Shown piece after piece: positions 1-64,000 of a stretch of DNA of 64,000 nucleotides (its first letter is position 1; each line of letters begins with the position of its first letter). Source of the DNA: Granulosicoccus antarcticus IMCC3135 (lineage in GTDB: Bacteria > Pseudomonadota > Gammaproteobacteria > Granulosicoccales > Granulosicoccaceae); NCBI RefSeq assembly GCF_002215215.1, contig NZ_CP018632.1, positions 1,794,501-1,858,500 of the forward strand, written 5' to 3'. The translations under genes were made by a program, and so were the position numbers. The notes under the pieces are model-generated. The model did no database searches. It worked only from the letters and a program-made list of their open reading frames with translations, and had not been told where the DNA came from.

Positions 1-219
1 GTGTGAAAACACGGTTGGGGATGCGGCGTCAGATCGGACCGTCAAATCAGGACTGGCGTCGCGTCTTTCTACACGGCCATTCCTTCCTATCAGTTGATTG
101 AGTCTGTGTCACGCGAATCAGAGGATCGGTAACAAACTAACCTGGAACCCTGAACAGAAGTGATGAGCAGGGTTGTTTTATAATGCACTAGCTCCCCGGC
201 AACTATGCGCGGGTATTGA

Positions 220-645
220 GCGTCGTATACACTATGGAAGGCGACTGCCAACGATCTACGAGCATGGCGTGATGTAAGGGGTACAAGTGTCGCCTCCGAA
301 TGCTTTTTAAACGCGCGTGAAGGACCGATGAGCCGTTCGGGGTTCGAGTACATTCTGCGTCGACACGTTGTTACAGCATCGGCCTCATGCCCGACGCTGG
401 TGGATAAAACAGTAAGTCCGCATGTGTTAAGGCACACTTGTGCCATGACCGTTCTTCAGGCCACTGGGGACATCCGAAAGGTATCATTATGGCTTGGACA
501 TGCAGGACTGGCGACTACACAGATGTATTTGCGGGCAGATCCAAACGAAAAGCTATCTATCGTGGAAGCAATGATACCGCCGACGCTAAGGACTGGAAAG
601 TTCAGGGCAACGGATGAATTGATCCAACTGCTAAATGGCAAATAG
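220..645 (+). pseudogene. Tyrosine recombinase (phage-integrase family), C-terminal remnant
   Basis: The translated frame carries the catalytic C-terminal signature of tyrosine recombinases. HVLRHTCA holds the H-x-x-R box, LGHAGLATTQMYLRAD holds the second H and the nucleophile Tyr, and the protein ends in LLNGK. Homology-like sequence extends upstream of the first ATG (328) to about 220, where a stop interrupts the frame; an alternative frame just before it reads ERRI, so a small frameshift is likely there. The N-terminal arm-binding and core-binding domains are absent, so this is a broken gene. The tail resembles recombinases found as trios in RIT-type elements, but that is only an impression. 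It is followed by a hairpin and then by the truncated end of an IS21 element. Confidence 0.75.
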
Positions 646-658
646 CTATGCTGAGCTG

Positions 659-701
659 CTCCAGCGGCCAAAGCCCTACTGATACCGTCTGGCCGCTGGA
701 G
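659..701. repeat. Inverted repeat (12-bp arms) after the recombinase remnant
   Basis: CTCCAGCGGCCA at 659-670 is repeated in perfect inverted orientation at 690-701, with a 19-nt loop. It lies 14 bp after the recombinase stop codon and just before the breakpoint of the IS21 remnant. There is no T-run, so it may be a factor-dependent terminator or a terminal repeat of the recombinase-bearing element. Confidence 0.5.
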
Positions 702-726
702 CTCCGCATATCCAAGCGCTGGGCAT

Positions 727-1486
727 AAGGTTTTCTGACCCTCGCTGGAATGATGACCGTGCCGGAGTAGTCCGCCCAACTCTGATAGGTAGCGTTGATT
801 TTGGCCACCCAGGGGTGAGGTTTTGTGACTGCCGACTTCAAGCAGTCGGGAACCACAATCTGGGTAATTCCACCGAAGAAGTCGAAGGCTGCATTATGGC
901 TGTGAATCCAGTCCGCCTCTGTCTGCGATAGCGAGGCGTGCGCAAACGTATAGCCCGATGCACCGAGTACCGCCACAAAGATCTGCGCATTGACCAACTC
1001 ACCGGTGGCGGCATCGACGATCGGTACTGTCCGGCCAGCGTAATCGACGAAGCACTTCTCGCCAGCGATGTGCACCTGACGCATGGAGCGCTTCTGTGTG
1101 CCGAGCCAGTCCTTGTAGCGATTGCAGAAATGCGAGTAGCTGTAGCCGTTGTCGGGGTACATCTCGCGGTACTCCTCCCACAGCAACAGCAGTGTCATGC
1201 CCTTGGTTGACAATTCCTGCTGCAGGGTGGGGAAATCAGGGGCCACAAAGTCAGTAGCGCGGCCAGCACTGGCGGGCGGAAACAAAGCAGCGCCCAGGTC
1301 TCGTTCACTCATGCCGTCAGGCAATGGCCATGACAGCCCAGCTTGGCGAGCACGCTTGAGATAGTTGGACACCGTGCCGTAGCCGATGTTCTGGGAGGAC
1401 GCAATCTGCCGCTGGCTCAGGCCAGCTTCGAAGTGCAGACGCAGGATGGTTTTGATCTTTCGCATTGGGAGTCTCGGTGTAGCCAA
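727..1486 (-). pseudogene. istA: IS21-family transposase IstA, 3'-truncated
   Basis: The protein begins with an N-terminal helix-turn-helix (ASSQNIGYGTVSNYLKRARQ, about residues 29-48), continues through a linker, and enters the DDE core with KCFVDYAGRTVPI (first Asp) and QIVVPDCLKSAV (second Asp). After ARVRKP (about residue 253) the normal IstA sequence stops and the frame runs into unrelated DNA, so the third catalytic residue and the C-terminal half are missing; IstA is normally about 500 residues. No istB follows. The break at about 727 abuts the recombinase-remnant hairpin. The start at 1486 faces the IS end repeats at 1546-1690, as expected of an IS21 left end. It is not functional. 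Confidence 0.85.
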
Positions 1487-1545
1487 AACTGCGTACTCTT
1501 ATTCGAAGGAGCTCGCAGCATAACGGCTAGTAAAAACAATGCGTT

Positions 1546-1624
1546 AGATCTGATTCTGATCGATGGTGATCACTGATTCTGGCATCGTGATCAGTGATTC
1601 TGACAAGTTGATCAGCGATTCTGG
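1546..1624. repeat. 21-bp tandem repeats at the IS21 terminus
   Basis: Four copies of a unit close to TGATCAGTGATTCTG begin at 1546, 1567, 1588 and 1609, an exact 21-bp period; the first copy is more diverged. IS21 elements characteristically carry multiple transposase-binding repeats inside their ends, and these sit immediately upstream of the istA start. They are probably IstA binding sites. Confidence 0.65.
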
Positions 1625-1638
1625 TCCGAGGTCAAAAG

Positions 1639-1690
1639 TGATCACCTTCAGAGCAGAATCGATGATCACCTTCGATCAGAAAAGGTGATC
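1639..1690. repeat. GTGATCACC-type repeats at the outer IS21 end
   Basis: A GTGATCACCTT-like sequence occurs at about 1639, a variant at 1663, and it occurs in inverted form (AAGGTGATCACC) at 1682-1693. GATCACCTT and AAGGTGATC face each other at 1664-1672 and 1682-1690. This cluster lies between the 21-bp repeats and the group II intron and may mark the outer end of the IS21 remnant. Confidence 0.4.
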
Positions 1691-1709
1691 ACCATGAATC
1701 AGGGTGAGT

Positions 1710-1777
1710 CAGCCGAGGGAACTTCCCCCTCGGCTGCTCGCAGAACCACGGCGTGAACCTCTCGACTCACCGGGCTC
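1710..1777 (-). ncRNA. Group II intron domains V and VI
   Basis: On the minus strand, 1777 to 1743 folds as domain V: a lower stem from GAGCC pairing with GGTTC, a two-nucleotide bulge, and an upper stem GTGAGTC/GGTTCAC closed by a GAGA (GNRA) tetraloop. It is followed at 1736-1710 by a strong hairpin CAGCCGAGGG/CCCTCGGCTG that fits domain VI, which carries the branch-point adenosine. This is the catalytic core of the ribozyme. Confidence 0.8.
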
Positions 1778-3029
1778 CCATTGATCCAGCCACATACGAA
1801 GATGAACGACGCCAATGCGGGAAAAGTCCCGAATCACGTTGCGACACCTCACGTATCCATTTGCCCGCACGAACAATATGTGCGCGTAATCGTTTGTACT
1901 TCCGCATAGCCCATCGAGCAAGTGCCTTGTCCAGATGAAAAGAGATATCTTTAAGGGCAGAACGACGAAAGTGGCAGTAATAACTCATCCAGCCCCGAAT
2001 AATTGGGCCAAACTTTTGAGCCAGATCAGCAAGCGACCAAGAACTCTTGAGTGGTAAGTGCCAACGTCTGATTGTTTGCCTCATCGACTTCAGCGCCAAA
2101 TTGCTTGGTGCAGGAAGAAAACCGAGAAACGCACAACCAGACTCATTCAGCGCCTTTCGTGGCCGAAACGTATAGCCAAGAAAATCGAATTGAATGTTTT
2201 CATAGTCTCCTGTTCGGTTCGCATCCTTGCAATACACTATCCGCGTCTTCTCCGGATGAATCTCCAGACCGCATTCGTTAAGCCGCTCAGCTATCTGCTG
2301 ATGCATATAGACAGCTTGCTTGCGAGTACGGCAATGGATAATCCCGTCATCGGCATACCTACAGAATGGAATAGCTTCGTGTCGCGTGGATAACCAGTTA
2401 TCCAATGCGTAGTGTAGAAACAGATTCGATAAAACTGGCGAAAGTGGACCGCCCTGCGGCGATCCAACCTCTCTGGGAATTATCGAACCATCTCTCTTCT
2501 GCATTGGTGCTGTCAGCCAGCGCTGCACATAAAGCAGTATCCATTTATTGTCAGTATGATGACGAAGTGCTTTCATAAGAAGCCCGTGATCGATATGGTC
2601 GAACAGACCACGAATATCGTACTCCAGCACCCAGCCATACTGCCAGCAACGCTTGCGCGTTACCTCGAGTGCCTGATGCGCTGATTTGCCGGCACGGTAT
2701 CCATAGGAGTCCTCGTGAAAGTGAGGCTCCAGAATTGGATTCAGTACCAGAGTGGCCACTGTCTGGGCTATTCGGTCCGAGATAGTGGGTACGCCTAAAA
2801 TTCGCTCTCCACCTGATTTCTTGGGTATTGCAACCGCGCTAACTGGCGGCGGGAAATAGCTACCCGAAGACATGCGATTCCAAATTCGATAGAGATTGCC
2901 AGCTAACGATTGCTCAAACTCAGCCATCGATTGCCGGTCGATTCCTGCGGCTCCTTTATTGGCCTTCACGCGCTTGTATGCCTCCCACACAAAGCGCTTG
3001 GAAATATCAAATGGCTTTGTCTCCGTCAT
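1767..3029 (-). CDS. ltrA: Group II intron reverse transcriptase/maturase
   Basis: A 420-residue intron-encoded protein. The reverse transcriptase fingers and palm span about residues 20-290. Recognisable motifs are KKSGGERILGVPTISDR, the Asp-bearing LEYDIRGLFDHID, GSPQGGPLSPVLSNLFLHY and the catalytic YADD (225-228). A maturase (X/thumb) domain follows, with GWMSYYCHFRRSALKD (about 347-362) and a basic C-terminus. No HNH endonuclease domain is present, as in ORF classes that target single-stranded DNA or terminator-like sites. The stop codon lies inside intron domain V. The protein stabilises and splices its host intron and copies it at new sites. The ORF is uninterrupted, so activity is plausible. 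Confidence 0.92.
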   Translation of the reverse strand: MTETKPFDISKRFVWEAYKRVKANKGAAGIDRQSMAEFEQSLAGNLYRIWNRMSSGSYFPPPVSAVAIPKKSGGERILGVPTISDRIAQTVATLVLNPILEPHFHEDSYGYRAGKSAHQALEVTRKRCWQYGWVLEYDIRGLFDHIDHGLLMKALRHHTDNKWILLYVQRWLTAPMQKRDGSIIPREVGSPQGGPLSPVLSNLFLHYALDNWLSTRHEAIPFCRYADDGIIHCRTRKQAVYMHQQIAERLNECGLEIHPEKTRIVYCKDANRTGDYENIQFDFLGYTFRPRKALNESGCAFLGFLPAPSNLALKSMRQTIRRWHLPLKSSWSLADLAQKFGPIIRGWMSYYCHFRRSALKDISFHLDKALARWAMRKYKRLRAHIVRAGKWIREVSQRDSGLFPHWRRSSSYVAGSMGAR

Positions 3030-3708
3030 GCGTTCATCCCCTCGCAGGTTGACACACGCGTCGACAGATCAACCCGATCCCTTTGCTCCACCGCCATTAC
3101 AGCCGCTTCAACACTCATACAGATCGGTCCGTCCCTGTGTTGCACATCGGTACTCAAGGCCTTGATTTTCTTCTCTTGGCCGTCTCCCTTAGCATTACAA
3201 CAACAGGTTCCCGCAGTTTCACAAAAGAGCCTGAATTGAGCTCGCGCCATCTCTATGCCGGACATCGCCCACCCAGTAAACAGGTATCCGATGGACTCAT
3301 CCCGAGAAACCCATTCATCCTCGGTTTTGATGTCATCTGATGATTTTCGACACTTTGATAATGGTTCACTGGTGTTCGCCTTCTCAATTCTCACTTGCAA
3401 TGTTCAAACATTACTTTTCCTCCGACGCTCGCGACAACGGTCTTTAACCAATGCCACTCGGAGGCAGTTTGAGACCGACCCCTGCAGGCAGATCTCGGAG
3501 GACCACTACCCCTCCATCTCTCTTGTAACTTCTCGTACATCGTGGAACTCATCCTGTATTCCACTTCCGCACTGCTGCGGCACACAATCGGTGATCAACA
3601 AGCCCCAGAATATGCACAAGCTGGAGAAACTCTGACTCCGCACCCTTAAGTCGGATTACGCACTACGCATTATCCAAGAGGCGAACGCCCGCCATGCAGG
3701 GGGGGGGG

Positions 3709-3819
3709 CAATGGCATTCACTTAAGTGAAATATCGCCATTAGGATAACCGTAAGTCATTGATTTTTAGCTTCAACACCGCCAATTTATGCATTAAATAC
3801 GCTTAAGTGAATGCCATTG
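3709..3819. mobile_element. 111-bp MITE with IS4-type terminal repeats
   Basis: A short non-coding element is bounded by perfect 18-bp terminal inverted repeats, CAATGGCATTCACTTAAG at 3709-3726 and its complement at 3802-3819. The first 17 bases match the right end of the IS at 6379-8917 (CAATGGCATTCACTTAA), so that IS or a relative probably mobilised it. It is flanked by 10 G on the left and 9 G on the right, which would fit a 9-10 bp target duplication in a G-run. It has no coding capacity. Confidence 0.75.
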
Positions 3820-3835
3820 GGGGGGGGGCAATCGT

Positions 3836-3922
3836 GAATTCGATTTGGCGATGGTACGCCTGATTAAAGGTTACTATGATGCATGCTTTGATGCCTACAA
3901 TACAATGAAGAAGCCCATTTAA
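3836..3922 (+). pseudogene. Possible C-terminal remnant of an unidentified gene
   Basis: Directly after the MITE, a 28-codon frame reads a plausible protein tail (LAMVRLIKGYYDACFDAY, ending KKPI, stop at 3920-3922). It has no start codon and its upstream part is replaced by the MITE and G-run. It looks like the end of a gene destroyed by the insertions to its left, but the stretch is too short to name a family. Confidence 0.3.
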
Positions 3923-3951
3923 GCTGGCGGGCAGGGACGAGTCGTACTCTA

Positions 3952-5097
3952 TCAGCGGGCACCACTGATCGCACTTGCACTTTCTGATCGATCAAGCGTT
4001 GACAGAACCTTGTCAATTTCCACGACCACCGGGCACTGATGGACATCCGTTCCTTCCCAGGACCCTGCCACTCGTGAGAGCACTTGGGAATAGCGCATTC
4101 CGCGCACTTGCGAAAGTCGAAAGAAGTAGGCCATACGATAGTTCTCAGGAAGAATCTCTAGCAGTCTCGCGGTTTCGGGCGCAAACATCAGATTGACAAG
4201 GCCTGCACCATGAGGTGCGACTATGCTCTCAGCTCTGGCGAACGCAGCGACCTGGTCTTCTATCGACAACTCCGACATGACTAGCTCATCATAGCCGCGA
4301 TGCTTCAAAGCACCTACAAGATCCTTCTCGTTCTTGATCTCGCGTTTGCCGGGTGCGTCTCTTCGTGAAAGGTAGAACCTGGTCGGCAGCGACGAACTGC
4401 TGTTACTCAGACAATTGGCGAGGTATGGATTTAAAAGTTCAATCAGCTGCAACGAAGGTTGCAATGCATAGTAGCCGCACGCTGCGCTCGTGTATAGAAT
4501 CGGCACATTCATAATGAAGCTATCCGGCTTCAGTTCTACACATTCTGCTGCGTCGATGTCCGCAAGTTCCAGTGATCGCCGACGTGATTCATTCAATGGT
4601 GGCACCACAATCCGGTAGTCCAGGCCTTTCGTACGTGCGTGCGCTCTCAGAAGAACAATCCCTGGCAGACACTGGAAATTCCAGTGGTAGAAATTGTTGG
4701 GCTCTGCATTAGCACCTACAAGATATGTCACATTCTGCTCGGCGTGCATTCGATCAAGATCCAGTCGTCTTAACGCTCGTTTGTGACGTGTCAGGTACAG
4801 ACGCTCGTTTGAGACTGTCGGGTGATCCGCATCGCAGATGAGAAACTCTTGGCCGAACAGGACTCCAGACTGTAGCCAGGTAATATGTATGGGCAGATCG
4901 TCGTATTCGTTGGTGAATCGATCCAGCCGACCGCCGCTCGGCGTGTAGGTTCCAAATTACGGATCCAGCTCGAAATCATCCGTGCGTATTGGGAGAGGAC
5001 GTACCTGTCCCCATTTGACACTTTCGTGGCGGGCTCTCGTTGCCGACTCGGACTCAATCTCGAGCTTGGTAGGATCAAAAGGTACTGTCGACGTCAT
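3952..5097 (-). pseudogene. GT61 (DUF563) glycosyltransferase, copy 1, nonsense mutation
   Basis: Reading the minus strand from the ATG at 5097 gives an open frame of 46 codons, then one TAA at 4959-4957, then an uninterrupted frame to 3952. The stop falls where the neighbouring copy has Gln in LDPQFEPYTP (here LDP-stop-FGTYTP), so a single CAA to TAA change explains it. Downstream are the family motifs NNFYHWNFQC, TRFYLSRRD and SIVAPHGAGLVNLMFAPE. GT61 enzymes transfer sugars onto extracellular glycans. An internal ATG at 4749 could in principle give a 265-residue product lacking the N-terminal domain. Its start codon overlaps that of copy 2 on the other strand. Confidence 0.8.
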
Positions 5098-6267
5098 GCA
5101 TGTTGACCCGGCTTCGTTGACAGTAGAGCCGGAGTCGGAGATGCGGGCGCGTCATTCAACGATAGAGTGGGAAACGGAACGGCGTTGGGCTCAACCAGTT
5201 TTCAATGCGGACTTCCAACTTGATCCACAGTTTGAACCCTATACGCCGGGCGGAGGGCGGCAAGAGCGCTTCACCGACAGCTATGCTGATCTGCCGATAT
5301 ACATCACAACGATAGAGGATGGTGTCTTGTTCGGGCAAGAGTTCGTCGTCTGCGATCGGCTTGAACCAACTCTGTCAGCCCAGCGATTGTTCCTGGTCAA
5401 CCTCTCGAAGATCACAAAGCAAATCGATACATTGAGGCAGCTGATTGTGCCAAGTGGGCCGACCTACCTTGTCGGGGCATGCGCAGCGCACGATAATTTC
5501 TATCATTGGAGTTTCCAGTGTCTGCAGGGAGTTGCATTGCTGCGAAGCGTTGCGCAGGAACAGGGTCTTGACTACAGAATTGTTCTGCCGCCACATGATG
5601 AGACTCGGCAACGATCGCTCGTACTGCTTGGTATTGATCCTGCTGAGTGCATTACCCTGCCACCGGATCGATTTCTGCGCGGCGTACCGCTGATGTACTC
5701 GTTGGCCACGTGCAGCGACTATACTTTCCAGCCGTCCGAGCGGCTTATCTCACTGCTTGATGGGTATCGTCAAGCAGGCATCGAAGCAGCTTCACCAGAC
5801 TTGCCAACGCGTTTCTACCTGTCTCGCCGCGATGCGCTGAAGAGACGTTCGATTCGCACCGAGCCGGAACTTGCTCAAGATCTGGAAGCGCGCGGCTATC
5901 CAGAGCTGACCATGTCAGAGCTATCGCTCGAGGATCAGATTGGTATCTTTGCGCGCGGAGTCTATCCGTCGCCCCTCACGGCGCGGGTTTGGTAAATTTG
6001 ATATTTGCACCGCGTGGTGCCAAGCTATTGGAAATCATGGCGGAAAACTATCGTCACGGCCACTTCTTTCGACTGCCGCAGGTACGAGGTATGAGCTATT
6101 CCCAAGTGCTTGCCTCCGTCGCTCAGGTCAATGCTGACAACGAGCGGCATGGAAGTGAGCTTGAGGTCGATATAAGTAAAGTGCTTTCGACCCTGGAGCG
6201 AGATGAAGGTGTTCGACCGATTGTCGCGCCCACGTCTGGAGATCAACGACGAAGAAAATCCGACTGA
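5096..6267 (+). pseudogene. GT61 (DUF563) glycosyltransferase, copy 2, frameshifted
   Basis: This is the divergent paralogue of the preceding gene. It reads MHVDPASL from 5096, has NFYHWSFQC and TRFYLSRRDALK, and is in frame to about 5953. There the expected FARAESIVAPHGAGLVNL motif is split between two frames. The DNA still spells ESI and then VAPHGAGLVNL, but a short deletion before GAG and an extra C at about 5966 shift the frame, and the first frame stops at 5993-5995. The rest (VNLIFAPRGAKLLEI and onward) continues in another frame to 6267. The GT61 signature is therefore broken. The two copies look a little over half identical by eye, so the duplication is old. Confidence 0.8.
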
Positions 6268-6368
6268 ATTCCAGGTCAAATCGGGAGTAGGCCGAGCACT
6301 ACTGAATTTACGTTGATACCCACGATGAGACAGACATTCGCAATTACGTGAAAAAGCGGTAGGTCAGT

Positions 6369-6378
6369 GGCGGCACGC
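6369..6378. repeat. Target-site duplication, left copy
   Basis: GGCGGCACGC directly precedes the left end of the IS and is repeated exactly at 8918-8927 after its right end. A perfect 10-bp duplication is within the 9-13 bp range known for IS4-superfamily elements and indicates a clean insertion that has not decayed. Confidence 0.85.
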
Positions 6379-8917
6379 CAATGGCATTCATTTTGGAGCA
6401 AACTAATTTCCCCGTCACGGGCAGTTTTGTAACAGGCTGATTAGTATGAACATTCTACACTTCCGAGATGTCCCTCAAAAAACTCTTGACTCGCTTCACG
6501 ACAGTTGACACACTATCTGTGCGTCAACTTCAGTCGAAAGGGCCATGGATCCACTCATAGAGAACCTCAGCTCAACCACCTTTGCAGGCAAGCGATTTAC
6601 CCGCAAGCAAATCTGCACCATCCAGGAAACCTGTCGCGCTTTTCCAGCACTAAGCCGACGGGAATTGGCTCATACGATTAGCGAACATCTAGGCTGGTGT
6701 ACACCGGCGGGCAAGCACAAGATTCAGTCCTGCCTGAGCACGCTGGAGTCGCTGGAAAAACTGGGCATTGTGTCCTTGCCAGCAATCGATGAGACCAAGA
6801 GACCAGGCCTGCAGAAGCAGATCAAACCGACTTCTCGCTCAGAGCAACAACCTCTCATCGACGAGCCGTTGGACCAGCTGGCAATTACGGTTCAATTGGC
6901 CGCAGACAAGCACGACATCGGGCTGTGGAACGAGCTAGTCGACAGGCATCATTACCTGGGCTACAGGCGACCTATTGGGCCGCATTTGCGCTATTTCATT
7001 GTCGATGCGCAAGGACGAAAGTTAGGCTGCCTGATGTTCTGCTATGCCGTCAAGTCGCTACCTTGTCGTGATCAATGGATTGGCTGGCAGGAACAGAAAT
7101 ACAAAAAACACCTGGATTTGCTAGTCAATAACAATCGATTCCTGATCTTCCCGTGGGTAAAAGTGAAATGCCTGGCCTCAAAGTCGTTATCCATGGCCTG
7201 CAAACAATTGAGCGATGATTGGCTGGCGAACTACCACACGCGTCCCGTGCTGGTCGAGACATTCATTGATCCGACAAGATTCAAAGCCACCTGCTACCGC
7301 GCGGCCAATTGGCAATGCCTGGGTCAGACCAAAGGCCAATCTGCCACTAAAAGCACACCGGGTAAATCTGCGAAAGATGTCTATGTTTTTGCACTGACCC
7401 GGAACCCCAAACCCATACTGATCAATGGCCCTGAGCTTGTCCGCAAAAAAGGTAAAGCACACTCTAGAAATACAGGCCATACGCCCAGACCACTGGGCCC
7501 AACTGATCCCTTTGTTCAGCTGTGGCAAAACATCATTGGCACCGTGATTCACGTTGCTCATGATTTCGATCGGCAATGGCAAAAGCGTCAACGCGTGTTG
7601 AACTCACTGTTGATCATGCTCTTCATCTTCCGGCTGGTTTTTTCAACGAACAAACAAGGCTATGCCATCACCACCGCTGAGCTTTGGGAGCAGTGCCGCA
7701 CTCTGGGCATAGACCTTCCTCAACCCACGCCGGTCGCAGCATCAGCTTTTTGTAATGCTCGCGCCAAATTAGATGAAGAGGTGTTCAAGTTACTCCAGGT
7801 TCAAATACTTCAACAAGCCAAACCCGACCCCAAAAAACTATGGCAAGGCCATCGTCTAATGGCTGTTGATGGATCAAAATTGAACTTACCTCGGCAGTTG
7901 ATTCGCGCAGGCTACAAAACGCCCTCGGACAATGCCCATTATCCACAAGGTACTGTGAGCTGCCTCTATGAGCTAAAAACGAAAATTCCCATCGATTTTG
8001 ACTTGGCCAGTCATCGCGATGAGCGCAAAATGGCGATCAGCCACCTGAACTCACTCTCTGAAACCGATGTGGTGGTCTATGATCGTGGATATTACTCGTA
8101 TGACATGCTGCACGAGCATGACAAACGTCACATACACCCTATCTTTCGACTCAAGACAACCGCCTGTCGCGTGGTTGAAGCATTTGCCAACAGCGATGAC
8201 ATCGATGCCGTCGTCCAGATTTTTCCTAGCCAGTCAAAGCGCACATCCATACCTGCGCACGACCCACAGCCGGATTACCCAGCACTCGCGCTGCGGTTAG
8301 TGAAATACGATGCTGGCGGAACAAGCTACATTCTGGGCACCACATTATGGGATCAGAAAAAATACAGCATTGAGCAACTGTCAGCGGTCTATCACTCGCG
8401 CTGGGGTGTCGAAGAGTTGTACAAAATATCCAAACAGCTGATGAAAGTCGAAGACTTTCATGCTCAAAGCGAGCGAGGCGTCAAGCAGGAACTCTTTGCA
8501 CATTTTAACCTCATCACTCTCGCTCGATTATTTGCCAATCACAGTGAGGATGGCTTTCAATCAAAAAGCGAGCAAGGCGAAAGTGAAAAGCACGCCATTA
8601 AAGCGAACTTCAAAAACTGCCTCATGACGGTGGCTAGACATATCGAAGCTTTGTTACTTCAACAAACCAACCTGCTGAACAAGACCGTGAACACCATTAT
8701 CGCTAGCATTAGCACGTGCCGGCAGAAGTTACGCCCCAACAGATCGTACGCGCGATGCTCAAGAAAGCCTGTGGGCAAGTGGAAAGCACCAAAACCAGCA
8801 AAACTCGCCGCAGCAAAGACACCGATTACGGCTTAAAGCAAAAAACAGGGAAAAGCACTGGCCGCCGAAAACCGTTTTATTAAGTGAATGGCTTATTTTG
8901 TTAAGTGAATGCCATTG
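6379..8917 (+). mobile_element. IS4-superfamily insertion sequence with DruA-transposase fusion (2539 bp)
   Basis: The ends are defined by a 12-bp terminal inverted repeat, CAATGGCATTCA at 6379-6390 and TGAATGCCATTG at 8906-8917, flanked by a perfect 10-bp duplication. One long ORF fills the element. The right end holds a second, imperfect copy of the terminal motif (TTAAGTGAATGGC, then TTAAGTGAATGCC) about 20 bp apart. The 17-bp right-end sequence is shared with the MITE at 3709-3819. Intact ends, intact ORF and intact duplication suggest a recent and possibly active insertion. Confidence 0.88.
6545..8836 (+). CDS. DruA-domain (DUF4338)/IS4 transposase fusion protein
   Basis: A 763-residue protein with two parts. 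Residues about 110-285 match the DUF4338/DruA family of the Druantia phage-defence system: HHYLGYRRPIGPHLRYFI, LGCLMFCYAVKSLPCRDQWIGW in pieces, NNRFLIFPWVKVKCLASK, and ETFIDPTRFKATCYRAANW followed by GQTKG. Residues about 330-700 form an IS4-type DDE transposase: AVDGSKLNLP (Asp443), VVVYDRGYYSYDML (Asp513), and the YREK signature Tyr616-Arg619-Glu623-Lys630 in YHSRWGVEELYKISK. The C-terminus is basic and Ala/Lys/Pro-rich. The transposase half should cut and paste the element. The role of the DruA half is unknown; DNA binding or target or end recognition is my inference. IS4 transposases are usually about 350-480 residues, so the N-terminal half is an addition. It starts at ATG 6545, 166 bp inside the left end. 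Confidence 0.88.
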   Translation: MDPLIENLSSTTFAGKRFTRKQICTIQETCRAFPALSRRELAHTISEHLGWCTPAGKHKIQSCLSTLESLEKLGIVSLPAIDETKRPGLQKQIKPTSRSEQQPLIDEPLDQLAITVQLAADKHDIGLWNELVDRHHYLGYRRPIGPHLRYFIVDAQGRKLGCLMFCYAVKSLPCRDQWIGWQEQKYKKHLDLLVNNNRFLIFPWVKVKCLASKSLSMACKQLSDDWLANYHTRPVLVETFIDPTRFKATCYRAANWQCLGQTKGQSATKSTPGKSAKDVYVFALTRNPKPILINGPELVRKKGKAHSRNTGHTPRPLGPTDPFVQLWQNIIGTVIHVAHDFDRQWQKRQRVLNSLLIMLFIFRLVFSTNKQGYAITTAELWEQCRTLGIDLPQPTPVAASAFCNARAKLDEEVFKLLQVQILQQAKPDPKKLWQGHRLMAVDGSKLNLPRQLIRAGYKTPSDNAHYPQGTVSCLYELKTKIPIDFDLASHRDERKMAISHLNSLSETDVVVYDRGYYSYDMLHEHDKRHIHPIFRLKTTACRVVEAFANSDDIDAVVQIFPSQSKRTSIPAHDPQPDYPALALRLVKYDAGGTSYILGTTLWDQKKYSIEQLSAVYHSRWGVEELYKISKQLMKVEDFHAQSERGVKQELFAHFNLITLARLFANHSEDGFQSKSEQGESEKHAIKANFKNCLMTVARHIEALLLQQTNLLNKTVNTIIASISTCRQKLRPNRSYARCSRKPVGKWKAPKPAKLAAAKTPITA

Positions 8918-8927
8918 GGCGGCACGC
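8918..8927. repeat. Target-site duplication, right copy
   Basis: An exact repeat of GGCGGCACGC at 6369-6378, marking the right boundary of the insertion sequence. Confidence 0.85.
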
Positions 8928-9365
8928 GCAGCGATGAAGGCCAACGCTGTCGGTATATGGAGGACGAGCGCGCTGTAACCGACGGCGGCCAATTTTATAT
9001 TCTGTGATTTGTTGGAGTGGGAAGGGGCTTAGAGCCATGAAAATACCAGGCCCCTATTCATCAACGGGTATCGATGACCTCAACCGGTGTGTTCTCAGAT
9101 TTCGGCTTGTAGAGCAATCGCCAGAGTGTTCGCCAATCGGGCATCTCGACCAATCTGATCACGGTACGCATGCTTTTCCAAATCTTTTATCTGGCCTGTA
9201 GTTTGCTTGACTCCAGTCCTAGGCTGATAGAATCTCAGTACTGTCTTTGGTGTTTGCGCTGCAACGGTTCATATCGTGACAGCGAGACATAAGACTTTCA
9301 GCGAGGCGTGAAGTTTTCATGTCGCATCAGACATCACTAGTAACTGACGGAATTTTATACCTACA
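8928..9365. other. Intergenic stretch between the IS and the polysaccharide region
   Basis: About 440 bp without a credible gene. Short open frames here have no recognisable protein character. It must hold the promoter of the following sugar-nucleotide genes, but I see no confident -35/-10 pair. It marks the change from decayed mobile DNA to ordinary coding sequence. Confidence 0.5.
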
Positions 9366-10358
9366 ATGAATAACGCGATTCCCTCTGGGGGCACTATCGG
9401 CGACAAACGCATACTGGTGACAGGCGGCGCCGGTTTTCTTGGTTCACATTTGTGCGAACGATTGTTGAACGAAGGCAATGAAGTCATCTGTATGGACAAC
9501 TACTTTACAGGTTCGAAACGCAATATTCAGCATTTGATGGGTAACCCGTCATTCGAACTTTTGCGTCATGACGTTACATTTCCGATATATTTGGAAATAG
9601 ACGAGATATACAACCTGGCTTGCCCTGCATCGCCGGTCCACTACCAGCATGATCCGGTGCAGACGACCAAGACTAGTGTTCATGGCGCCATAAACATGCT
9701 GGGGCTTGCCAAACGAACCAATGCCAAAATATTCCAGGCATCGACGAGTGAAGTGTATGGAGATCCGAAAGTACACCCACAACATGAAAGCTATTGGGGG
9801 CATGTCAATCCTATCGGATTTCGGTCCTGTTACGATGAGGGCAAGCGATGTGCGGAGACTCTGTTTTTTGATTATCGCCGCCAGCACAACCTGCGTATCA
9901 AGGTAGGACGTATCTTCAATACCTATGGTCCTCGAATGCATCCCAATGACGGTCGAGTGGTCTCGAATTTCATTGTGCAGGCGCTCACAGGCCAATCGAT
10001 AACGATCTATGGGAAGGGCGATCAGACTCGCTCATTCTGCTACTGCCTTGATCTGATTGAAGCGTTCGTACGCATTATGGGTACCGATGATTCATTTACA
10101 GGCCCTGTGAATATTGGTAATCCGCATGAATTCACGATCCTACAGTTGGCGGAGAAAGTCATCGAGTTGACTAATTCATCTTCAAAGCTGGTCTTCAAGG
10201 ATCTTCCCAGTGACGATCCGACACAAAGACGTCCGGACATTACGTACGCCCGTGAAGCTCTCGGTTGGGAGCCCAAGATCAATCTCGAAGAAGGTTTGGG
10301 CAAGACGATCAAATATTTCGAACAAACCCTCTCCGAGGGGAATTACAAGGCTGGCTGA
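9366..10358 (+). CDS. uxs: UDP-glucuronate decarboxylase (UDP-xylose synthase)
   Basis: A 330-residue extended short-chain dehydrogenase. It shows the NAD-binding GGAGFLGSH (about residues 19-27), the [11 protein letters not shown] motif after beta-2 typical of UXS, the [11 protein letters not shown] segment, the catalytic Ser/Tyr/Lys in [10 protein letters not shown] and CYDEGKR, and [13 protein letters not shown] enzymes convert UDP-glucuronate to UDP-xylose, a donor for extracellular polysaccharide. The length is normal. It lies 21 bp upstream of rfbA on the same strand, probably as one transcript, supplying donors to the glycosyltransferases that follow. Confidence 0.88.
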
Positions 10359-10379
10359 AACGCTTCCGGAGACTGAGTA

Positions 10380-11279
10380 ATGAAAGGCATCATACTAGCA
10401 GGAGGGTCGGGTACTCGTTTGAATCCGATGACACAGGTAATCTCAAAGCAGTTGTTGCCTATCTACGATAAGCCCATGGTCTACTACCCGTTGACGACGA
10501 TGATGTTGGCGGGTATTCGGGACATCCTGCTGATTTCCACACCGCGAGACATTCCTCTGTTCGAGATGCTGCTCGGTGACGGTAGTCAGTGGGGCATAAA
10601 CCTGACTTATACGGTGCAGCCTTCCCCGGATGGCCTTGCTCAGTCATTTATACTGGCAGAAGAGTTTATTGGACAGGATAGTGTCTCGCTAATACTGGGT
10701 GACAACATTTTCCATGGCAACGACATGGCCGGCTTACTCCACAGTGCAGCCAGTCAAAAGCACGGTGCGACTGTTTTTGCCTATCAAGTCAGCGATCCCG
10801 AACGTTATGGGGTTGTTGAGTTTGATGACCTGGGCCGCGCTAGAAGCATCGAGGAGAAACCGGAGCACCCAGCGTCAAACTTTGCTGTAACCGGGTTGTA
10901 TTTCTATGACAACGACGTTGTTTCCATTGCCAAGAGTATCAAACCATCGGCAAGGGGTGAGCTGGAAATAACAGATGTCAACAGCGTATACCTTGATGCT
11001 GGGAAATTGATGGTTCAACGAATGAGTCGTGGTTACGCCTGGCTGGATACAGGCACCTGCGCCTCTTTGCTTGAGGCGGGCCAGTTTGTTGAGACGCTCG
11101 AAAGGCGCCAAGGGCTCAAGATAGCCTGTCCCGAGGAAATCTCCTGGAGATCAGGCTGGGTTTCTGATGATCAGCTATTGGAACTGTCGGCGCCAATGGC
11201 CAAAAATAGCTATGGCCAATACCTTCAGTCATTGCTTGGTGAGCAAAAGTCCTACAATATGCTTCGGCTGGCCAGCTAA
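10380..11279 (+). CDS. rfbA: Glucose-1-phosphate thymidylyltransferase
   Basis: A 299-residue nucleotidyltransferase with the signature [19 protein letters not shown] at the N-terminus, then [18 protein letters not shown] and the [10 protein letters not shown] segment, all typical of RmlA/RfbA. It makes dTDP-glucose from glucose-1-phosphate and dTTP, the first step to dTDP-L-rhamnose. The remaining pathway enzymes (RfbC, RfbD, RfbB) are encoded about 31 kb away at 42653-45181. Here it follows uxs closely. The length is that of the family. Confidence 0.95.
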
Positions 11280-11291
11280 CAGGCGCGGAGG

Positions 11292-12350
11292 TTAACCCGG
11301 ATGTAGTTTACCCATGCTGATCCATTTCCGGATCAGCATGGTCTCTTCGTGCCAGTTGTGACGGGTAGACACTTTGTGGCAATCGCCATAGTGACGACCG
11401 GCGCGCTGCGTGTCTCCTGACTCAGCCGTATCGGTAGTAAAGCCATGAGATTCGATGTTCAGAGTCGGGAAGTGGCGGATCAGGGTATCGAGAACCAGAA
11501 TGCCAGCACTGGGTGGAGCGTTCAGAAGCCCCACCAGAGAGTGCCAGCTATCCAGAGGCGTGAGTGCGAGGCTGGAGAATGGAATTCGGGCCAGACGTGA
11601 CCAATACCGAGAGCTTCGCATGAACGGGGCAGGTCCGCTGAGGCACAGCTTGTTACAGTGCATACCACTCGCTTTGATTTTGAAGCCGGGAGATATCACC
11701 CACAGACCTGTTTGCTGACCGGTATCGCGACTGATCAGCTCTCCCGTATGAATCTTGTTGAACCTGATCACAAGATCGGCTGTATCAATTCTCTCGCCGG
11801 CAGCATTTCCGATTATCGATGGTCCATTGCCAACAACGGCGATACGCGCTGGCAGGCAATCAATGTTGTTCTGTCCAAATAACTCATCGCATAGTTTAGG
11901 CAGTGTGGTCGTGCGTTCCTGAAGGCTTGTAGCCAGCTGCATCAATCGTGATGTGAGAAAATCATTGCCATGATTTTTCTGGCGGTGGAGATAGTCCAGA
12001 GCCAGAGGAAAGTGATGAAGTGCAAGGATACGACTCAGTGACCATCGCTGCCTTATTGGACTCTGAAGCCTGAGAGCAGCCTCATGTACCAGTCCCAGTT
12101 CCAGTTCAGCACTGAGTAGACGCCAGTAGAGTGGCCAGCTGGTATGCCTTTGAGCTTTCTGCCAGGCATCCAACCAGGCTAGGTGTTCGATGGTCAGCCC
12201 GTTCAAGCAGTGCTGAATGTCGTAGGCGAGCATGACAGCTTCGGTGTTGGACGAATGTCCGACTAGGCGCCACATGTCTTCACACAACTGCTGACTCCAT
12301 TGTCCTTGCTTGAACCTGCGTTCACAGTCGGCAATGCTGATACTTTTCAT
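11292..12350 (-). CDS. Sialyltransferase-like protein (GT29-like)
   Basis: A 352-residue protein. The N-terminal 160 residues are helical and not recognised. From about residue 165 it has RIAVVGNGPSIIGN and ADLVIRFNKIHTGE, which match the nucleotide-binding L-motif region of GT29 sialyltransferases (VGNGxS, RFN). Near the end HYGDCHKVSTRHNWHEE resembles the C-terminal His-containing motif. GT29 enzymes transfer sialic acid (or possibly Kdo) from CMP-sugars. Its start overlaps the end of the upstream gene by 4 bp, so it is the last gene of the minus-strand glycosyltransferase operon. The donor and acceptor are unknown, and no sialic-acid synthesis genes are in the window. Confidence 0.6.
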   Translation of the reverse strand: MKSISIADCERRFKQGQWSQQLCEDMWRLVGHSSNTEAVMLAYDIQHCLNGLTIEHLAWLDAWQKAQRHTSWPLYWRLLSAELELGLVHEAALRLQSPIRQRWSLSRILALHHFPLALDYLHRQKNHGNDFLTSRLMQLATSLQERTTTLPKLCDELFGQNNIDCLPARIAVVGNGPSIIGNAAGERIDTADLVIRFNKIHTGELISRDTGQQTGLWVISPGFKIKASGMHCNKLCLSGPAPFMRSSRYWSRLARIPFSSLALTPLDSWHSLVGLLNAPPSAGILVLDTLIRHFPTLNIESHGFTTDTAESGDTQRAGRHYGDCHKVSTRHNWHEETMLIRKWISMGKLHPG

Positions 12351-13552
12351 GAACGTGTATGCTTGAACGCACGTAACCAGCGAACCTCACTGTCTTCGAT
12401 GAACTGTGTCGGGGAGTGGCGAAACTTGATGAACTTTCTGTGCTTGCGTCCGATAGAAATTCTTAGTTGTTGCAATCCGCCCGGATTGCGAGCAGGTGTG
12501 AAGGCGGAAGTGAGGACGAGATCCGAACCTGTTATCGACTTTTCCATTATGGATCTTACGTCTTGGGGGCCTTGCAAGGTGATGCTATGAGCAGGACCAG
12601 AGTTGTTGTGAATGAGCCATTTCTCGATTGTGCAATGTAGTTGACTGCTCTTGTTGGAAACTGCGATTGCGGAGCGACCGCCAGTTTGTAATCTCAGCCA
12701 GTAATCCTGTTGCTGGCTGGCTATCATTGACTTGCTGGTGCGGCAACCATGACGAAACCACTCAAGGGAGAAGCGGTTGATAGGGTCAACAACCGTGGTG
12801 CCTGCACGGTTCCACATTACTACGGGTAAACCAAACTGAAAAGCATCTGCAAGGCTCCCCGAATTTCCGCACAAGGCAAGACTGGCATTTCCCATCAACG
12901 CTGCCAGCATTGTCTTTCTGTCAGGGGTCATAGCCGTCACGCCGAGTCGGTAAAAGCCTGAATTTTGCGCTCTGAGTTGCGTTAGTAGTTCACGACTGTT
13001 GGTGGCGCCAAAAGTATCCTTGTGTATGCATTCAATGCTGGTTTGCTCTGGTTCTGTTATGAGTGTACCGAGCAAGGAAAGGATCTTCTGGATGAAAGTT
13101 TTGTCTTGGCTACGTTCTGTTGCGTCCGGCATCATGATCAGTAACCGGTATGTCGACCTGTCTGATCGGAGTGAGTGTCCTTGCGAGTCTGGTCGGAATC
13201 GAGAGTGAAACTGCTCAGAGGTCATCAAGCAGACCGCTTTGGCTGTAAAGCCGCTATCGTTGACGAAATGCTGGAGTGTCGAGAACGATTTGACGTCTGA
13301 TTGAATAAGCAGGTCTTCGCAGATCAGCCCTCCGGGAGCCAATGGTGCAACCTTGAGCCACGCATCGTTGTTCAGGTTCAGCGTCAGGCATTGTTCCGGA
13401 TTGGAGTCGGATTCTGATGTCTCTGCAGTCAGGCGATTGTTAGTGTAGCTCCAGGAGGTTTCTGCAACACTCGCCAACGTGGTTTTAAGACAATGTGCAA
13501 TCCCCTTGAGCTGAACGTTGAGGCGATGTTCGTAACAGAGGTTCATCAACAT
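12347..13552 (-). CDS. Unclassified protein in the glycosyltransferase operon
   Basis: A 401-residue protein I cannot assign. The segment LCGNSGSLADAFQFGLPVVMWNRAGTTVVDP (about residues 235-265) resembles the C-terminal nucleotide-sugar-binding half of GT-B enzymes or polysaccharide transferases, where a Gly-rich turn precedes a buried strand and a Pro-Val-Val motif. No signal peptide or membrane segment is evident. It lies 1 bp after the GT4-like gene and overlaps the GT29-like gene by 4 bp, so it is translationally coupled to both and probably acts in the same glycan pathway. Confidence 0.55.
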   Translation of the reverse strand: MLMNLCYEHRLNVQLKGIAHCLKTTLASVAETSWSYTNNRLTAETSESDSNPEQCLTLNLNNDAWLKVAPLAPGGLICEDLLIQSDVKSFSTLQHFVNDSGFTAKAVCLMTSEQFHSRFRPDSQGHSLRSDRSTYRLLIMMPDATERSQDKTFIQKILSLLGTLITEPEQTSIECIHKDTFGATNSRELLTQLRAQNSGFYRLGVTAMTPDRKTMLAALMGNASLALCGNSGSLADAFQFGLPVVMWNRAGTTVVDPINRFSLEWFRHGCRTSKSMIASQQQDYWLRLQTGGRSAIAVSNKSSQLHCTIEKWLIHNNSGPAHSITLQGPQDVRSIMEKSITGSDLVLTSAFTPARNPGGLQQLRISIGRKHRKFIKFRHSPTQFIEDSEVRWLRAFKHTRS

Positions 13553-13553
13553 A

Positions 13554-14630
13554 TCAGGCCGACATTGCCGAGCGATTGCGGTTCCAGTACTCCGAACTGT
13601 CCCAATGCTTCAAGACAGTGGCGTATTGAGCTTGAGCGGTACAATGCTGGGTTGCATAATTGATCAGTGCATCACCACAGGCTGCACGGTAATCAGGGTC
13701 AACTGTGCAGTTCAAAGCGTGTTCCCAGTCAGATTCGTATTTGATTATGGTTAGTCCGTCAATGTCATGCTCCAGCAAGTCGCTAGTGGGGGAGCAGAGT
13801 GCCGGAACTCCTAAAGCCGCCGATTCAATGAACTTAATGTGGGATTTAGCAAAGTTGAAAGGCGTATCAAGCAAAGGTGCCAGCGTTACACGGCTTTGGG
13901 CAATAAGTTCGGGCAGCGAATAGTAGTCAACCCAAGGTGTCAGGTGCAGTTGCTCTCGGGGTAATGCGGTACCGCGAAGGCCGACCTTGCCCACCAGTGA
14001 AAGGATAGCTTGTGGATGCGCCTTTAGAAAACGCCCCAACGTCGGTGCGATGAATCGAAGATCTCTATCATGGCTACGATTTCCTGGCAGATAGCTGAGC
14101 CTGACGCCGCCGGTGAGAGTCCCTCGCGCCTGTTCGGCGTGCTGTAGCCAATAGGCGGATAATCCGTTGCGCAGTACGGTGATTCTGGTATGCGCACATT
14201 GTTTGCGTGCTGCGGATGCCAAGGCTGGAGTGGAAACTGTCAGCTCATCAAAAAGCGGTAGCGATCTTGCGTGTTTTCTGAATTGATTCTGGACGTGTGC
14301 AACCGATGCTTGTGAGTTCAGTACCTTCGGAGACCGCTCTGCCATGGTGGGATCAAAGAGCAAATCGTCGAAATCGGCAATCAGGTGAATTCCCTGTGCC
14401 CTACAGAAATCACTCACTTGCTGAAGTTTCTGGCAGTAGATTGGTCTCAGGCAGCTGACGATATCGTACCGACCCAGATCGCTTGCTCGCAGGTTTGTCA
14501 GACTTTGAACTTCTGCCTGATGATTGTTGTCTTGCAATACCTCCGCATGATTGAAGCAGCGGTAGCGCGTCGAGCCATCACCATAGGCATGTCTGTCCAA
14601 TCGGGCATGTGTAATGAATAGTACGTTCAT
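13554..14630 (-). CDS. Glycosyltransferase, GT4-like (GT-B fold)
   Basis: A 358-residue protein starting MNVLFITHARLD. The N-terminal Rossmann-like half includes YDIVSCLRPIY and LIADFDDLLFDP. A linker VLRNGLSAYW follows, then a second domain with YLPGNRSHDRDLRFIAPTL and FAKSHIKFIESAALGVPALCSPTSD, the typical GT4 E-x(7)-E-like region (K-x-x-E). This layout fits retaining GT-B glycosyltransferases acting on surface polysaccharides. It sits 59 bp downstream of the GT2 gene and 1 bp upstream of the next gene. The donor sugar cannot be told from the sequence. Confidence 0.7.
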   Translation of the reverse strand: MNVLFITHARLDRHAYGDGSTRYRCFNHAEVLQDNNHQAEVQSLTNLRASDLGRYDIVSCLRPIYCQKLQQVSDFCRAQGIHLIADFDDLLFDPTMAERSPKVLNSQASVAHVQNQFRKHARSLPLFDELTVSTPALASAARKQCAHTRITVLRNGLSAYWLQHAEQARGTLTGGVRLSYLPGNRSHDRDLRFIAPTLGRFLKAHPQAILSLVGKVGLRGTALPREQLHLTPWVDYYSLPELIAQSRVTLAPLLDTPFNFAKSHIKFIESAALGVPALCSPTSDLLEHDIDGLTIIKYESDWEHALNCTVDPDYRAACGDALINYATQHCTAQAQYATVLKHWDSSEYWNRNRSAMSA

Positions 14631-14688
14631 GTCAACTGGCGTACCTTAAGCGCTGCTTGTGCGGTTGATCATGCAATCGGTGCAAATC

Positions 14689-16783
14689 TCAGGCCACTGG
14701 AGGCAGAGCCACTTCCAGCATGGGTTGCTCTTCGATCAGACTAAGTAGGGGGTTCCAGTAAGGATCCCTGTAGATATAATGCTGCCATCGATGGTGCATG
14801 ACCTTGCATTCTGCGGCGAAACGGGCCGTCTTGATGGGCGAATCATCCTCGCCGCGGGAGAGTGACTCGTGATGGGTGATCGTAACGTCAGAAAGCAGCA
14901 GATTATCGTAGCCGGCAGTATGGGCGCGTAGACAGAAGTCTACATCGTTGAATGCCACGGTGAGTTCCTTGTCATCCAGCCCCCCCCAATTGTTCGAAGG
15001 TATCGCGACGTACCGCCAGGCAGGCGGCTGTCACCGCACTTACCTGATGAGGTGAGCGTAATTTATGTAAATAGGAAAGCGAATCCGATTTCTGGAACCT
15101 GAAAGCATGTCCAGCGACCCCTTTCATTCCCATGACCACGCCGGCGTGCTGTACACGCCCGTTGGCGTATAGCAGCTTGGCGCCAACGCACCCCACCTTT
15201 GGCAGCATGCATGCCTGCACCATGCGAGTCAGCCAGTCTGATTGCATGATCTGAGTGTCGTTATTCAGAAGTATCAGTACGTCACTTTGTGTATTTTCGA
15301 CTGCAAAGTTGTTGATAGCCGAGTAGTTGAAAGCTCCCGGGTAGGCGAGTACATCGTACCGAGCTTCATCGTGCAGTTCATCATGAAACGCAGAAGTGGC
15401 AGGTTCCGTACTACCATTATCCACAACGGTAATATGGTAGTTTGGGTAGTCAGTCAGTTCTAGAATTGACTCCACACATTGGCGTAATAGTGGCTCCTTG
15501 TCTCGAGTCGGGATTATGATCTCTACGCGTGGAAGGGCCTGTAGGACGTCTGGCTGAAGCGTTGAATATGCTCGAGTTACCAGCTCGTCGGAATGTTGCG
15601 TGAACCAGCGATCTTGGTAAGACGTGTCATTTCGCTGTGGCTGAGAAAACATGATGCCCGGAATGTGTATGACCTGATCCCTGTGTAATTCTGCCCGTGC
15701 TTTCAATAGAAATGGATAAATAGCCGGCTTTGCAGTACCTGGCTCCAATCCATCAATATGCAAGTAGAGCTCAGTCGAGACCACACATAGATCGCCGATA
15801 TAATTCCCTGTCTCAAGCAGGTAAGGATCCCAGTCAGGCTTTATTACCGGCTGCTCCCGCTCGTGATTCTCGGTCAATTGATCATGATCAGTGTATAGCA
15901 GCTCGCACTGACTATTCTGCGCCAGTACCTGAATGATGGCGACAAGAAATTCCAGACCTGGCACTATTCCAGAACCTGCCAGCACGACATGGCTGGACTG
16001 TTCAAGCGCTTCTGTTACAGCTTTCTTGTCAATCCGATTGACTATCCGAATAACGGGTGAGCGTTCGCCTGAAATGGCCTGAAGCGCCGCAATCGACTCC
16101 TGCCAGGCACTGTGTTCACTATCGTCCATTGTCAGCACCAGTAGTTCGAGCTTCTCAGTCGGCAGTATCTTCCAGTCACTACTTCTCCAGTGATTAGCCA
16201 GAGCGAGCAGGTGATCCTGCAACCAGCTAGCGTAGGGCGTGGGGGTGAAGTGACGTTGATTGGTCTGTTGATACAACTGATAGAGTTCTTCTATCGAAGG
16301 CCAGTGGCCGTGGCTGCGCAACATGTCTATTTGCACATGCTCGGTATTGTCTATCGAATCTTTGTGCTGCACCGGATCGAAACGCCTGTTCATGCGCTTC
16401 AACATGCGTTTTTTGGCCCTGCGACGAGTAATTCTGGTCAGGCTGATATCCAGGCAAACACTGGGGTCAAGATCATCCTCCAGTGAAACCATGACATAGC
16501 TGACCTTTTCTTGAAGTCGTATGATCCGGCGAGTGTTGACGGAACGGCTTAGCAGTAGTGGCTCACTACGTTCAGCTATATCCAGTATTAAAGTATGCCC
16601 TGTAGGGTTCACACCTGAATCAACATCGCGAACGCGGGCGTGCACTGAGTACCAGCCAGGGCTAAGGTTCAAAGAACACTTTTTTGCGTGAGAATCCAGA
16701 CAGGCTGAATTATTCCATTTCAGTGGTTTTCGCAAACCTGAAATCAATAGGAGATAGTTGGAAATACTCGTGTTACTTGGCAT
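14689..16783 (-). pseudogene. GT2-family glycosyltransferase, frameshifted at a G8 tract
   Basis: Two frames form one protein of about 697 residues. The first (16783-14972) has an unassigned N-terminal half and then a GT2 domain: VEIIIPTRDKEPLLRQCV, ITVVDNGSTEPAT, LILLNNDTQI (DxD-like) and CLAVRRDTFEQLGG. It ends abruptly in AG-stop. The second (from 14958 down to 14689) resumes exactly where a GT2 enzyme should, with VAFNDVDFCLRAHTAGY and a C-terminal helix. Removing one G from the run of eight (14980-14987) restores LGGLDDKELTVAFNDVDFC. The gene heads the minus-strand glycosyltransferase operon. It may be a phase-variable gene caught off, a true pseudogene or a sequencing error. Confidence 0.85.
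14980..14987. repeat. C8/G8 homopolymer at the GT2 frameshift
   Basis: Eight consecutive C on the plus strand (G on the coding strand) lie at the precise point where the GT2 reading frame is lost. Seven would keep the gene in frame. Such tracts can slip during replication. Confidence 0.8.
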
Positions 16784-17170
16784 TGAAAGTATTCAGAAAC
16801 AGGCGGAGGTGCAAAAGCGGGCAGGCGGGATGGCAAAACGTTGTCTAAGTCATTCACTTTCATTGCTTTGCACATCACGCGCCGAAAAGTCAAAAAGCCG
16901 AATCCGTTGAAATAGTTGTGTGTTGAAGCTCTCAATAGCTTCGGCAAAAAGTGTAATTCCTTGGCATGAATACTGTATCTGACAGCAATCTAGCGGAAGT
17001 AAGGGGTGGGCTGCGGCACAGAAAAACGGCTGCGATCACAAATCACATGACTACGCATGACACGGTTGACACGGCCTTATCTACCTTGATGCCTGTGTCA
17101 GTGAATAACTTATCGCTTTGTCACTAACGCATTGCCCAAATGCGTCAGGATTACCGAAACCTTAGCCAAT
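16784..17170. other. Divergent intergenic region of the two polysaccharide operons
   Basis: About 390 bp separate the minus-strand GT2 gene from the plus-strand GT14-like gene, so both promoters should lie here. A TTGACA at 17066-17071 is a good -35 box but has no convincing -10 at the right distance. On the minus strand TTGCAC-N17-TACTTT ends only 2 nt before the GT2 ATG, which would leave no leader. I call neither. Confidence 0.4.
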
Positions 17171-18118
17171 ATGATTGCTTACCATATTCTTTGTCATGGG
17201 AACTTCAAGCAAGTAGCCATGCTTGTAGATTCCCTATTCACTACTGAGGATGTGTTTCTGATCGATATTGATGACGGTCAGAAGCCAGATCTGGCCCCCC
17301 TGGAGAAGTACAAGAATCGCTCGAATGTTCATATTCATCGCGATTCCAATATTTCCTGGGGAGGGGGAGGAACGCTACGCAAGACGATCAAAGGTGCCTT
17401 GTTTCTTCTTGACAGTGAAATATCCTGGGACTACTACGTTGTATTGAGTGGTCAGGATTTACCTTTGCAGCCGAAGGATGAAATCAAAAAGCGTCTGAGC
17501 CGTGGTTCTGCTGAAAAGATCAGCTATATACGTGCTACACGCACATCGACTTTGTCTCTTGACGAGATTCCGATAGACAATAAAAGCAAAGACTGCGTTC
17601 TCTGGGGAGATCGGGGACATACCAAGGTATTCGCCAAGCCAGGTTCTATCAATCCTCAGGTAGATTTTGGAGCACGTTGGCTGGTCGATGTGGCAGAGAT
17701 TGGCGAGATCGGTCATGTCTACGTCGGCTCATGTGATTCTCTATTGTTGAAACGGCGTGAAATGTATTTCAGCAAGTATCCATTTCATATCGGAGCAAAC
17801 TGGTTCAATCTTCACCGGTCAGTTATAGAACACATGCTAAATGATGAGTTTGCATACGAATTGTACGATGTTCTGAAGAATACCTTTATTCCGGATGAAA
17901 GCTATTTCCAGACCTATATCAAGAACACCACCTTTCGCGATAAAACTGATGGAGACTATGGGCGATTGATTTTACGGCCCGGACCTGTTCCCCGAGTCAA
18001 GGTTTTTGATATGAAAGATCTACCGGCAATTGAGGCTTCCAACGACCTGTTTGGACGAAAATTTGATCTGAATCATGATGCCCGGGTGATTCAGGAGGTC
18101 CTTGAGCGCGCGGCATGA
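17171..18118 (+). CDS. GT14-like glycosyltransferase (beta-1,6-GlcNAc-transferase family)
   Basis: The protein begins MIAYHILCHGNFKQVAMLVDSL, as GT14 proteins do, and continues with the WGGGGTLRKTIKGA region, VVLSGQDLPLQP (the family's SGxDxPL motif) and FIPDESYFQTYIKNT (PDE-F motif). GT14 enzymes include the animal core-2/I-branching and peptide xylosyltransferases, and bacterial members sit in polysaccharide clusters. A TTG 39 bp upstream (17132) is a possible earlier start, but the ATG at 17171 fits the family N-terminus. It ends 10 bp before the KpsC start chosen here and is probably co-transcribed with it. UDP-xylose made by the nearby Uxs is a conceivable donor; this is inference. Confidence 0.75.
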   Translation: MIAYHILCHGNFKQVAMLVDSLFTTEDVFLIDIDDGQKPDLAPLEKYKNRSNVHIHRDSNISWGGGGTLRKTIKGALFLLDSEISWDYYVVLSGQDLPLQPKDEIKKRLSRGSAEKISYIRATRTSTLSLDEIPIDNKSKDCVLWGDRGHTKVFAKPGSINPQVDFGARWLVDVAEIGEIGHVYVGSCDSLLLKRREMYFSKYPFHIGANWFNLHRSVIEHMLNDEFAYELYDVLKNTFIPDESYFQTYIKNTTFRDKTDGDYGRLILRPGPVPRVKVFDMKDLPAIEASNDLFGRKFDLNHDARVIQEVLERAA

Positions 18119-18128
18119 GGTGGGTGTC

Positions 18129-20219
18129 GTGAGTGGAGAGTCCAAATTACGTCATGCCGTAGCGTTCTCCTCGGGCATACGTGCGATAAGAAATATCGGA
18201 CGATTCCTGGATGTTGATTCAGTCATCAGTCCATTTGGTGCCAGAAAAAAAAGACGACAGCTAAGCTGCGTTGTTGTCTGGGGCCGAAAGCAGAATGCGA
18301 AACGTGCGCTGCATTATGCTGAATCGCAGGGTTTGAAGGTTCGCTACATAGAAGACGGCTGGATTAGAACCAGCTCTAGAGATGCGCATTCCCGGTGTTG
18401 CTATTCATTGCTCGTTGATGATACCGGTGTCTATTATGACAGTGAAAATCCCAGTGATATCGAAAACTATCTGAACTTGCCAGATGTTGAGTTCGCAACA
18501 GTCTGCGATGAGGGTGATCTTGAATATGCTCGCAAGAATCGCGAACGAATGGTGCAGCATTGCATAACAAAATACAATTTCTGCCCCAAACCGGAAGACG
18601 CAATACTGATATCAGATGGGAAGCCATTGGTTCTTGTTATTGATCAGACAAAAGATGATGCTTCTGTTCGTTTTGGCGGAATGCAAGGTGGCGATTTTCC
18701 GGCGATGCTTGATCGTGCCATTGCAGAGAATCCCGGAGCTCGTGTCGTTGTTCGGACACACCCGGATGTTGTTGCCGGTCGCAGAGAAGGTTATCTGGGT
18801 GAGTATGCCAAACAGCTAGGGATCGAGGTTAGTGCGACTGGCGACAATCCGATGTATTGGCTAAAGAAAGCACAACGAGTCTATGTGGGAACTTCGCAAC
18901 TAGGGTTCGAGGCCTTGATGTGTGGATGCCAGGTCAGTGTTGCAGGTCTGCCCTTTTACGCAGGGTGGGGACTAACCGATGATCATTTAACGTTGGCCCG
19001 AAGGGTAAGAACTCGAACTCTGGATCAGATTTTTCATGCAAGTCATGTTTATCTTGCCAGATATCGTGATCCGGTTAGTGGTGTTCAATGGCGGCTGCAT
19101 GAGTGTATCGATCATGTTCAGGTGCAATTGGAAGCATTCGAGCGCAATGCCCACTCGTTCGCCTGCATCGGTATTACACCGTGGAAGAGGGGAATAATCG
19201 CTCAGTATCTGAGATCGCCCGATGGCAATATCAGGTTTAGCAAGGCAAGTGAGCTAAGGCTCGATGAGAAGGCTGTGTACTGGAGTTACTCTGATTCCAA
19301 GTCTGTCGCCGATTGTCCAAACACGAACGAAATATCACGTATAGAGGATGGTTTCATTCGTTCACGCGGTCTTGGTTCGAACTTTGTGTTGCCAGCATCA
19401 TTGGTAGTAGATCATGGCGGCCTTTACTTTGACCCTGCATCGGATAGTGATCTGGAAGTAATGCTCAATACATTTGACTGTACGAATGAGCATATAGAGC
19501 GATCCGTTCGCTTGAGGCAATCACTTCTGGAAACACGCTTGACCAAGTACAACGTAGAGTCAAGGGCGGTGACGATGTCAGGGTCGGAGGTGAAAACCCA
19601 CGAGGACAAGGAGCGCGGCAGTCTGCAGGTGCTTGTTGTAGGACAGGTGGAGGATGATCAATCGATCATGCGTGGTTGTGTTGGCGTGGCATCGAACGGT
19701 GCCTTGTGCAAAGCTGTGCGTAGTGCAAGGCCTGATGCCTATATCGTCTACAAACCCCATCCGGATGTTGAGTCTGGCAATCGCAAGGGTGCAGTGGCTC
19801 CCCATATTCTCAATGAGTGTGTCAATCGAGTAGAACACCAGCGCAATTTTCTGAACTGCCTGGAGGAATGTGATGAGTTGCATACCATGACGTCATTGTC
19901 GGGGTTTGAAGCCTTGCTTCGCGGTAAAGCAGTTCATACCTACGGCATGCCATTTTATGCGGGATGGGGCTTGACGCAAGACAATGTCAAGTTTCAAAAG
20001 CGCAACCGATGCCGGACACTGGAAGAATTGATCTATCTTTGTCTGGTGGCTTACCCGCGCTATCTGGACATCGTGAGTGGGGAGTTCATCACTGTTGAGC
20101 AGCTGATATCTTCGCTTGCCGATGTTGTCAGCAACAGTGAGTCTGGTGATAGCAGTTCAATGTCTTTATGGAAGAAGCTAGGCAACATCCACAAAGCGGT
20201 CAATTACAAACCCATTTAA
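18129..20219 (+). CDS. kpsC: Capsule polysaccharide protein KpsC (beta-Kdo transferase)
   Basis: A protein of about 696 residues with two similar modules. Each has a Y/I-EDG-W/F-IR motif (YIEDGWIRTSS near residue 75, ISRIEDGFIRSRG near 400), a VDDTGVYYD or VDHGGLYFD strand, an RTHPDV or YKPHPDVESGNRKG motif, and GFEALMCG or GFEALLRG followed by GMPFYAGWGLT. This double-module layout is that of KpsC, whose halves add alternating Kdo residues to lysophosphatidylglycerol as the linker of group 2 capsules. The GTG at 18129 is preceded by GAGGTGGG; an upstream GTG at 18102 would overlap the preceding gene. KpsS follows after 241 bp. Confidence 0.9.
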   Translation: MSGESKLRHAVAFSSGIRAIRNIGRFLDVDSVISPFGARKKRRQLSCVVVWGRKQNAKRALHYAESQGLKVRYIEDGWIRTSSRDAHSRCCYSLLVDDTGVYYDSENPSDIENYLNLPDVEFATVCDEGDLEYARKNRERMVQHCITKYNFCPKPEDAILISDGKPLVLVIDQTKDDASVRFGGMQGGDFPAMLDRAIAENPGARVVVRTHPDVVAGRREGYLGEYAKQLGIEVSATGDNPMYWLKKAQRVYVGTSQLGFEALMCGCQVSVAGLPFYAGWGLTDDHLTLARRVRTRTLDQIFHASHVYLARYRDPVSGVQWRLHECIDHVQVQLEAFERNAHSFACIGITPWKRGIIAQYLRSPDGNIRFSKASELRLDEKAVYWSYSDSKSVADCPNTNEISRIEDGFIRSRGLGSNFVLPASLVVDHGGLYFDPASDSDLEVMLNTFDCTNEHIERSVRLRQSLLETRLTKYNVESRAVTMSGSEVKTHEDKERGSLQVLVVGQVEDDQSIMRGCVGVASNGALCKAVRSARPDAYIVYKPHPDVESGNRKGAVAPHILNECVNRVEHQRNFLNCLEECDELHTMTSLSGFEALLRGKAVHTYGMPFYAGWGLTQDNVKFQKRNRCRTLEELIYLCLVAYPRYLDIVSGEFITVEQLISSLADVVSNSESGDSSSMSLWKKLGNIHKAVNYKPI

Positions 20220-20460
20220 TACATGGTCATGGCGGCAATACACGTTTTTCGTATCTCGACTAGTTGTCTTCAGTGTCTGTATCAACTTGATTCTGTGCGC
20301 TGAGCGTCATGAAAATGTAGCAAAGAGGCACGGATGTTGTTTCATTCAATTTATATGATCCTTGTATTCCCTAGTGTTGGGCGTGATATGTCGCCATGTT
20401 TCAAGCCATTAGCCATTCAGTAAGCGGGCGTAAGGACGATAAATAGAGCAGGGAAGATCC

Positions 20461-21897
20461 ATGGGTAACCCGTTACTCGCGGTAATCAGCAATGCACATT
20501 TGAGAAAAACAAAAATGCGGAATAGTGCTCAATTACGATCTATTGACTCAGTGTCAAAGAATCGTGAGTTTGTGGAAGAGGTGACTACTGCAAATTCAAG
20601 TAATGCACTGCTGCTTCAAGGGCCGATTGGTCCATTTTTTTCAAGATTTGCTGAAGACCTCAAAACGCGTGGCTTTGATGTCACAAAGATTAATTTCAAC
20701 GGTGGTGATAGCTTCTTCTATCGCAGTACTGGCGCCATCGATTACACGGGAACTCTGGATAACTGGGAGGAGTGGCTCGAACGGGTCATGATCAATTGTC
20801 AGATTGGTCGTATCTATCTTTTCGGTGATTGTCGCGCATACCATCGTGTTGCCCGTGAAGTAGCCAAGCGCATGGGAGTCAAGGTCTTCGTTTTTGAAGA
20901 AGGCTATATCCGCCCGAATTTCATTACACTTGAAGAAGAGGGAGTGAATGGACATTCGAGCATGATGAGCAGGCCATTCACGAACAGTCGTGCAGATGTT
21001 GAGCTGCCCCCCGAATTTCACCAGCCAAAACATGTTTTCCAGCTCACCGCCGTCTATTCGATATTGTACTATCTGTTTAGTGCATCAAAACGCGAGCGTT
21101 TTGAAAGCTACCGCCATCATAGACCATTCGACTGCGTCGCTGAAGGTTCAAGATGGTTGCTGTCCGGCTACCGCAAGTGGAAGTACAAGCGCATTGAAAC
21201 ACCATTACTGAAAGATATTCTGTCACAGTATGATGGAAACTATTTTCTCTGTCCCTTGCAAGTGCATTGTGATATGCAGGTGATCGTTCATTCGGAATTC
21301 AATTCCATAGAGCATTTCATCGGGGACGTGCTTGCATCGTTCAGAATGCATGCCGACAGTAACAAGGCCATCGTTTTCAAGCATCACCCGCTTGACAGGG
21401 GCTATACAAACTACACGACCCTGTTCGCCAATCTCACCGCAGAGCTAGGTTTGCAAGGGCGCGTGTTTTATGTTCATGATGTGTGTCTACCGACATTGTT
21501 GAAGCATGCGCAGGGAACGGTGCTGATCAACAGTACCGTTGGCATGTCATCCTTGTTTCATGGCGCTCCAGTGAAAACCCTGGGCAAAGCTATTTACGAT
21601 ATGCCTGGTTTGACCTCACAGGAATCACTCGATAAATTCTGGAATGTGAAGCGTGAGGTTGATAGTCAGCTTTTTCAGAACTTCAGGGCCTTCCTCATCA
21701 ATAGAAATCAACTCAATGGCAATCTCTATCGGCGCATCAGCGGACAAGGTTCTACGGGAATTGTCTGGTCTGCGAAGTTGGGTGAGACACATCGTTGGGA
21801 AGAGGGGCGAAGTGTTCTACCGGCTCTCAAGGTTGTTGGCGGTACAGCGACACTTGCTTCGAGGCTTGATAGAGATGACAGCGCTGAGGCGGCCTGA
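20461..21897 (+). CDS. kpsS: Capsule polysaccharide protein KpsS (initiating Kdo transferase)
   Basis: A 478-residue protein. From about residue 49 it shows ALLLQGPIGPFFSRFAEDL and KINFNGGDSFFY, then FGDCRAYHRVA, VFVFEEGYIRPNFITLE and, near the C-terminus, FKHHPLDRGYTNY and LINSTVGMSSLFHGAPV, all typical of KpsS. KpsS adds the first Kdo to phosphatidylglycerol and KpsC extends it. The first 45 residues are not part of the usual family. A GGGAAG sequence precedes the ATG. No kpsD/E/M/T export genes lie in this window, so assembly and export must be encoded elsewhere. Confidence 0.88.
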   Translation: MGNPLLAVISNAHLRKTKMRNSAQLRSIDSVSKNREFVEEVTTANSSNALLLQGPIGPFFSRFAEDLKTRGFDVTKINFNGGDSFFYRSTGAIDYTGTLDNWEEWLERVMINCQIGRIYLFGDCRAYHRVAREVAKRMGVKVFVFEEGYIRPNFITLEEEGVNGHSSMMSRPFTNSRADVELPPEFHQPKHVFQLTAVYSILYYLFSASKRERFESYRHHRPFDCVAEGSRWLLSGYRKWKYKRIETPLLKDILSQYDGNYFLCPLQVHCDMQVIVHSEFNSIEHFIGDVLASFRMHADSNKAIVFKHHPLDRGYTNYTTLFANLTAELGLQGRVFYVHDVCLPTLLKHAQGTVLINSTVGMSSLFHGAPVKTLGKAIYDMPGLTSQESLDKFWNVKREVDSQLFQNFRAFLINRNQLNGNLYRRISGQGSTGIVWSAKLGETHRWEEGRSVLPALKVVGGTATLASRLDRDDSAEAA

Positions 21898-21992
21898 TAC
21901 AAAGCTTGCTTGTGTGAAACTAAGGTAGGCTGAGTTGCTGCAAGCATCTCGTAAAATCATACTGTGCGGATCGCTCCGGTAATCACGAGGAC

Positions 21993-22154
21993 TAAGGGGT
22001 CGTGAAACAATAAACTATACTTTTCAGTCGCCCCTGCATCCTGCCCTTCTGCGTTGTTTGTCGGTTGAATAGCCCGCTATTCGCCCTCCTCACGCCTTGC
22101 CGGGCAGGCGCAGGACCAACCGAAAAGTATAGTTAATTATTTCACGACCCCTAA
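21993..22154. repeat. Inverted-repeat element of about 160 bp (MITE- or REP-like)
   Basis: The two ends are near-perfect inverted repeats of about 33 bp. The left begins TAAGGGGTCGTGAAACAAT and the right, read inversely, begins TTAGGGGTCGTGAAATAAT; both continue with ACTATACTTTTC. The interior carries a smaller hairpin (GAATAGCCCGCTATTC). It lies between kpsS and the convergent GspE-like gene. It may be a dispersed mobile repeat or serve as a two-way terminator. No ORF is present. Confidence 0.65.
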
Positions 22155-22211
22155 TGTCAAATTTTGATATTTAGAACTGCGATATAACAGCAATCAAGTT
22201 AGCTCGGAACA

Positions 22212-23495
22212 TTATCCATCCATTTCAAGCCTGGTAATCCGAATAGCCTCCGACAAGGGAATAATCCCTTCCTGTGCAAGCTTCAGTAATTGCCTGCCCA
22301 GTGACTGCTGCTGCTTTATCTGTGAGAAGGCATAGCGATAGTCAGCATCGTAGAGTGCATCCTTTACTTCATCACAAAAGGTGAGAACATCAAAGATGTC
22401 GAGCCAGTTAGCGTATCCACTCGCATCGCATTTATCACAGCCGGCAGCCTCGCTGAACGAAGAGCGCATGCGATGGCGTAACCAGTCATTGACGTTATTA
22501 GCCTGGATAGGGCTGTATTTGGCAAGCCATGCCGTACCTTCATCATCTGGTGCAGCGGCGGTACGGCAATAAGGGCAAAGACATTGCACTCGATGCTGGA
22601 TTATAAGGCTTGAGAGCGTGTGTGCCAGTGTTTCGCTTCGGATGCCAAGCCCAAGCAGGTAGCTTAAACAATCTACCGCTGTCGATGCTCTGATTGTCTG
22701 CACTACAAGGGTCTGTTCACTGGCATAACTGATCAATTGCCTGGCGGCACTTTCTTCCAGAGTCTGAGTGGCAACGATGGCATCTGCGCCCAGTCTGCAC
22801 ATGGCGTTCCAGGTATTTCGCTGTAGATCGGTGGGCGGAAAATCCATTCCCAATTGTGTTGTTCGTGGGATGACCGGGTGCATGGGGTTGTCCGACATGA
22901 TGACTTTCATGTCAGGGGCAACCAATGCTTGCGCGATGGCTCTACTGGTTCGGATGCGAGCCTGAGCCAGATCACCGGCAATGATGACAAGTCCGCTTTT
23001 TTTGGACAAGGCCTCCTTCAGGTTGCTCAATTGAGCACGACCCAGGCCGATATCTTCAAGCCGGGCTGGCTGCTTTCGAAAATCTTCGAGCAGAGTGACA
23101 AGGAATGTCGCCCCCAGAGAACTGGGTACGACGTCTAACTGAAACAGGGACGCCGCCGAGGACATCGTAAAGGTGAACCATCCACGTCGTGCTGTTTCAG
23201 AGACTTCCTCGTCCCAGATGCATCTTTGTAGAAGAGCCAGTGCTTGCAGGTAGGGTTCGCTGTTCTCTATACGGGTTTCCGTGAATTCAAACGGACTTCG
23301 AAGTCTTAGTCGCAGGAAGTCGAATTCGGGTTCCAGGTGTATTTCATAGGCGCCCTTTTTCTCTGCCTCGTGCAAGACGGTGCTCAGGGTGTCCCAGTAT
23401 TCTCGTTCGCCGGCTGTGCAGACATTCATCACCGAGGTCAAATTCACGGGAGAGATGTTTGCGACAGATGCAAGGTTGGGCAACGGACGAGCCAT
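22212..23495 (-). CDS. GspE/PilB-like secretion ATPase homologue with lost Walker motifs
   Basis: A 427-residue protein with the layout of type II secretion and type IV pilus ATPases. There is an N-terminal domain (AYEIHLEPEFDFLRLRLR resembles the ASDIHIEP strand), a core, and a C-terminal four-cysteine zinc site (CLCPYC at about 310 and GCDKCDASGY at about 350). Where the family has GPTGSGKTTT, this protein reads IIAGDLAQARIRTSRA (about 171-186), with no Gly-Lys-Ser/Thr. The Walker B/GEIRD region reads ATQTLEESAARQ. ATP hydrolysis is therefore unlikely. It lies downstream of the small lipoprotein and fumarase genes on the same strand. It could be a regulator or a decayed paralogue; the frame is intact, which argues against recent decay. 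Confidence 0.7.
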   Translation of the reverse strand: MARPLPNLASVANISPVNLTSVMNVCTAGEREYWDTLSTVLHEAEKKGAYEIHLEPEFDFLRLRLRSPFEFTETRIENSEPYLQALALLQRCIWDEEVSETARRGWFTFTMSSAASLFQLDVVPSSLGATFLVTLLEDFRKQPARLEDIGLGRAQLSNLKEALSKKSGLVIIAGDLAQARIRTSRAIAQALVAPDMKVIMSDNPMHPVIPRTTQLGMDFPPTDLQRNTWNAMCRLGADAIVATQTLEESAARQLISYASEQTLVVQTIRASTAVDCLSYLLGLGIRSETLAHTLSSLIIQHRVQCLCPYCRTAAAPDDEGTAWLAKYSPIQANNVNDWLRHRMRSSFSEAAGCDKCDASGYANWLDIFDVLTFCDEVKDALYDADYRYAFSQIKQQQSLGRQLLKLAQEGIIPLSEAIRITRLEMDG

Positions 23496-23623
23496 TCAGC
23501 TGGTATCTACTTAACAAGATTCAAGTATTTGCTATCGGCGACCTGCTTTGAATTTGTTGCAGTAGTGTGTAATGCGTGGCCTGAACTGTGAGTCAGGCCA
23601 CGCATTGGCAGGGGAATCTGCAA

Positions 23624-23968
23624 TCAGATTACCGTGCACTCCAGTGATTCGCCCACATGGAAGCATCGACTGCCCGGCGGGCAGGCTTGTCCGGTGGGCA
23701 GTGCGGTAGAGCCTGCGGGGCAACTATTGCCACGTTCGCCTGTGCACCACTTGCCATTACTCAGCTCATAACAGGCAGCGTCATCCTGCAAACACTGATT
23801 GCTGTTGTCTACCAGCGTATCAGTACTCTTGCAGGCGCTGACCCGGCTGCTATTGTCAGATGCCCCAATACCTGGATTGCCTGGCAACCCGCCCGATGAG
23901 GCGCAAGCGCTCAAGAGAATAGTTGCCAGCAGGGCAAGTAACAATGAACGCAATTGTGGAGCCATCAT
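23624..23968 (-). CDS. Small cysteine-rich lipoprotein
   Basis: About 114 residues starting MMAPQLRSLLLALLATILL, a signal peptide ending in the lipobox LSAC, so the mature protein should be lipidated at that Cys. The mature part begins with a Gly/Ser/Pro linker and then has paired cysteines in SACKSTD, QCLQDDAACYEL, KWCTGERGNSC, ACPPGSRC and LECTVI. Regular spacing suggests several disulphides and a periplasmic or surface location. I do not recognise the family. The start overlaps the fumarase stop as ATGA, giving translational coupling; the ATG at 23965 is an equally possible start. Confidence 0.7.
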   Translation of the reverse strand: MMAPQLRSLLLALLATILLSACASSGGLPGNPGIGASDNSSRVSACKSTDTLVDNSNQCLQDDAACYELSNGKWCTGERGNSCPAGSTALPTGQACPPGSRCFHVGESLECTVI

Positions 23969-25497
23969 TTGAAATACACCGGTTTGACTTCGCCTCTGTC
24001 GAGCTTGCCTTTCCACAGAGCGGGGCCGGTGATGTGGACAGACTCACCCGTAGAATCAACGGCGACCGTGACCGGCATATCCTCAACTACAAACTCGTGG
24101 ATGGCCTCCATGCCCAGTTCTTCGAAGGCAACGACACGGGATTTTCGAATGGCTTTGGATACCAGGTAGGCGGCACCGCCGACTGCCATGAGATAGACCG
24201 CCTTGTGCTTGCGAATGGCATTGATGCCCGCTTCGCCGCGTTCGGCCTTGCCAATCATGCCCAGCAGGCCATATTGGTCCAACATCATTTCAGTGAATTT
24301 ATCCATGCGAGTGGAGGTTGTAGGGCCTGCTGGCCCGACGACTTCGTCACGGACCGGATCAACGGGTCCCACGTAGTAGATGAACTTACCGTTGAAGTCC
24401 ACGCCTTCGGGTAATCCCTCGCCACTCTCCAGCAAACTCTGGATTTTCTTGTGCGCAGCATCCCGACCGGTCAGCATCGAACCACTCAGTAGCAAGGTTT
24501 CACCCGGTTTCCAGCTGGTTACATCGGCTGGAGTAACGGTATCCAGATTAACTCGACGAGCACCCGCACCGGCGTCATAGGTAATCGCTGGCCAGTCCTT
24601 TAGCGAAGGAGGTGTCTGCAGGGCAGGGCCGCTGCCATCGAGTACGAAATGAGCATGACGGGTTGCGGCGCAATTGGGGATCATGGCAACAGGCTTGGAG
24701 GCTGCGTGCGTAGGGAAATCAAGTATCTTGACGTCAACGACCGTGGTCAGGCCTCCCAGGCCTTGTGCGCCAATGCCCAGTGCATTCACCGCTTCGAAAA
24801 TCTCCAGGCGTAGCTCCTCGATACGATTAGAGGGGCCACGATCTTTCAGTTGCTGAATGTCGACCGGTGCCATCAGTGATTGCTTGGCCAGTACCGCGGC
24901 TTTTTCCGAGGTGCCGCCAATGCCAATGCCCAGCATGCCGGGTGGACACCAGCCGGCGCCCATCGTCGGGACCGTCTTGACGACCCAATCAACGATACTG
25001 TCACTCGGGTTGAGCATGACCAGTTTGGATTTGTTCTCCGAACCGCCGCCTTTTGCCGCGATTTCGAATTCGACGGTATCGCCTTCAACTATTTCGGTAT
25101 GGATAACGGCAGGGGTATTGTCGCCAGTATTCTTGCGAGCTCCGGCGGGATCGGCAAGAATGGAGGCGCGCAGCTTGTTGTCAGGGTGGGTGTAGGCACG
25201 ACGCACACCTTCGTTGATCATGTCGGTCAGGCTCATGGTGGCATTCCATTGCACGTTCATGCCGACCTTGATGAAGACAGTCACAATGCCAGTATCCTGA
25301 CACAATGGGCGTTTGCCCTCTGCGCACATGCGCGAATTGACAAGAATCTGTGCCATCGCATCTTTGGCGGCTTTTGATTCCTCTCGCTTCCACGCTTCAT
25401 GGACGGCGTCTATATAGTCCTTTGGGTGGTAGTAGCTCATGAATTGCAGTGCATCACAGACACTGTCAATCAGATCATCCTGGCTAATCACGCTCAT
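23965..25497 (-). CDS. fumA: Fumarate hydratase, class I (iron-sulfur)
   Basis: A 510-residue class I fumarase interconverting fumarate and malate in the TCA cycle. The N-terminal alpha part includes RPLCQDTGIVTVFIKVG, NTGDNTPAVIH and GGGSENKSKL. GAGWCPPGMLGIGIGGTSEKA and PNCAATRHAHF supply further Cys, so the three cluster ligands are present. The beta part carries LLLSGSMLTGRDAAHK and YYVGPVDPV. The ATG at 25497 gives a normal N-terminus (MSVISQDDLI); longer frames would start upstream of the promoter found at 25565-25592. Aerobic oxygen-sensitive enzyme. Confidence 0.93.
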   Translation of the reverse strand: MSVISQDDLIDSVCDALQFMSYYHPKDYIDAVHEAWKREESKAAKDAMAQILVNSRMCAEGKRPLCQDTGIVTVFIKVGMNVQWNATMSLTDMINEGVRRAYTHPDNKLRASILADPAGARKNTGDNTPAVIHTEIVEGDTVEFEIAAKGGGSENKSKLVMLNPSDSIVDWVVKTVPTMGAGWCPPGMLGIGIGGTSEKAAVLAKQSLMAPVDIQQLKDRGPSNRIEELRLEIFEAVNALGIGAQGLGGLTTVVDVKILDFPTHAASKPVAMIPNCAATRHAHFVLDGSGPALQTPPSLKDWPAITYDAGAGARRVNLDTVTPADVTSWKPGETLLLSGSMLTGRDAAHKKIQSLLESGEGLPEGVDFNGKFIYYVGPVDPVRDEVVGPAGPTTSTRMDKFTEMMLDQYGLLGMIGKAERGEAGINAIRKHKAVYLMAVGGAAYLVSKAIRKSRVVAFEELGMEAIHEFVVEDMPVTVAVDSTGESVHITGPALWKGKLDRGEVKPVYFK

Positions 25498-25564
25498 CGA
25501 AGAGACTCTTGGCTGGGTGGGAAGGTTGGCGGTAGTGCCATGTACTGAAAAATTATAGTATTGA

Positions 25565-25592
25565 ATTATACGGGAGGCTTGACGTGTGGCAA
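25565..25592 (-). promoter_or_regulatory. Sigma-70-type promoter for fumarase
   Basis: Reading the minus strand, TTGCCA (25592-25587), a 16-bp spacer and TATAAT (25570-25565) lie about 70 bp upstream of the fumarase ATG. The -10 box is a perfect consensus. A second TATAAT-like box follows 9 bp later. Confidence 0.6.
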
Positions 25593-25791
25593 TCACTGAA
25601 GGCACTATCCGCCTGCGATGAATAAATTCTCACGAAACAAGACCTGTACTACTCAGAGCTGGCGCTGGCGAAGCTGAACGACCGCATTTGCCTGACACTC
25701 TGTGATGGCTCCCTATCTGGAATATCGACCCCCGGACAACGGAACATCAAGAAGCCACACTATCGATCGCCTTGTTTGAGAATTGTCCAAC

Positions 25792-27315
25792 ATGAATTCC
25801 GCTGATTTCGAGCGCTACTGCGCTAAGGGTTTCACCCGCATCCCGTTGAGCTGTGAACTGATCGCAGATCTGGACAACCCATTGTCCACCTTCATGAAAC
25901 TGGCAGACCAGCCCTATACCTTCTTGTTCGAGTCTGTTCAAGGTGGTGAGAAATGGGGACGCTATTCCATTATCGGCCTGCCAGCCAAAACCATTGTCCG
26001 AGTCAGGGCGCGGCAAATCACCATTGAAGTGGATGGTGTCGAATCGCCGCCCGAGACCGTCGCGGAGCCTCTGGACTGGATAGAGGAATATCAGTCACAA
26101 TTTCGAGTCCCTCATATTGAAGGCCTGCCGCGAATTACCGGCGGTCTGGTGGGGTATTTTGGCTATGACACCGTGCGTTACATCGAACCGCGATTGGGGG
26201 AGAATCCACATCCGGATCCTATCGGCAATCCGGATATTCTGCTGATGGTCACCGATGAGCTGGTTGTTTTCGATAATCTGAGTGGCAAGTTGACCATTAT
26301 CGTGTTGGTTGATCCAGCAGTGTCGGACGCTCGCATCAACGGCCTTGCACGGGTCGCTGAGCTGCATGATCAGATTCGCACCAGCCTGCCGGCTCGAGAA
26401 AGTACGCATTCGACCAGCAAGGTGGCAGAAGCTGATTTTGAAAGTGGTTTTACCGAAGCCGGGTACAAGGCTGCGGTAAGCAAAATCATCGATCACATAA
26501 CGCAAGGCGAATGCATGCAGGTCGTGCTCTCGCAGCGCTTGTCAGTACCGTTTGCTGCACCACCACTGGATCTCTATCGTTCACTGCGAACACTCAACCC
26601 TTCGCCCTATATGTTCTATCTGGATCTGGGTGATCATCATGTGGTGGGTGCCTCGCCGGAAATACTGGTGCGGCTCGAAGATTCTGAAGTCACTGTTCGG
26701 CCATTGGCTGGAACTCGCCCACGCGGCGCGGACGAGGTGCAGGACCAGGCCAATGAGAAATCCTTGCTGGCGGATCCCAAGGAGCTGGCAGAACACCTCA
26801 TGCTGATTGATCTGGGACGAAATGACATTAGCCGCATCGCCCAGACCGGTTCGGTTGAGGTGACTGACAAATTCAGTATTGAACGCTACTCGCATGTCAT
26901 GCATATCGTGTCCAATGTGGTGGGGAAGCTGAAGGAAAACATGAGTCCGATGGACGTTCTCAAGGCCACATTTCCTGCCGGTACGCTCTCAGGAGCTCCA
27001 AAAGTTCGTGCCATGGAGATCATTCAGGAGTTGGAGCCTGTCAAACGCGGTGTCTACTCGGGTGCTGTGGGTTATCTGTCATGGAATGGCAACATGGATA
27101 CGGCCATTGCCATTCGTACGGCAGTTATCAAGGACGGCACCCTGAATGTGCAGGCTGGAGCGGGAATCGTCTACGACTCTGATCCAGAAAGTGAATGGCA
27201 GGAGACGCACGCCAAGGCGCGTGCAATCTTCCGGGCCGTCACCATGGCTGAGGCCGGGCTTGACGTTCGTCCGGGCATGTTTGATGAGCTTTCAGAATCA
27301 GGAGAGGAGGCATGA
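25792..27315 (+). CDS. trpE: Anthranilate synthase component I
   Basis: A 507-residue chorismate-utilising enzyme converting chorismate and ammonia or glutamine to anthranilate with TrpG. The N-terminal allosteric domain has [19 protein letters not shown], which carries the tryptophan-binding SV region. The catalytic half carries [60 protein letters not shown] and [11 protein letters not shown]. The ATG at 25792 is chosen; a TTG nine bases earlier is in frame. It heads a trpEGDC operon and overlaps trpG by 4 bp. I saw no Trp-codon leader peptide or attenuator upstream. Confidence 0.96.
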
Positions 27316-27920
27316 GCATCCTTGCTGTCATCGATAACTACGATTCCTTTACCTGGAACCTGGTGCAGTACGCAGGAGAACTTGGTTGCGAGGTGCAAGT
27401 CTTTCGCAATGACAAGATCAGCTGTGATGAACTGGCGGCCTTGCAGCCCGGCGCTATCATGGTGTCACCCGGGCCGGGCCGGCCTGACTCTGCGGGAATC
27501 TCGTTACCGCTGCTGGATCGATTTGCCGGCAAGCTGCCTATTCTGGGCGTATGCCTGGGTCATCAGAGTATCGGTCAGCACTTTGGCGGCGCCATCGTAC
27601 TGGCCAAACAGATCATGCACGGCAAGCTGTCGCAGATTTATCACGATGACACCGGGGTGTTCAAAGGATTACCGAATCCGTTCGTGGCAACCCGATATCA
27701 CTCTTTGGTGATTGATCGCAAAACGCTTCCTGATGAATTGATAGAGACGGCCTGGACCCAAGGGGCGAATGGGGAGCGCGAAGAAATCATGGGCGTGCGA
27801 CACCGAGACTATTTGCTGGAAGGCGTTCAGTTTCACCCGGAGTCCATCAGCAGTGAGCATGGCCATGACTTACTGGCCAATTTTCTCAAACGCGCAGGCC
27901 TCCTGCCTCGAACACAGTGA
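27312..27920 (+). CDS. trpG: Anthranilate synthase component II (glutamine amidotransferase)
   Basis: A 202-residue class I glutamine amidotransferase supplying ammonia to TrpE. It shows [12 protein letters not shown] at the start, [14 protein letters not shown], the nucleophile Cys in [15 protein letters not shown], the RYHSLV motif and the His/Glu pair in [13 protein letters not shown]. The start overlaps the trpE stop (ATGA) and is preceded by a strong GGAGAGGAGG ribosome site inside trpE, so the two subunits are coupled. Confidence 0.96.
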
Positions 27921-27929
27921 GAGTTGATC

Positions 27930-28955
27930 ATGAAAATACAGCAGGCGCTTGAACAACTGATAGATCGAAAGGACTTGCCTGCTGCCGACATGGAGTTGAT
28001 CATGCGGCAGGTCATGACGGGTGAGGCAACCCCGGCGCAAATCGGTGGTTTTCTGATTGCGTTGCGAATGAAAGGCGAAACGGTTGATGAGGTCGCAGCC
28101 GCGGCCAAAGTCATGCGATCGCTGGCCTCGGGTGTCACATTGAGCGATGAAGATGCGATAGATATCGTTGGAACAGGTGGGGATGCGACCAGCACTTTCA
28201 ATGTATCAACGTGCAGTGCCATCGTGGCAGCGGCAGCAGGGGCGCGAGTTGCAAAACACGGAAATCGATCAGTATCCAGCAAGTCCGGAGCTGCAGATTT
28301 ACTGGAAGAGGCAGGTGTCAATATCGATCTGACGCCAGAGCAGGTAGCGCACTGTGTCGATACCGTAAAACTGGGTTTCATGTTTGCACCGCGTCATCAC
28401 AGTGCCATGAAACATGCGATTGGTCCGCGGCGCGAGATGGGTGTTCGCACGGTTTTCAATCTGTTGGGACCGTTAACCAATCCGGCAGGCGCTCGTAGTC
28501 AGTTGCTGGGTGTCTATGACAGGCAATGGGTCAGGCCTGTGGCCGAGGTGTTGGACAAGCTGGGCAGTCGCCATGTAATCGTTGTGCATGGTCATGATGG
28601 CATGGATGAAATCAGTATCAGTGGTCCGACTCAGGTAGCAGAACTCAGGGACGGGCAGGTGACAGAGTATGTGATTGAGCCAAGCCAGTTTGGCATCGAG
28701 ACCTCTTCTCTGGACTCGATCAAGGTTTCAAGTGCCGCAGAAAGTTTCGAGCTGGTCAAGCAGGTGCTTGCAAACGAGCCTGGCGCTGCTCGCGATATCG
28801 TTGTACTCAATGCGGGGGCTGCACTGTGTGTGGCTGGTGTGGTTGAATCGATAGCTGAAGGTGTGACGCTGGCGGATCAGACGATTGCCAGTGGCGCAGC
28901 TGCCAGAAAGCTTGCTCAGCTGATTGCTGTTTCGCAGTCATTTTCACCAGCCTAG
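27930..28955 (+). CDS. trpD: Anthranilate phosphoribosyltransferase
   Basis: A 341-residue enzyme transferring phosphoribose from PRPP to anthranilate. Motifs include the PRPP-binding [14 protein letters not shown] (about residues 79-92), [18 protein letters not shown] and [16 protein letters not shown]. The ATG at 27930 follows a GAGAG sequence; an in-frame TTG lies 6 bp earlier. It is the third gene of the trp operon, 9 bp after trpG and 20 bp before trpC. Confidence 0.96.
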
Positions 28956-28975
28956 ATAGGGAATTGGATCAGATC

Positions 28976-29785
28976 ATGGCAATTGCAGCGGATGTTCCCG
29001 ATATTCTGAAGCGCATCATTGCGCGAAAACTCGAAGAAATAGCTGAGCGTCAAGCACGTGTCAGCATAGACGAGCTTGCATCTCAGGCGCAGTCGATGGA
29101 TGCCTGTCGGGGGTTTGCGGCTGCTATCTCCAGGCGTATTTCAAAAGGGGAGTCGGCCGTCATTGCTGAGGTCAAGAAGGCATCTCCCAGCAAAGGTGTG
29201 CTGCGAGACCCTTTCGATCCTGCTGCCATCGCCCGAAGCTATGAGGCTGGCGGTGCTGCCTGCCTGTCGGTATTGACCGATGCTGATTTTTTTCAGGGTA
29301 GCGAGGCTGCGCTGCAGGCTGCTCGAGCAGCTTGTCAGTTGCCGGTGATACGCAAGGATTTCATCGTTGACCCCTACCAGGTTGTCGAAGCACGGGCCAT
29401 CGGGGCGGACTGTATCCTTCTCATCGCCGCGGTTCTGGACGATGAGACGCTGGCTGCGCTGTATCAGCAGGCAGTGGATCTGGGGATGGATGTCCTTGTG
29501 GAGGTTCACGATGCGGTGGAGTTGCAGCGTAGTCTGGCGATCTCTCCCATGCTATTGGGAATCAATAATCGCAATCTGCGCACCTTCGATGTCTCATTGG
29601 ACACCACGGAAGGCTTGCTGGCTGATATTCCTGCCGGCACTGTCGTCGTGACTGAAAGTGGCATCATGAATGCTGCCGACGTCGAGCGTATGCAAGGTAT
29701 CGGAGTTCACGCTTTCCTGGTCGGCGAGGCCTTTATGCGGGCGGATGATCCGGGCACCGCCTTGCGGGAAATGTTTGCAGTCTGA
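28976..29785 (+). CDS. trpC: Indole-3-glycerol phosphate synthase
   Basis: A (beta/alpha)8 enzyme of 269 residues making indole-3-glycerol phosphate. It has [15 protein letters not shown] at the N-terminus, [14 protein letters not shown] with the catalytic Lys, [41 protein letters not shown] and [10 protein letters not shown]. There is no fused TrpF domain. It is the last gene of trpEGDC and is followed by a clear intrinsic terminator at 29849. trpF, trpB and trpA are not in the window. Confidence 0.95.
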
Positions 29786-29848
29786 AATGGCTCTTTACCG
29801 CCTCGTGCTTCAATCCGGGTCGGGTTATGTGGCGAGCTGCATCAAGAA

Positions 29849-29885
29849 GCTGGATCTCTCTGTGTGAGAGATCCAGCCGTTTTTG
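29849..29885 (+). terminator. Intrinsic terminator of the trp operon
   Basis: The perfect 12-bp stem GCTGGATCTCTC/GAGAGATCCAGC with a 5-nt loop is followed by a T-rich tract, 63 bp after the trpC stop. Confidence 0.85.
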
Positions 29886-29991
29886 TAAGAAGCTGAACAC
29901 ATTTCAAGGTGGTCTTTTCAATTTTTGCATTGGCCTGACTCGCCATAGGTGGCATCAGACACTTTGTGTTTGCATCAGCTGATTCTGGCTG

Positions 29992-30633
29992 TCAACGGGT
30001 GCCGTAGATGACCATGGTCTTGCCCTTCGCGCTAATGAGATTGCGCTCTTTCTCCAGCTCCTTCAGCACTCTACCGACCATTTCGCGAGAACATCCAACG
30101 ATTCGGGCGATCTCCTGTCGGGTAATGCGAATCTGCATACCATCGGGGTGAGTGATGGCATCTGGCATCTTGGCAAGATCCAGCAAGGTTGAAGCAACTC
30201 GTCCCGTAACATCCAGGAAAGCCAGATCACGAACCTTGATACTGGTTTTGCGAAGGCGGGCGGCCATCTGCGTTGTCAGTGCATAGAGAAGATCGGGTTG
30301 ATCCGCTGCCAGGCGACGGAACTGGTCATAATTGATTTCAGCCAGTTCGCATTTAACCCGGGCAACGACCCCGGCACTACGTCCCAGGCTCTCATCAAAT
30401 AAACCCATCTCGCCGAAAAAGTCACCGGCACTGAGATAGGCCAGTACAATTTCACGACCATCTTCATCTTCAATAACAACGCTGACAGAACCATCAACGA
30501 TGTAGTACAACGTTTCAGGGACATCACCGTGGTGAATAATCGTTGTCTTAGCCGGGTATTGTCGACGGTGGCTGCTTCTAAGGAACAAATCCAACCATTC
30601 AACAGGCGGCGGTGCAATACGTGGCGCCAGCAT
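29992..30633 (-). CDS. crp: cAMP receptor protein family regulator (Crp/Vfr)
   Basis: A Crp-family regulator of about 213 residues. The cyclic-nucleotide fold includes [20 protein letters not shown] and the phosphate-binding cassette [22 protein letters not shown], with the Gly-Glu and Arg-Ser pairs that contact cAMP in Crp. A dimer helix precedes the C-terminal helix-turn-helix [21 protein letters not shown], whose Arg-Glu recognition residues match Crp/Vfr. There are no FNR cysteines. The ATG at 30633 has a GGAGAGA site; an in-frame TTG lies at 30654. It is divergent from the OsmC-like gene, so the shared region could be autoregulated. Confidence 0.92.
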
Positions 30634-30799
30634 TTTATGTCTCTCCGTACTCAAGTTTGCGCAAGAACCGGGTAGGTCTTTGTTGACCGTCCAGGCTGTT
30701 TTTGTTTAACGTCAAACATTGATCGGCGGTATTTTTGAATTCTTCAATGAAATCGGCACAATCACCCGTTAGCGATTTCCAACACAAGGATAAATAACT

Positions 30800-31216
30800 T
30801 TGCACGCACGAGTAAAATGGCTTGATCATATGAGCTTCGTTGGTGAGTCGGGCAGTGGTCACTCTGTGGTCATGGATGGCTCTCCTGAACACGGCGGTAG
30901 AAACCTGGGCGTTCGTCCTATGGAGATGGTCCTGATCGGGCTGGGCGGTTGCACTGCGTTCGATGTTGTGCTCATGTTGCAAAAGTCTCGCCAGAACGTC
31001 ATTGACGTGGAAGTGAGTCTGGATGCGGAGCGTGCTGAAGAGATTCCGCACGTTTTTACTGAGATAAAAGCGCATTTCAAAGTGTGGGGCAAGGAGCTCA
31101 GTGCCAAGCACGTGGAACGCGCCGTTACTCTGTCTGGGGAGAAGTACTGCTCGGCGACCAAAATGCTGGAGAAGACTGCGACTATCTCTTATACGTGGGA
31201 AATCATCGAAAGTTGA
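30800..31216 (+). CDS. OsmC-like protein (YhfA subfamily)
   Basis: A 138-residue OsmC/Ohr-superfamily protein: MHARVKWLDHMSFVGESGSGHSVVMDG, then PMEMVLIGLGGCTAFDVVLML with the first Cys (about residue 53) and SGEKYCSATKMLE with the second (about 117). The two cysteines form the peroxidase site in OsmC and Ohr; the YhfA subgroup, commonly next to crp, keeps them. The start is TTG, preceded by AAGGA at a 10-nt spacing; this matches the family N-terminus, and the next ATG (30830) would remove a conserved strand. Confidence 0.85.
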   Translation: MHARVKWLDHMSFVGESGSGHSVVMDGSPEHGGRNLGVRPMEMVLIGLGGCTAFDVVLMLQKSRQNVIDVEVSLDAERAEEIPHVFTEIKAHFKVWGKELSAKHVERAVTLSGEKYCSATKMLEKTATISYTWEIIES

Positions 31217-31682
31217 GCGTTGGAGAGCCCCTGAAGTTGCTATTGGAAGGGCGGTTTGAGGGCTGAGTGAAGGCATTCAGATTGTGGCGGGAAGAAGTGA
31301 TGATTCTCGTCAGACGCTTGAAGGTGCAACTGGATGGCTGGCAGATGAATGTAACATGTGCAAGTAATCTGACTAGTCTCAGAGGCCGTTTGGCAAGCGT
31401 TATTCAGCAATTAGCGTCAGAAATGTGTCTACTGAGTCTCAAATGATGAGGCTAACCAGTTACTATGAAATGCCAATCATGGCGGAGTTATCTGGCCTGT
31501 TGTTTGCAAATTAATTCTGCAGTCAAGTGAAGTTTTCTCCTCCATCCTCTTTCCTGAGGTGGTTTGCAGCGCGGCCCTGTAGCCGCGCTGTTTTTTAGTG
31601 TTTCCAGCCTCAAACATTCGAAGAATGTTTTGACGCACCTCACTTCTGAGAGAAGCTGATGAAGGAAATCTTCTCCCCACGG
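31217..31682. other. Intergenic region with a transcript end but no gene
   Basis: About 470 bp between the OsmC-like gene and the rplM promoter. I see no credible ORF. The region contains the strong plus-strand terminator at 31567-31596, which lies 350 bp beyond the OsmC-like stop, so either that transcript has a long 3' tail or a small RNA ends here. Confidence 0.45.
31567..31596 (+). terminator. Intrinsic terminator upstream of rplM
   Basis: A perfect 9-bp GC-rich stem, CAGCGCGGC/GCCGCGCTG, with a 6-nt loop and six T at 31591-31596. It is oriented plus. Confidence 0.85.
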
Positions 31683-31711
31683 TTGAGAAACCTTCAAACG
31701 TCCATTACAAT
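31683..31711 (+). promoter_or_regulatory. Sigma-70 promoter of rplM-rpsI
   Basis: TTGAGA (31683-31688), an optimal 17-bp spacer and TACAAT (31706-31711). Transcription should begin near 31718, giving a short leader before the rplM GTG at 31753. Confidence 0.75.
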
Positions 31712-31752
31712 GGTGGGCTTAAGTTTCGACAGTGCCCTACCGAGAAATATAC

Positions 31753-32190
31753 GTGAACAAGACTACCGCCAGCGCAAAACCTGCAGAGGTTAAACGTGAT
31801 TGGTTCGTTATCGATGCTGAAGGCAAGACGCTCGGTAACGTAGCAACTGAATGTGCCCACCGCCTGCGTGGCAAGCACAAGGCCATATACACCCCCCATG
31901 TGGATACGGGTGATTACATGGTTGTCATCAACGCCTCCAAGGTTGTTGTGACAGGCAACAAGGCCAAGAACAAGATGTATCACCATCACACTGGTTACAT
32001 CGGCAACCTCAAAACCACAAACTTTGAGAAGTTGCAGCAAACACATCCGGAGCGAATTATCGAGCTGGCTGTTAAAGGAATGCTTCCCAAGAACCCTTTG
32101 GGTCGTGTCATGTACGGCAAACTGCGTGTATTCGCTGATGACAAGCACACACACCAGGCCCAACAGCCACAGCTCCTGGAACTGAAATAA
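31753..32190 (+). CDS. rplM: 50S ribosomal protein L13
   Basis: A 145-residue L13. [73 protein letters not shown] and the C-terminal [11 protein letters not shown] match the family along its length. The GTG at 31753 gives the usual N-terminus; a GTG at 31732 is in frame but would leave only about 14 nt of leader. It binds 23S rRNA early in 50S assembly. It forms an operon with rpsI, 2 bp downstream. Confidence 0.95.
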
Positions 32191-32192
32191 GA

Positions 32193-32585
32193 ATGGCAGC
32201 ACAACAGTATTACGGCACTGGCCGACGTAAGTCCTCTACTGCACGAGTTTTCATGAACTCGGGTACAGGCAATATCACTGTCAACGACAAGTCTCTCGAT
32301 GAGTACTTTGGTCGTAAGACAGCACACATGATTATCCGTCAGCCGCTTGAGCGCACTGAGACTCTGGGTAATTTTGATTTCAAAATCACCGTCAAAGGTG
32401 GTGGTGGTAGTGGTCAGGCTGGTGCAATCCGTCTGGGTATCTCCCGCGCACTGCTGGCTTATGACGAAACACTGCGTCCTTCATTGCGCGGTGCTGGATT
32501 CCTGACTCGTGACGCTCGTGAAGTTGAGCGTAAGAAAGTCGGACTCAGAAAAGCACGAAAAGCGACTCAGTACTCCAAGCGATAA
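32193..32585 (+). CDS. rpsI: 30S ribosomal protein S9
   Basis: A 130-residue S9. [56 protein letters not shown] and the C-terminal [17 protein letters not shown], whose final Arg reaches the decoding site, are all present. It is the second gene of the rplM-rpsI operon and is followed by an intrinsic terminator. Confidence 0.97.
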
Positions 32586-32629
32586 GGAGTCAGCGGAAGA
32601 CCGCTTCAGGTCAATCCGTCAGGTCCGAC

Positions 32630-32658
32630 AAAAAAACCCCGCAGGTCGGGGTTTTTTT
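32630..32658 (+). terminator. Intrinsic terminator of rplM-rpsI
   Basis: A-run plus CCCC pairs with GGGG plus a seven-T run around a short loop, 45 bp after the rpsI stop. Confidence 0.9.
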
Positions 32659-32759
32659 GTGTCTGCAGATCGGTAGTCCAGATAAGATGCCGATTCGTAA
32701 TATGAATCATTGTGTACGCGTGCTTATCGCAACGCGTCATTAAGTGTAATGTCGACGTC

Positions 32760-35700
32760 ATGAATGCACCTCTGGTCAAAGACCCGATCGAACTCCCGCC
32801 AAGACAGTTGCGGGAAATTCCTTACAACTACACCTCATTTTCCGACAAGGAAATTGCGCACCGCTATCTCGGTGAGCGTGGTTGGCAACTGATTCAGGCA
32901 TTGCGCAACGAGCGCCGCACGGGTCAGTCGGCCCGAATGCTGTTCGAAGTGCTGGGTGACATCTGGGTTATCGATCGCAATCCGTTCATTCAGGAAGATC
33001 TGTTGAGCAATCGAGGTCGCCGCGATGCGCTGGTAGGCGCGTTGCAGCACCGTGTCGAGCAGATTGTTGAAAGAGCCGGCTCTGACGACAGGGTCGATGG
33101 CCTGATCGAGCTTGCCAGTGGCGCCATAACAGCATTTCAGACTCGTTTGAGCGAGATGCAGGCTCTGCGTAAACACATGGTTCGCCAGATGCGAGGCGTG
33201 ACACATGCAGATAATGTCCGTTTCGATGGATTGTCACGCGTATCACACGTTACAGATGCGACAGACTGGAGGGTGGAGTTGCCCTTTGTGGTGCTGACGC
33301 CTGACAGTGAGGAGGAGCTGCCCGCGATCATCAAACAGTGCATAGCGCTGTCACTGACCATGATTCCCCGAGGCGGAGGTACCGGTTATACCGGTGGTGC
33401 CATTCCTTTACATGCGCGCACGGCTGTCATCAATCTGGAAAAGCTTGATGCCAGAGGCGCAATCGGGGAAGTCACCTTGCCCGCAGGGCAGGGCTTGGAT
33501 GAGAGAAAAATACACACGATCAGAGTCGAGGCGGGTGTTGTAACCCGTCGAGTTACAGAAGATGCCCAATCCATGGGGCTGGCCTTTGCTGTCGACCCGA
33601 CATCTCAGGATGCTTCCACGATCGGCGGCAATATTGCGATGAATGCAGGTGGCAAGAAGGCTGTGTTGTGGGGGACTACGCTGGATAACTTGTTGTCATG
33701 GCGCATGGTTGATCCTGATGGCCATTGGCTGGATATCGAGCGGATCAATCACAATCTGGGCAAGATCCATGTTCAGCAGACTGTGCAGTTCAAGGTCACG
33801 CGCCGTGATGCGGCAACAGGATCCATCATTGGTGAGCCCTGGACTATTGACGCACCCGGCGCTGGCCTGCGCAAGCTGGGCCTGGGCAAGGATGTGACCG
33901 ACAAATTTCTGGGGGGCTTGCCGGGCGTGCAAAAGGAAGGCTGTGATGGGTTGATTACCTCTGCGGTATTCATTCTGCATCGCATGCCGGAACACGTTCG
34001 AACCGTCTGCATGGAGTTTTATGGCCGCGACGTTCGCCAGGGTGTGTTGGGCATTACTGAGGTCAAGGACTACATCGATGGTGTGGAAGGCGTCCAGCTT
34101 GCGGGCCTGGAGCATCTGGATGATCGATATATCAAGGCTGTCAAGTACAGCGCCAAAGGCGCTCGAGGCGAGTTGCCTAAAATGCTGCTCATGGCAGACA
34201 TTGTCAGTGATGACAATGATCTGGTCAGCAAGGTGGCTTCTGGCGTCGTGCAGCTGGTCAACAAGCGCGGGGCAGAAGGCTTTATCGCTGTCAGTTCGGA
34301 AGCTCGTACCCAGTTCTGGGCAGCACGTTCTCGAACGGCAGCCATTGCTGCCCATACCAATGCCTTCAAGATCAATGAAGACGTAGTCATACCATTGCCA
34401 CGACTGGCCGATTACAGCGAAGGCATCGAGCGGATCAATATCGAGCATGCCTTGAGCAACAAGCTGCGCATGCTGGAAGAAGTCAGGAGCCTGTTGAATT
34501 CCGATGAAGCTCGGGCGCTGGTATCAATTGTAGGCAGTGATTCAGACGAAGGTACCGTCATTGTTCATGACAGTCTGCGCGCCGCGGTCGGCATGCTCGA
34601 TCAGGTCTATGGGAAATGGTCGGCGCTGTACGATCAGCTACAAAAGTCTGATGAGCTGTTCCTGAACGCCTTGCGGACCGGTGAGCAGCCTGTTGAGCTG
34701 GATGATTGCGTTCTGGCCTTGTTGCGTAGAGAAGATGTGATTTCCTATCGCTCTTCTGTTGAAAGGCCCTTGAAAGATCGCTTCTCTGGCAATCGGTACG
34801 TGAGGTTGCTGAAGCGTATCGATGAGATTCATCATCAATGGCGGCCGCAGCGTCTGTTTGCCGCTTTGCATATGCATGCGGGTGATGGAAATATCCATAC
34901 AAATATTCCGGTCAATTCGAATGACTACACGATGATGCGACAGGCGGAAGGTATCGTCGATCGTGTCATGGAGCTGGCGCAATTGCTTGATGGTGTCATC
35001 TCCGGTGAGCATGGAATTGGTCTGACCAAGATGCAGTACATGGATGAGAAGGTCATCCAGGCGTTTGCGGATTACAAACAGGCAGTCGACCCTGAAGGGC
35101 ATTTCAACAAGGGTAAGTTGATGCCAGGTTCAAGCATGGCCAATGCCTACACTCCTTCGCTGCGCCTGGTGCAACAAGAGGCGCTCATACTGGAGCAGAG
35201 CGAGCTGGGCGGGCTCAATGACAGCATCAAGGACTGTCTGCGGTGCGGCAAATGCAAGCCTGTGTGTGCGACTCATGCTCCAGGGGCCAACCTGCTGTAT
35301 TCACCAAGAAACAAGGTGCTGGGAACGGGTCTTATCATCGAGGCCTTTCTGTACGAAGAGCAGACGCGGCGTGGACTGTCGATCCGGCATTTTGATGAGA
35401 TGAACGATATCGCGGATCATTGCACCGTCTGCCACAAGTGCCTGGCACCGTGTCCTGTGGATATAGATTTTGGTGAAGTGTCGATTACCATGCGCAAGAT
35501 CCTGAAGGATCGCGGCCAGAAGAATTTCAGTCTCGGCACCAAGGCTTCCATGACCTTTCTCAATGCCAAGGATCCGACTACCATCAAGGTTATGCGCAAG
35601 AGCATGCTGGAATGGGGCTTCACGGCGCAGCGTACTGCCAGTGCTGTGCTAGGCAAGTTGCCGGCTGTGATCAAGAGCAAGGAACACCCTGCCAGCACCA

Positions 35701-36653
35701 CAGGACCGATGAAGCCGGTTGAACAGGTCGTGCATTTCGTTAACCGCAAGTTGCCTAATCGCAAGATGTTGCCCGCCAAGACCACGCGCGCCTTGCTGGG
35801 GATCGAGAACCGGGATTACGTGCCAATCGTTCGTAACCCCGAGACGACCAATGATGACAGTGATGCAGTGTTCTACTTTCCGGGTTGTGGCTCTGAGCGT
35901 CTGTTCAGTCAGGTAGGTTTGGCAACGCTGGCGATGTTGTACGACGCGGGCAGCAAGACGGTGCTGCCGCCTGGCTATTTATGCTGCGGGTATCCGCAAA
36001 CCTCAACCGGAGATGTGGATAAAGGCAAACAGATCACCACTGAGAATCGCGTCTTGTTTCACCGGGTGGCCAATACACTGAACTATCTGGATATCAAGAC
36101 CGTCATCGTGTCATGCGGTACGTGTATGGACCAGTTACTCAAGTATGAATTCGAAAAAATATTCCCCGGCTGCCGGTTGCTGGATATACACGAGTACCTG
36201 ATGGAGAAGAAATATTCGCTGGATGGTGTCAGCGGTCAGCACTACGTCTATCACGATCCTTGTCATAGTCCGATGAAAACCTATCAGCCACTGAAGGTGA
36301 CAGAAGCCTTGCTGGGCAAGCCTGTGACGGCATCTGACCGATGTTGTGGAGAGGCAGGAACCTTTGCGGTGGCGCGTCCCGATATCGCCACACAGGTGCG
36401 TCTGCGCAAGTCCAAGGAGTTGACAGACAATCTGGCTGCCAACGGTGTAGCCAAGGGCGATACACAGCACAACGTGAAAATGATGACTTCCTGTCCTGCC
36501 TGTGTGCAGGGGCTGAGCCGCTACAAGGATGAGACAGGTATGGATACCGACTACATTGTGGTGGAGCTGGCCAAGGGCTTGTTCGGCGATGATTGGGCGA
36601 GCGACTTTGTGGAACGCGCGAATCGTGGCGGCGTGGAGCAAGTGCTGCTCTGA
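32760..36653 (+). CDS. Large FAD/Fe-S oxidoreductase (DUF3683, FAD-linked oxidase, CCG domains)
   Basis: A 1297-residue multidomain protein. An N-terminal DUF3683-like region ([18 protein letters not shown] and onward) leads into an FAD_binding_4 domain with [17 protein letters not shown] and [24 protein letters not shown]-oxidase C domain follows, with [15 protein letters not shown] and [17 protein letters not shown]. Two ferredoxin-type sites come next ([11 protein letters not shown] and [12 protein letters not shown]). Two cysteine-rich CCG motifs close it ([10 protein letters not shown] and SDRCCGEAG). This is the layout of D-lactate/D-2-hydroxyacid dehydrogenases that pass electrons through Fe-S clusters to quinone. 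The exact substrate cannot be told. The ATG at 32760 is preferred over an upstream GTG (32712). Single-gene unit with its own terminator. Confidence 0.85.
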
Positions 36654-36659
36654 TCGTGA

Positions 36660-36697
36660 CAGGCGGGCCTCATCCGGGATCGGATGAGGCCCGCCTG
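36660..36697 (+). terminator. Strong hairpin terminator
   Basis: A near-perfect 17-bp stem beginning CAGGCGGGCCTCATCC, closed by a short loop, lies 7 bp after the oxidoreductase stop and is followed by a T-rich stretch. It may also serve the convergent dGTPase gene. Confidence 0.75.
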
Positions 36698-36768
36698 TTG
36701 GTTGTTTGCTTTATGGCAGCCAGTCTCACAGGAGTCGAGTCAGGCTCCGCGGCGTACCCTAACCGTCT

Positions 36769-38079
36769 TCAGGGGCGATCAAAGATTGATCCTGAGGTCG
36801 GGCTCAGCAGCTTGTGGTAGAGCTTGCCGGCAGAGACGTCGGTCATGCTTGACAGATAATCCGCTATCGCACGATGTCCTTCCTCTTTATATTGCTCAAA
36901 GACAGGAATCGGTAACAGGCGCTCGGGGTTTGCCTCGAATATTTCGAACAGGCGTACGACCACACGCTGTCCCTTGTATTGCAGCATCTGTAATTCAGGA
37001 CGAAATATCACATGACTCATGACGAAATCCTTTATCAATTTTAATATTTGATAGGCAGGGGATTCCATGCGAGCTTGCAGTCGCAGCAGCGGGGCCTCGA
37101 ATTCGGATTGTTCCTCGATTACGATACTTCGGATCAGATAACCGACAAATCGACTGATGGCATGCTTGCGATCTTTGGCGGATGTGCTGAAGAGCAACTG
37201 ATTGAATTCATCCATGGCCAGATTGATCGGATTATCTGGTAACTCTCGCAATACCGAAACGACTTGCTCCATCCAGGCATCTCTCTCCACCAGACGCAGT
37301 GCCAGCGCATCCTCCAGGTCATGTACACCATAGGCGATATCGTCTGCCAGTTCCATGATACTGGTATCAAATGACTTGTATTGAGTGCGGCCGTGGCCTT
37401 TTTCTGGCCACTTGGTCGAAAGAAATCTATCCCTGTCGGCCGTTGAGAATGGTTCCAGAAGCCAGTCAAGGACATCTTTTTCGGCATCGTAAATGCACTT
37501 TGGCGGAGCCCAGTGATCGATGTTCAACGGATTTTCGGTTGCCACGGGGACGTAGCGACAAACCTGTGAGTACAAGGCTGGATACTTGATGGTGCCCAGC
37601 ATGGTGCGTCGCGTCAGATCAAGTCCGGATTCGGGCGAATATTCTCCCAGACGGGCCAGAATACGCAAAGTCTGGCCATTGGCTTCAAAGCCGCCATGGT
37701 CACGCATCATCGTATTCATGGCAACTTCCCCACCATGTCCGAAGGGTGAGTGTCCGATATCATGTGCCAGACACACCGCTTCAATAAGGCTGAATGAGGG
37801 TATCAGCGCCTGGTGTGTCGCGTTGTCGGGCTGTTCTCGAAGCCATTCGCAAACCCCGGAACCCACTTGCGCAACTTCCAGTGAATGGGTCAGGCGGGTC
37901 CGATAGAAATCACTTTCACCCAGTCCGAGAACCTGCGTCTTGGACTGCAGGCTGCGGAAAGAGGCGCTGTGTATTATGCGTGCACGGTCGCGTTGATACT
38001 GGCTATCCTCACTAGTACTATTGAATCCACGGCTTGATGTACCGTGTTGCTCTGATCGTCGTTCAAGCCATACGTTCAA
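36769..38079 (-). CDS. dgt: Deoxyguanosinetriphosphate triphosphohydrolase-like protein
   Basis: A 436-residue HD-domain dNTP triphosphohydrolase. The metal site is visible as RTRLTHSLEVAQ (His), VCLAHDIGHSPFGHGGE (His-Asp) and ELADDIAYGVHDLEDA (Asp). SFRSLQSKTQVLGL precedes the domain as in the family. It splits dNTPs to nucleosides and triphosphate, and some relatives limit phage replication. The start is TTG (38079), supported by an AGGAG site seven bases upstream. It is a single gene, convergent with the FAD/Fe-S gene. Confidence 0.88.
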   Translation of the reverse strand: MNVWLERRSEQHGTSSRGFNSTSEDSQYQRDRARIIHSASFRSLQSKTQVLGLGESDFYRTRLTHSLEVAQVGSGVCEWLREQPDNATHQALIPSFSLIEAVCLAHDIGHSPFGHGGEVAMNTMMRDHGGFEANGQTLRILARLGEYSPESGLDLTRRTMLGTIKYPALYSQVCRYVPVATENPLNIDHWAPPKCIYDAEKDVLDWLLEPFSTADRDRFLSTKWPEKGHGRTQYKSFDTSIMELADDIAYGVHDLEDALALRLVERDAWMEQVVSVLRELPDNPINLAMDEFNQLLFSTSAKDRKHAISRFVGYLIRSIVIEEQSEFEAPLLRLQARMESPAYQILKLIKDFVMSHVIFRPELQMLQYKGQRVVVRLFEIFEANPERLLPIPVFEQYKEEGHRAIADYLSSMTDVSAGKLYHKLLSPTSGSIFDRP

Positions 38080-38446
38080 CTCTTTGCTCCTGCAGATTTG
38101 AAAACGCTTGTGTTCGTCATTATGCTGTTATCAGTACAAGTCAGGCTGTTCGGGTAATATGACCTGCAGAGAACACATCATTTGTCAGCGTATAATCATG
38201 CCAACGCTATATTAGTGTATGACATCAGCGCCCAGAGGGCGTAATTTACGGTGGTACCTGTGGGTGAGAAGTTTTCGAAAGCACCAATAATCAGATAGGT
38301 ACATTTGAGTACGTATTACTCGAAATACAAGTATTGACCCTGTAAAGTATTCCGGACAAGAACTTCAGTATATTGTGGATGTCTCAAGAGTGGTAAGTTG
38401 ACACCCGTCTCTTTGCTCGCACGCTAAATCATAATCTTAATTGACC
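38080..38446. other. Intergenic region between dgt and the RAYT gene
   Basis: About 370 bp with low coding character. A short GCGCCC/GGGCG hairpin occurs at about 38228-38241. I looked for REP palindromes expected near a RAYT gene and found none that are convincing. Confidence 0.4.
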
Positions 38447-39394
38447 ATGGCCAGAAAACCCAGGATTCACTTCACCGGCGCTGTCTATCACGTGACGCTG
38501 ACAGGACTCGACCAGCAGACAATCTTCAAGAACGTTGCTGATCGACGTGCCTGGGAGTCATTGATAGAGGAGGGCGCCCAGCGTTTCGGGCACACCTTGC
38601 ATGCCTACTGCTGGGCAAAGGATCACGTGCAGATGGCCATTCAGGTCGGTGAGGCACCCTTGTCAAAGGTGATGCAGAACCTATCGTTTCGGTACACGCG
38701 CTATTTCAACAAGCAGCATCAGCGCGAAGGGGCACTGTTTCAGGGGCGCTACAAAGCCATTCTGATCGATCCTGATGACTACCTCAACGATCTGGTTCGC
38801 TTCATACATAACAACCCGCTCAGAAACACGAATGCGAAATCGGCAGACACAGCCAAGTGGACAAGTCATCAGGCCTACCTGCTTGCCGATAAGCAGCCAG
38901 CCTGGCTGACTACATCAACGGTGCTTGATACGTTTGGCAAGACCGACAAGGCGTCCAGGAAAGCCTTTGCACGTTTCGTCGATGCTGGAAAAGACGAAGG
39001 CGAGCGTCAGGATCTGACGCGGGGCACCGATGGCGGGCGTCTGCTAGGTGGCGCCAAATTCATGAAAAAGGCCCTCAAGCCGGTCAAGCCGACTCCACGC
39101 CTGATGACGCTGAACCAACTGGTCAAGCAGGTGTGCAAGTTCGAAAGTATCAAAGAAGCAGCCTTGAAAAGTGAAAGCCGTGCCCGTCACGAAAGCCGGA
39201 TTCGGCAAACCATCACCTATCTGGCGATGGAGCTTGAAGTGGCCAGCCTGACTGCCATGGCGGAGCGCTTCAACCGGGATCTGACTACCATGAGCCGCAA
39301 TCAGCGTTATTTTCGTGATCGTCTCAATGATGACGCGGAGCTGCAAAAACACGTCAAGAAGCTTGAGCGTCAGTTACGAGCCAATGCTGGATAA
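38447..39394 (+). CDS. RAYT-like (Y1) transposase with DnaA-C-like tail
   Basis: A 315-residue protein. Residues 1-150 match REP-associated tyrosine transposases: MARKPRIHFTGAVYHVTLTG, FGHTLHAYCWAKDHVQMAIQ, MQNLSFRYTRYFN, GALFQGRYKAILID and VRFIHNNPLRN. The usual His-hydrophobic-His pair reads His-Val-Gln here, so the metal site may be altered. The C-terminal 70 residues (ITYLAMELEVASLTAMAERF and then RDLTTMSRNQRYFRDRL) resemble the DnaA C-terminal DNA-binding domain, a fusion seen in one RAYT subgroup. RAYTs are usually single-copy domesticated transposases that act on REP sequences. The ATG at 38447 fits the family. Confidence 0.82.
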   Translation: MARKPRIHFTGAVYHVTLTGLDQQTIFKNVADRRAWESLIEEGAQRFGHTLHAYCWAKDHVQMAIQVGEAPLSKVMQNLSFRYTRYFNKQHQREGALFQGRYKAILIDPDDYLNDLVRFIHNNPLRNTNAKSADTAKWTSHQAYLLADKQPAWLTTSTVLDTFGKTDKASRKAFARFVDAGKDEGERQDLTRGTDGGRLLGGAKFMKKALKPVKPTPRLMTLNQLVKQVCKFESIKEAALKSESRARHESRIRQTITYLAMELEVASLTAMAERFNRDLTTMSRNQRYFRDRLNDDAELQKHVKKLERQLRANAG

Positions 39395-39429
39395 AGAAGT
39401 AGAGGTTCACTTCGGTAGAGTGTCGTTGC

Positions 39430-39933
39430 ATGATTGAATGGCTGGATATCGTCGACGAAAATGACAAGGTCGTGGGGAAAGCTCCCCGCGATCAGGTCCA
39501 TCGTGAAAAACATCTGCATCGATCGGCGCACATTGCACTGTTCAATTCCGAGGGGCAGATCTTCGTTCAGTTGCGCAGTATGAACAAAGACAATAGCGCA
39601 GGATTGTGGGATACCAGTGCCGCTGGTCATGTTGATAGCGGTGAAACGTATGAGGCCTGTGCCGTACGTGAGCTGTTTGAAGAACTCGGTGTACAGGTCA
39701 GTGTCGATCAGCTGGACTGCGTAGGGCATCTGTTGCCTGAAGTGGGTAACGGCTTTGAATTCACCGAGATCTATACCGTACGCTCGGATCAGTCACTGAC
39801 TCTGCAGAAAGAGGAAATTGATGACGGATGCTGGGTAAGTCCGGTCGAATTGGACCGGTGGATACTTGAGCGCCCCTCTGAATTTACGAAAAGTTTCCCT
39901 GTAATCTGGTTGAAAATCAGGCCAGAACGCTGA
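39430..39933 (+). CDS. Nudix hydrolase
   Basis: A 167-residue protein with a complete Nudix box, GHVDSGETYEACAVRELFEE followed by LGV (about residues 76-98), giving the Gly-x5-Glu-x7-Arg-Glu-x2-Glu-Glu pattern that binds Mg2+. The N-terminus MIEWLDIVDENDKVVGKAPR and the LHRSAHIALFNSEGQIFVQLRS strand place it near the IDI/YfcD subgroup. The substrate is unknown. It stands 35 bp after the RAYT gene. Confidence 0.88.
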   Translation: MIEWLDIVDENDKVVGKAPRDQVHREKHLHRSAHIALFNSEGQIFVQLRSMNKDNSAGLWDTSAAGHVDSGETYEACAVRELFEELGVQVSVDQLDCVGHLLPEVGNGFEFTEIYTVRSDQSLTLQKEEIDDGCWVSPVELDRWILERPSEFTKSFPVIWLKIRPER

Positions 39934-40049
39934 TTTCATCAGCTGGCACTATCGCCTGGCGGCTTCTGTCGGTCGAGAGTTATCCGTAAATTTGTTAAAA
40001 GGGAGTGGGGCTTGTCGCCCACTTCCACTTAACTTCGGGTAATCATCAA

Positions 40050-42506
40050 GTGTCAGAATCGTTTCCGAGCAAGGCAAGTGCCGTCATTATTGGCGGAGGG
40101 ATTACCGGGGCCAGTGTTGCTTACCATCTGGCCAAACTGGGATGGCAAGATGTCGTACTACTGGAACGCAAACAGTTCGCCTGCGGTACCACATGGCATG
40201 CGGCAGGCCTTATTGGTACGGTGCGAGCCAATGAAAGCCATGCCCGCCTGACTGAATACTCCATGCGGCTGCTTCACGAGCTGGAAGTGGAGACCGGGCA
40301 GTCCACCGGGTTTCGCCAGGTGGGTAGCCTGAACATTGCACACAGCGCCGCCCGCTGGGAAGAGCTGCGCCGGGTAGCTGCCATGAACAATGCCTTTGGC
40401 GTGACACGTGTGGATACCGTTACTCCTGAGGAGGTCAAGGCCCTGTTTCCGTTGATTGATACCAGTGGGCTGATTGGTGGCACCTTTGTAGAGCATGACG
40501 GCAAGGGTAATCCCATCGAAATCACGAATGCGTTCATCAAGGGGGCCCGCCAGAAGGGGGCACTCTGTCTGGAGGGGGTTCGTGTGGATGAGGTGCTGAT
40601 TGAGGGTGGCCGGGTAACGGGTGTCCAGACCGATCAAGGCACGATAGCAAGCGATTTCGTGGTTAATTGCGGTGGTATGTGGGCCCGTGAGCTGGGTCGC
40701 AAAAGTGGTGTCAATATTCCCTTGCATGCCTGTGAGCATTATTACGCGGTAACGGAAAAGCATGAGTTGGTTACACCGGATCTACCAGTGCTGCGCGATC
40801 ACGATAAATGCGTTTATATCAAGGAAGACGCTGGCGCGCTGCTGGTTGGTGCTTTCGAAAAGCGTGCGGTTGCGTGGGGGCAGCAGGGTATTCCTGAGGA
40901 TTTCAGTTTTGACGAACTGCCGGGACACATGGAAGAGCAGCTGATGCCGGTGCTCGAAGATGCGATGATCCGGGTGCCGATGCTGGGCGATGTGGGGTGG
41001 CGCAGTTTTTTCTGTGGCCCTGAGTCCTTCACTCCCGATGATCAGTTTCATGTCGGTGAGTCACCTGAAGTGCGCGGTTATTTCGTGGCCGCCGGACTGA
41101 ACTCTGTTGGCATACAGAGCTCGGGTGGTATTGGCAAGGTGTGCGCCGAGTGGATGCATAACGGGCACTCTCCGATGGATCTCTGGGGTAATGACATACG
41201 GCGTATGTACCCGTTCATGGGGACGCAGGCATTTGCTGCCGAGCGGGCTGAAGAGTCCCTGGGCTTGCTCTACGAGAAACATTACCCCTTCCGTCAGTTT
41301 GAAACGGGGCGTAATGCACGTCTGTCGCCTGTTCATCAGCGCATGCTGGATCACAATGCCTGTTTTGGCCAGGTAGCGGGCTGGGAGCGCGCCAATTGGT
41401 TCGCCCCTGCTGGCGTGGAACCGAAGTACGAGTACAGCTTTGGTCGACAGAACTGGTTTGACTATTCAGCGAGTGAGCACGCGGCGGCTCGTGAAACTGT
41501 CGCCTTGTTTGATCAGTCATCATTCTCGAAATATCTGGTTCAGGGGCGTGATGCAACCAATGTATTGCAGCGTATCTGTACCGCCCAGATCGATGTCAGT
41601 GCCGATAAGATTGTCTACACACATTGGCTTAATGAGCGCGGTGGTATTGAGGCTGATCTGACGGTTACGCGCCAGTCAGAGAATGAATACCTGGTCATCA
41701 GTGGCGCTGCCACGACACATAAGGACCTGAACTGGTTACGCAGGCATATAGGCAAGGATGAATTCTGCACGGTCACCGATGTCACCAGCCAGTACGCCGT
41801 TTTTGGTGTCATGGGGCCGAACAGCCGGGCCATGCTGGAGCCCTTGCTGAGGATGGATTTGTCCAATGAGGCATTCCCGTTCGGACGCAGTGTCGAGGGT
41901 GAGCTGGGCTATGCGCCAATCAGGGTGACCCGGGTCTCCTTTGTTGGTGAATTGGGATGGGAGTTATGTGTACCGACAGAGATGGCTATTCCGAGCTTTG
42001 ATCGATTGTGGGAAGCCGGTCAGTCACATGGTTTGAAGTTGGCGGGTCTGCATGCGTTGGACAGTTGTCGAATAGAGAAGAAATTTCTGCACTTTGGCCA
42101 TGACGTGGCAGATGAGGACACGCCACTGGAGGCCGGTGTCGGCTTCGTCTGCGCCATGGACAAGAGGATTCCCTTTATCGGTCAGGACGCGATCGCCAGA
42201 CAAAAGGACAGCCGCTCACATATGCACAAGCGTCTTGTACAGTTTGTCCTGAAAGATCCCGAGCCATTGTTCTATCACCATGAACCGATCCTCATGGGTG
42301 ATGAATGTGTCGGTTACCTGACGTCTGGCAATTATGGTCATACCCTGGGCGCCTCGGTCGGGCTGGGTTATGTCAAAAGCAAGGAGGAGGTAACAGCCGA
42401 CTGGCTGGCAGCTCAGAGATGGCAGATAGACGTCGGTGGCAAGTTTTACGAGGCCAGCGCCAGTTTGCGCGCCGCGTATGATCCTGCTGGTTTACGCATG
42501 CGTTGA
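40050..42506 (+). CDS. FAD-dependent oxidoreductase, DAO plus GCV_T (dimethylglycine/sarcosine dehydrogenase-like)
   Basis: About 818 residues in two halves. The N-terminal DAO half has the FAD-binding AVIIGGGITGASVAYHLAKL, TTWHAAGLIGTVRA (His near the flavin-link position) and GYFVAAGLNSVGIQSSGGIG. The C-terminal half is a folate-binding aminomethyltransferase fold: WFDYSASEHAAARE, LQRICTAQIDVS, VFGVMGPNSRAML, SFVGELGWELCVP, HALDSCRIEKKFLHFGHDV. Such fusions demethylate glycine derivatives and hand the one-carbon unit to tetrahydrofolate. The start is uncertain: GTG 40050 gives a compact N-terminus, and GTG 40005 is in frame 15 codons earlier but with its purine tract too close. Confidence 0.88.
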   Translation: MSESFPSKASAVIIGGGITGASVAYHLAKLGWQDVVLLERKQFACGTTWHAAGLIGTVRANESHARLTEYSMRLLHELEVETGQSTGFRQVGSLNIAHSAARWEELRRVAAMNNAFGVTRVDTVTPEEVKALFPLIDTSGLIGGTFVEHDGKGNPIEITNAFIKGARQKGALCLEGVRVDEVLIEGGRVTGVQTDQGTIASDFVVNCGGMWARELGRKSGVNIPLHACEHYYAVTEKHELVTPDLPVLRDHDKCVYIKEDAGALLVGAFEKRAVAWGQQGIPEDFSFDELPGHMEEQLMPVLEDAMIRVPMLGDVGWRSFFCGPESFTPDDQFHVGESPEVRGYFVAAGLNSVGIQSSGGIGKVCAEWMHNGHSPMDLWGNDIRRMYPFMGTQAFAAERAEESLGLLYEKHYPFRQFETGRNARLSPVHQRMLDHNACFGQVAGWERANWFAPAGVEPKYEYSFGRQNWFDYSASEHAAARETVALFDQSSFSKYLVQGRDATNVLQRICTAQIDVSADKIVYTHWLNERGGIEADLTVTRQSENEYLVISGAATTHKDLNWLRRHIGKDEFCTVTDVTSQYAVFGVMGPNSRAMLEPLLRMDLSNEAFPFGRSVEGELGYAPIRVTRVSFVGELGWELCVPTEMAIPSFDRLWEAGQSHGLKLAGLHALDSCRIEKKFLHFGHDVADEDTPLEAGVGFVCAMDKRIPFIGQDAIARQKDSRSHMHKRLVQFVLKDPEPLFYHHEPILMGDECVGYLTSGNYGHTLGASVGLGYVKSKEEVTADWLAAQRWQIDVGGKFYEASASLRAAYDPAGLRMR

Positions 42507-42652
42507 TGCTTGCGCTCCTTGCCTGATGCAGGTGCAAAGGGCAGGGAGGTAATACACAGAGCCACGGTTACCGTGATTCTCTATGGCGATCAGTAACTCA
42601 CTGGCCCGCCTCGTGCTTGTTGACTAGTTCTTGCAAGCAACTCGCGAACGTC

Positions 42653-43225
42653 ATGCAGATTATTGATACAGCCCTGGAGGCGGTGAAAATTCTGGATCCC
42701 ACTATCTTTGGTGATGATCGGGGCTTTTTCATGGAGTCCTGGAATCGGGAAGCCTTCGAGAAGAGTGGGCTTCCCGGGCAGTTTGTTCAGGATAACCACA
42801 GTCGTTCCTCGCAAGGCGTGTTACGGGGGCTGCATTACCAGATCAGGAAACCTCAGGGAAAATTAGTGAGGGTTACTCGTGGTGAAGTCTTCGATGTCGC
42901 TGTAGACATGAGACAGTCCTCGCCTCAGTTTGGTCAGTGGGTGGGTGTCATGCTGTCCGAAACCAATAAACGGCAATTGTGGGTGCCCGAGGGGTTTGCT
43001 CATGGTTTCTATGTCGTATCGGAATCCGCTGATTTTCAGTACAAATGTACCGAGTACTATGCGCCTGAATTCGAGCGCAGCTTGCTGTGGAATGATCCGG
43101 CTGTCGGTATAGAGTGGCCGATTATTGAAGGGCAGGAGCCTCTGTTGGCCGCCAAGGATGCCAATGCTTTGCCTTTGGCGCAATGCGATACGTTTGATGA
43201 CTATCCCAAGCGTCTTGCTGCCTGA
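42653..43225 (+). CDS. rfbC: dTDP-4-dehydrorhamnose 3,5-epimerase
   Basis: A 190-residue cupin-fold epimerase: DPTIFGDDRGFFMESWN, QDNHSRSSQGVLRGLHYQ with the catalytic His, VFDVAVDMRQSS, LWVPEGFAHGFYV and YKCTEYYAPEFE with the Tyr. It inverts two centres of dTDP-4-keto-6-deoxyglucose. The ATG at 42653 is chosen over an upstream alternative. It is the first gene of rfbC-rfbD-rfbB. Confidence 0.95.
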   Translation: MQIIDTALEAVKILDPTIFGDDRGFFMESWNREAFEKSGLPGQFVQDNHSRSSQGVLRGLHYQIRKPQGKLVRVTRGEVFDVAVDMRQSSPQFGQWVGVMLSETNKRQLWVPEGFAHGFYVVSESADFQYKCTEYYAPEFERSLLWNDPAVGIEWPIIEGQEPLLAAKDANALPLAQCDTFDDYPKRLAA

Positions 43226-43241
43226 TGACCAAGCCTACGAT

Positions 43242-44102
43242 ATGAAAGCCTTCATCACCGGTAGCAGCCGAGGGCAATTGCACTGGGAGCTCCAACGTAC
43301 CTTGCCTGAAGGCGTTGAGTGGTTAGAGCTACCAGAGCGTCTCGATATAACGGATCGCATTGCGGTCATGGACGCCATGGCACAGTTGAAGCCTGACATC
43401 ATCATCAACGCCGCCGCCTATACGGCTGTGGACAAAGCCGAGTCTGAGCCTGATCAGGCGATGGCTGTGAATGCACATGCGGTACAGATACTAGCCGAAG
43501 CGGCAACAGCTATTGAAGCGCATCTGATTCATGTCTCTACTGACTTCGTTTTTGGCGCCAGTGATGGCTCGCCATTTGTTGAAGACTCTGTCGTTGCGCC
43601 TGTCAGTGTCTATGGTAAAACGAAACTTGCCGGAGAGCAGATTCTGAGCAAGTTGATGCCTGAGACGGCTCTATGCGTGCGCACAGCCTGGGTTTACTCA
43701 TCGCATGGCAATAACTTTGTCAAGACCATGCTACGGCTGATGAATGAACGAGGAGCGGTTGGAGTCATTGCAGATCAAGTCGGTTCTCCCACCTGGGCCA
43801 GGGCGCTGGCCGAAGCATTGTGGCGAGCTGCGGCACTGAGGTCGGCGGGTACGATGCACTGGACCGGGGCGGGTGTTGCCAGTTGGTACGATTTCGCCGT
43901 GGCCATTCACGAAGAAGCCCGTGTGCTTGGCCTGATTGACAGAGAGGTTGTCGTGAACCCACTGACGACCGAACAGTACCCTACACCGGCTGCCCGGCCT
44001 CACTATAGTGTGCTCGAATTGACGCAAACCTGGCAGAGTCTGGATCATCCGGCTCGGCATTGGCGTGACGATCTGAGAAGCATGCTCAAGGAGTTGACAT
44101 GA
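43242..44102 (+). CDS. rfbD: dTDP-4-dehydrorhamnose reductase
   Basis: A 286-residue RmlD reductase making dTDP-L-rhamnose with NAD(P)H. INAAAYTAVDKAESEPDQA, HVSTDFVFGASDGSPFVE, the YGKTKLAGEQ catalytic Tyr/Lys, RTAWVYSSHGNNFVKTML and DQVGSPTWA are all present. The N-terminal glycine motif is unusual: TGSSRGQLHWEL, where the family has TGxxGQLG/VGWEL, so one residue is added and the last Gly is His. It starts at ATG 43242, 16 bp after rfbC, and overlaps rfbB by 4 bp. Confidence 0.93.
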   Translation: MKAFITGSSRGQLHWELQRTLPEGVEWLELPERLDITDRIAVMDAMAQLKPDIIINAAAYTAVDKAESEPDQAMAVNAHAVQILAEAATAIEAHLIHVSTDFVFGASDGSPFVEDSVVAPVSVYGKTKLAGEQILSKLMPETALCVRTAWVYSSHGNNFVKTMLRLMNERGAVGVIADQVGSPTWARALAEALWRAAALRSAGTMHWTGAGVASWYDFAVAIHEEARVLGLIDREVVVNPLTTEQYPTPAARPHYSVLELTQTWQSLDHPARHWRDDLRSMLKELT

Positions 44103-45181
44103 GACGTATGCTGGTTACCGGCGCTGCCGGCTTTATTGGAGCCAACTTTGTTCGCTATTGGCTTGATGCTTACCCTGAGGATGTCATCGTCGTCGTCGAT
44201 GCTCTTACCTATGCTGGCAACAGAGCTAACCTGGAAGGGGTGCTTTCCGATCGATGCTCTCTGGTTGAGTGCGATATCAACAACACGGAAACCATCAAGA
44301 ATCTGTTGCGAGAGCAGCAATTGACAACGATCGTACACTTTGCTGCAGAGAGTCATGTTGACCGCTCGATAGAAGGGCCGGATGCCTTTATCGAGGCCAA
44401 TATTCTGGGTACTCACAGCTTGTTGAAGGCTGCCAGGGCAGTCTGGCAGACAGAAGGTCTTGCGCCAGAGGATCATCGTTTCCATCATGTCTCGACCGAT
44501 GAAGTCTACGGAACCTTGTCGCTGGACGATCCTGCATTTACAGAAACTACGGCCTATGCGCCCAATTCACCGTATTCGGCGAGCAAGGCGTCGTCTGATT
44601 TTCTGGTGCGCTCCTATCATCATACCTATGGCCTGAATGTGACGACCAGCAATTGCTCCAACAATTATGGTCCTTTCCATTTTCCCGAAAAGCTGATTCC
44701 ACTGATCATCATCAACCTGTTACATGGAAAGAGTTTGCCCATCTACGGGGACGGCAAGAACATTCGAGATTGGTTGTATGTAGAAGATCATGCCCGTGGT
44801 ATCGAGCGGGTGCTCAACAAGGGGCAAGTGGGTGAGACGTATAATATCGGTGGGGTGAACGAATGGACCAATATCGATATCGTCAAACTTATCTGCGAGC
44901 TGATGGATGAGCGATTCTCAGCAGATCCGGAATTGAAATCACAGTATCCGGGCTGTCCGGCAGCAGCAGGGCAGGCCTGTGATTCCTTGATCACCTATGT
45001 GACGGACAGAGCAGGGCATGACTTTCGATATGCCATCGATACCACTCGCATTCGGGATGAGCTGGGTTACACGCCAGCGATCACTTTCGAAGAGGGTATT
45101 AGAAAAACTCTGGACTGGTATCTTGCCCGTCCGGATTGGTGGCGTGCGGTGCTCGATGGTAGTTACCGAAACGCGGTGTAG
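44099..45181 (+). CDS. rfbB: dTDP-glucose 4,6-dehydratase
   Basis: A 360-residue extended SDR: VTGAAGFIGANFVRYWL for NAD binding, ALTYAGNRANLEG, HFAAESHVDRSIEGP, VSTDEVYGTL with the catalytic Asp-Glu, YSASKASSDFLVRSYHHTYG with Tyr-x3-Lys and SNNYGPFHFPEKLIPL. It converts dTDP-glucose to the 4-keto-6-deoxy sugar. Its order after rfbC and rfbD is unusual but functional. Its partner rfbA is about 31 kb away at 10380. Confidence 0.96.
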   Translation: MRRMLVTGAAGFIGANFVRYWLDAYPEDVIVVVDALTYAGNRANLEGVLSDRCSLVECDINNTETIKNLLREQQLTTIVHFAAESHVDRSIEGPDAFIEANILGTHSLLKAARAVWQTEGLAPEDHRFHHVSTDEVYGTLSLDDPAFTETTAYAPNSPYSASKASSDFLVRSYHHTYGLNVTTSNCSNNYGPFHFPEKLIPLIIINLLHGKSLPIYGDGKNIRDWLYVEDHARGIERVLNKGQVGETYNIGGVNEWTNIDIVKLICELMDERFSADPELKSQYPGCPAAAGQACDSLITYVTDRAGHDFRYAIDTTRIRDELGYTPAITFEEGIRKTLDWYLARPDWWRAVLDGSYRNAV

Positions 45182-45242
45182 TCACGCTCGCAATCATTGT
45201 ACTGCTTGCTATCTTGCTATCTTTCTGTCTGGCGAGCTGCTT

Positions 45243-45278
45243 GTTACCGATCGGGGCTTCTGAATTCCGATCGGTAAC
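45243..45278. terminator. Hairpin between convergent rfbB and chrR genes
   Basis: A perfect 12-bp inverted repeat, GTTACCGATCGG and its complement, with a 12-nt loop. It lacks a T-run. Its place between convergent genes suggests a shared transcription end. Confidence 0.5.
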
Positions 45279-45284
45279 ACTGCA

Positions 45285-45950
45285 TCAGATGCCTACAAAG
45301 GGTTGCATGATTTTGCCGAAGACACTTTCATATCGAACCGGTGATTGTGTCGCGATCAAGGCAATACAGGGGATATGGCCGTCGATCAGAGGGCGATGCG
45401 TTGCATGATTGTCCAGATCGGCAATGTCGCCAGCTTCGAATTTGCCGAGCTCATCGGTATAGGAGCCCTGGACAAGATAAGTCAGCTCCCGGTCATTATG
45501 TGAGTGGGCGCTCAGTTCGACCCCGGGTTCCAGATGAAGTAGCTGAAAGGCTCCGTCTCGACGGTGTTGCTTGCTCAGCTTGAACTGCTTGATACCCGGC
45601 GCAATTCGCCTCCATTTCAATTCCTCAAGGCTCGTTGGCAATAGACGCGCAAGTGGACGTGGTATTCCTGGAATGAGGGATTCAACTGCGGTAGCACCGT
45701 TCGTTCCCGCCGCGGTATGGGTGGGCATGAGGGAGGCTCTGGCAATCAGTTCACTGGCTGAGAGGGCAACCGTTGCGGGTTCAACTTCCGCAATGACTGC
45801 TCCGCCAATACCATCGGCAAGTTCTGCCTTGAGCCTGCAATGGCTGCAGACAGTCATATGGCAGGCGACAAGCGTCTCCATCGGCACGCTCAGACCGCCA
45901 GCCGCATAATCCTGAATAGTTTCATCTGTCAGGTGGTGTGTCACATTCAT
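45285..45950 (-). CDS. chrR: ChrR-type anti-sigma factor with cupin domain
   Basis: A 221-residue protein in two domains. The N-terminal zinc anti-sigma domain (MNVTHHLTDETIQDYAAG, then CHMTVCSHC) has the His-x3-Cys-x2-Cys pattern that holds zinc and clamps the sigma factor. The C-terminal cupin (about 120-215) has HSHNDRELTYLVQGSYTDE and GDIADLDNHATHRP, supplying His and Glu ligands. In Rhodobacter ChrR the cupin domain senses singlet oxygen and releases the sigma factor. The start overlaps the restored sigma-factor stop as ATGA, the usual coupled arrangement. Confidence 0.9.
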   Translation of the reverse strand: MNVTHHLTDETIQDYAAGGLSVPMETLVACHMTVCSHCRLKAELADGIGGAVIAEVEPATVALSASELIARASLMPTHTAAGTNGATAVESLIPGIPRPLARLLPTSLEELKWRRIAPGIKQFKLSKQHRRDGAFQLLHLEPGVELSAHSHNDRELTYLVQGSYTDELGKFEAGDIADLDNHATHRPLIDGHIPCIALIATQSPVRYESVFGKIMQPFVGI

Positions 45951-46626
45951 CGCTGACTATTTTTTTCGGTTAATCTGTTGTTGGAAGGTTCATCTTGAAC
46001 CGATCTTTCGCTGAGGCTCTTTTCTACCTCCTCTAGACTCCCCCTTACGGACTGCATCGCCAATCGGATTCGTGATTTGACAGTTCCGATTGGTAATTCC
46101 AGCCATTTGGCGATATCCCCGTGTGACTGCCCCTGAAATAGGACAGATGAATGACCTGTCGCTGTTCTTGTGGCAGTTTTGCAAGAGCCTCGTTGAGTTG
46201 GCGTGCTGCCTGTTCTTCGTCGACAAAGTTTGCCTGCGTGTCGGTTTCCGTGGTCTCTACGTCCAGTAGATCGTCATCGAGCTCGACTTCAATACGAGAA
46301 TTGCCACGCAAATAGTCGATGCGTCGATTACGTGCGATGGTAAATAGCCAGGTGCTGGCTGCGGCTTTCTTCGGATCGTAGCTTTCCGCGCGGCGCCAGA
46401 CCGTGAGCATGATTTCCTGCATCAACTCTTCTGAGATCTCCTCACTCATACCTTTGCCCAGGAGAAAGGATTTGACGCGACCGGCGTAGTAGCCGTAGAA
46501 ATCGGAAAAAGCCGCTTCATCGCGGTCCCGGGCAATGGCAAGCAGATTACCGCCCATTCGCTCACGCAGCAATATTGCAGCTGCGTCCTTTTTCTTCATT
46601 TGTTGAGCAGACTCCGAGATATCCAT
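45947..46626 (-). pseudogene. rpoE: ECF sigma factor (RpoE/ECF11-like), frameshifted in region 4
   Basis: Region 2 is intact (AAFSDFYGYYAGRVKSFLL, EELMQEIMLTVWRRAESYDP, STWLFTIARNRRIDYLRG). Region 4 begins normally (LPQEQRQVIHLSYFRG) and then loses frame. As written, the ORF ends at 46045. One base lost near the C4 run at 46130-46133 explains it: restoring it gives FRGQSHGDIAKWLELPIGTV, then KSRIRLAMQSVRG, and a stop at 45947 overlapping chrR by 4 bp. As sequenced, the -35-binding helix is missing. This may be a real mutation or a base-call error; the perfectly preserved downstream frame favours an error or a very recent event. The ATG at 46626 is preferred over TTG 46629. Confidence 0.85.
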
Positions 46627-46668
46627 CAATAAAGTGTACCGTTAATAGTCCAATGCAGAGGTAATAGT

Positions 46669-46697
46669 TGATCCTTATGCCGACCCTCTGCGTAGTA
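46669..46697 (+). promoter_or_regulatory. ECF11 (RpoE-ChrR) type promoter
   Basis: TGATCC at 46669-46674, an 18-bp spacer and TAGTA at 46693-46697 match the Rhodobacter sigma-E consensus TGATCC-N18-TAAGA at all but one position. It lies 39 bp upstream of the FAD-protein gene and points into the stress operon, divergent from the sigma-factor gene. Confidence 0.65.
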
Positions 46698-46735
46698 GAG
46701 TTCTGTTACAGGCACTATAGAGTAGACTTTAAAGT

Positions 46736-48091
46736 ATGGTTGCAGACGGCAAAAAGCACATTGCTATCGTGGGCAGTGGCGCTGCAGGATTAGCGGCCGC
46801 CTGGCTGCTGGCAAAGCGGCACCGCGTCACGTTGCTGGAAAAAGATAGCAGACTTGGCGGGCATGCTCACACAGCGACCGTCGAGAGCGCTATCGCTGGG
46901 GAGGTGGGCATGAAAATCGACACCGGTTTCATCGTTTACAACGAGCCGAGCTATCCGAACCTGACTCGCTGGTTTGATGCGATGCAAGTGTCAACTGAAG
47001 CCAGCGATATGTCATTTGCTGTTTCTCGCGAAAACGGCAATTTCGAGTATGCCGGCGGGCCTGCTTTGGGGCTTCTGGCGCAACCTGCATTGCTTCTCAA
47101 ACGAAGATACTGGCGCATGTTGCTGGATCTACGACGATTTTATCGAGAGTCTCCTCGGCAGATTCCTTCCGATTCGCAGATGACACTTGGCCAATACCTG
47201 ATCAGCAATCATTACTCTGCGGAGTTTATCGAGGATCACCTACTGCCTTTTGGTGCCGCTATCTGGTCGACGCCGAAGCAGCAGATGCTGGAATATCCGG
47301 CGGCCTCGTTTATTCGATTCTGCCAGAACCATGGTCTGTTGCAGATCAGCAATCGCCCGCAGTGGCGCACGGTAACTGGCGGCAGCGAAGCTTATGTCAA
47401 CGCCGTGGCTATGGCGATTGGCGAGCAGTCCATTCAGACAGATTTCCCGGTTAGTCGAATAGAGCGCAACAGTGATGGTGTTGTCGTACATGCTACTGAC
47501 GGGCGCACTGTAGAGGCAGATGAGGTCGTGTTGGCAACCCATGCCAATCAGGCTCTTGCCTGTATTGAGGAGCCCTCCGAGCAGGAAAAGTCCTTACTCG
47601 CCCCCTTTGCCTACGAATCGAATCACGCCGTTCTACACACCGATATTCGTTATTTACCCAAACGACGACGGGCTTGGTGTAGCTGGAATTATGTAGAACG
47701 AAGCAGTAAGGATGAACAGAGGGTCTCGTTGAGCTACTGGATGAACCGTTTACAAAACCTTGAGGGAGATACCCAGTTCATAGTGACACTGAACCCTGAT
47801 CAACTGCCAGCAGAAGAGAGCATTCTACGTAGTCAGTATTACGAACACCCGGTGTTCACCGCGAGTACGTGGGAGGCTCAACAGTCGCTGTGGTCTCTGC
47901 AAGGTGTTAACAGAACCTGGTTCTGCGGTAGCTACTTTGGTTCTGGTTTTCATGAGGATGCTGTGCAATCCGGTTTGGCGGTAGCAGAGCAGCTGGGCGG
48001 TCTGGAAAGACCCTGGGCGCTGGAAAATCCTTCGACGCGGATCGTTGTTACAGAAAACCCGCGATCTGAGCTGGCTCAGGTCGCCGCGTGA
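46736..48091 (+). CDS. FAD-dependent amine-oxidase-like protein (COG2907)
   Basis: A 451-residue flavoprotein with the dinucleotide-binding HIAIVGSGAAGLAAAWLLAK and EKDSRLGGHAHT, KIDTGFIVYNEPSYPNL, the mid-domain GGSEAYVNAVAMAI and the C-terminal FCGSYFGSGFHEDAVQSGLA. This family sits beside DUF1365 and cyclopropane-synthase genes. In Rhodobacter a homologue belongs to the RpoE-ChrR singlet-oxygen regulon and takes part in modifying membrane fatty acids. It is the first gene of a three-gene operon behind the TGATCC promoter. The exact reaction here is not known. Confidence 0.85.
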   Translation: MVADGKKHIAIVGSGAAGLAAAWLLAKRHRVTLLEKDSRLGGHAHTATVESAIAGEVGMKIDTGFIVYNEPSYPNLTRWFDAMQVSTEASDMSFAVSRENGNFEYAGGPALGLLAQPALLLKRRYWRMLLDLRRFYRESPRQIPSDSQMTLGQYLISNHYSAEFIEDHLLPFGAAIWSTPKQQMLEYPAASFIRFCQNHGLLQISNRPQWRTVTGGSEAYVNAVAMAIGEQSIQTDFPVSRIERNSDGVVVHATDGRTVEADEVVLATHANQALACIEEPSEQEKSLLAPFAYESNHAVLHTDIRYLPKRRRAWCSWNYVERSSKDEQRVSLSYWMNRLQNLEGDTQFIVTLNPDQLPAEESILRSQYYEHPVFTASTWEAQQSLWSLQGVNRTWFCGSYFGSGFHEDAVQSGLAVAEQLGGLERPWALENPSTRIVVTENPRSELAQVAA

Positions 48092-48870
48092 GTTTCAACA
48101 GTCGCCTCTATGCCGGACAGGTTTATCACCGGCGAACCCGGCCCCGGGAACACAAGATCCGTTATTCGGTATTTACCTTGTTTCTTGATCTGGACGAGAT
48201 AGATCAGCTGGATGCGAATCTGTGGCTGTTCTCACGGAATCGTTACAATCTGTTTTCCTTCTATGACCGTGATTTTGGTGAAGACAGGGCAGAGAAGCTG
48301 ACAGATTACGTGCATCGAAAATTGAAGGATGCCGGATTTAGCTCAATGCCTGAGCAAATCTTGTTGAGCTGTTATCCACGAGTCATGGGGTATGTTTTCA
48401 ATCCTCTAAGCCTTTTCTATTGTCTGGACGGGCAGGGCAAGTGCATCGCAGTTCTGCACGAAGTGCACAATACCTTTGGCGAACGGCACTGTTACGTCCT
48501 GCCGGTCGAATCCCCGACACAAGGTGAATCTGAGTGGATTCATCAGCAAACTGACAAGGCGCTTTTCGTCTCACCTTTCGCACATATGGGGATGCATTAC
48601 GATTTTCGCCTCAATGTGCCAGGGGAGCGTCAGATCGTTGTCATCCGCGCTTCGGATGATCAGGGGGTGGTGATCACTGCAAGCTATACAGCCCGCCAGA
48701 AACGCCTGACGGCTACTCGTCTGGGTGGATATTTCATTATTTACCCAATGCTGACAGCCAAGGTGTTTTTGGGAATTCACTGGGAGGCTTTGAAGCTATG
48801 GTGCAAGGGCGTCCCCTGGTTCAAGCACCAGCCAAAGAAAACGCCTGAAACTCCCGCCGAGCCACACTGA
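48088..48870 (+). CDS. DUF1365 family protein
   Basis: A 260-residue protein starting at a GTG that overlaps the previous stop (GTGA). It has RLYAGQVYHRRTRPREHKIRY, FTLFLDLDEID, PRVMGYVFNPLSLFYC, AVLHEVHNTFGERHCYVL and FVSPFAHMGMHYDFRL. No biochemical function is established for the family; it always travels with COG2907 and cyclopropane-synthase-like genes, as here, so a role in fatty-acid modification is inferred. Confidence 0.88.
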   Translation: MSFNSRLYAGQVYHRRTRPREHKIRYSVFTLFLDLDEIDQLDANLWLFSRNRYNLFSFYDRDFGEDRAEKLTDYVHRKLKDAGFSSMPEQILLSCYPRVMGYVFNPLSLFYCLDGQGKCIAVLHEVHNTFGERHCYVLPVESPTQGESEWIHQQTDKALFVSPFAHMGMHYDFRLNVPGERQIVVIRASDDQGVVITASYTARQKRLTATRLGGYFIIYPMLTAKVFLGIHWEALKLWCKGVPWFKHQPKKTPETPAEPH

Positions 48871-48877
48871 AAAGACT

Positions 48878-50131
48878 ATGTCTGAATTAGAAAATCACAC
48901 CATCAGCCAGCCACTACCTGCTCGGTATCGGTTACAGCATATTCTGGGTAGCCTTATCGGTCGGCGATTTGATCATTTGCTGGACGGTATTCAACACGGG
49001 CAGCTGAGCATGACCTGGCCTGATGGGCACACAACCCTCCATGGAAAGATGTCGGCTGATCCGAGCCAGAATGCCCAGGTCACACTGCACAACTTCCGGC
49101 CAGTGCGCCAGATGATGCTCTTGGGCGAAAACGGTTTCGCGGAGAGCTACTTGTGTGGGGACTGGGTGACGGATAACCTGCGTAATCTGTTCGCGCTCAT
49201 CATGAATAATGAAGCGGAAGTGGCTGCCATGACAACGGGGAGCTGGTACGCACGGTTGATCAACTCTGTAAGGCATGCACGCAACCATAATTCATTAATT
49301 GGAAGCCAGCGCAATATCGAGTTTCATTATGATCTCGGCAATGAGTTCTATCAGTTGTGGCTAGACCCGACCATGAGCTATTCATCTGCCGTGTTTACCG
49401 GTGAGGAATCTCTGGAGTCCGCGCAGACAGCCAAATTGGATATGGCAGTACGCTCACTGGATCCGAAGCCGGGTGCACGCGTTCTGGAAATTGGTTGTGG
49501 CTGGGGTGCGATGGCCAACAGACTGGCAACACAGGCAGGTTGTCAGGTGGAGGGTATCTCTCTGTCACATGAGCAACTTCGTTATGCGCAGATACATAAC
49601 AATGTCATCGCCAATGAACAATCCCCGGGTAGCACCGAATTCAGGCATCAGGATTACCGGGCGGTAGAAGGAACCTACGATCACATCGTGTCCATCGAGA
49701 TGTTCGAGGCGGTGGGTGAGCAGTACTGGGTAACGTATTTCGACAAGCTCAGTGAGTTGTTGGAGACCGGTGGATCAGCTGTATTGCAAGTCATCACGAT
49801 TGCCGAGGATCGATTCGAGGAATACCGTTCCAGTCCCGACTTCATACAGCGCTATATTTTTCCCGGTGGCATGTTGCCAACCAAGACACATCTGGAAAAG
49901 CTGGTTGAGGGCGCAGGGTTCGAGCTGGTCGGGACGGACTGGTTTGGAATCAGCTATGCGGAAACACTGGCGCGCTGGCGCGAGCGGTTTGACCAGGTGA
50001 CGCGAGAGGTGGGAGTGCTAGGGTTCGACGATCGCTTCTTGCGTATGTGGCGCTACTATCTGGACTATTGCGAGACCGGTTTTCGTTTTGGCCGGACTGA
50101 TGTCGGACAGCTATTGTTGCGCAAGCGCTAA
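48878..50131 (+). CDS. cfa: Cyclopropane-fatty-acid synthase-like SAM methyltransferase
   Basis: A 417-residue class I methyltransferase. The N-terminal lipid-binding domain ends near residue 150. The catalytic domain has YDLGNEFYQLWLDPTMSYSSAV, the SAM-binding VLEIGCGWGAMANRLA, QVEGISLSHEQLRYA, DHIVSIEMFEAVGEQYW and QRYIFPGGMLPT, all typical of CFA synthases that methylenate or methylate membrane-lipid double bonds. It is the third gene of the stress operon. In related regulons such enzymes start cyclopropane or furan fatty-acid formation. Confidence 0.9.
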   Translation: MSELENHTISQPLPARYRLQHILGSLIGRRFDHLLDGIQHGQLSMTWPDGHTTLHGKMSADPSQNAQVTLHNFRPVRQMMLLGENGFAESYLCGDWVTDNLRNLFALIMNNEAEVAAMTTGSWYARLINSVRHARNHNSLIGSQRNIEFHYDLGNEFYQLWLDPTMSYSSAVFTGEESLESAQTAKLDMAVRSLDPKPGARVLEIGCGWGAMANRLATQAGCQVEGISLSHEQLRYAQIHNNVIANEQSPGSTEFRHQDYRAVEGTYDHIVSIEMFEAVGEQYWVTYFDKLSELLETGGSAVLQVITIAEDRFEEYRSSPDFIQRYIFPGGMLPTKTHLEKLVEGAGFELVGTDWFGISYAETLARWRERFDQVTREVGVLGFDDRFLRMWRYYLDYCETGFRFGRTDVGQLLLRKR

Positions 50132-50167
50132 CCTGAATTGTCCATCATGGAAGGCACTTTAATGAGT

Positions 50168-52153
50168 TCACTCCAGTGCTGCCGTCACGGCCTTTCGCAG
50201 GATTGCCTCATACCTGCGTCTGGCGATATCCGGTTTATGCTGCAACGGAAGCTGGTGCTGGCTAGCAAGGCGACTCAGGGCCGCAAACGTATCGTGCACA
50301 CTGCGTTGGCCCTTGATGAATCGTTGTAGTAGCGCAGCGTCCTGAAGCTGACTGTCCGTTTTTTGTGGGTCATCATGTATCCAGCGTAGATTGTCATCGT
50401 GAATGCTCACGGCTGACTGCACTACCGAATCCAGTGCCGGGCCCTGGCTCTTTATCACGGCGATTGCCGGCTTACCCGTTCTTGGATTGGACTTGAATCC
50501 GGTATGGAATTGGGTGTACCCGTTTCTTAGCCAGAAGGCCAGGCTAACCGGGTCGCTGGCAAAGCTTGCTCCAAAGCCACTGGCAGGCCCGCCATGGGTC
50601 ATGGTGGCGCATTCGACTGCTCGCAGTAATCGTGAGCCGAGACCGCGTCGGCGATCCGGATCGACCACGGCGATCCGGATAACTCTGCCATATTTCGCCG
50701 CCAGTGCCCGGGCCTCATTCGCTGATTGAGCCAGTAGTTGTGGCAGTAGCTGATGAGGCAGACGTCTTTGTTTACTGACAATAGCTTCATGCAGGCAGGT
50801 ATCTATATCGCCTTCCAATACCAGCATCAGAGCAGCCTTGACCTGTCCGCTTTCCTCAAGAACCCACAGCTGCAGGTCAGGGGCGTCCAGCATATGAGAA
50901 AGGTCGGTGGCACTTGTCTGGTAGTGAGTGTCACGTAGCAAGCCGTATACTTGTCGCAACAAGGGTTCATCAAGAGCCAAAGCCGCCCGATCCAGTAAGC
51001 GAATAGAGCCGCCGCAGGGTGATAGCCCTGTGTGTGCATCCGAATGTTCCTGACAGGCAACAGCTGTGTGCTCTGTGGCCGGCGGGCGAGGGGTGCGGGC
51101 GTCTTTGCTATTGCCACCCATCAGCAGAGTGTCAATGAGATATTCAAGCGGGTCGCCAGCGTCCCAGCGCCATGGTGTATCGGGTTGTAGTGTCAAGTTA
51201 TGGACATAGCGCTTTTTCAGTATCTGGCCGAAACGCAGTGCAAAAGCTCTACCGGCATTCTCGTACCCTTCTACTGTGGAGCAATAGATCACGTGCTGAT
51301 GAGTGTCCAGAAAACCCTCCAGCATTGAGAGGGGAAGGCTGCTCGCTTCGTCCACGAGCAATACTTGGCAGCCTGATCCTTGGGCACCTGCTGGCGCAAG
51401 AAAGTCACAATGTGCTGAGCTGTGGCGCTGTAGGCTGGTCAGAGCCGAGCGTCTGGCTGCAGTGACTGCAAAGGTGATGTCCTGCTTGTCCAGCCAGCCG
51501 GCAATATGCCCTAGCAGGGCAGATTTACCGCGGCCGCGGCGCCCCGTTATCGTTATACAACCTTGTGCATGGTTGTTCAGGTAGTCGCAGGCGGATTTCA
51601 GCAGCGCATCCTGTTCCTGATGAGCTGTAGTCCATGAAAGTGCTGGGCAGTTTGCCGGCGGCGCCTGTGCAGGCGAGATGGTATCGCTCCCCATGCCGAT
51701 TGATTTCTGCGTTGATAGCTCCGCAAAAAGATCGGGACTGAGGGGCTGACGAAGCCATTGCACCTTGTCAGGAAAGCGCAGAGTCATTTCTGATAGCAGT
51801 CGTATGAATCGCCGGTTAAAGTGATTGAGAGACGAGGTCGACGTTTTTACAGAGTGAGGGAAGGGCAGGCCGAGTACGAGTACGCCGCCGGCCTTGATGG
51901 TGCCGGTCAGTGCTGCCAGCAATCCTGCATCAATGTGATCATGAGTTTCATGAATCAGAATATCGAATTCGCTGCCGAGGACTTCTGTGATTCGGTCGGC
52001 ACGATCTGCTGCATGCGCAGCGCCTATAAAAGGTAGCTGGTGGCTGGCGGCAAAGTCGCTCAGTGCGCCTTCTGGCGGGCTTGTCAGCAGAATAAGTGCA
52101 CGATGCCGGTCGCGTGCGGCCGCGGTGGTCGCCCCGGTCAGCTGCGTCAGCAT
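50168..52153 (-). CDS. tmcA: tRNA(Met) cytidine acetyltransferase
   Basis: A 661-residue fusion that makes N4-acetylcytidine at the wobble base of elongator tRNA(Met). The N-terminal domain is followed by a RecD-like helicase module with Walker A GRRGRGKSALLGHIAGWL and Walker B QVLLVDEASSLPLSMLEGF. A GNAT acetyltransferase follows, with RIAVVDPDRRRGLGSRLL as the acetyl-CoA loop and FGASFASDPVSLAFWLRNGY, and then a C-terminal tRNA-binding tail. The ATG at 52153 is preferred over the GTG one codon earlier. It is convergent with the cfa operon. Confidence 0.92.
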   Translation of the reverse strand: MLTQLTGATTAAARDRHRALILLTSPPEGALSDFAASHQLPFIGAAHAADRADRITEVLGSEFDILIHETHDHIDAGLLAALTGTIKAGGVLVLGLPFPHSVKTSTSSLNHFNRRFIRLLSEMTLRFPDKVQWLRQPLSPDLFAELSTQKSIGMGSDTISPAQAPPANCPALSWTTAHQEQDALLKSACDYLNNHAQGCITITGRRGRGKSALLGHIAGWLDKQDITFAVTAARRSALTSLQRHSSAHCDFLAPAGAQGSGCQVLLVDEASSLPLSMLEGFLDTHQHVIYCSTVEGYENAGRAFALRFGQILKKRYVHNLTLQPDTPWRWDAGDPLEYLIDTLLMGGNSKDARTPRPPATEHTAVACQEHSDAHTGLSPCGGSIRLLDRAALALDEPLLRQVYGLLRDTHYQTSATDLSHMLDAPDLQLWVLEESGQVKAALMLVLEGDIDTCLHEAIVSKQRRLPHQLLPQLLAQSANEARALAAKYGRVIRIAVVDPDRRRGLGSRLLRAVECATMTHGGPASGFGASFASDPVSLAFWLRNGYTQFHTGFKSNPRTGKPAIAVIKSQGPALDSVVQSAVSIHDDNLRWIHDDPQKTDSQLQDAALLQRFIKGQRSVHDTFAALSRLASQHQLPLQHKPDIARRRYEAILRKAVTAALE

Positions 52154-52952
52154 CACCGGATTGCTGATTCAGGGGCGTGAAACAGTTGTTTTCCTTTCAC
52201 AGTTCAGAGCTAAGCCTTTGAGTACACTAGTGTTTCGAAAGTGTGGTGACTTTCGTTATTCCTCCTCCAAGTGGTATGAAAGCAGGACGCTACTTTAGGG
52301 CCATGGATGGCCTCTTTTTTATCACCTGTCGACGATGAATCAGCATCAGAGCGCGATAATACACCGGTTAATGTTTGCTAAGTTATACTCAGCATACCGC
52401 TACGACGCTATAGCACGATTTTCGAGCTACCCGCATAGCCGACCTACGCACATTGTCACCCTGCATTGAACGCTGGTTTTTTTGGTGAAATAATGCAGGA
52501 TCATAGTGTTTTGTGATGATTTGAAGCTTACATGGCTTGCTCGATTGCAATGGTATTCCCATCGGAACTTAGAGGTGGGTGGTGCAGTAATATGTGATAC
52601 TTACATCCATCACTTAGATCGTTGAGAATTAGTGCAAACTTCTATCTTGAATTTCGGCGGCTTGTCATGAGCTCTGAATCTGGATATTGGTTAATGCGTT
52701 TCGTGCCAACCAAGTATGTTTTCTACAGCTTGGGGAAGTGTGACTAGTTAATAAGGTGAAGCTTAGTTTTTCGATCAGTTTGCGGTGTGAGCTCAATGCC
52801 TGTTTTAAGCATGGCATTTGAGTTGGATGGACCTATACTCTGTCAGCAGGCACCCGCTTCGTTGTATTAGCGTCTTCATCTGTTGTTGTCTTTGTTGTTT
52901 CCGACAAATCTAGTTTGTTTGACCATTTTTTAAAATTAATAGAGGATCACTT
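52154..52952. other. Long AT-rich intergenic region
   Basis: About 800 bp with no credible ORF, tRNA or repeat. It is richer in A/T than its surroundings and separates tmcA from the fasciclin gene, which are divergent. The last 15 bp hold the fasciclin ribosome site (AGAGG, 52941-52945). I could not pick a confident promoter. Confidence 0.5.
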
Positions 52953-54083
52953 ATGATTAAGAAGTACTTTGCGATGACTATCATTGCGGCCAGCGTCTCT
53001 TTAGCAGCATGTTCAGATGACGATGATGATGACGGTTTAGATCCGGTAGATCCAGGTCCTATTGCTGTTACTGCTGAAGGCACTGCATACGACCTGATCG
53101 CGGCTTCTGCCGATCACACAACACTGCTCAGCATGATCGATACTGCTGGTCTGGATGCAACGCTTGACGCTGAAGCAGCAACTTTCACTGTTTTCGCACC
53201 AAACGACACTGCTTTCGCAAACTATGATGCTGCAGTTGCCGCAGGTGTTGCGACTACTGAAGACGATACAGACGATCTGACTCCTCTGGCTGACTTCACA
53301 GAAGCTCAGGTTTCTCGAATCCTGATGAACCACGTAGTTTCTGGTTCTGTTGAAACTCTTGAAGATGCAGCTGTACTGAACACACTGGCAGCGGCTGATG
53401 ATTCTGTTGACCCAGCTCTTGTTGCTCAAACTCTGACAGCTAGCATCAGTGCTGAAGGTGTTACAAGCGTCATGGCTATCGGTGGCGAAGCAGTTGCCGT
53501 TGATGCGACTATGGTTGGAACAGAAGTTGATGCTGTTGAACAGGACATCGTTCATTCAGTAGGCGCTATCCTGATGCCTAGCGATTTGCCTTCTGCTGAA
53601 GAAGTGATCGTAGATCCAGTAGATCCAGGCAATGGTGAAGGTGGTGAAGTTGCAACAGGTGCATTCGCAACGTTGGTTGGGTCTGACTACACAACTGCTG
53701 TAGCGGCTCTGGATGCTGCATATGGTGCAGGAACTTTTGATAACGCTGCCTGGACTTTGTTTCTGCCTAGTGATGCAGTACTGGCCGCTGCAGAACCTGC
53801 GGTTGCTTCCCTGACTTCTGCAGAAATTGATGGACATCTGCATACAACAGCATTGGATGAAGCTGCACTGGCGGCTGTAGTCGACGGTTCAGGTACTATT
53901 CTTTCTGCCAGCAGCACAGCTACACCTGCCACTATCGCTATCACTACTGATGCCGATGGCAACACTCTGGTTGGTGGATTTACAGTGACTTATCTCGGTA
54001 CAGTTGCCGCTGATGATGAAGCTGCTACTTCAGGCGGCGCTCAGGTTTATGCCATTGATGGAATTCTTCCTGCGGCTGAGTAA
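52953..54083 (+). CDS. Fasciclin-domain (FAS1) lipoprotein
   Basis: A 376-residue protein. The signal peptide MIKKYFAMTIIAASVSLAAC ends in a lipobox (LAAC). An acidic run DDDDDDGLDPVDPGP follows. Two FAS1 domains span about residues 45-210 and 240-375. The first has ATFTVFAPNDTAFANYDA (H1 box) and ILMNHVVSGSVETLED, ending DIVHSVGAILMP (H2 box). The second has TLFLPSDAVLAAAEPAV and QVYAIDGILP. A second acidic VDPVDPGNGEG linker separates them. FAS1 proteins mediate cell adhesion or carbohydrate binding; this one should sit on a membrane facing outwards. Very rich in Asp, Ala, Thr and Val. Confidence 0.9.
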   Translation: MIKKYFAMTIIAASVSLAACSDDDDDDGLDPVDPGPIAVTAEGTAYDLIAASADHTTLLSMIDTAGLDATLDAEAATFTVFAPNDTAFANYDAAVAAGVATTEDDTDDLTPLADFTEAQVSRILMNHVVSGSVETLEDAAVLNTLAAADDSVDPALVAQTLTASISAEGVTSVMAIGGEAVAVDATMVGTEVDAVEQDIVHSVGAILMPSDLPSAEEVIVDPVDPGNGEGGEVATGAFATLVGSDYTTAVAALDAAYGAGTFDNAAWTLFLPSDAVLAAAEPAVASLTSAEIDGHLHTTALDEAALAAVVDGSGTILSASSTATPATIAITTDADGNTLVGGFTVTYLGTVAADDEAATSGGAQVYAIDGILPAAE

Positions 54084-54182
54084 GTTATTGCTTGTGAGGT
54101 GAATGTCTTGGGCATTTGCCAGGATTGTTTTTTGTTTGACTTCAAATGAAGTCGGTAGAGAAGCAATTTCAAGCTAGTTAGG

Positions 54183-54216
54183 AAAAAGGCAGACTCTTGG
54201 AGTCTGCCTTTTTTCG
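54183..54216 (+). terminator. Intrinsic terminator of the fasciclin gene
   Basis: AAAAAGGCAGACT pairs with AGTCTGCCTTTTTT around a 5-nt loop. The T-run is on the plus strand. Confidence 0.88.
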
Positions 54217-54314
54217 TTGTGTGCCTGAAATCGTAAAGTGCCACTTGATTGCGATCAGTGGCCCATTCAGGCCGTTTCTCTTTTCCGGCTTACATTCAAA
54301 CTGACGAGTTTTGC

Positions 54315-55481
54315 ATGACGATCTGTATTAACGATAAATTCGACAGTGGCAACATTGAGGTTGTCTCTGCCCAGGATCCAGCATCCATTCAGTTGAAAAT
54401 TCGAAAGGACACGAATTCCGAATTTCTTCAGTGGTTTCATTTCAGCGTATCTGGAGTCGCTGGCAAGCAATGTCGCATCAGCATTGTCAATGCTGGTGAT
54501 ACCGCCTATCCCGGTGGCTGGAAGGGCTACGATGTGGCCACCTCGATTGATCGCCAATTCTGGTATCGCACCCCTGCGGAGTACGATGGCCAGCAATTGA
54601 CGTGGACATTTGAAGCGCAAAGCGACGTCACATGGTTTGCCTACTTTGCTCCCTATTCTCTGGATCAACATGCTGATCTGATAGCTGCGGCAGCCACTGC
54701 CGATGCTGTCGAGTATGAGAGCCTGGGTGTCACTCATGAGGGGCGTAGCATCGACTATCTGAAGGTATCGGCGCTGCCCGCTGACGCTGCAAATGATCAT
54801 GTCAACCAGCAACGCAAGCAACTGTGGGTGATCGCGCGCCAACACCCGGGCGAATCCATGGCTGAGTGGTGGATGGAGGGCTGGCTGGATCGGCTTCTTG
54901 ATCAGGATGATGCTAGTAGCCGAGCCTTGCGTGCTGTTGCCGATATACATGTGGTACCGAACATGAACCCGGATGGCTCCTTCCTGGGCAATCTGCGTAC
55001 CAACGCCCTGGGGGTCAATTTGAATCGGGAGTGGGCATCACCCAGTCTGGAGAAAAGCCCTGAAGTCTTTCATGTTCGTCAGCGCATGGAGCAGACCGGA
55101 ATCGATCTGTCACTGGACGTGCATGGGGATGAGGCCTTGCCTTACAACTTCATTGCAGGCACCGAAGGGATAGCTGACTGGTCAGATGTGCGCGATGCTG
55201 AGCTTGTGGCGTTGAAACGAACATGGGCAGCATTGAATCCTGATTTTCAGGATGTTCATGGGTATCCCAGAAGTGGATCTGGACAGGCGAACCTGACAAT
55301 CTGCAGTAATAATCTGGCACACAGCTTTGGCTGTCTGGCAATGACACTGGAAATGCCCTTCAAGGATACGCTGGATACACCGCGGCCCTTCAATGGCTGG
55401 TCGGCGGAGCGAAGCATGCGATTGGGGGCCTCGTTCGTCGATGTTGCTCATCTGGCTCTGACAGGTCGTCTGTTGAGCTAA
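54315..55481 (+). CDS. M14-family zinc carboxypeptidase (cytosolic carboxypeptidase-like)
   Basis: A 388-residue protein with an N-terminal beta domain (ICINDKFDSGNIEVVSAQDP onwards) typical of cytosolic carboxypeptidases. The M14 catalytic domain carries zinc ligands in ARQHPGESMAEW (His and Glu) and SLDVHGDEALP (His), substrate-binding NMNPDG and LNREW, and the catalytic Glu in TLEMPFKD. Bacterial members are uncharacterised; eukaryotic ones remove C-terminal Glu from proteins. The ATG at 54315 gives the family N-terminus; an in-frame start 66 bp earlier has no support. No signal peptide, so cytoplasmic. Confidence 0.88.
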   Translation: MTICINDKFDSGNIEVVSAQDPASIQLKIRKDTNSEFLQWFHFSVSGVAGKQCRISIVNAGDTAYPGGWKGYDVATSIDRQFWYRTPAEYDGQQLTWTFEAQSDVTWFAYFAPYSLDQHADLIAAAATADAVEYESLGVTHEGRSIDYLKVSALPADAANDHVNQQRKQLWVIARQHPGESMAEWWMEGWLDRLLDQDDASSRALRAVADIHVVPNMNPDGSFLGNLRTNALGVNLNREWASPSLEKSPEVFHVRQRMEQTGIDLSLDVHGDEALPYNFIAGTEGIADWSDVRDAELVALKRTWAALNPDFQDVHGYPRSGSGQANLTICSNNLAHSFGCLAMTLEMPFKDTLDTPRPFNGWSAERSMRLGASFVDVAHLALTGRLLS

Positions 55482-55568
55482 ATGCAAGCGAGTGGTGCCG
55501 TTTTAGAGACGCCCCGATTTAGGAGGGGGCAGGCAGGAGCGCCTGCAGCCAAAGGACGTCCGGCCAGA

Positions 55569-55606
55569 GTAGAGTGGTGTGGCGAGTTTTCGCAACGCCA
55601 CTCTAC
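55569..55606. terminator. Hairpin between convergent genes
   Basis: GTAGAGTGG and CCACTCTAC form the outer 9 bp of an 18-bp imperfect stem closed by a short T-rich loop. It lies between the convergent carboxypeptidase and AMP nucleosidase genes, so it probably ends both transcripts. Confidence 0.55.
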
Positions 55607-55623
55607 GATGACCTTTGGTGTGG

Positions 55624-57102
55624 CTACTGAAAGGCGGTTTCGAAAAAGCTTCTGAGTTTTCTGGAGTGGAGACGCTCTGATTTCATCTCACTGAGTTTAC
55701 GCAAAGCCAGCATGCCTATTTCCAGATGCTGTGAGACCTGGTTCTGGTAGAACTCGGTTGCCATGCCTGGCAATTTGAGTTCTCCTTGTAGTGGTTTGTC
55801 GCTGACGCAGAGCAGGGTGCCGTAGGGTACGCGCAAGCGAAACCCATTTGCTGCAATGGTGGCAGACTCCATATCCAGCGCAATGGCTCTGGATTGAGAC
55901 AGGCGGCGTACTGGCTCTCGCTGATCCTGTAGTTCCCAGTTGCGATTGTCGATGGAGGCAACGGTGCCTGTGCGCATGATACGTTTCAATTCATAGCCTT
56001 CAAGGCCGGTAACGTCTGCTACAGCGCCTTGCAGAGCCTGCTGGACTTCGGCTAGTGCCGGAATCGGAACCCAGACCGGGATGTCAGCATCCAGTACCTT
56101 GTCTTCGCGAACATAGGCGTGTGCAAGCACGTAGTCTCCCAGTTCCTGGGAGTTTCTCAGGCCTGCGCAATGACCCAGCATCAGCCAAGCGTGAGGTCGC
56201 AAGACAGCGATATGGTCGGTGATGGTCTTGGCGTTGGATGGGCCCACTCCAATGTTGACCATCGTTATGCCGCGGTGCTTGCTGGACTTCAGGTGGTAGG
56301 AAGGCATCTGCGGTTGTCGGGATGGGGCTGTGCCCGAGCTGGGCTCGGACTCACCATTCAGGGTGATGACATTGCCTGGTTCTACAAAAGACTCATAGCC
56401 TGAATCGCCATCTTTCATCATGTCGTGTGCCAGGCGACAGAATTCATCAATATAGAACTGATAGTTGGTGAACAGGACATAGTTCTGAAAATGCTCAGGC
56501 TCTGTCGCTGTGTAATGCACCAGTCGATGCAGCGAGTAGTCGATGCGTTGTGCGGGAAATGGAGCCAGAGGCATGGCCAGGCCTGGTTCTACTTCTAGAG
56601 TGCCGTTGACGATGTAGTCATTGACCTGCGCAATGTCGGGCACATCGAATGCATCACGCAGCGCGACAGTAATCTTCTGCGGTCGATGTACGGCGAGAGC
56701 TGAGCCGGATTCCAGAGCAAAGTGCAGGGGGATGGGGACATCGGATTCGGCAATTTCGATCGGTTCCGCGTGATTTTCAATCAGCAGGCTAAGCTGGTGT
56801 ATCAGGTAGTCGCGAAACAGTTTCGGCTGTGTGATCGTTGTTGTGTACAGGCCGGGTTGGTCAACATGTCCGTAAGACAGTCGTGAATCGACGCGCGCAT
56901 AGGTGCTGTTGCGGAATCGTATCTCTGGGTAGAAGGCGCGATGTTTGGTGTCTGGCAGGCTGCCGCTTAGGTATTTGGCAAAGGCATCTGCAAGAAAGGC
57001 GGTATTACGCTCATACATTGCGATAAGACAATCTACCGCCTCTGTGGCGTTAGTGAAACTGATTGCCTTCTGGGGTGGTGGGGTCGTTAAATGTAGTGTC
57101 AT
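55624..57102 (-). CDS. amn: AMP nucleosidase
   Basis: A 492-residue enzyme hydrolysing AMP to adenine and ribose 5-phosphate. The N-terminal regulatory domain includes RVDSRLSYGHVDQPGLY. The C-terminal nucleoside-phosphorylase-like domain has TMVNIGVGPSNAKTITDH, WLMLGHCAGLRNSQELGDYV, ALDMESATIAANGFRLRVPY (Met-Glu substrate contacts) and LCVSDKPLQGELK. The length fits proteobacterial Amn. It is the last gene of the minus-strand set that includes the exporter and two ATP-grasp genes, 44 bp after the exporter. Confidence 0.94.
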   Translation of the reverse strand: MTLHLTTPPPQKAISFTNATEAVDCLIAMYERNTAFLADAFAKYLSGSLPDTKHRAFYPEIRFRNSTYARVDSRLSYGHVDQPGLYTTTITQPKLFRDYLIHQLSLLIENHAEPIEIAESDVPIPLHFALESGSALAVHRPQKITVALRDAFDVPDIAQVNDYIVNGTLEVEPGLAMPLAPFPAQRIDYSLHRLVHYTATEPEHFQNYVLFTNYQFYIDEFCRLAHDMMKDGDSGYESFVEPGNVITLNGESEPSSGTAPSRQPQMPSYHLKSSKHRGITMVNIGVGPSNAKTITDHIAVLRPHAWLMLGHCAGLRNSQELGDYVLAHAYVREDKVLDADIPVWVPIPALAEVQQALQGAVADVTGLEGYELKRIMRTGTVASIDNRNWELQDQREPVRRLSQSRAIALDMESATIAANGFRLRVPYGTLLCVSDKPLQGELKLPGMATEFYQNQVSQHLEIGMLALRKLSEMKSERLHSRKLRSFFETAFQ

Positions 57103-57146
57103 TGCAGCTCCGCTTGAATTCTTGGGCAGGATAGCACGGCTGATAA

Positions 57147-58391
57147 TCAGTCCTTGTCTGAATAACGCAGGTAGATCAGCGACAGCAATCCGGCCGGCAC
57201 ATATAAATACTGGAGGGCCAGATCATGAGGGATGGGTATGACGAGCAATGCGGCGCCTAATATTAAAAAGGTCAGGCCAAGAAAGATCTGGGACAGATAG
57301 CTCTTGATCAACAGGTATTGCATGCTGCCGTTAGTTCTGGCGACATCAAAAAAACGCTTGTTGAAGGCCAGTCGAAAAAATGATGAGAAAAACGTAATGA
57401 AGATGAGAGCTATCCAGAGGCTCGCCCCCTCGGATTCAGTGTTCAGCGTGAAGCGCAGAAGCCATGAGGCAAGGTAGAGCCAGACGGCTGCGCGGTAAAC
57501 CCGTGCTATGTCGAGTTGGTCTATACGGTTCTTGACGAGATAAAACAGAGCTGCAAACACGAGTGCCAGAACGACGACGGCGATTCCTAATCGGCTGAAA
57601 TCCTCTCGCACCATGAGAAACAATGTCAGCGTCCAGAAATGGCTTTCCAGATAAAGAAATATGCCATCTGACAGAAAGACGGCTCTGGAGCCTTGTCCAT
57701 CCTTGTGTGCCAGGCTGCGTAATATGGTTACCGGCTTTGCCAGTGTTTCGGGGTCAACGATAGGTTGTTGGCCGGGAGGTTGCGTGGCAAGGTGTCGACT
57801 GGAGGCTAGGCTGATGCCTGCCGAGAGGGCCAGTAACCAGATCAAGCCGCCGGTTTCCAGAAGGGTTCCACCCAGCAGGATGCCAATCTTGAGAATCAGG
57901 GTGACGAAAATCTGAAAATTTCCATATTGACGCCCGGTATCGTTACTTCCCAGTTGTCGCAAGAACAGCGTGCGTTGGCTAGTCCAGAAAAATGCGTTGT
58001 AAAAGCCGTTTGCCATACCGATAACCAAGGCGGCAAAGCATAACTGTGCGGTAGTAACGCTTAATGTGCCATCTGGTGGGGTAAACAAGGCAGCGCCCGG
58101 GACTTCAGTGAGCAGGCCGACGCTGGCAATCAGCAAAAATTCCAATGCGAAGGTCAGGCTGATCAGATGCTTCATTGGCCAGCGTCGTGCCATGCGCTGC
58201 CAGAGGCTCAGGGCGGCAGCAAATGACAGGCCGGAAACCCCTACGAGTAGAGAGAGCCCAGCAAGGTCGAGTCCTTTTTGCCACAGGTAGACCGGCAGGA
58301 AGAAAGGCAGCAGGCCTATTAGTAGAGAATGTGCGCCCAGGAACTGATAGAAGTAGCCAGTTGCGGAGCGCGCCGAGGGCAGGTTCAACAC
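57147..58391 (-). CDS. MFS-type membrane transporter
   Basis: A 414-residue integral membrane protein with about 11-12 hydrophobic segments (for example LLIGLLPFFLPVYL, GLSLLVGVSGLSFAAALSL, LISLTFALEFLLIASVGLL, IAVVVLALVFAALFYLV, IFLGLTFLILGAALLVI). A basic loop RMARRWPMK after the second segment is in the usual MFS position. The substrate is unknown. It starts at GTG 58391 (TTG next). It lies 73 bp after two overlapping ATP-grasp genes on the same strand and could export what they make. Confidence 0.75.
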   Translation of the reverse strand: MLNLPSARSATGYFYQFLGAHSLLIGLLPFFLPVYLWQKGLDLAGLSLLVGVSGLSFAAALSLWQRMARRWPMKHLISLTFALEFLLIASVGLLTEVPGAALFTPPDGTLSVTTAQLCFAALVIGMANGFYNAFFWTSQRTLFLRQLGSNDTGRQYGNFQIFVTLILKIGILLGGTLLETGGLIWLLALSAGISLASSRHLATQPPGQQPIVDPETLAKPVTILRSLAHKDGQGSRAVFLSDGIFLYLESHFWTLTLFLMVREDFSRLGIAVVVLALVFAALFYLVKNRIDQLDIARVYRAAVWLYLASWLLRFTLNTESEGASLWIALIFITFFSSFFRLAFNKRFFDVARTNGSMQYLLIKSYLSQIFLGLTFLILGAALLVIPIPHDLALQYLYVPAGLLSLIYLRYSDKD

Positions 58392-58464
58392 GGTAGTACC
58401 CAGATTAGGTGCGCTGTCATTGAGTTACTGGAGTCGCATATTTCCAGAACTGAGAGAGAGAAAC

Positions 58465-59373
58465 TCAGAAAGTATCCGAGTCGGTAACGATCAATGCGTC
58501 CATCTGGTTGTAGAAATCATCCAGATTCTCTCGCTGCCCATAACGCGGAGCGTTGTGCATGCGTGTGTAGGGGCGTGAATTGACTTCCAGGAAAATGCAT
58601 CGTTGTTCCCGGTAGTCCTTTTCGATGCCCTCTTCGAATATGACATCGATACCAAACAGATTGGCGTCAAAAGCGCTGATAACCTTCAGGAACAAGTCAC
58701 GATTGGCAGCCGGAATAGTGGCTTGGTCAATGACTTCGATAACGCCACCAGGTGCCAGTGCAATGCGGTTGAAAGTGTGAACTCGTTCGCCTTCAGCAGG
58801 GATCGAATTCAGGGTTTTACCCTGCTTGCGCAGAAAATCAATAGTCGCCTGTGATTTCTGGATGGGATGAACCGTAGGGTATAGCCCCATATCTTCGCGT
58901 ATTTGATTCTCCGCATCGATCAGTGTACTGATTGTGTCCTGACCGTTGCCATCAACGAAGGGCGGGTAGCGGCGTATGACAGAGACCATCGCATCGCCAG
59001 TTGCCAGCACCCTGTAGTTATTGCCCAGCAGGTATTGCTCCACGATGCTGGTTGGCCACCAGACCTTGACCATCAGAGCCGCTTTCCAAAGTTCGCGATA
59101 GTTGTTGATCGGAAAATGGCTGCCACGGGAGAAGCCGCTGACATTTGGCTTGATGCACAGTGGGAAGCCGTGTTCGCGAGCGAAACGGTGTGCGGTCCAG
59201 GGATTGAGGAAGAGCGTGCCTTTGGCGTGCGGAATGTCATGCCGGGCAAACATTGCACGCGCCTGCTTTTTGGAGCGGCTGGCCTTTCTGACCTGAAGCG
59301 AGTTGTAGTTGCTGCAGCCAGCCATGTACTTCTGGCTGATCCAGCTATAGATCAGCGTCTTGAGTGATTTCAC
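58465..59373 (-). CDS. ATP-grasp ligase (cyanophycin-synthetase-like)
   Basis: A 302-residue ATP-grasp protein. KASRSKKQARAMFARHDIPHAKG is the entry helix seen in CphA/GshAB enzymes. FPLCIKPNVSGFSRG is the ATP-binding Lys and glycine loop, IVEQYLLGNNYRVLATGD the second Lys/Glu strand and FGIDVIFEEG...IFLEVNSRP the Mg-binding Glu/Asn. ATP-grasp ligases join a carboxylate to an amine or thiol through an acyl phosphate. It starts at a GTG overlapping the previous stop (GTGA), so it is coupled to the second ATP-grasp gene. The substrate is unknown. Confidence 0.8.
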   Translation of the reverse strand: MKSLKTLIYSWISQKYMAGCSNYNSLQVRKASRSKKQARAMFARHDIPHAKGTLFLNPWTAHRFAREHGFPLCIKPNVSGFSRGSHFPINNYRELWKAALMVKVWWPTSIVEQYLLGNNYRVLATGDAMVSVIRRYPPFVDGNGQDTISTLIDAENQIREDMGLYPTVHPIQKSQATIDFLRKQGKTLNSIPAEGERVHTFNRIALAPGGVIEVIDQATIPAANRDLFLKVISAFDANLFGIDVIFEEGIEKDYREQRCIFLEVNSRPYTRMHNAPRYGQRENLDDFYNQMDALIVTDSDTF

Positions 59374-60242
59374 GGTTGTATATAACGCTCGCCGATCTTG
59401 TGGGTTGATTTGCTGGTCGCTGATTGGCCTGGCAGCGAACTGTTGCGACCGTATAGCATCATGCGAGCAAATATCGGTTGCGGATTTTCTACCGGTTTGA
59501 TCATTTTGGTAGCGCGGGCAAGAGACATCATGGAGCTTCGGATGAATCTCCAGCGTTCTGCCCAGCTGAATGATTTGTCCAGCAGGTTGATAGGCATTGG
59601 CAAGAAAAGATTGATTTCAATGACGTGGAAGTTGCCTGCCACCAGCTCTTCATTCGAATCCGCCCGGGCGCTCATGCGGCAGATGCCAAACTCACCGATC
59701 TGTGAAAGAAAGTTTGCGAGGGTGGTTTGTGCCTCTGGAGAGAATTGTGACGTGATGTCAACGTATTGAGTGTGGTGGTTGTTCTTGCTGTTGATTGGGA
59801 ACTGTTCACGCTCATTGACAGCTTCAGTCACCGTCATTACGTCATGTGTACCGTCTGTGCGATTGGCGTCGATGCTGAATATTTCATACTCACGCTTGCC
59901 CGTTGCTGCCTGTTGTACCAGGTAGCGTTGTGGTTCGTTCGAAAGGGCTGCTCTCAGGCTGATCAGTTGTTCGTAGTCGTCGACTCGATGAATGCCATGC
60001 GCATTTTGTCCCCACTCGGGTTTGAAAAATACCGGGAAAGTGCTGGGGGTCAGCGTCTCTGAGTCGATGCTCTGGGGTAATCGCCAGCGATCGGGAATCA
60101 GGGAATCAATGGACAGTTTTGAAAAAATGCCGTGTTCCGTAGAGAAATAACGGGCATTCATCTGCCAGTAGTGCCACGGAGCGGCACCAATCCGCAGACA
60201 GGAGAGTATGTAGGTTACAACCATGATGATCGTGATGTGCAT
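59370..60242 (-). CDS. Second ATP-grasp-like protein
   Basis: A 290-residue protein beginning with a hydrophobic stretch (ITIIMVVTYILSCLRIG). The ATP-grasp-like core is FPVFFKPEWGQNAHGI (Lys plus Gly loop), QRYLVQQAATGKREYEIFSI and FHVIEINLFLPMP (Glu-Ile-Asn metal site). It is more diverged than its neighbour and may be a partner subunit or a second ligase. It overlaps the next gene by 4 bp. Its own start (60242) is the first ATG; later in-frame ATGs exist, so the N-terminus is uncertain. Confidence 0.7.
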   Translation of the reverse strand: MHITIIMVVTYILSCLRIGAAPWHYWQMNARYFSTEHGIFSKLSIDSLIPDRWRLPQSIDSETLTPSTFPVFFKPEWGQNAHGIHRVDDYEQLISLRAALSNEPQRYLVQQAATGKREYEIFSIDANRTDGTHDVMTVTEAVNEREQFPINSKNNHHTQYVDITSQFSPEAQTTLANFLSQIGEFGICRMSARADSNEELVAGNFHVIEINLFLPMPINLLDKSFSWAERWRFIRSSMMSLARATKMIKPVENPQPIFARMMLYGRNSSLPGQSATSKSTHKIGERYIQP

Positions 60243-60544
60243 TGAGACCTACCGCTAACTCCGAGATTTTTGGGAGGGCGATGCCCTCAACCCCTAATAT
60301 TACCTTGTCATGTGGTGTAACTGCCACAGAATAAGCGCCTTTTAGCGTCTTGCAATGTCCTTACTCTGGACGCTTGCCGATTGCTTTTACGCCGTGCTCC
60401 GTACTGTGAGCGGGATTAAATGGGATGGTTCCCCAGATTTTGTCACCGCTTGTAGCTCCAGTAAGTAACAATTGGCTTGGACTCTAGCCTATTTTTCTCG
60501 AATAGCGAGTCACTTGAAAGCTCTTCAGGTTAAAAATTCAAGTG
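60243..60544. other. Intergenic region
   Basis: About 300 bp upstream of the ATP-grasp genes on the minus strand. It should carry their promoter; I see no confident promoter boxes, ORF or repeat. Confidence 0.4.
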
Positions 60545-61084
60545 TCAGGGCAGGCTGATAGTCAACTCACCGCGGCGCTGAGTCAGATCGTAGTGTCGTA
60601 GGAACTCCATGCCCAGCAAGGCTGTGAAACCTTCCAGAGACGGGTTGATGTGTGCGCGAACGTTACGTTGCGTAAACGGGCCAATGGAGAGTGAGTCCAG
60701 TTGTGTGGAAAACACTTGTGCCGTGCCGTTAGCGGTCAATACGTTGAATCGACGACCTCGTTCCAGGCCTGACCGTCTGGCAACGACGTCCGACAGGCTG
60801 ATGCCGGTCGCGCCAGTATCGATGAGAAAGGTAACGGGTTGATCGTTGACCAGGCCTTCCAGCTGATACTGGCCGTACCGATCAGACTTGAGCCGCAGGG
60901 TAGGGGAGGCACCATTTTGAGACGTCCATTCGGGTGCATTGTTCATTAGACGATTGTCTAGCATGCGCTGCGCGAGCAGGGTTCCACCGCCCAGTATCAG
61001 CAGCCAGAGCAGCACAATCATCCAGCCTGCGATGGTCTTACCAGAATCATGTGATGAATCGGTCTTGCTATCTGACATTAGCAT
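60545..61084 (-). CDS. Membrane-anchored retropepsin-like aspartic protease
   Basis: A 179-residue protein with one N-terminal membrane segment (WMIVLLWLLILGGGTLLA, about 21-38) and a periplasmic single-lobe aspartic protease domain. VTFLIDTGATGISLSDVVA holds the catalytic Asp-Thr-Gly, and ALLGMEFLRHYDL is the hydrophobic-hydrophobic-Gly strand. This is the clan AA, TIGR02281-like family, which would act as a dimer. The natural substrate is unknown. A second ATG at 61078 is a possible start. It is divergent from the EF-G gene. Confidence 0.85.
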   Translation of the reverse strand: MLMSDSKTDSSHDSGKTIAGWMIVLLWLLILGGGTLLAQRMLDNRLMNNAPEWTSQNGASPTLRLKSDRYGQYQLEGLVNDQPVTFLIDTGATGISLSDVVARRSGLERGRRFNVLTANGTAQVFSTQLDSLSIGPFTQRNVRAHINPSLEGFTALLGMEFLRHYDLTQRRGELTISLP

Positions 61085-61306
61085 CCCAAAATTGGGTAGA
61101 ATTGTGGGTTTACCGCGTCAGGCACCTTCTTTAGCGACTCTGCACCTGTCTGGCGGGACTGATGGTACATATGCTTTATGTGTTCCAGCCTTGGTCCTGC
61201 CCAGTGCGAGTTGGCTTCAGACTGTTCCTAGTTGCGGACTTCAGCAAGGTAACGTCCGGGCATTATCAAACAGCCGGGCCATTAATCCCAGACCGTGAGC
61301 ACCAAG

Positions 61307-63391
61307 ATGACTGACCTTTCACACTACCGCAACATTGGCATCTTTGCCCACGTTGATGCGGGCAAGACCACTACCACAGAGCGAATCCTGAAGCTCACGG
61401 GCAAGATACACAAGACCGGTGAAGTACACGATGGTGAAGCTACCACTGACTTCATGGCTCAGGAGCAAGAGCGCGGAATAACCATCCAGTCAGCGGCGAC
61501 CAGCTGCGAGTGGGACGGTCACCGATTCAACATCATCGATACTCCGGGACACGTTGACTTCACTATCGAAGTTTATCGTTCCTTGAAAGTACTCGACGGT
61601 GGTGTGGGTGTTTTCTGTGGTTCTGGCGGTGTTGAGCCCCAGTCCGAAACAAACTGGCGTTATGCGAATGAATCTGAAGTAGCACGTGTAATCTTCGTCA
61701 ACAAGCTGGATCGCATGGGCGCTGATTTCTATCGCGTCGTCAAGCAGGTGAAGGACGTGCTGGCTGCTCGTCCCGTCATCATGACTCTGCCAATCGGCAC
61801 AGAAGATGACTTTGTGGGCGTTGTGGATCTGCTGACCGAAAAGGCATGGATCTGGGATGACTCTGGCAATCCTGAGAGCTACACGCTCGAAGATGTGCCT
61901 GAAGACATGATCGAGATCGTCGCCAAGTACCGTGAAGAGCTGATCGAAACTGCTCTGGAAATGGACGATGAAGCTATGGAGAAGTATTTCGAAGGCGAAA
62001 TACCTGACATCGCTACCATCCAGAAGTGCATCCGCAAGGGCACAATCGACCTGGTCTGGTTTCCTGCTTTCTGTGGTTCTGCGTTCAAGAACAAGGGTAT
62101 GCAGCCCATGCTCGACGGTGTGGTTGCCTATCTGCCTAGCCCGACTGAAGTCAAGCCACAACCTGAAGTGGATCTGGAAGGTGTTGAAACCGGTAATTTC
62201 GCGATTGTTGATCCCGACAGGCCTTTGCGTGCACTGGCGTTCAAGATCATGGATGACCGATATGGCGCTCTGACATTCATTCGCATCTACTCAGGCAGAA
62301 TTGCGAAGGGTGATACGGTTCTCAATACTTTTACGGGTAAGACAGAACGAATCGGTCGTATCGTTGAAATGAACGCTGAAGACCGTATCGAGCTGGATTC
62401 TGCACAAGCGGGCGATATCGTCGCTGTATTGGGCATGAAGAACGTTCAGACAGGTCATACACTGGCCGATCCGAAGCATCCTGCCACACTTGAGCCTATG
62501 GTTTTCCCTGATCCGGTCATCTCGATTGCCGTATCACCGAAAGACAAGGCGGGTAGTGAGAAACTGGGTGTTGCCATTGGCAAGATGGTTGCCGAGGATC
62601 CTTCTTTCCGCGTCATGACTGACGAAGAAAGTGGTGAGACGATTCTGATGGGCATGGGTGAATTGCACCTGGACATCAAGATCGACATTCTCAAGCGTAC
62701 TCACGGTGTTGAAGTTCAAGTGGGCAAGCCTCAGGTGGCTTACCGCGAGACAATTACACAGAAGATCGAAGATACTTACACTCACAAGAAGCAGTCTGGT
62801 GGTTCTGGCCAATACGGTCGTATCGACTACACCATCGAGCCGGGTGAGCCAGGTACTGGTTTTGAATTCGAATCCAAGGTTACAGGTGGCAACGTGCCAC
62901 GTGAATACTGGCCAGCGGTCGAGAAAGGCTTCAAGCTGTCCATGCACGAAGGTGTATTGGCGGGTTATCCATTACTCGACTTCCGCGTCGTTCTGACCGA
63001 TGGTGCCTTCCACGCAGTCGATTCAAGTGCGCTGGCATTTGAAATTGCTGCCAAAGGTGCTTACCGTCAGTCTATTCAGAAGGCAGGTCCTCAGATCATC
63101 GAGCCGGTCATGAAGGTAGACGTGTTCACACCAGATGATCACGTGGGTGATGTAATCGGTGACCTTAACCGTCGTCGTGGCATGATCAAGTCACAAGAGC
63201 CAGGTGCTACCGGTGTTCGCATCAAGGCAGACGTACCTTTGTCAGAGATGTTTGGCTACATTGGTGACCTGCGTACCATGACTTCTGGTCGTGGTCAGTT
63301 CTCCATGGAGTTCAGCCACTACAACCCTTGTCCGAAGAACGTTGCGGACGTGGTTATCAAGGAAGCTCAGGAACGCAAGGCTGCGAAGTAA
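61307..63391 (+). CDS. fusA2: Elongation factor G, second type (EF-G2)
   Basis: A 694-residue translational GTPase. G1 [15 protein letters not shown], switch [15 protein letters not shown]3 [15 protein letters not shown] and G4 [10 protein letters not shown] are intact, followed by domains II-V ([13 protein letters not shown] and [20 protein letters not shown]). Residues such as [17 protein letters not shown] fit the second EF-G found in some gammaproteobacteria rather than the str-operon copy. It stands alone with its own terminator and no rpsL/rpsG/tuf neighbours. The ATG at 61307 is preferred to GTG 61295. Confidence 0.9.
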
Positions 63392-63417
63392 TCAGTCTCT
63401 GTTAGTCCGGTAGTTTC

Positions 63418-63451
63418 AAAAAAGGCGCTCTGTAAAGAGCGCCTTTTTTTT
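63418..63451 (+). terminator. Intrinsic terminator of fusA2
   Basis: AAAAAAGGCGCTC pairs with GAGCGCCTTTTTTTT around a 6-nt loop. It lies 27 bp after the stop and is U-rich on the plus strand. Confidence 0.9.
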
Positions 63452-63510
63452 GTCTTTCATTTCCCGATTGTTTTGAACTTGCCTGTTCGCAGGCTTCCAG
63501 AAACGAACCG

Positions 63511-64000
63511 TTAGAAGTCGATGATCGAGGCTTGCAGGGCCTTGGCGACTGCGTGCAGGCGATTGGCCGCATTAAGCTTGCGAGTGGCATTGCGCAAGTG
63601 ATAGATAATGGTGCTCTCGGTGACGCCCAGTATCTGGCTGATCTCCCACGAAGTCTTGCCTTTGGATGCCCATTCCAGGCATTCACGCTCTCGTGCACTG
63701 ATCTGTCCATCACCGGTTTGATGACAGTTAGCGCTGTTATTACGATCCCGGACGCTATTGCGCGGGATTATTGTTGGCATTGCCCAGTCTGTGCCTTGTT
63801 CATCAGCAGGTTTGGCAAGCATGTTGTTGATCATGTTCATGACTCGCTGGGCGGCATGCTCGCCAATACGTGCCAATGGCTGTCGTATTGTGCTGAGAGT
63901 CGGTCGGGTGTGAGCGGCGGCGCACAGATCACCACAACCCAGGATCGACATGTCGTGTGGCATGCGAACACCGTTCTGCTGGCAGGTGCTGAAAGCGCCC
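63511..64000 (-). CDS. Regulator with LacI-type sensor and C-terminal LuxR HTH (partial)
   Basis: The 5' end runs off the window. The visible part begins in a LacI/periplasmic-binding sensor domain: GAFSTCQQNGVRMPHDMSIL, then GCGDLCAAAHTRPTLSTIRQP and IGEHAAQRVMNMI, which is the usual C-terminal end of that fold. After a linker rich in Asn and Arg comes a complete LuxR-type HTH: ISARERECLEWASKGKTSWE, then ISQILGVTESTIIYHLRNATRKL. LacI proteins normally carry their HTH at the N-terminus, so a C-terminal LuxR domain is an unusual arrangement. The likely effector is a small molecule, probably a sugar. It is convergent with fusA2. Confidence 0.8.
   Translation of the reverse strand, partial: GAFSTCQQNGVRMPHDMSILGCGDLCAAAHTRPTLSTIRQPLARIGEHAAQRVMNMINNMLAKPADEQGTDWAMPTIIPRNSVRDRNNSANCHQTGDGQISARERECLEWASKGKTSWEISQILGVTESTIIYHLRNATRKLNAANRLHAVAKALQASIIDF

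Follow-up and report, generated by a model that had tools for sequence, protein, structure and literature searches.

The cassette described here, an ATP-grasp gene pair with a transporter gene, may well encode a conserved, horizontally mobile pathway that makes and moves a small amide, with hypotaurine or taurine as a likely building block in at least some lineages; we hold this reading with about even confidence. It draws on gene linkage and co-occurrence, on the retention of residues that bind ATP and Mg, and on computed folds. The window is a stretch of 64,000 nucleotides from the genome of Granulosicoccus antarcticus IMCC3135, and the three genes lie on its minus strand. The diverged, Ddl-like ATP-grasp gene (59370..60242) is upstream and encodes 290 residues with a hydrophobic N-terminal helix and without a pre-ATP-grasp domain. 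It is followed by the CphA-like ATP-grasp gene (58465..59373; GTG start), the 302-residue product of which consists of an ATP-grasp domain only, and, after a gap of 73 bp, by the gene for a 414-residue MFS transporter (57147..58391). The two ligase genes overlap by 4 bp (59370..59373), where GTGA holds the stop codon of the Ddl-like gene and the GTG start of the CphA-like gene. The earlier note had described two ATP-grasp genes with a 4 bp overlap and an MFS gene on one strand, with which the coordinates and sequence agree.

A leader of 302 bp (60243..60544, minus strand) separates an aspartic-protease gene from the Ddl-like gene and may be a promoter site. It is conserved in part (mean column identity of 66% over five Granulosicoccus sequences), and the seven open reading frames that touch it (20–73 residues, both strands) include none that was recognised as a precursor peptide. 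An Rfam search for RNA elements in positions 57000–61400 returned no match, and promoter and terminator scans gave signals at or below chance level.

The CphA-like protein was compared with cyanophycin synthetase. Residues 15–284 match positions 194–462 of the 862 in the cyanophycin synthetase model TIGR02068 with 132 bits, a match that covers the ATP-grasp part only, the whole-protein cut-off being 850 bits. It also matches PDB entry 7wac (87.3 bits) and the GshF-type model NF002688 (75.2 bits). Its best sequence relative is the G domain of CphA1, and the ATP- and Mg-binding residues of CphA1 named in PMC9427784 can be matched in 79 or more of the 80 CphA-like sequences; Lys220, Lys261, Arg309, Asp431 and Glu450 are all retained at this level. 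Lys75, Arg121, Asp243, Glu263 and Asn265 of the CphA-like protein are present in 80/80 sequences and Lys35 in 79/80, the last having a gap. By domain homology and by its ATP- and Mg-binding residues, the protein thus belongs to the ATP-grasp superfamily. Unlike CphA1, it has no Mur-ligase domain and, judged by length, no N domain. The P-loop positions 263–269 of CphA1 read NV[SG]G[FY]SR in nearly all CphA-like sequences, Glu215, which contacts the cyanophycin side chain, is replaced by Arg in 79/80, and Lys293 is not kept. Cyanophycin synthesis was ruled out on the missing Mur domain, the score of 132 against 850 bits and the loss of the CphA1 P-loop and Glu215 contact.

The Ddl-like protein matches Pfam PF07478 (Dala_Dala_lig_C) with 27.1 bits (cut-off 24). 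Its AlphaFold2 model (pLDDT 88.4; N-terminal helix at residues 2–18) was aligned using VIA-align to LysX/ArgX (PDB entry 5k2m; Z = 14.9, r.m.s.d. 3.4, 213 aligned residues) and to CphA1 (7wae; Z = 13.6). Foldseek gave 463 matches at E ≤ 0.001, headed by D-Ala-D-Ala ligases and synapsins. Whether the diverged protein has an ATP-grasp structure had been set beforehand as a refuting test; the predicted model has this fold. Together with the PF07478 match, the fold is shared with the D-Ala-D-Ala ligase and LysX/ArgX/RimK group, from which the protein differs in sequence (9–18% identity among the matches listed) and in lacking both the pre-ATP-grasp domain and the Mg-binding Asp. Membership among the D-Ala-D-Ala or resistance ligases was rejected (TIGR01205, 21.7 bits; cut-off 245.65). 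Lys42, Lys74, Glu118, Glu120, Glu209 and Asn211 are present in all 57 rows of the Ddl-like alignment. The Asp/Glu/Asn metal triad is incomplete: position 191, matched by motif and presumably the site of the Mg-binding Asp of D-Ala-D-Ala ligases, is Ser, Gly, Cys or Ala and never Asp in 57/57 rows, so the protein may not be a ligase. Profile–profile comparison of the Ddl-like and CphA-like families produced no useful match.

On Pfam MFS_1 the transporter of the window scores 22.9 bits, below the cut-off of 33.4; the profile is matched by 45 of the 54 family members scanned (E ≤ 0.01). The AlphaFold2 model (pLDDT 92.0) has the MFS fold (LacY, PDB entry 2y5y, Z = 26.9), and fold and family profile together place the protein in the major facilitator superfamily. 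Its fold matches comprise importers and exporters, and both solute carriers and the lipid carrier Spns2 are among them.

In Granulosicoccaceae, the two ATP-grasp proteins are found together in the same 29 of 36 genomes. In the class-level search the same 11 of 369 genomes hold both genes, which are adjacent in all 11; three of these 11 genomes are of one genus. Since the same genomes carry both at the two levels, the pairing is more than chance. Co-conservation of the pair, the other refuting test set beforehand, therefore stands, and it extends across families and phyla. Near the CphA-like ligase gene (CphL) in 61 named loci, the Ddl-like gene is found in 59 and the MFS gene in 58, and the distances of the three proteins correlate (Mantel r of 0.84–0.91, 54 loci). 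Linkage of a transporter gene to the pair, as the earlier note proposed, is borne out in most loci. The MFS gene was not found in two of the 30 Granulosicoccaceae loci searched; outside this family, where the other flanking genes differ, it is kept beside the pair in 7/8 loci, the eighth having a VTT-like protein. One order has a VTT-like gene in place of the MFS gene (30.5 bits, below the cut-off of 33.9). The −4 spacing of the ligase genes recurs in many relatives and is not universal, the spacings ranging from overlaps to 603 bp (L171), with open-reading-frame starts assigned mechanically. A DNA scan among order-level relatives of G278, which covered three genomes, found only G278 itself. 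We infer that the cassette is horizontally mobile and was transferred between phyla. Because the pair and its transporter persist where flanking genes differ, are carried by genomes as small as about 1.0 Mb and occur in several lineages across more than one phylum, their product is probably of importance to the cell.

The earlier note had called this a minimal layout; pair and transporter are indeed linked, but the set is incomplete, being joined elsewhere often by a DoxX-like gene and in some lineages by a decarboxylase and a cysteine-dioxygenase-like cupin. The DoxX-like membrane-protein gene is present in 25 of 31 loci outside Granulosicoccaceae, and the Ddl-like gene often starts 4–309 bp after it. 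DoxX-like matches of at least 193 bits occur in 8/11 cassette genomes versus 1/358 other genomes of the class, a threshold chosen after the list had been inspected, the next match being at 104 bits. Weaker matches were seen in nine further genomes, none with the cassette in the class-level search. Pfam DoxX scores are 19.6 and 20.8 bits, below the cut-off of 26.3, and absent in others. In the genome of the window, the DoxX-like genes are located away from the cassette. YHS genes (16/31) and DinB-like genes (9/31; 27.9 bits versus 24.8 for DinB_2 in L168) also occur in the loci outside Granulosicoccaceae, with varying place and strand.

The decarboxylase and cupin genes are found chiefly in a single order, probably Thioglobaceae, whose genomes are reduced. 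Here, 15 of 21 loci carry a CSAD/GAD-type decarboxylase and the cupin directly before the Ddl-like gene, preceded by DoxX in 14, the fifteenth being cut by a contig end; L222 is one of the loci in which DoxX was found. The exceptions are L224, without both supply genes, L223 and L234, with only remnants, and L235, without the cupin. L195 has both genes in the same arrangement, and L127 the decarboxylase only. The best PDB match of the L128 decarboxylase is a CSAD (2jis); for the L127 decarboxylase, glutamate decarboxylase is the best match. The substrate residues read W/S/C in 18/18 cassette copies and W/S/Y in two unlinked pairs; the F/S/Y residues, which we take to be the signature of cysteine sulfinate decarboxylase, were not found in the decarboxylases of the relatives, and W/S/C is neither the CSAD nor the GAD set. 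The cupin has HGHP and a third His in 16/16 copies and an Arg in 15/16, positions that we take to be the three-His iron site and the substrate Arg of cysteine dioxygenase. The L128 cupin matches PF05995 with 36.9 bits; for the unlinked proteins of L277 and L278, Pfam gave no match. Agnello is said to have reported in 2013 a bacterial taurine pathway of cysteine dioxygenase and cysteine sulfinate decarboxylase. The same two gene families adjoin in the cassettes and, outside the cassette, in G018 and G224; unlike that pathway, the cassette combines them with the ATP-grasp pair and a gene for a transporter.

The hypotaurine part does not cover the genome of the window: no PF05995 match and hence no cysteine dioxygenase was detected there, and the decarboxylase is not associated with the cassette in its own family. 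The nearest decarboxylase of this genome reads Y/T/H rather than W/S/C or W/S/Y. Among Granulosicoccaceae, decarboxylase matches occur in 8/29 cassette genomes and 2/7 without at E ≤ 1e-110 (p = 1.0), and in 13/29 and 2/7 at E ≤ 1e-60 (p = 0.67). Given this lack of association, a universal requirement for the supply genes is no longer assumed. At class level the counts are 5/11 cassette genomes versus 1/358 others (E ≤ 1e-100), an enrichment that we do not lean on because one of the five is the Y/T/H protein. The Fisher values of the DoxX and decarboxylase comparisons take no account of relatedness among the genomes.

Other readings were weighed against the small-amide pathway. Quite unlikely, in our judgement, is a low-molecular-weight thiol or thiol-redox pathway, in which the ligases would form an amide similar to glutathione, with the DoxX-like, YHS, DinB-family and cupin neighbours acting in thiol or sulfur redox chemistry. 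The GshF-type match of the CphA-like protein is consistent with it, as are the YHS and DinB-like neighbours, DinB relatives being known to act with thiols; however, not every locus has these YHS and DinB-like neighbours, and their position and strand vary; the DoxX assignment falls below the Pfam cut-off or is absent, cysteine would be oxidised and not retained as a thiol where the cupin is present, and thiols that stay inside the cell seldom have a transporter of their own. Less probable still is a modification of membrane lipid or envelope, with membrane-anchored ligases placing an amino acid or hypotaurine-like amine on a lipid that would then be flipped by the MFS or VTT-like protein. The N-terminal helix of the Ddl-like protein, the DoxX-like membrane partner and the VTT-like gene that replaces the MFS gene would suit this, and DedA relatives transport lipids. 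Against it, none of the genes of the unit was recognised as coding for an enzyme that acts on lipids, the likeness of the MFS model to Spns2 is shared with solute carriers, and the VTT match is below its cut-off.

The missing Mg-binding Asp of the Ddl-like family, set against Asp243 and Glu263 kept throughout the CphA-like sequences, argues for the CphA-like protein as the sole enzyme, making a single-bond conjugate with the Ddl-like protein as pseudoenzyme or scaffold. We consider this the least probable of the three; the invariance of Lys42, Lys74, Glu209 and Asn211 goes beyond what a mere scaffold would need. Graspetide clusters combine paired ATP-grasp ligases with a transporter and resemble the cassette in this respect; the cassette has an MFS instead of an ABC transporter, and no precursor was recognised among the leader open reading frames in a non-exhaustive scan, so a graspetide cluster is not favoured. 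For anti-phage defence, PADLOC gave no match to the four proteins searched.

For the small-amide pathway, product chemistry, substrates, step order and export may be inferred as follows. The two ligase-type proteins probably join small molecules. The CphA-like ligase would use ATP to convert a carboxylate to an acyl phosphate, which would then be condensed with an amine, giving an amino-acid conjugate or a pseudopeptide. A hydrophobic N-terminal helix probably anchors the Ddl-like protein at the membrane, where it would form a second bond or act as partner of the CphA-like ligase, and transport over the inner membrane would fall to the MFS protein (VTT-domain-like in one order). Where the full gene set is present, the cupin and the CSAD/GAD-type decarboxylase could provide one of the building blocks, either hypotaurine or its oxidation product taurine; in other lineages, including the organism of the window, that amine may come from elsewhere or a different amine may be used.

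In agreement with the earlier statement that no known product fits, neither this gene set nor a matching pathway was found described in the literature searched, which was mainly open-access and included PMC6509183 and PMC12585060. In some marine bacteria the cassette stands beside genes apparently capable of hypotaurine synthesis, which points to an undescribed small-molecule pathway. Tentatively, and as a rather unlikely extension, the products might be amides of hypotaurine or taurine, secreted or bound to the membrane, that form a new class and are the work of a dedicated ATP-grasp pair. Marine bacteria that live freely would share them with a recoded Gracilibacterium and with symbionts of animals whose genomes are close to 1 Mb, perhaps for sulfur handling or host exchange. 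The decarboxylase and cysteine-dioxygenase-like neighbours, invisible in the window, provide a concrete substrate hypothesis, by which an unknown metabolite of marine bacteria becomes testable.

The Ddl-like ATP-grasp gene (60242–59370, 290 aa), the CphA-like ATP-grasp gene (59373–58465, 302 aa) and the MFS gene (58391–57147, 414 aa) follow one another in this order on the minus strand of the window. The first two genes overlap in the sequence GTGA, and 73 bp separate the CphA-like gene from the MFS gene; a terminator scan, which performed at chance level, found no terminator-like site separating the ligase genes from the MFS gene. An AMP nucleosidase gene lies 44 bp downstream of the MFS gene on the same strand. 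A 302-bp leader separates the Ddl-like gene from a clan AA aspartic protease gene upstream. Granulosicoccus sequences share parts of this leader (60243–60544), a possible regulator site, and some of the aligned rows contain repeats of ATATTGCAAG-like stretches. The genome is a single contig of 7,783,862 bases, and the closest named relatives of the 302-aa protein (CphL) belong to Granulosicoccus (86–87% identity). Elsewhere in the window, 63511–63963 encodes a small protein with a LuxR-type HTH (PF00196) and a piece of a periplasmic-binding-like domain (PF13377), and a fasciclin-domain gene (52953–54083) adjoins an M14 carboxypeptidase gene (54249–55481) whose product carries the N-terminal domain of cytosolic carboxypeptidases (PF18027).

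The Ddl-like protein and CphL were found in the same 29 of 36 Granulosicoccaceae genomes (36 of 57 searched), on separate contigs in G025. The seven genomes without the pair include G011 (63% complete) and G034 (80%); the other five are 88–100% complete. Members of the family are mostly syntenic between EF-G and AMP nucleosidase, which taken alone would be little proof. Across the class, CphL was matched at 403 bits or more in 11 of 369 genomes, with matches of at most 115.5 bits in 22 further genomes; the Ddl-like protein occurs at E ≤ 1e-8 in exactly those 11, adjacent to CphL every time. The eight of these that lie outside the family have different flanks and retain the pair, with the MFS gene in seven and a VTT-like protein in one.

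A scan of genome contigs gave 61 named loci, of which we classed 30 as Granulosicoccaceae. Among these, the Ddl-like gene is present in 29 (L154 stops at a contig edge) and the MFS gene in 28; it was not found in L152 or in L166, which has only 917 bases downstream. The other 31 loci hold the Ddl-like gene in 30 (partial in L180; L173 stops at a contig edge) and the MFS gene in 30 (L193 stops at a contig edge), together with DoxX in 25 (downstream in L181), YHS in 16, DinB in nine, and a decarboxylase and a cupin in one each. Distances of the Ddl-like protein, CphL and the MFS protein were correlated over 54 loci (Mantel r of 0.905, 0.840 and 0.853; 0 of 999 permutations as high). In L180, from a Desulforhopalus MAG, the Ddl-like gene before CphL is represented by a C-terminal piece only (5108–5389); either the gene is broken or the assembly is faulty. 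YHS-domain genes lie upstream of DoxX in many loci, and several Endozoicomonas-type loci have a co-directional DinB-family gene downstream of the MFS gene (L168:8237–8824 and relatives).

Named holders include Endozoicomonas, Parendozoicomonas, Moritella, Psychromonas and Spongiihabitans, as well as two Thermodesulfobacteriota MAGs and one Gracilibacteria MAG. In the midpoint-rooted CphL tree, the two Thermodesulfobacteriota rows and the gammaproteobacterial row L195 group within a supported gammaproteobacterial set, which suggests transfer; the branches of all three rows are long, however, and foreign contigs may be present in MAG bins. The Gracilibacteria contig (L199:4623–8057) reads DoxX–Ddl–CphL–MFS. 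Its CphL and Ddl-like genes are readable throughout with TGA as Gly (code 25), and in standard-code alignments 11 of 22 in-frame stops lie opposite Gly of the query. The contig places the cassette in a candidate-phylum bacterium with a recoded genome; the CphL of this contig has a long branch and an unsure position in the tree.

CphL matches were limited to the ATP-grasp part of cyanophycin synthetase and to CphA1 structures. PMC9427784 names Lys220, Lys261, Arg309, Asp431 and Glu450 of TeCphA1, and states that Glu215 touches a cyanophycin side chain. In the alignment, the CphL equivalents K75, R121, D243 and E263 are present in 80 of 80 sequences and K35 in 79, the remaining row having a gap there. 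In contrast to CphA1, the Glu215 position is Arg in 79 of the 80, Lys293 is not retained and the P-loop differs. Because the ATP residues are kept and these positions are changed, CphL is read as having probably retained the ATP chemistry and lost cyanophycin recognition. The AlphaFold2 model of the Ddl-like protein (57 sequences, pLDDT 88.4, pTM 0.85) has an ATP-grasp fold (Z of 14.9 to LysX/ArgX 5k2m, 14.5 to synapsin III and 13.6 to CphA1 7wae), preceded by a helix of hydrophobic sequence at residues 2–18. K42, K74, E118, E120, E209 and N211 are invariant in all 57 sequences of this putative ligase; the usual metal-binding Asp position is S (39), G (10), C (5) or A (3). The window MFS protein fell below the Pfam cut-off, but 45 of the 54 proteins in its alignment matched MFS_1. 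Its model (pLDDT 92.0) matched LacY at Z 26.9 and also SLC19, NorA, Spns2 and others, fold matches that do not indicate a transport direction.

The DoxX-like protein gave a sub-threshold DoxX_2 match in two members and no DoxX match in three others scanned. At E ≤ 1e-8 it was matched in 18 of the 369 class genomes. Nine reach at least 193 bits, and eight of these are cassette genomes (8 of 11; not G191, G301 or G393); the ninth is G373, a 71% complete genome from the genus of cassette genome G278. The other nine, at no more than 104 bits, have no cassette (Fisher p of about 2e-13 for strong match versus cassette, relatedness ignored). In G000, G014, G018, G224, G278 and G328 the gene lies at another genome site than the cassette, and the link there is therefore one of co-occurrence.

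CphL occurs in 22 of 83 genomes of the order of G358, which we infer to be Thioglobaceae and to include symbionts of clams and mussels; one genome, G434, has 1,022,154 bases and a locus of 30.0% G+C. Twenty-one loci were read (20 plus L128; a partial match in G448 was left out), with DoxX in 18 and VTT in 20, the rest being cut. In 15, a PF00282-type decarboxylase and a cysteine-dioxygenase-like cupin gene directly precede the Ddl-like gene, with DoxX before them in 14 (L237 is cut by a contig end). L235 has the decarboxylase without the cupin, both genes are missing from L224, and contig ends truncate L240 and L241. Between DoxX and the Ddl-like gene, L223 holds an 88-residue decarboxylase piece and L234 decarboxylase and cupin pieces of 37 and 25 residues, with the ligase pair kept in both. 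The ligases can thus persist where these supply genes have decayed. L195 carries DoxX, decarboxylase, cupin, Ddl, CphL and MFS, and in L127, which has no cupin, the decarboxylase stands before Ddl.

By sequence, the cassette decarboxylase is assigned to the CSAD/GAD group. The top PDB match was a CSAD (2jis) for L128 and glutamate decarboxylase 1 (3vp6) for L127. A three-residue motif is W/S/C in 18 of 18 aligned cassette copies, whereas in the same alignment CSAD has F/S/Y and GAD S/N/F; the meaning of this motif was reportedly described in Agnello 2013. All 16 cassette cupins compared retain three His, and 15 of these retain the Arg. Two cassette genomes, G018 and G224, also carry unlinked decarboxylase/cysteine-dioxygenase-like pairs (L277:5532–7552 and L278:5924–7929), with the motif W/S/Y and cupins that gave no Pfam match.

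Where the supply genes occur, hypotaurine or taurine would be a likely building block. Against the hypotaurine part stand three observations: a profile search, with controls positive in 2 of 14 genomes, gave no PF05995 match in the window genome; the closest decarboxylase of that genome has the motif Y/T/H; and in the family the decarboxylase occurs at E ≤ 1e-110 in 8 of 29 cassette genomes versus 2 of 7 others, and at E ≤ 1e-60 in 13 of 29 versus 2 of 7. A SUP05 bacterium grows on thiotaurine and not on taurine, according to PMC6509183, a result that speaks neither for nor against the proposal. The open-access literature searched gave no published description of this gene set. We regard a hypotaurine or taurine amide as an unlikely general product. 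The best reading, to which we give about an even chance, is that the Ddl-like protein, CphL and the transporter would act as one unit that makes a small amide and transports it.
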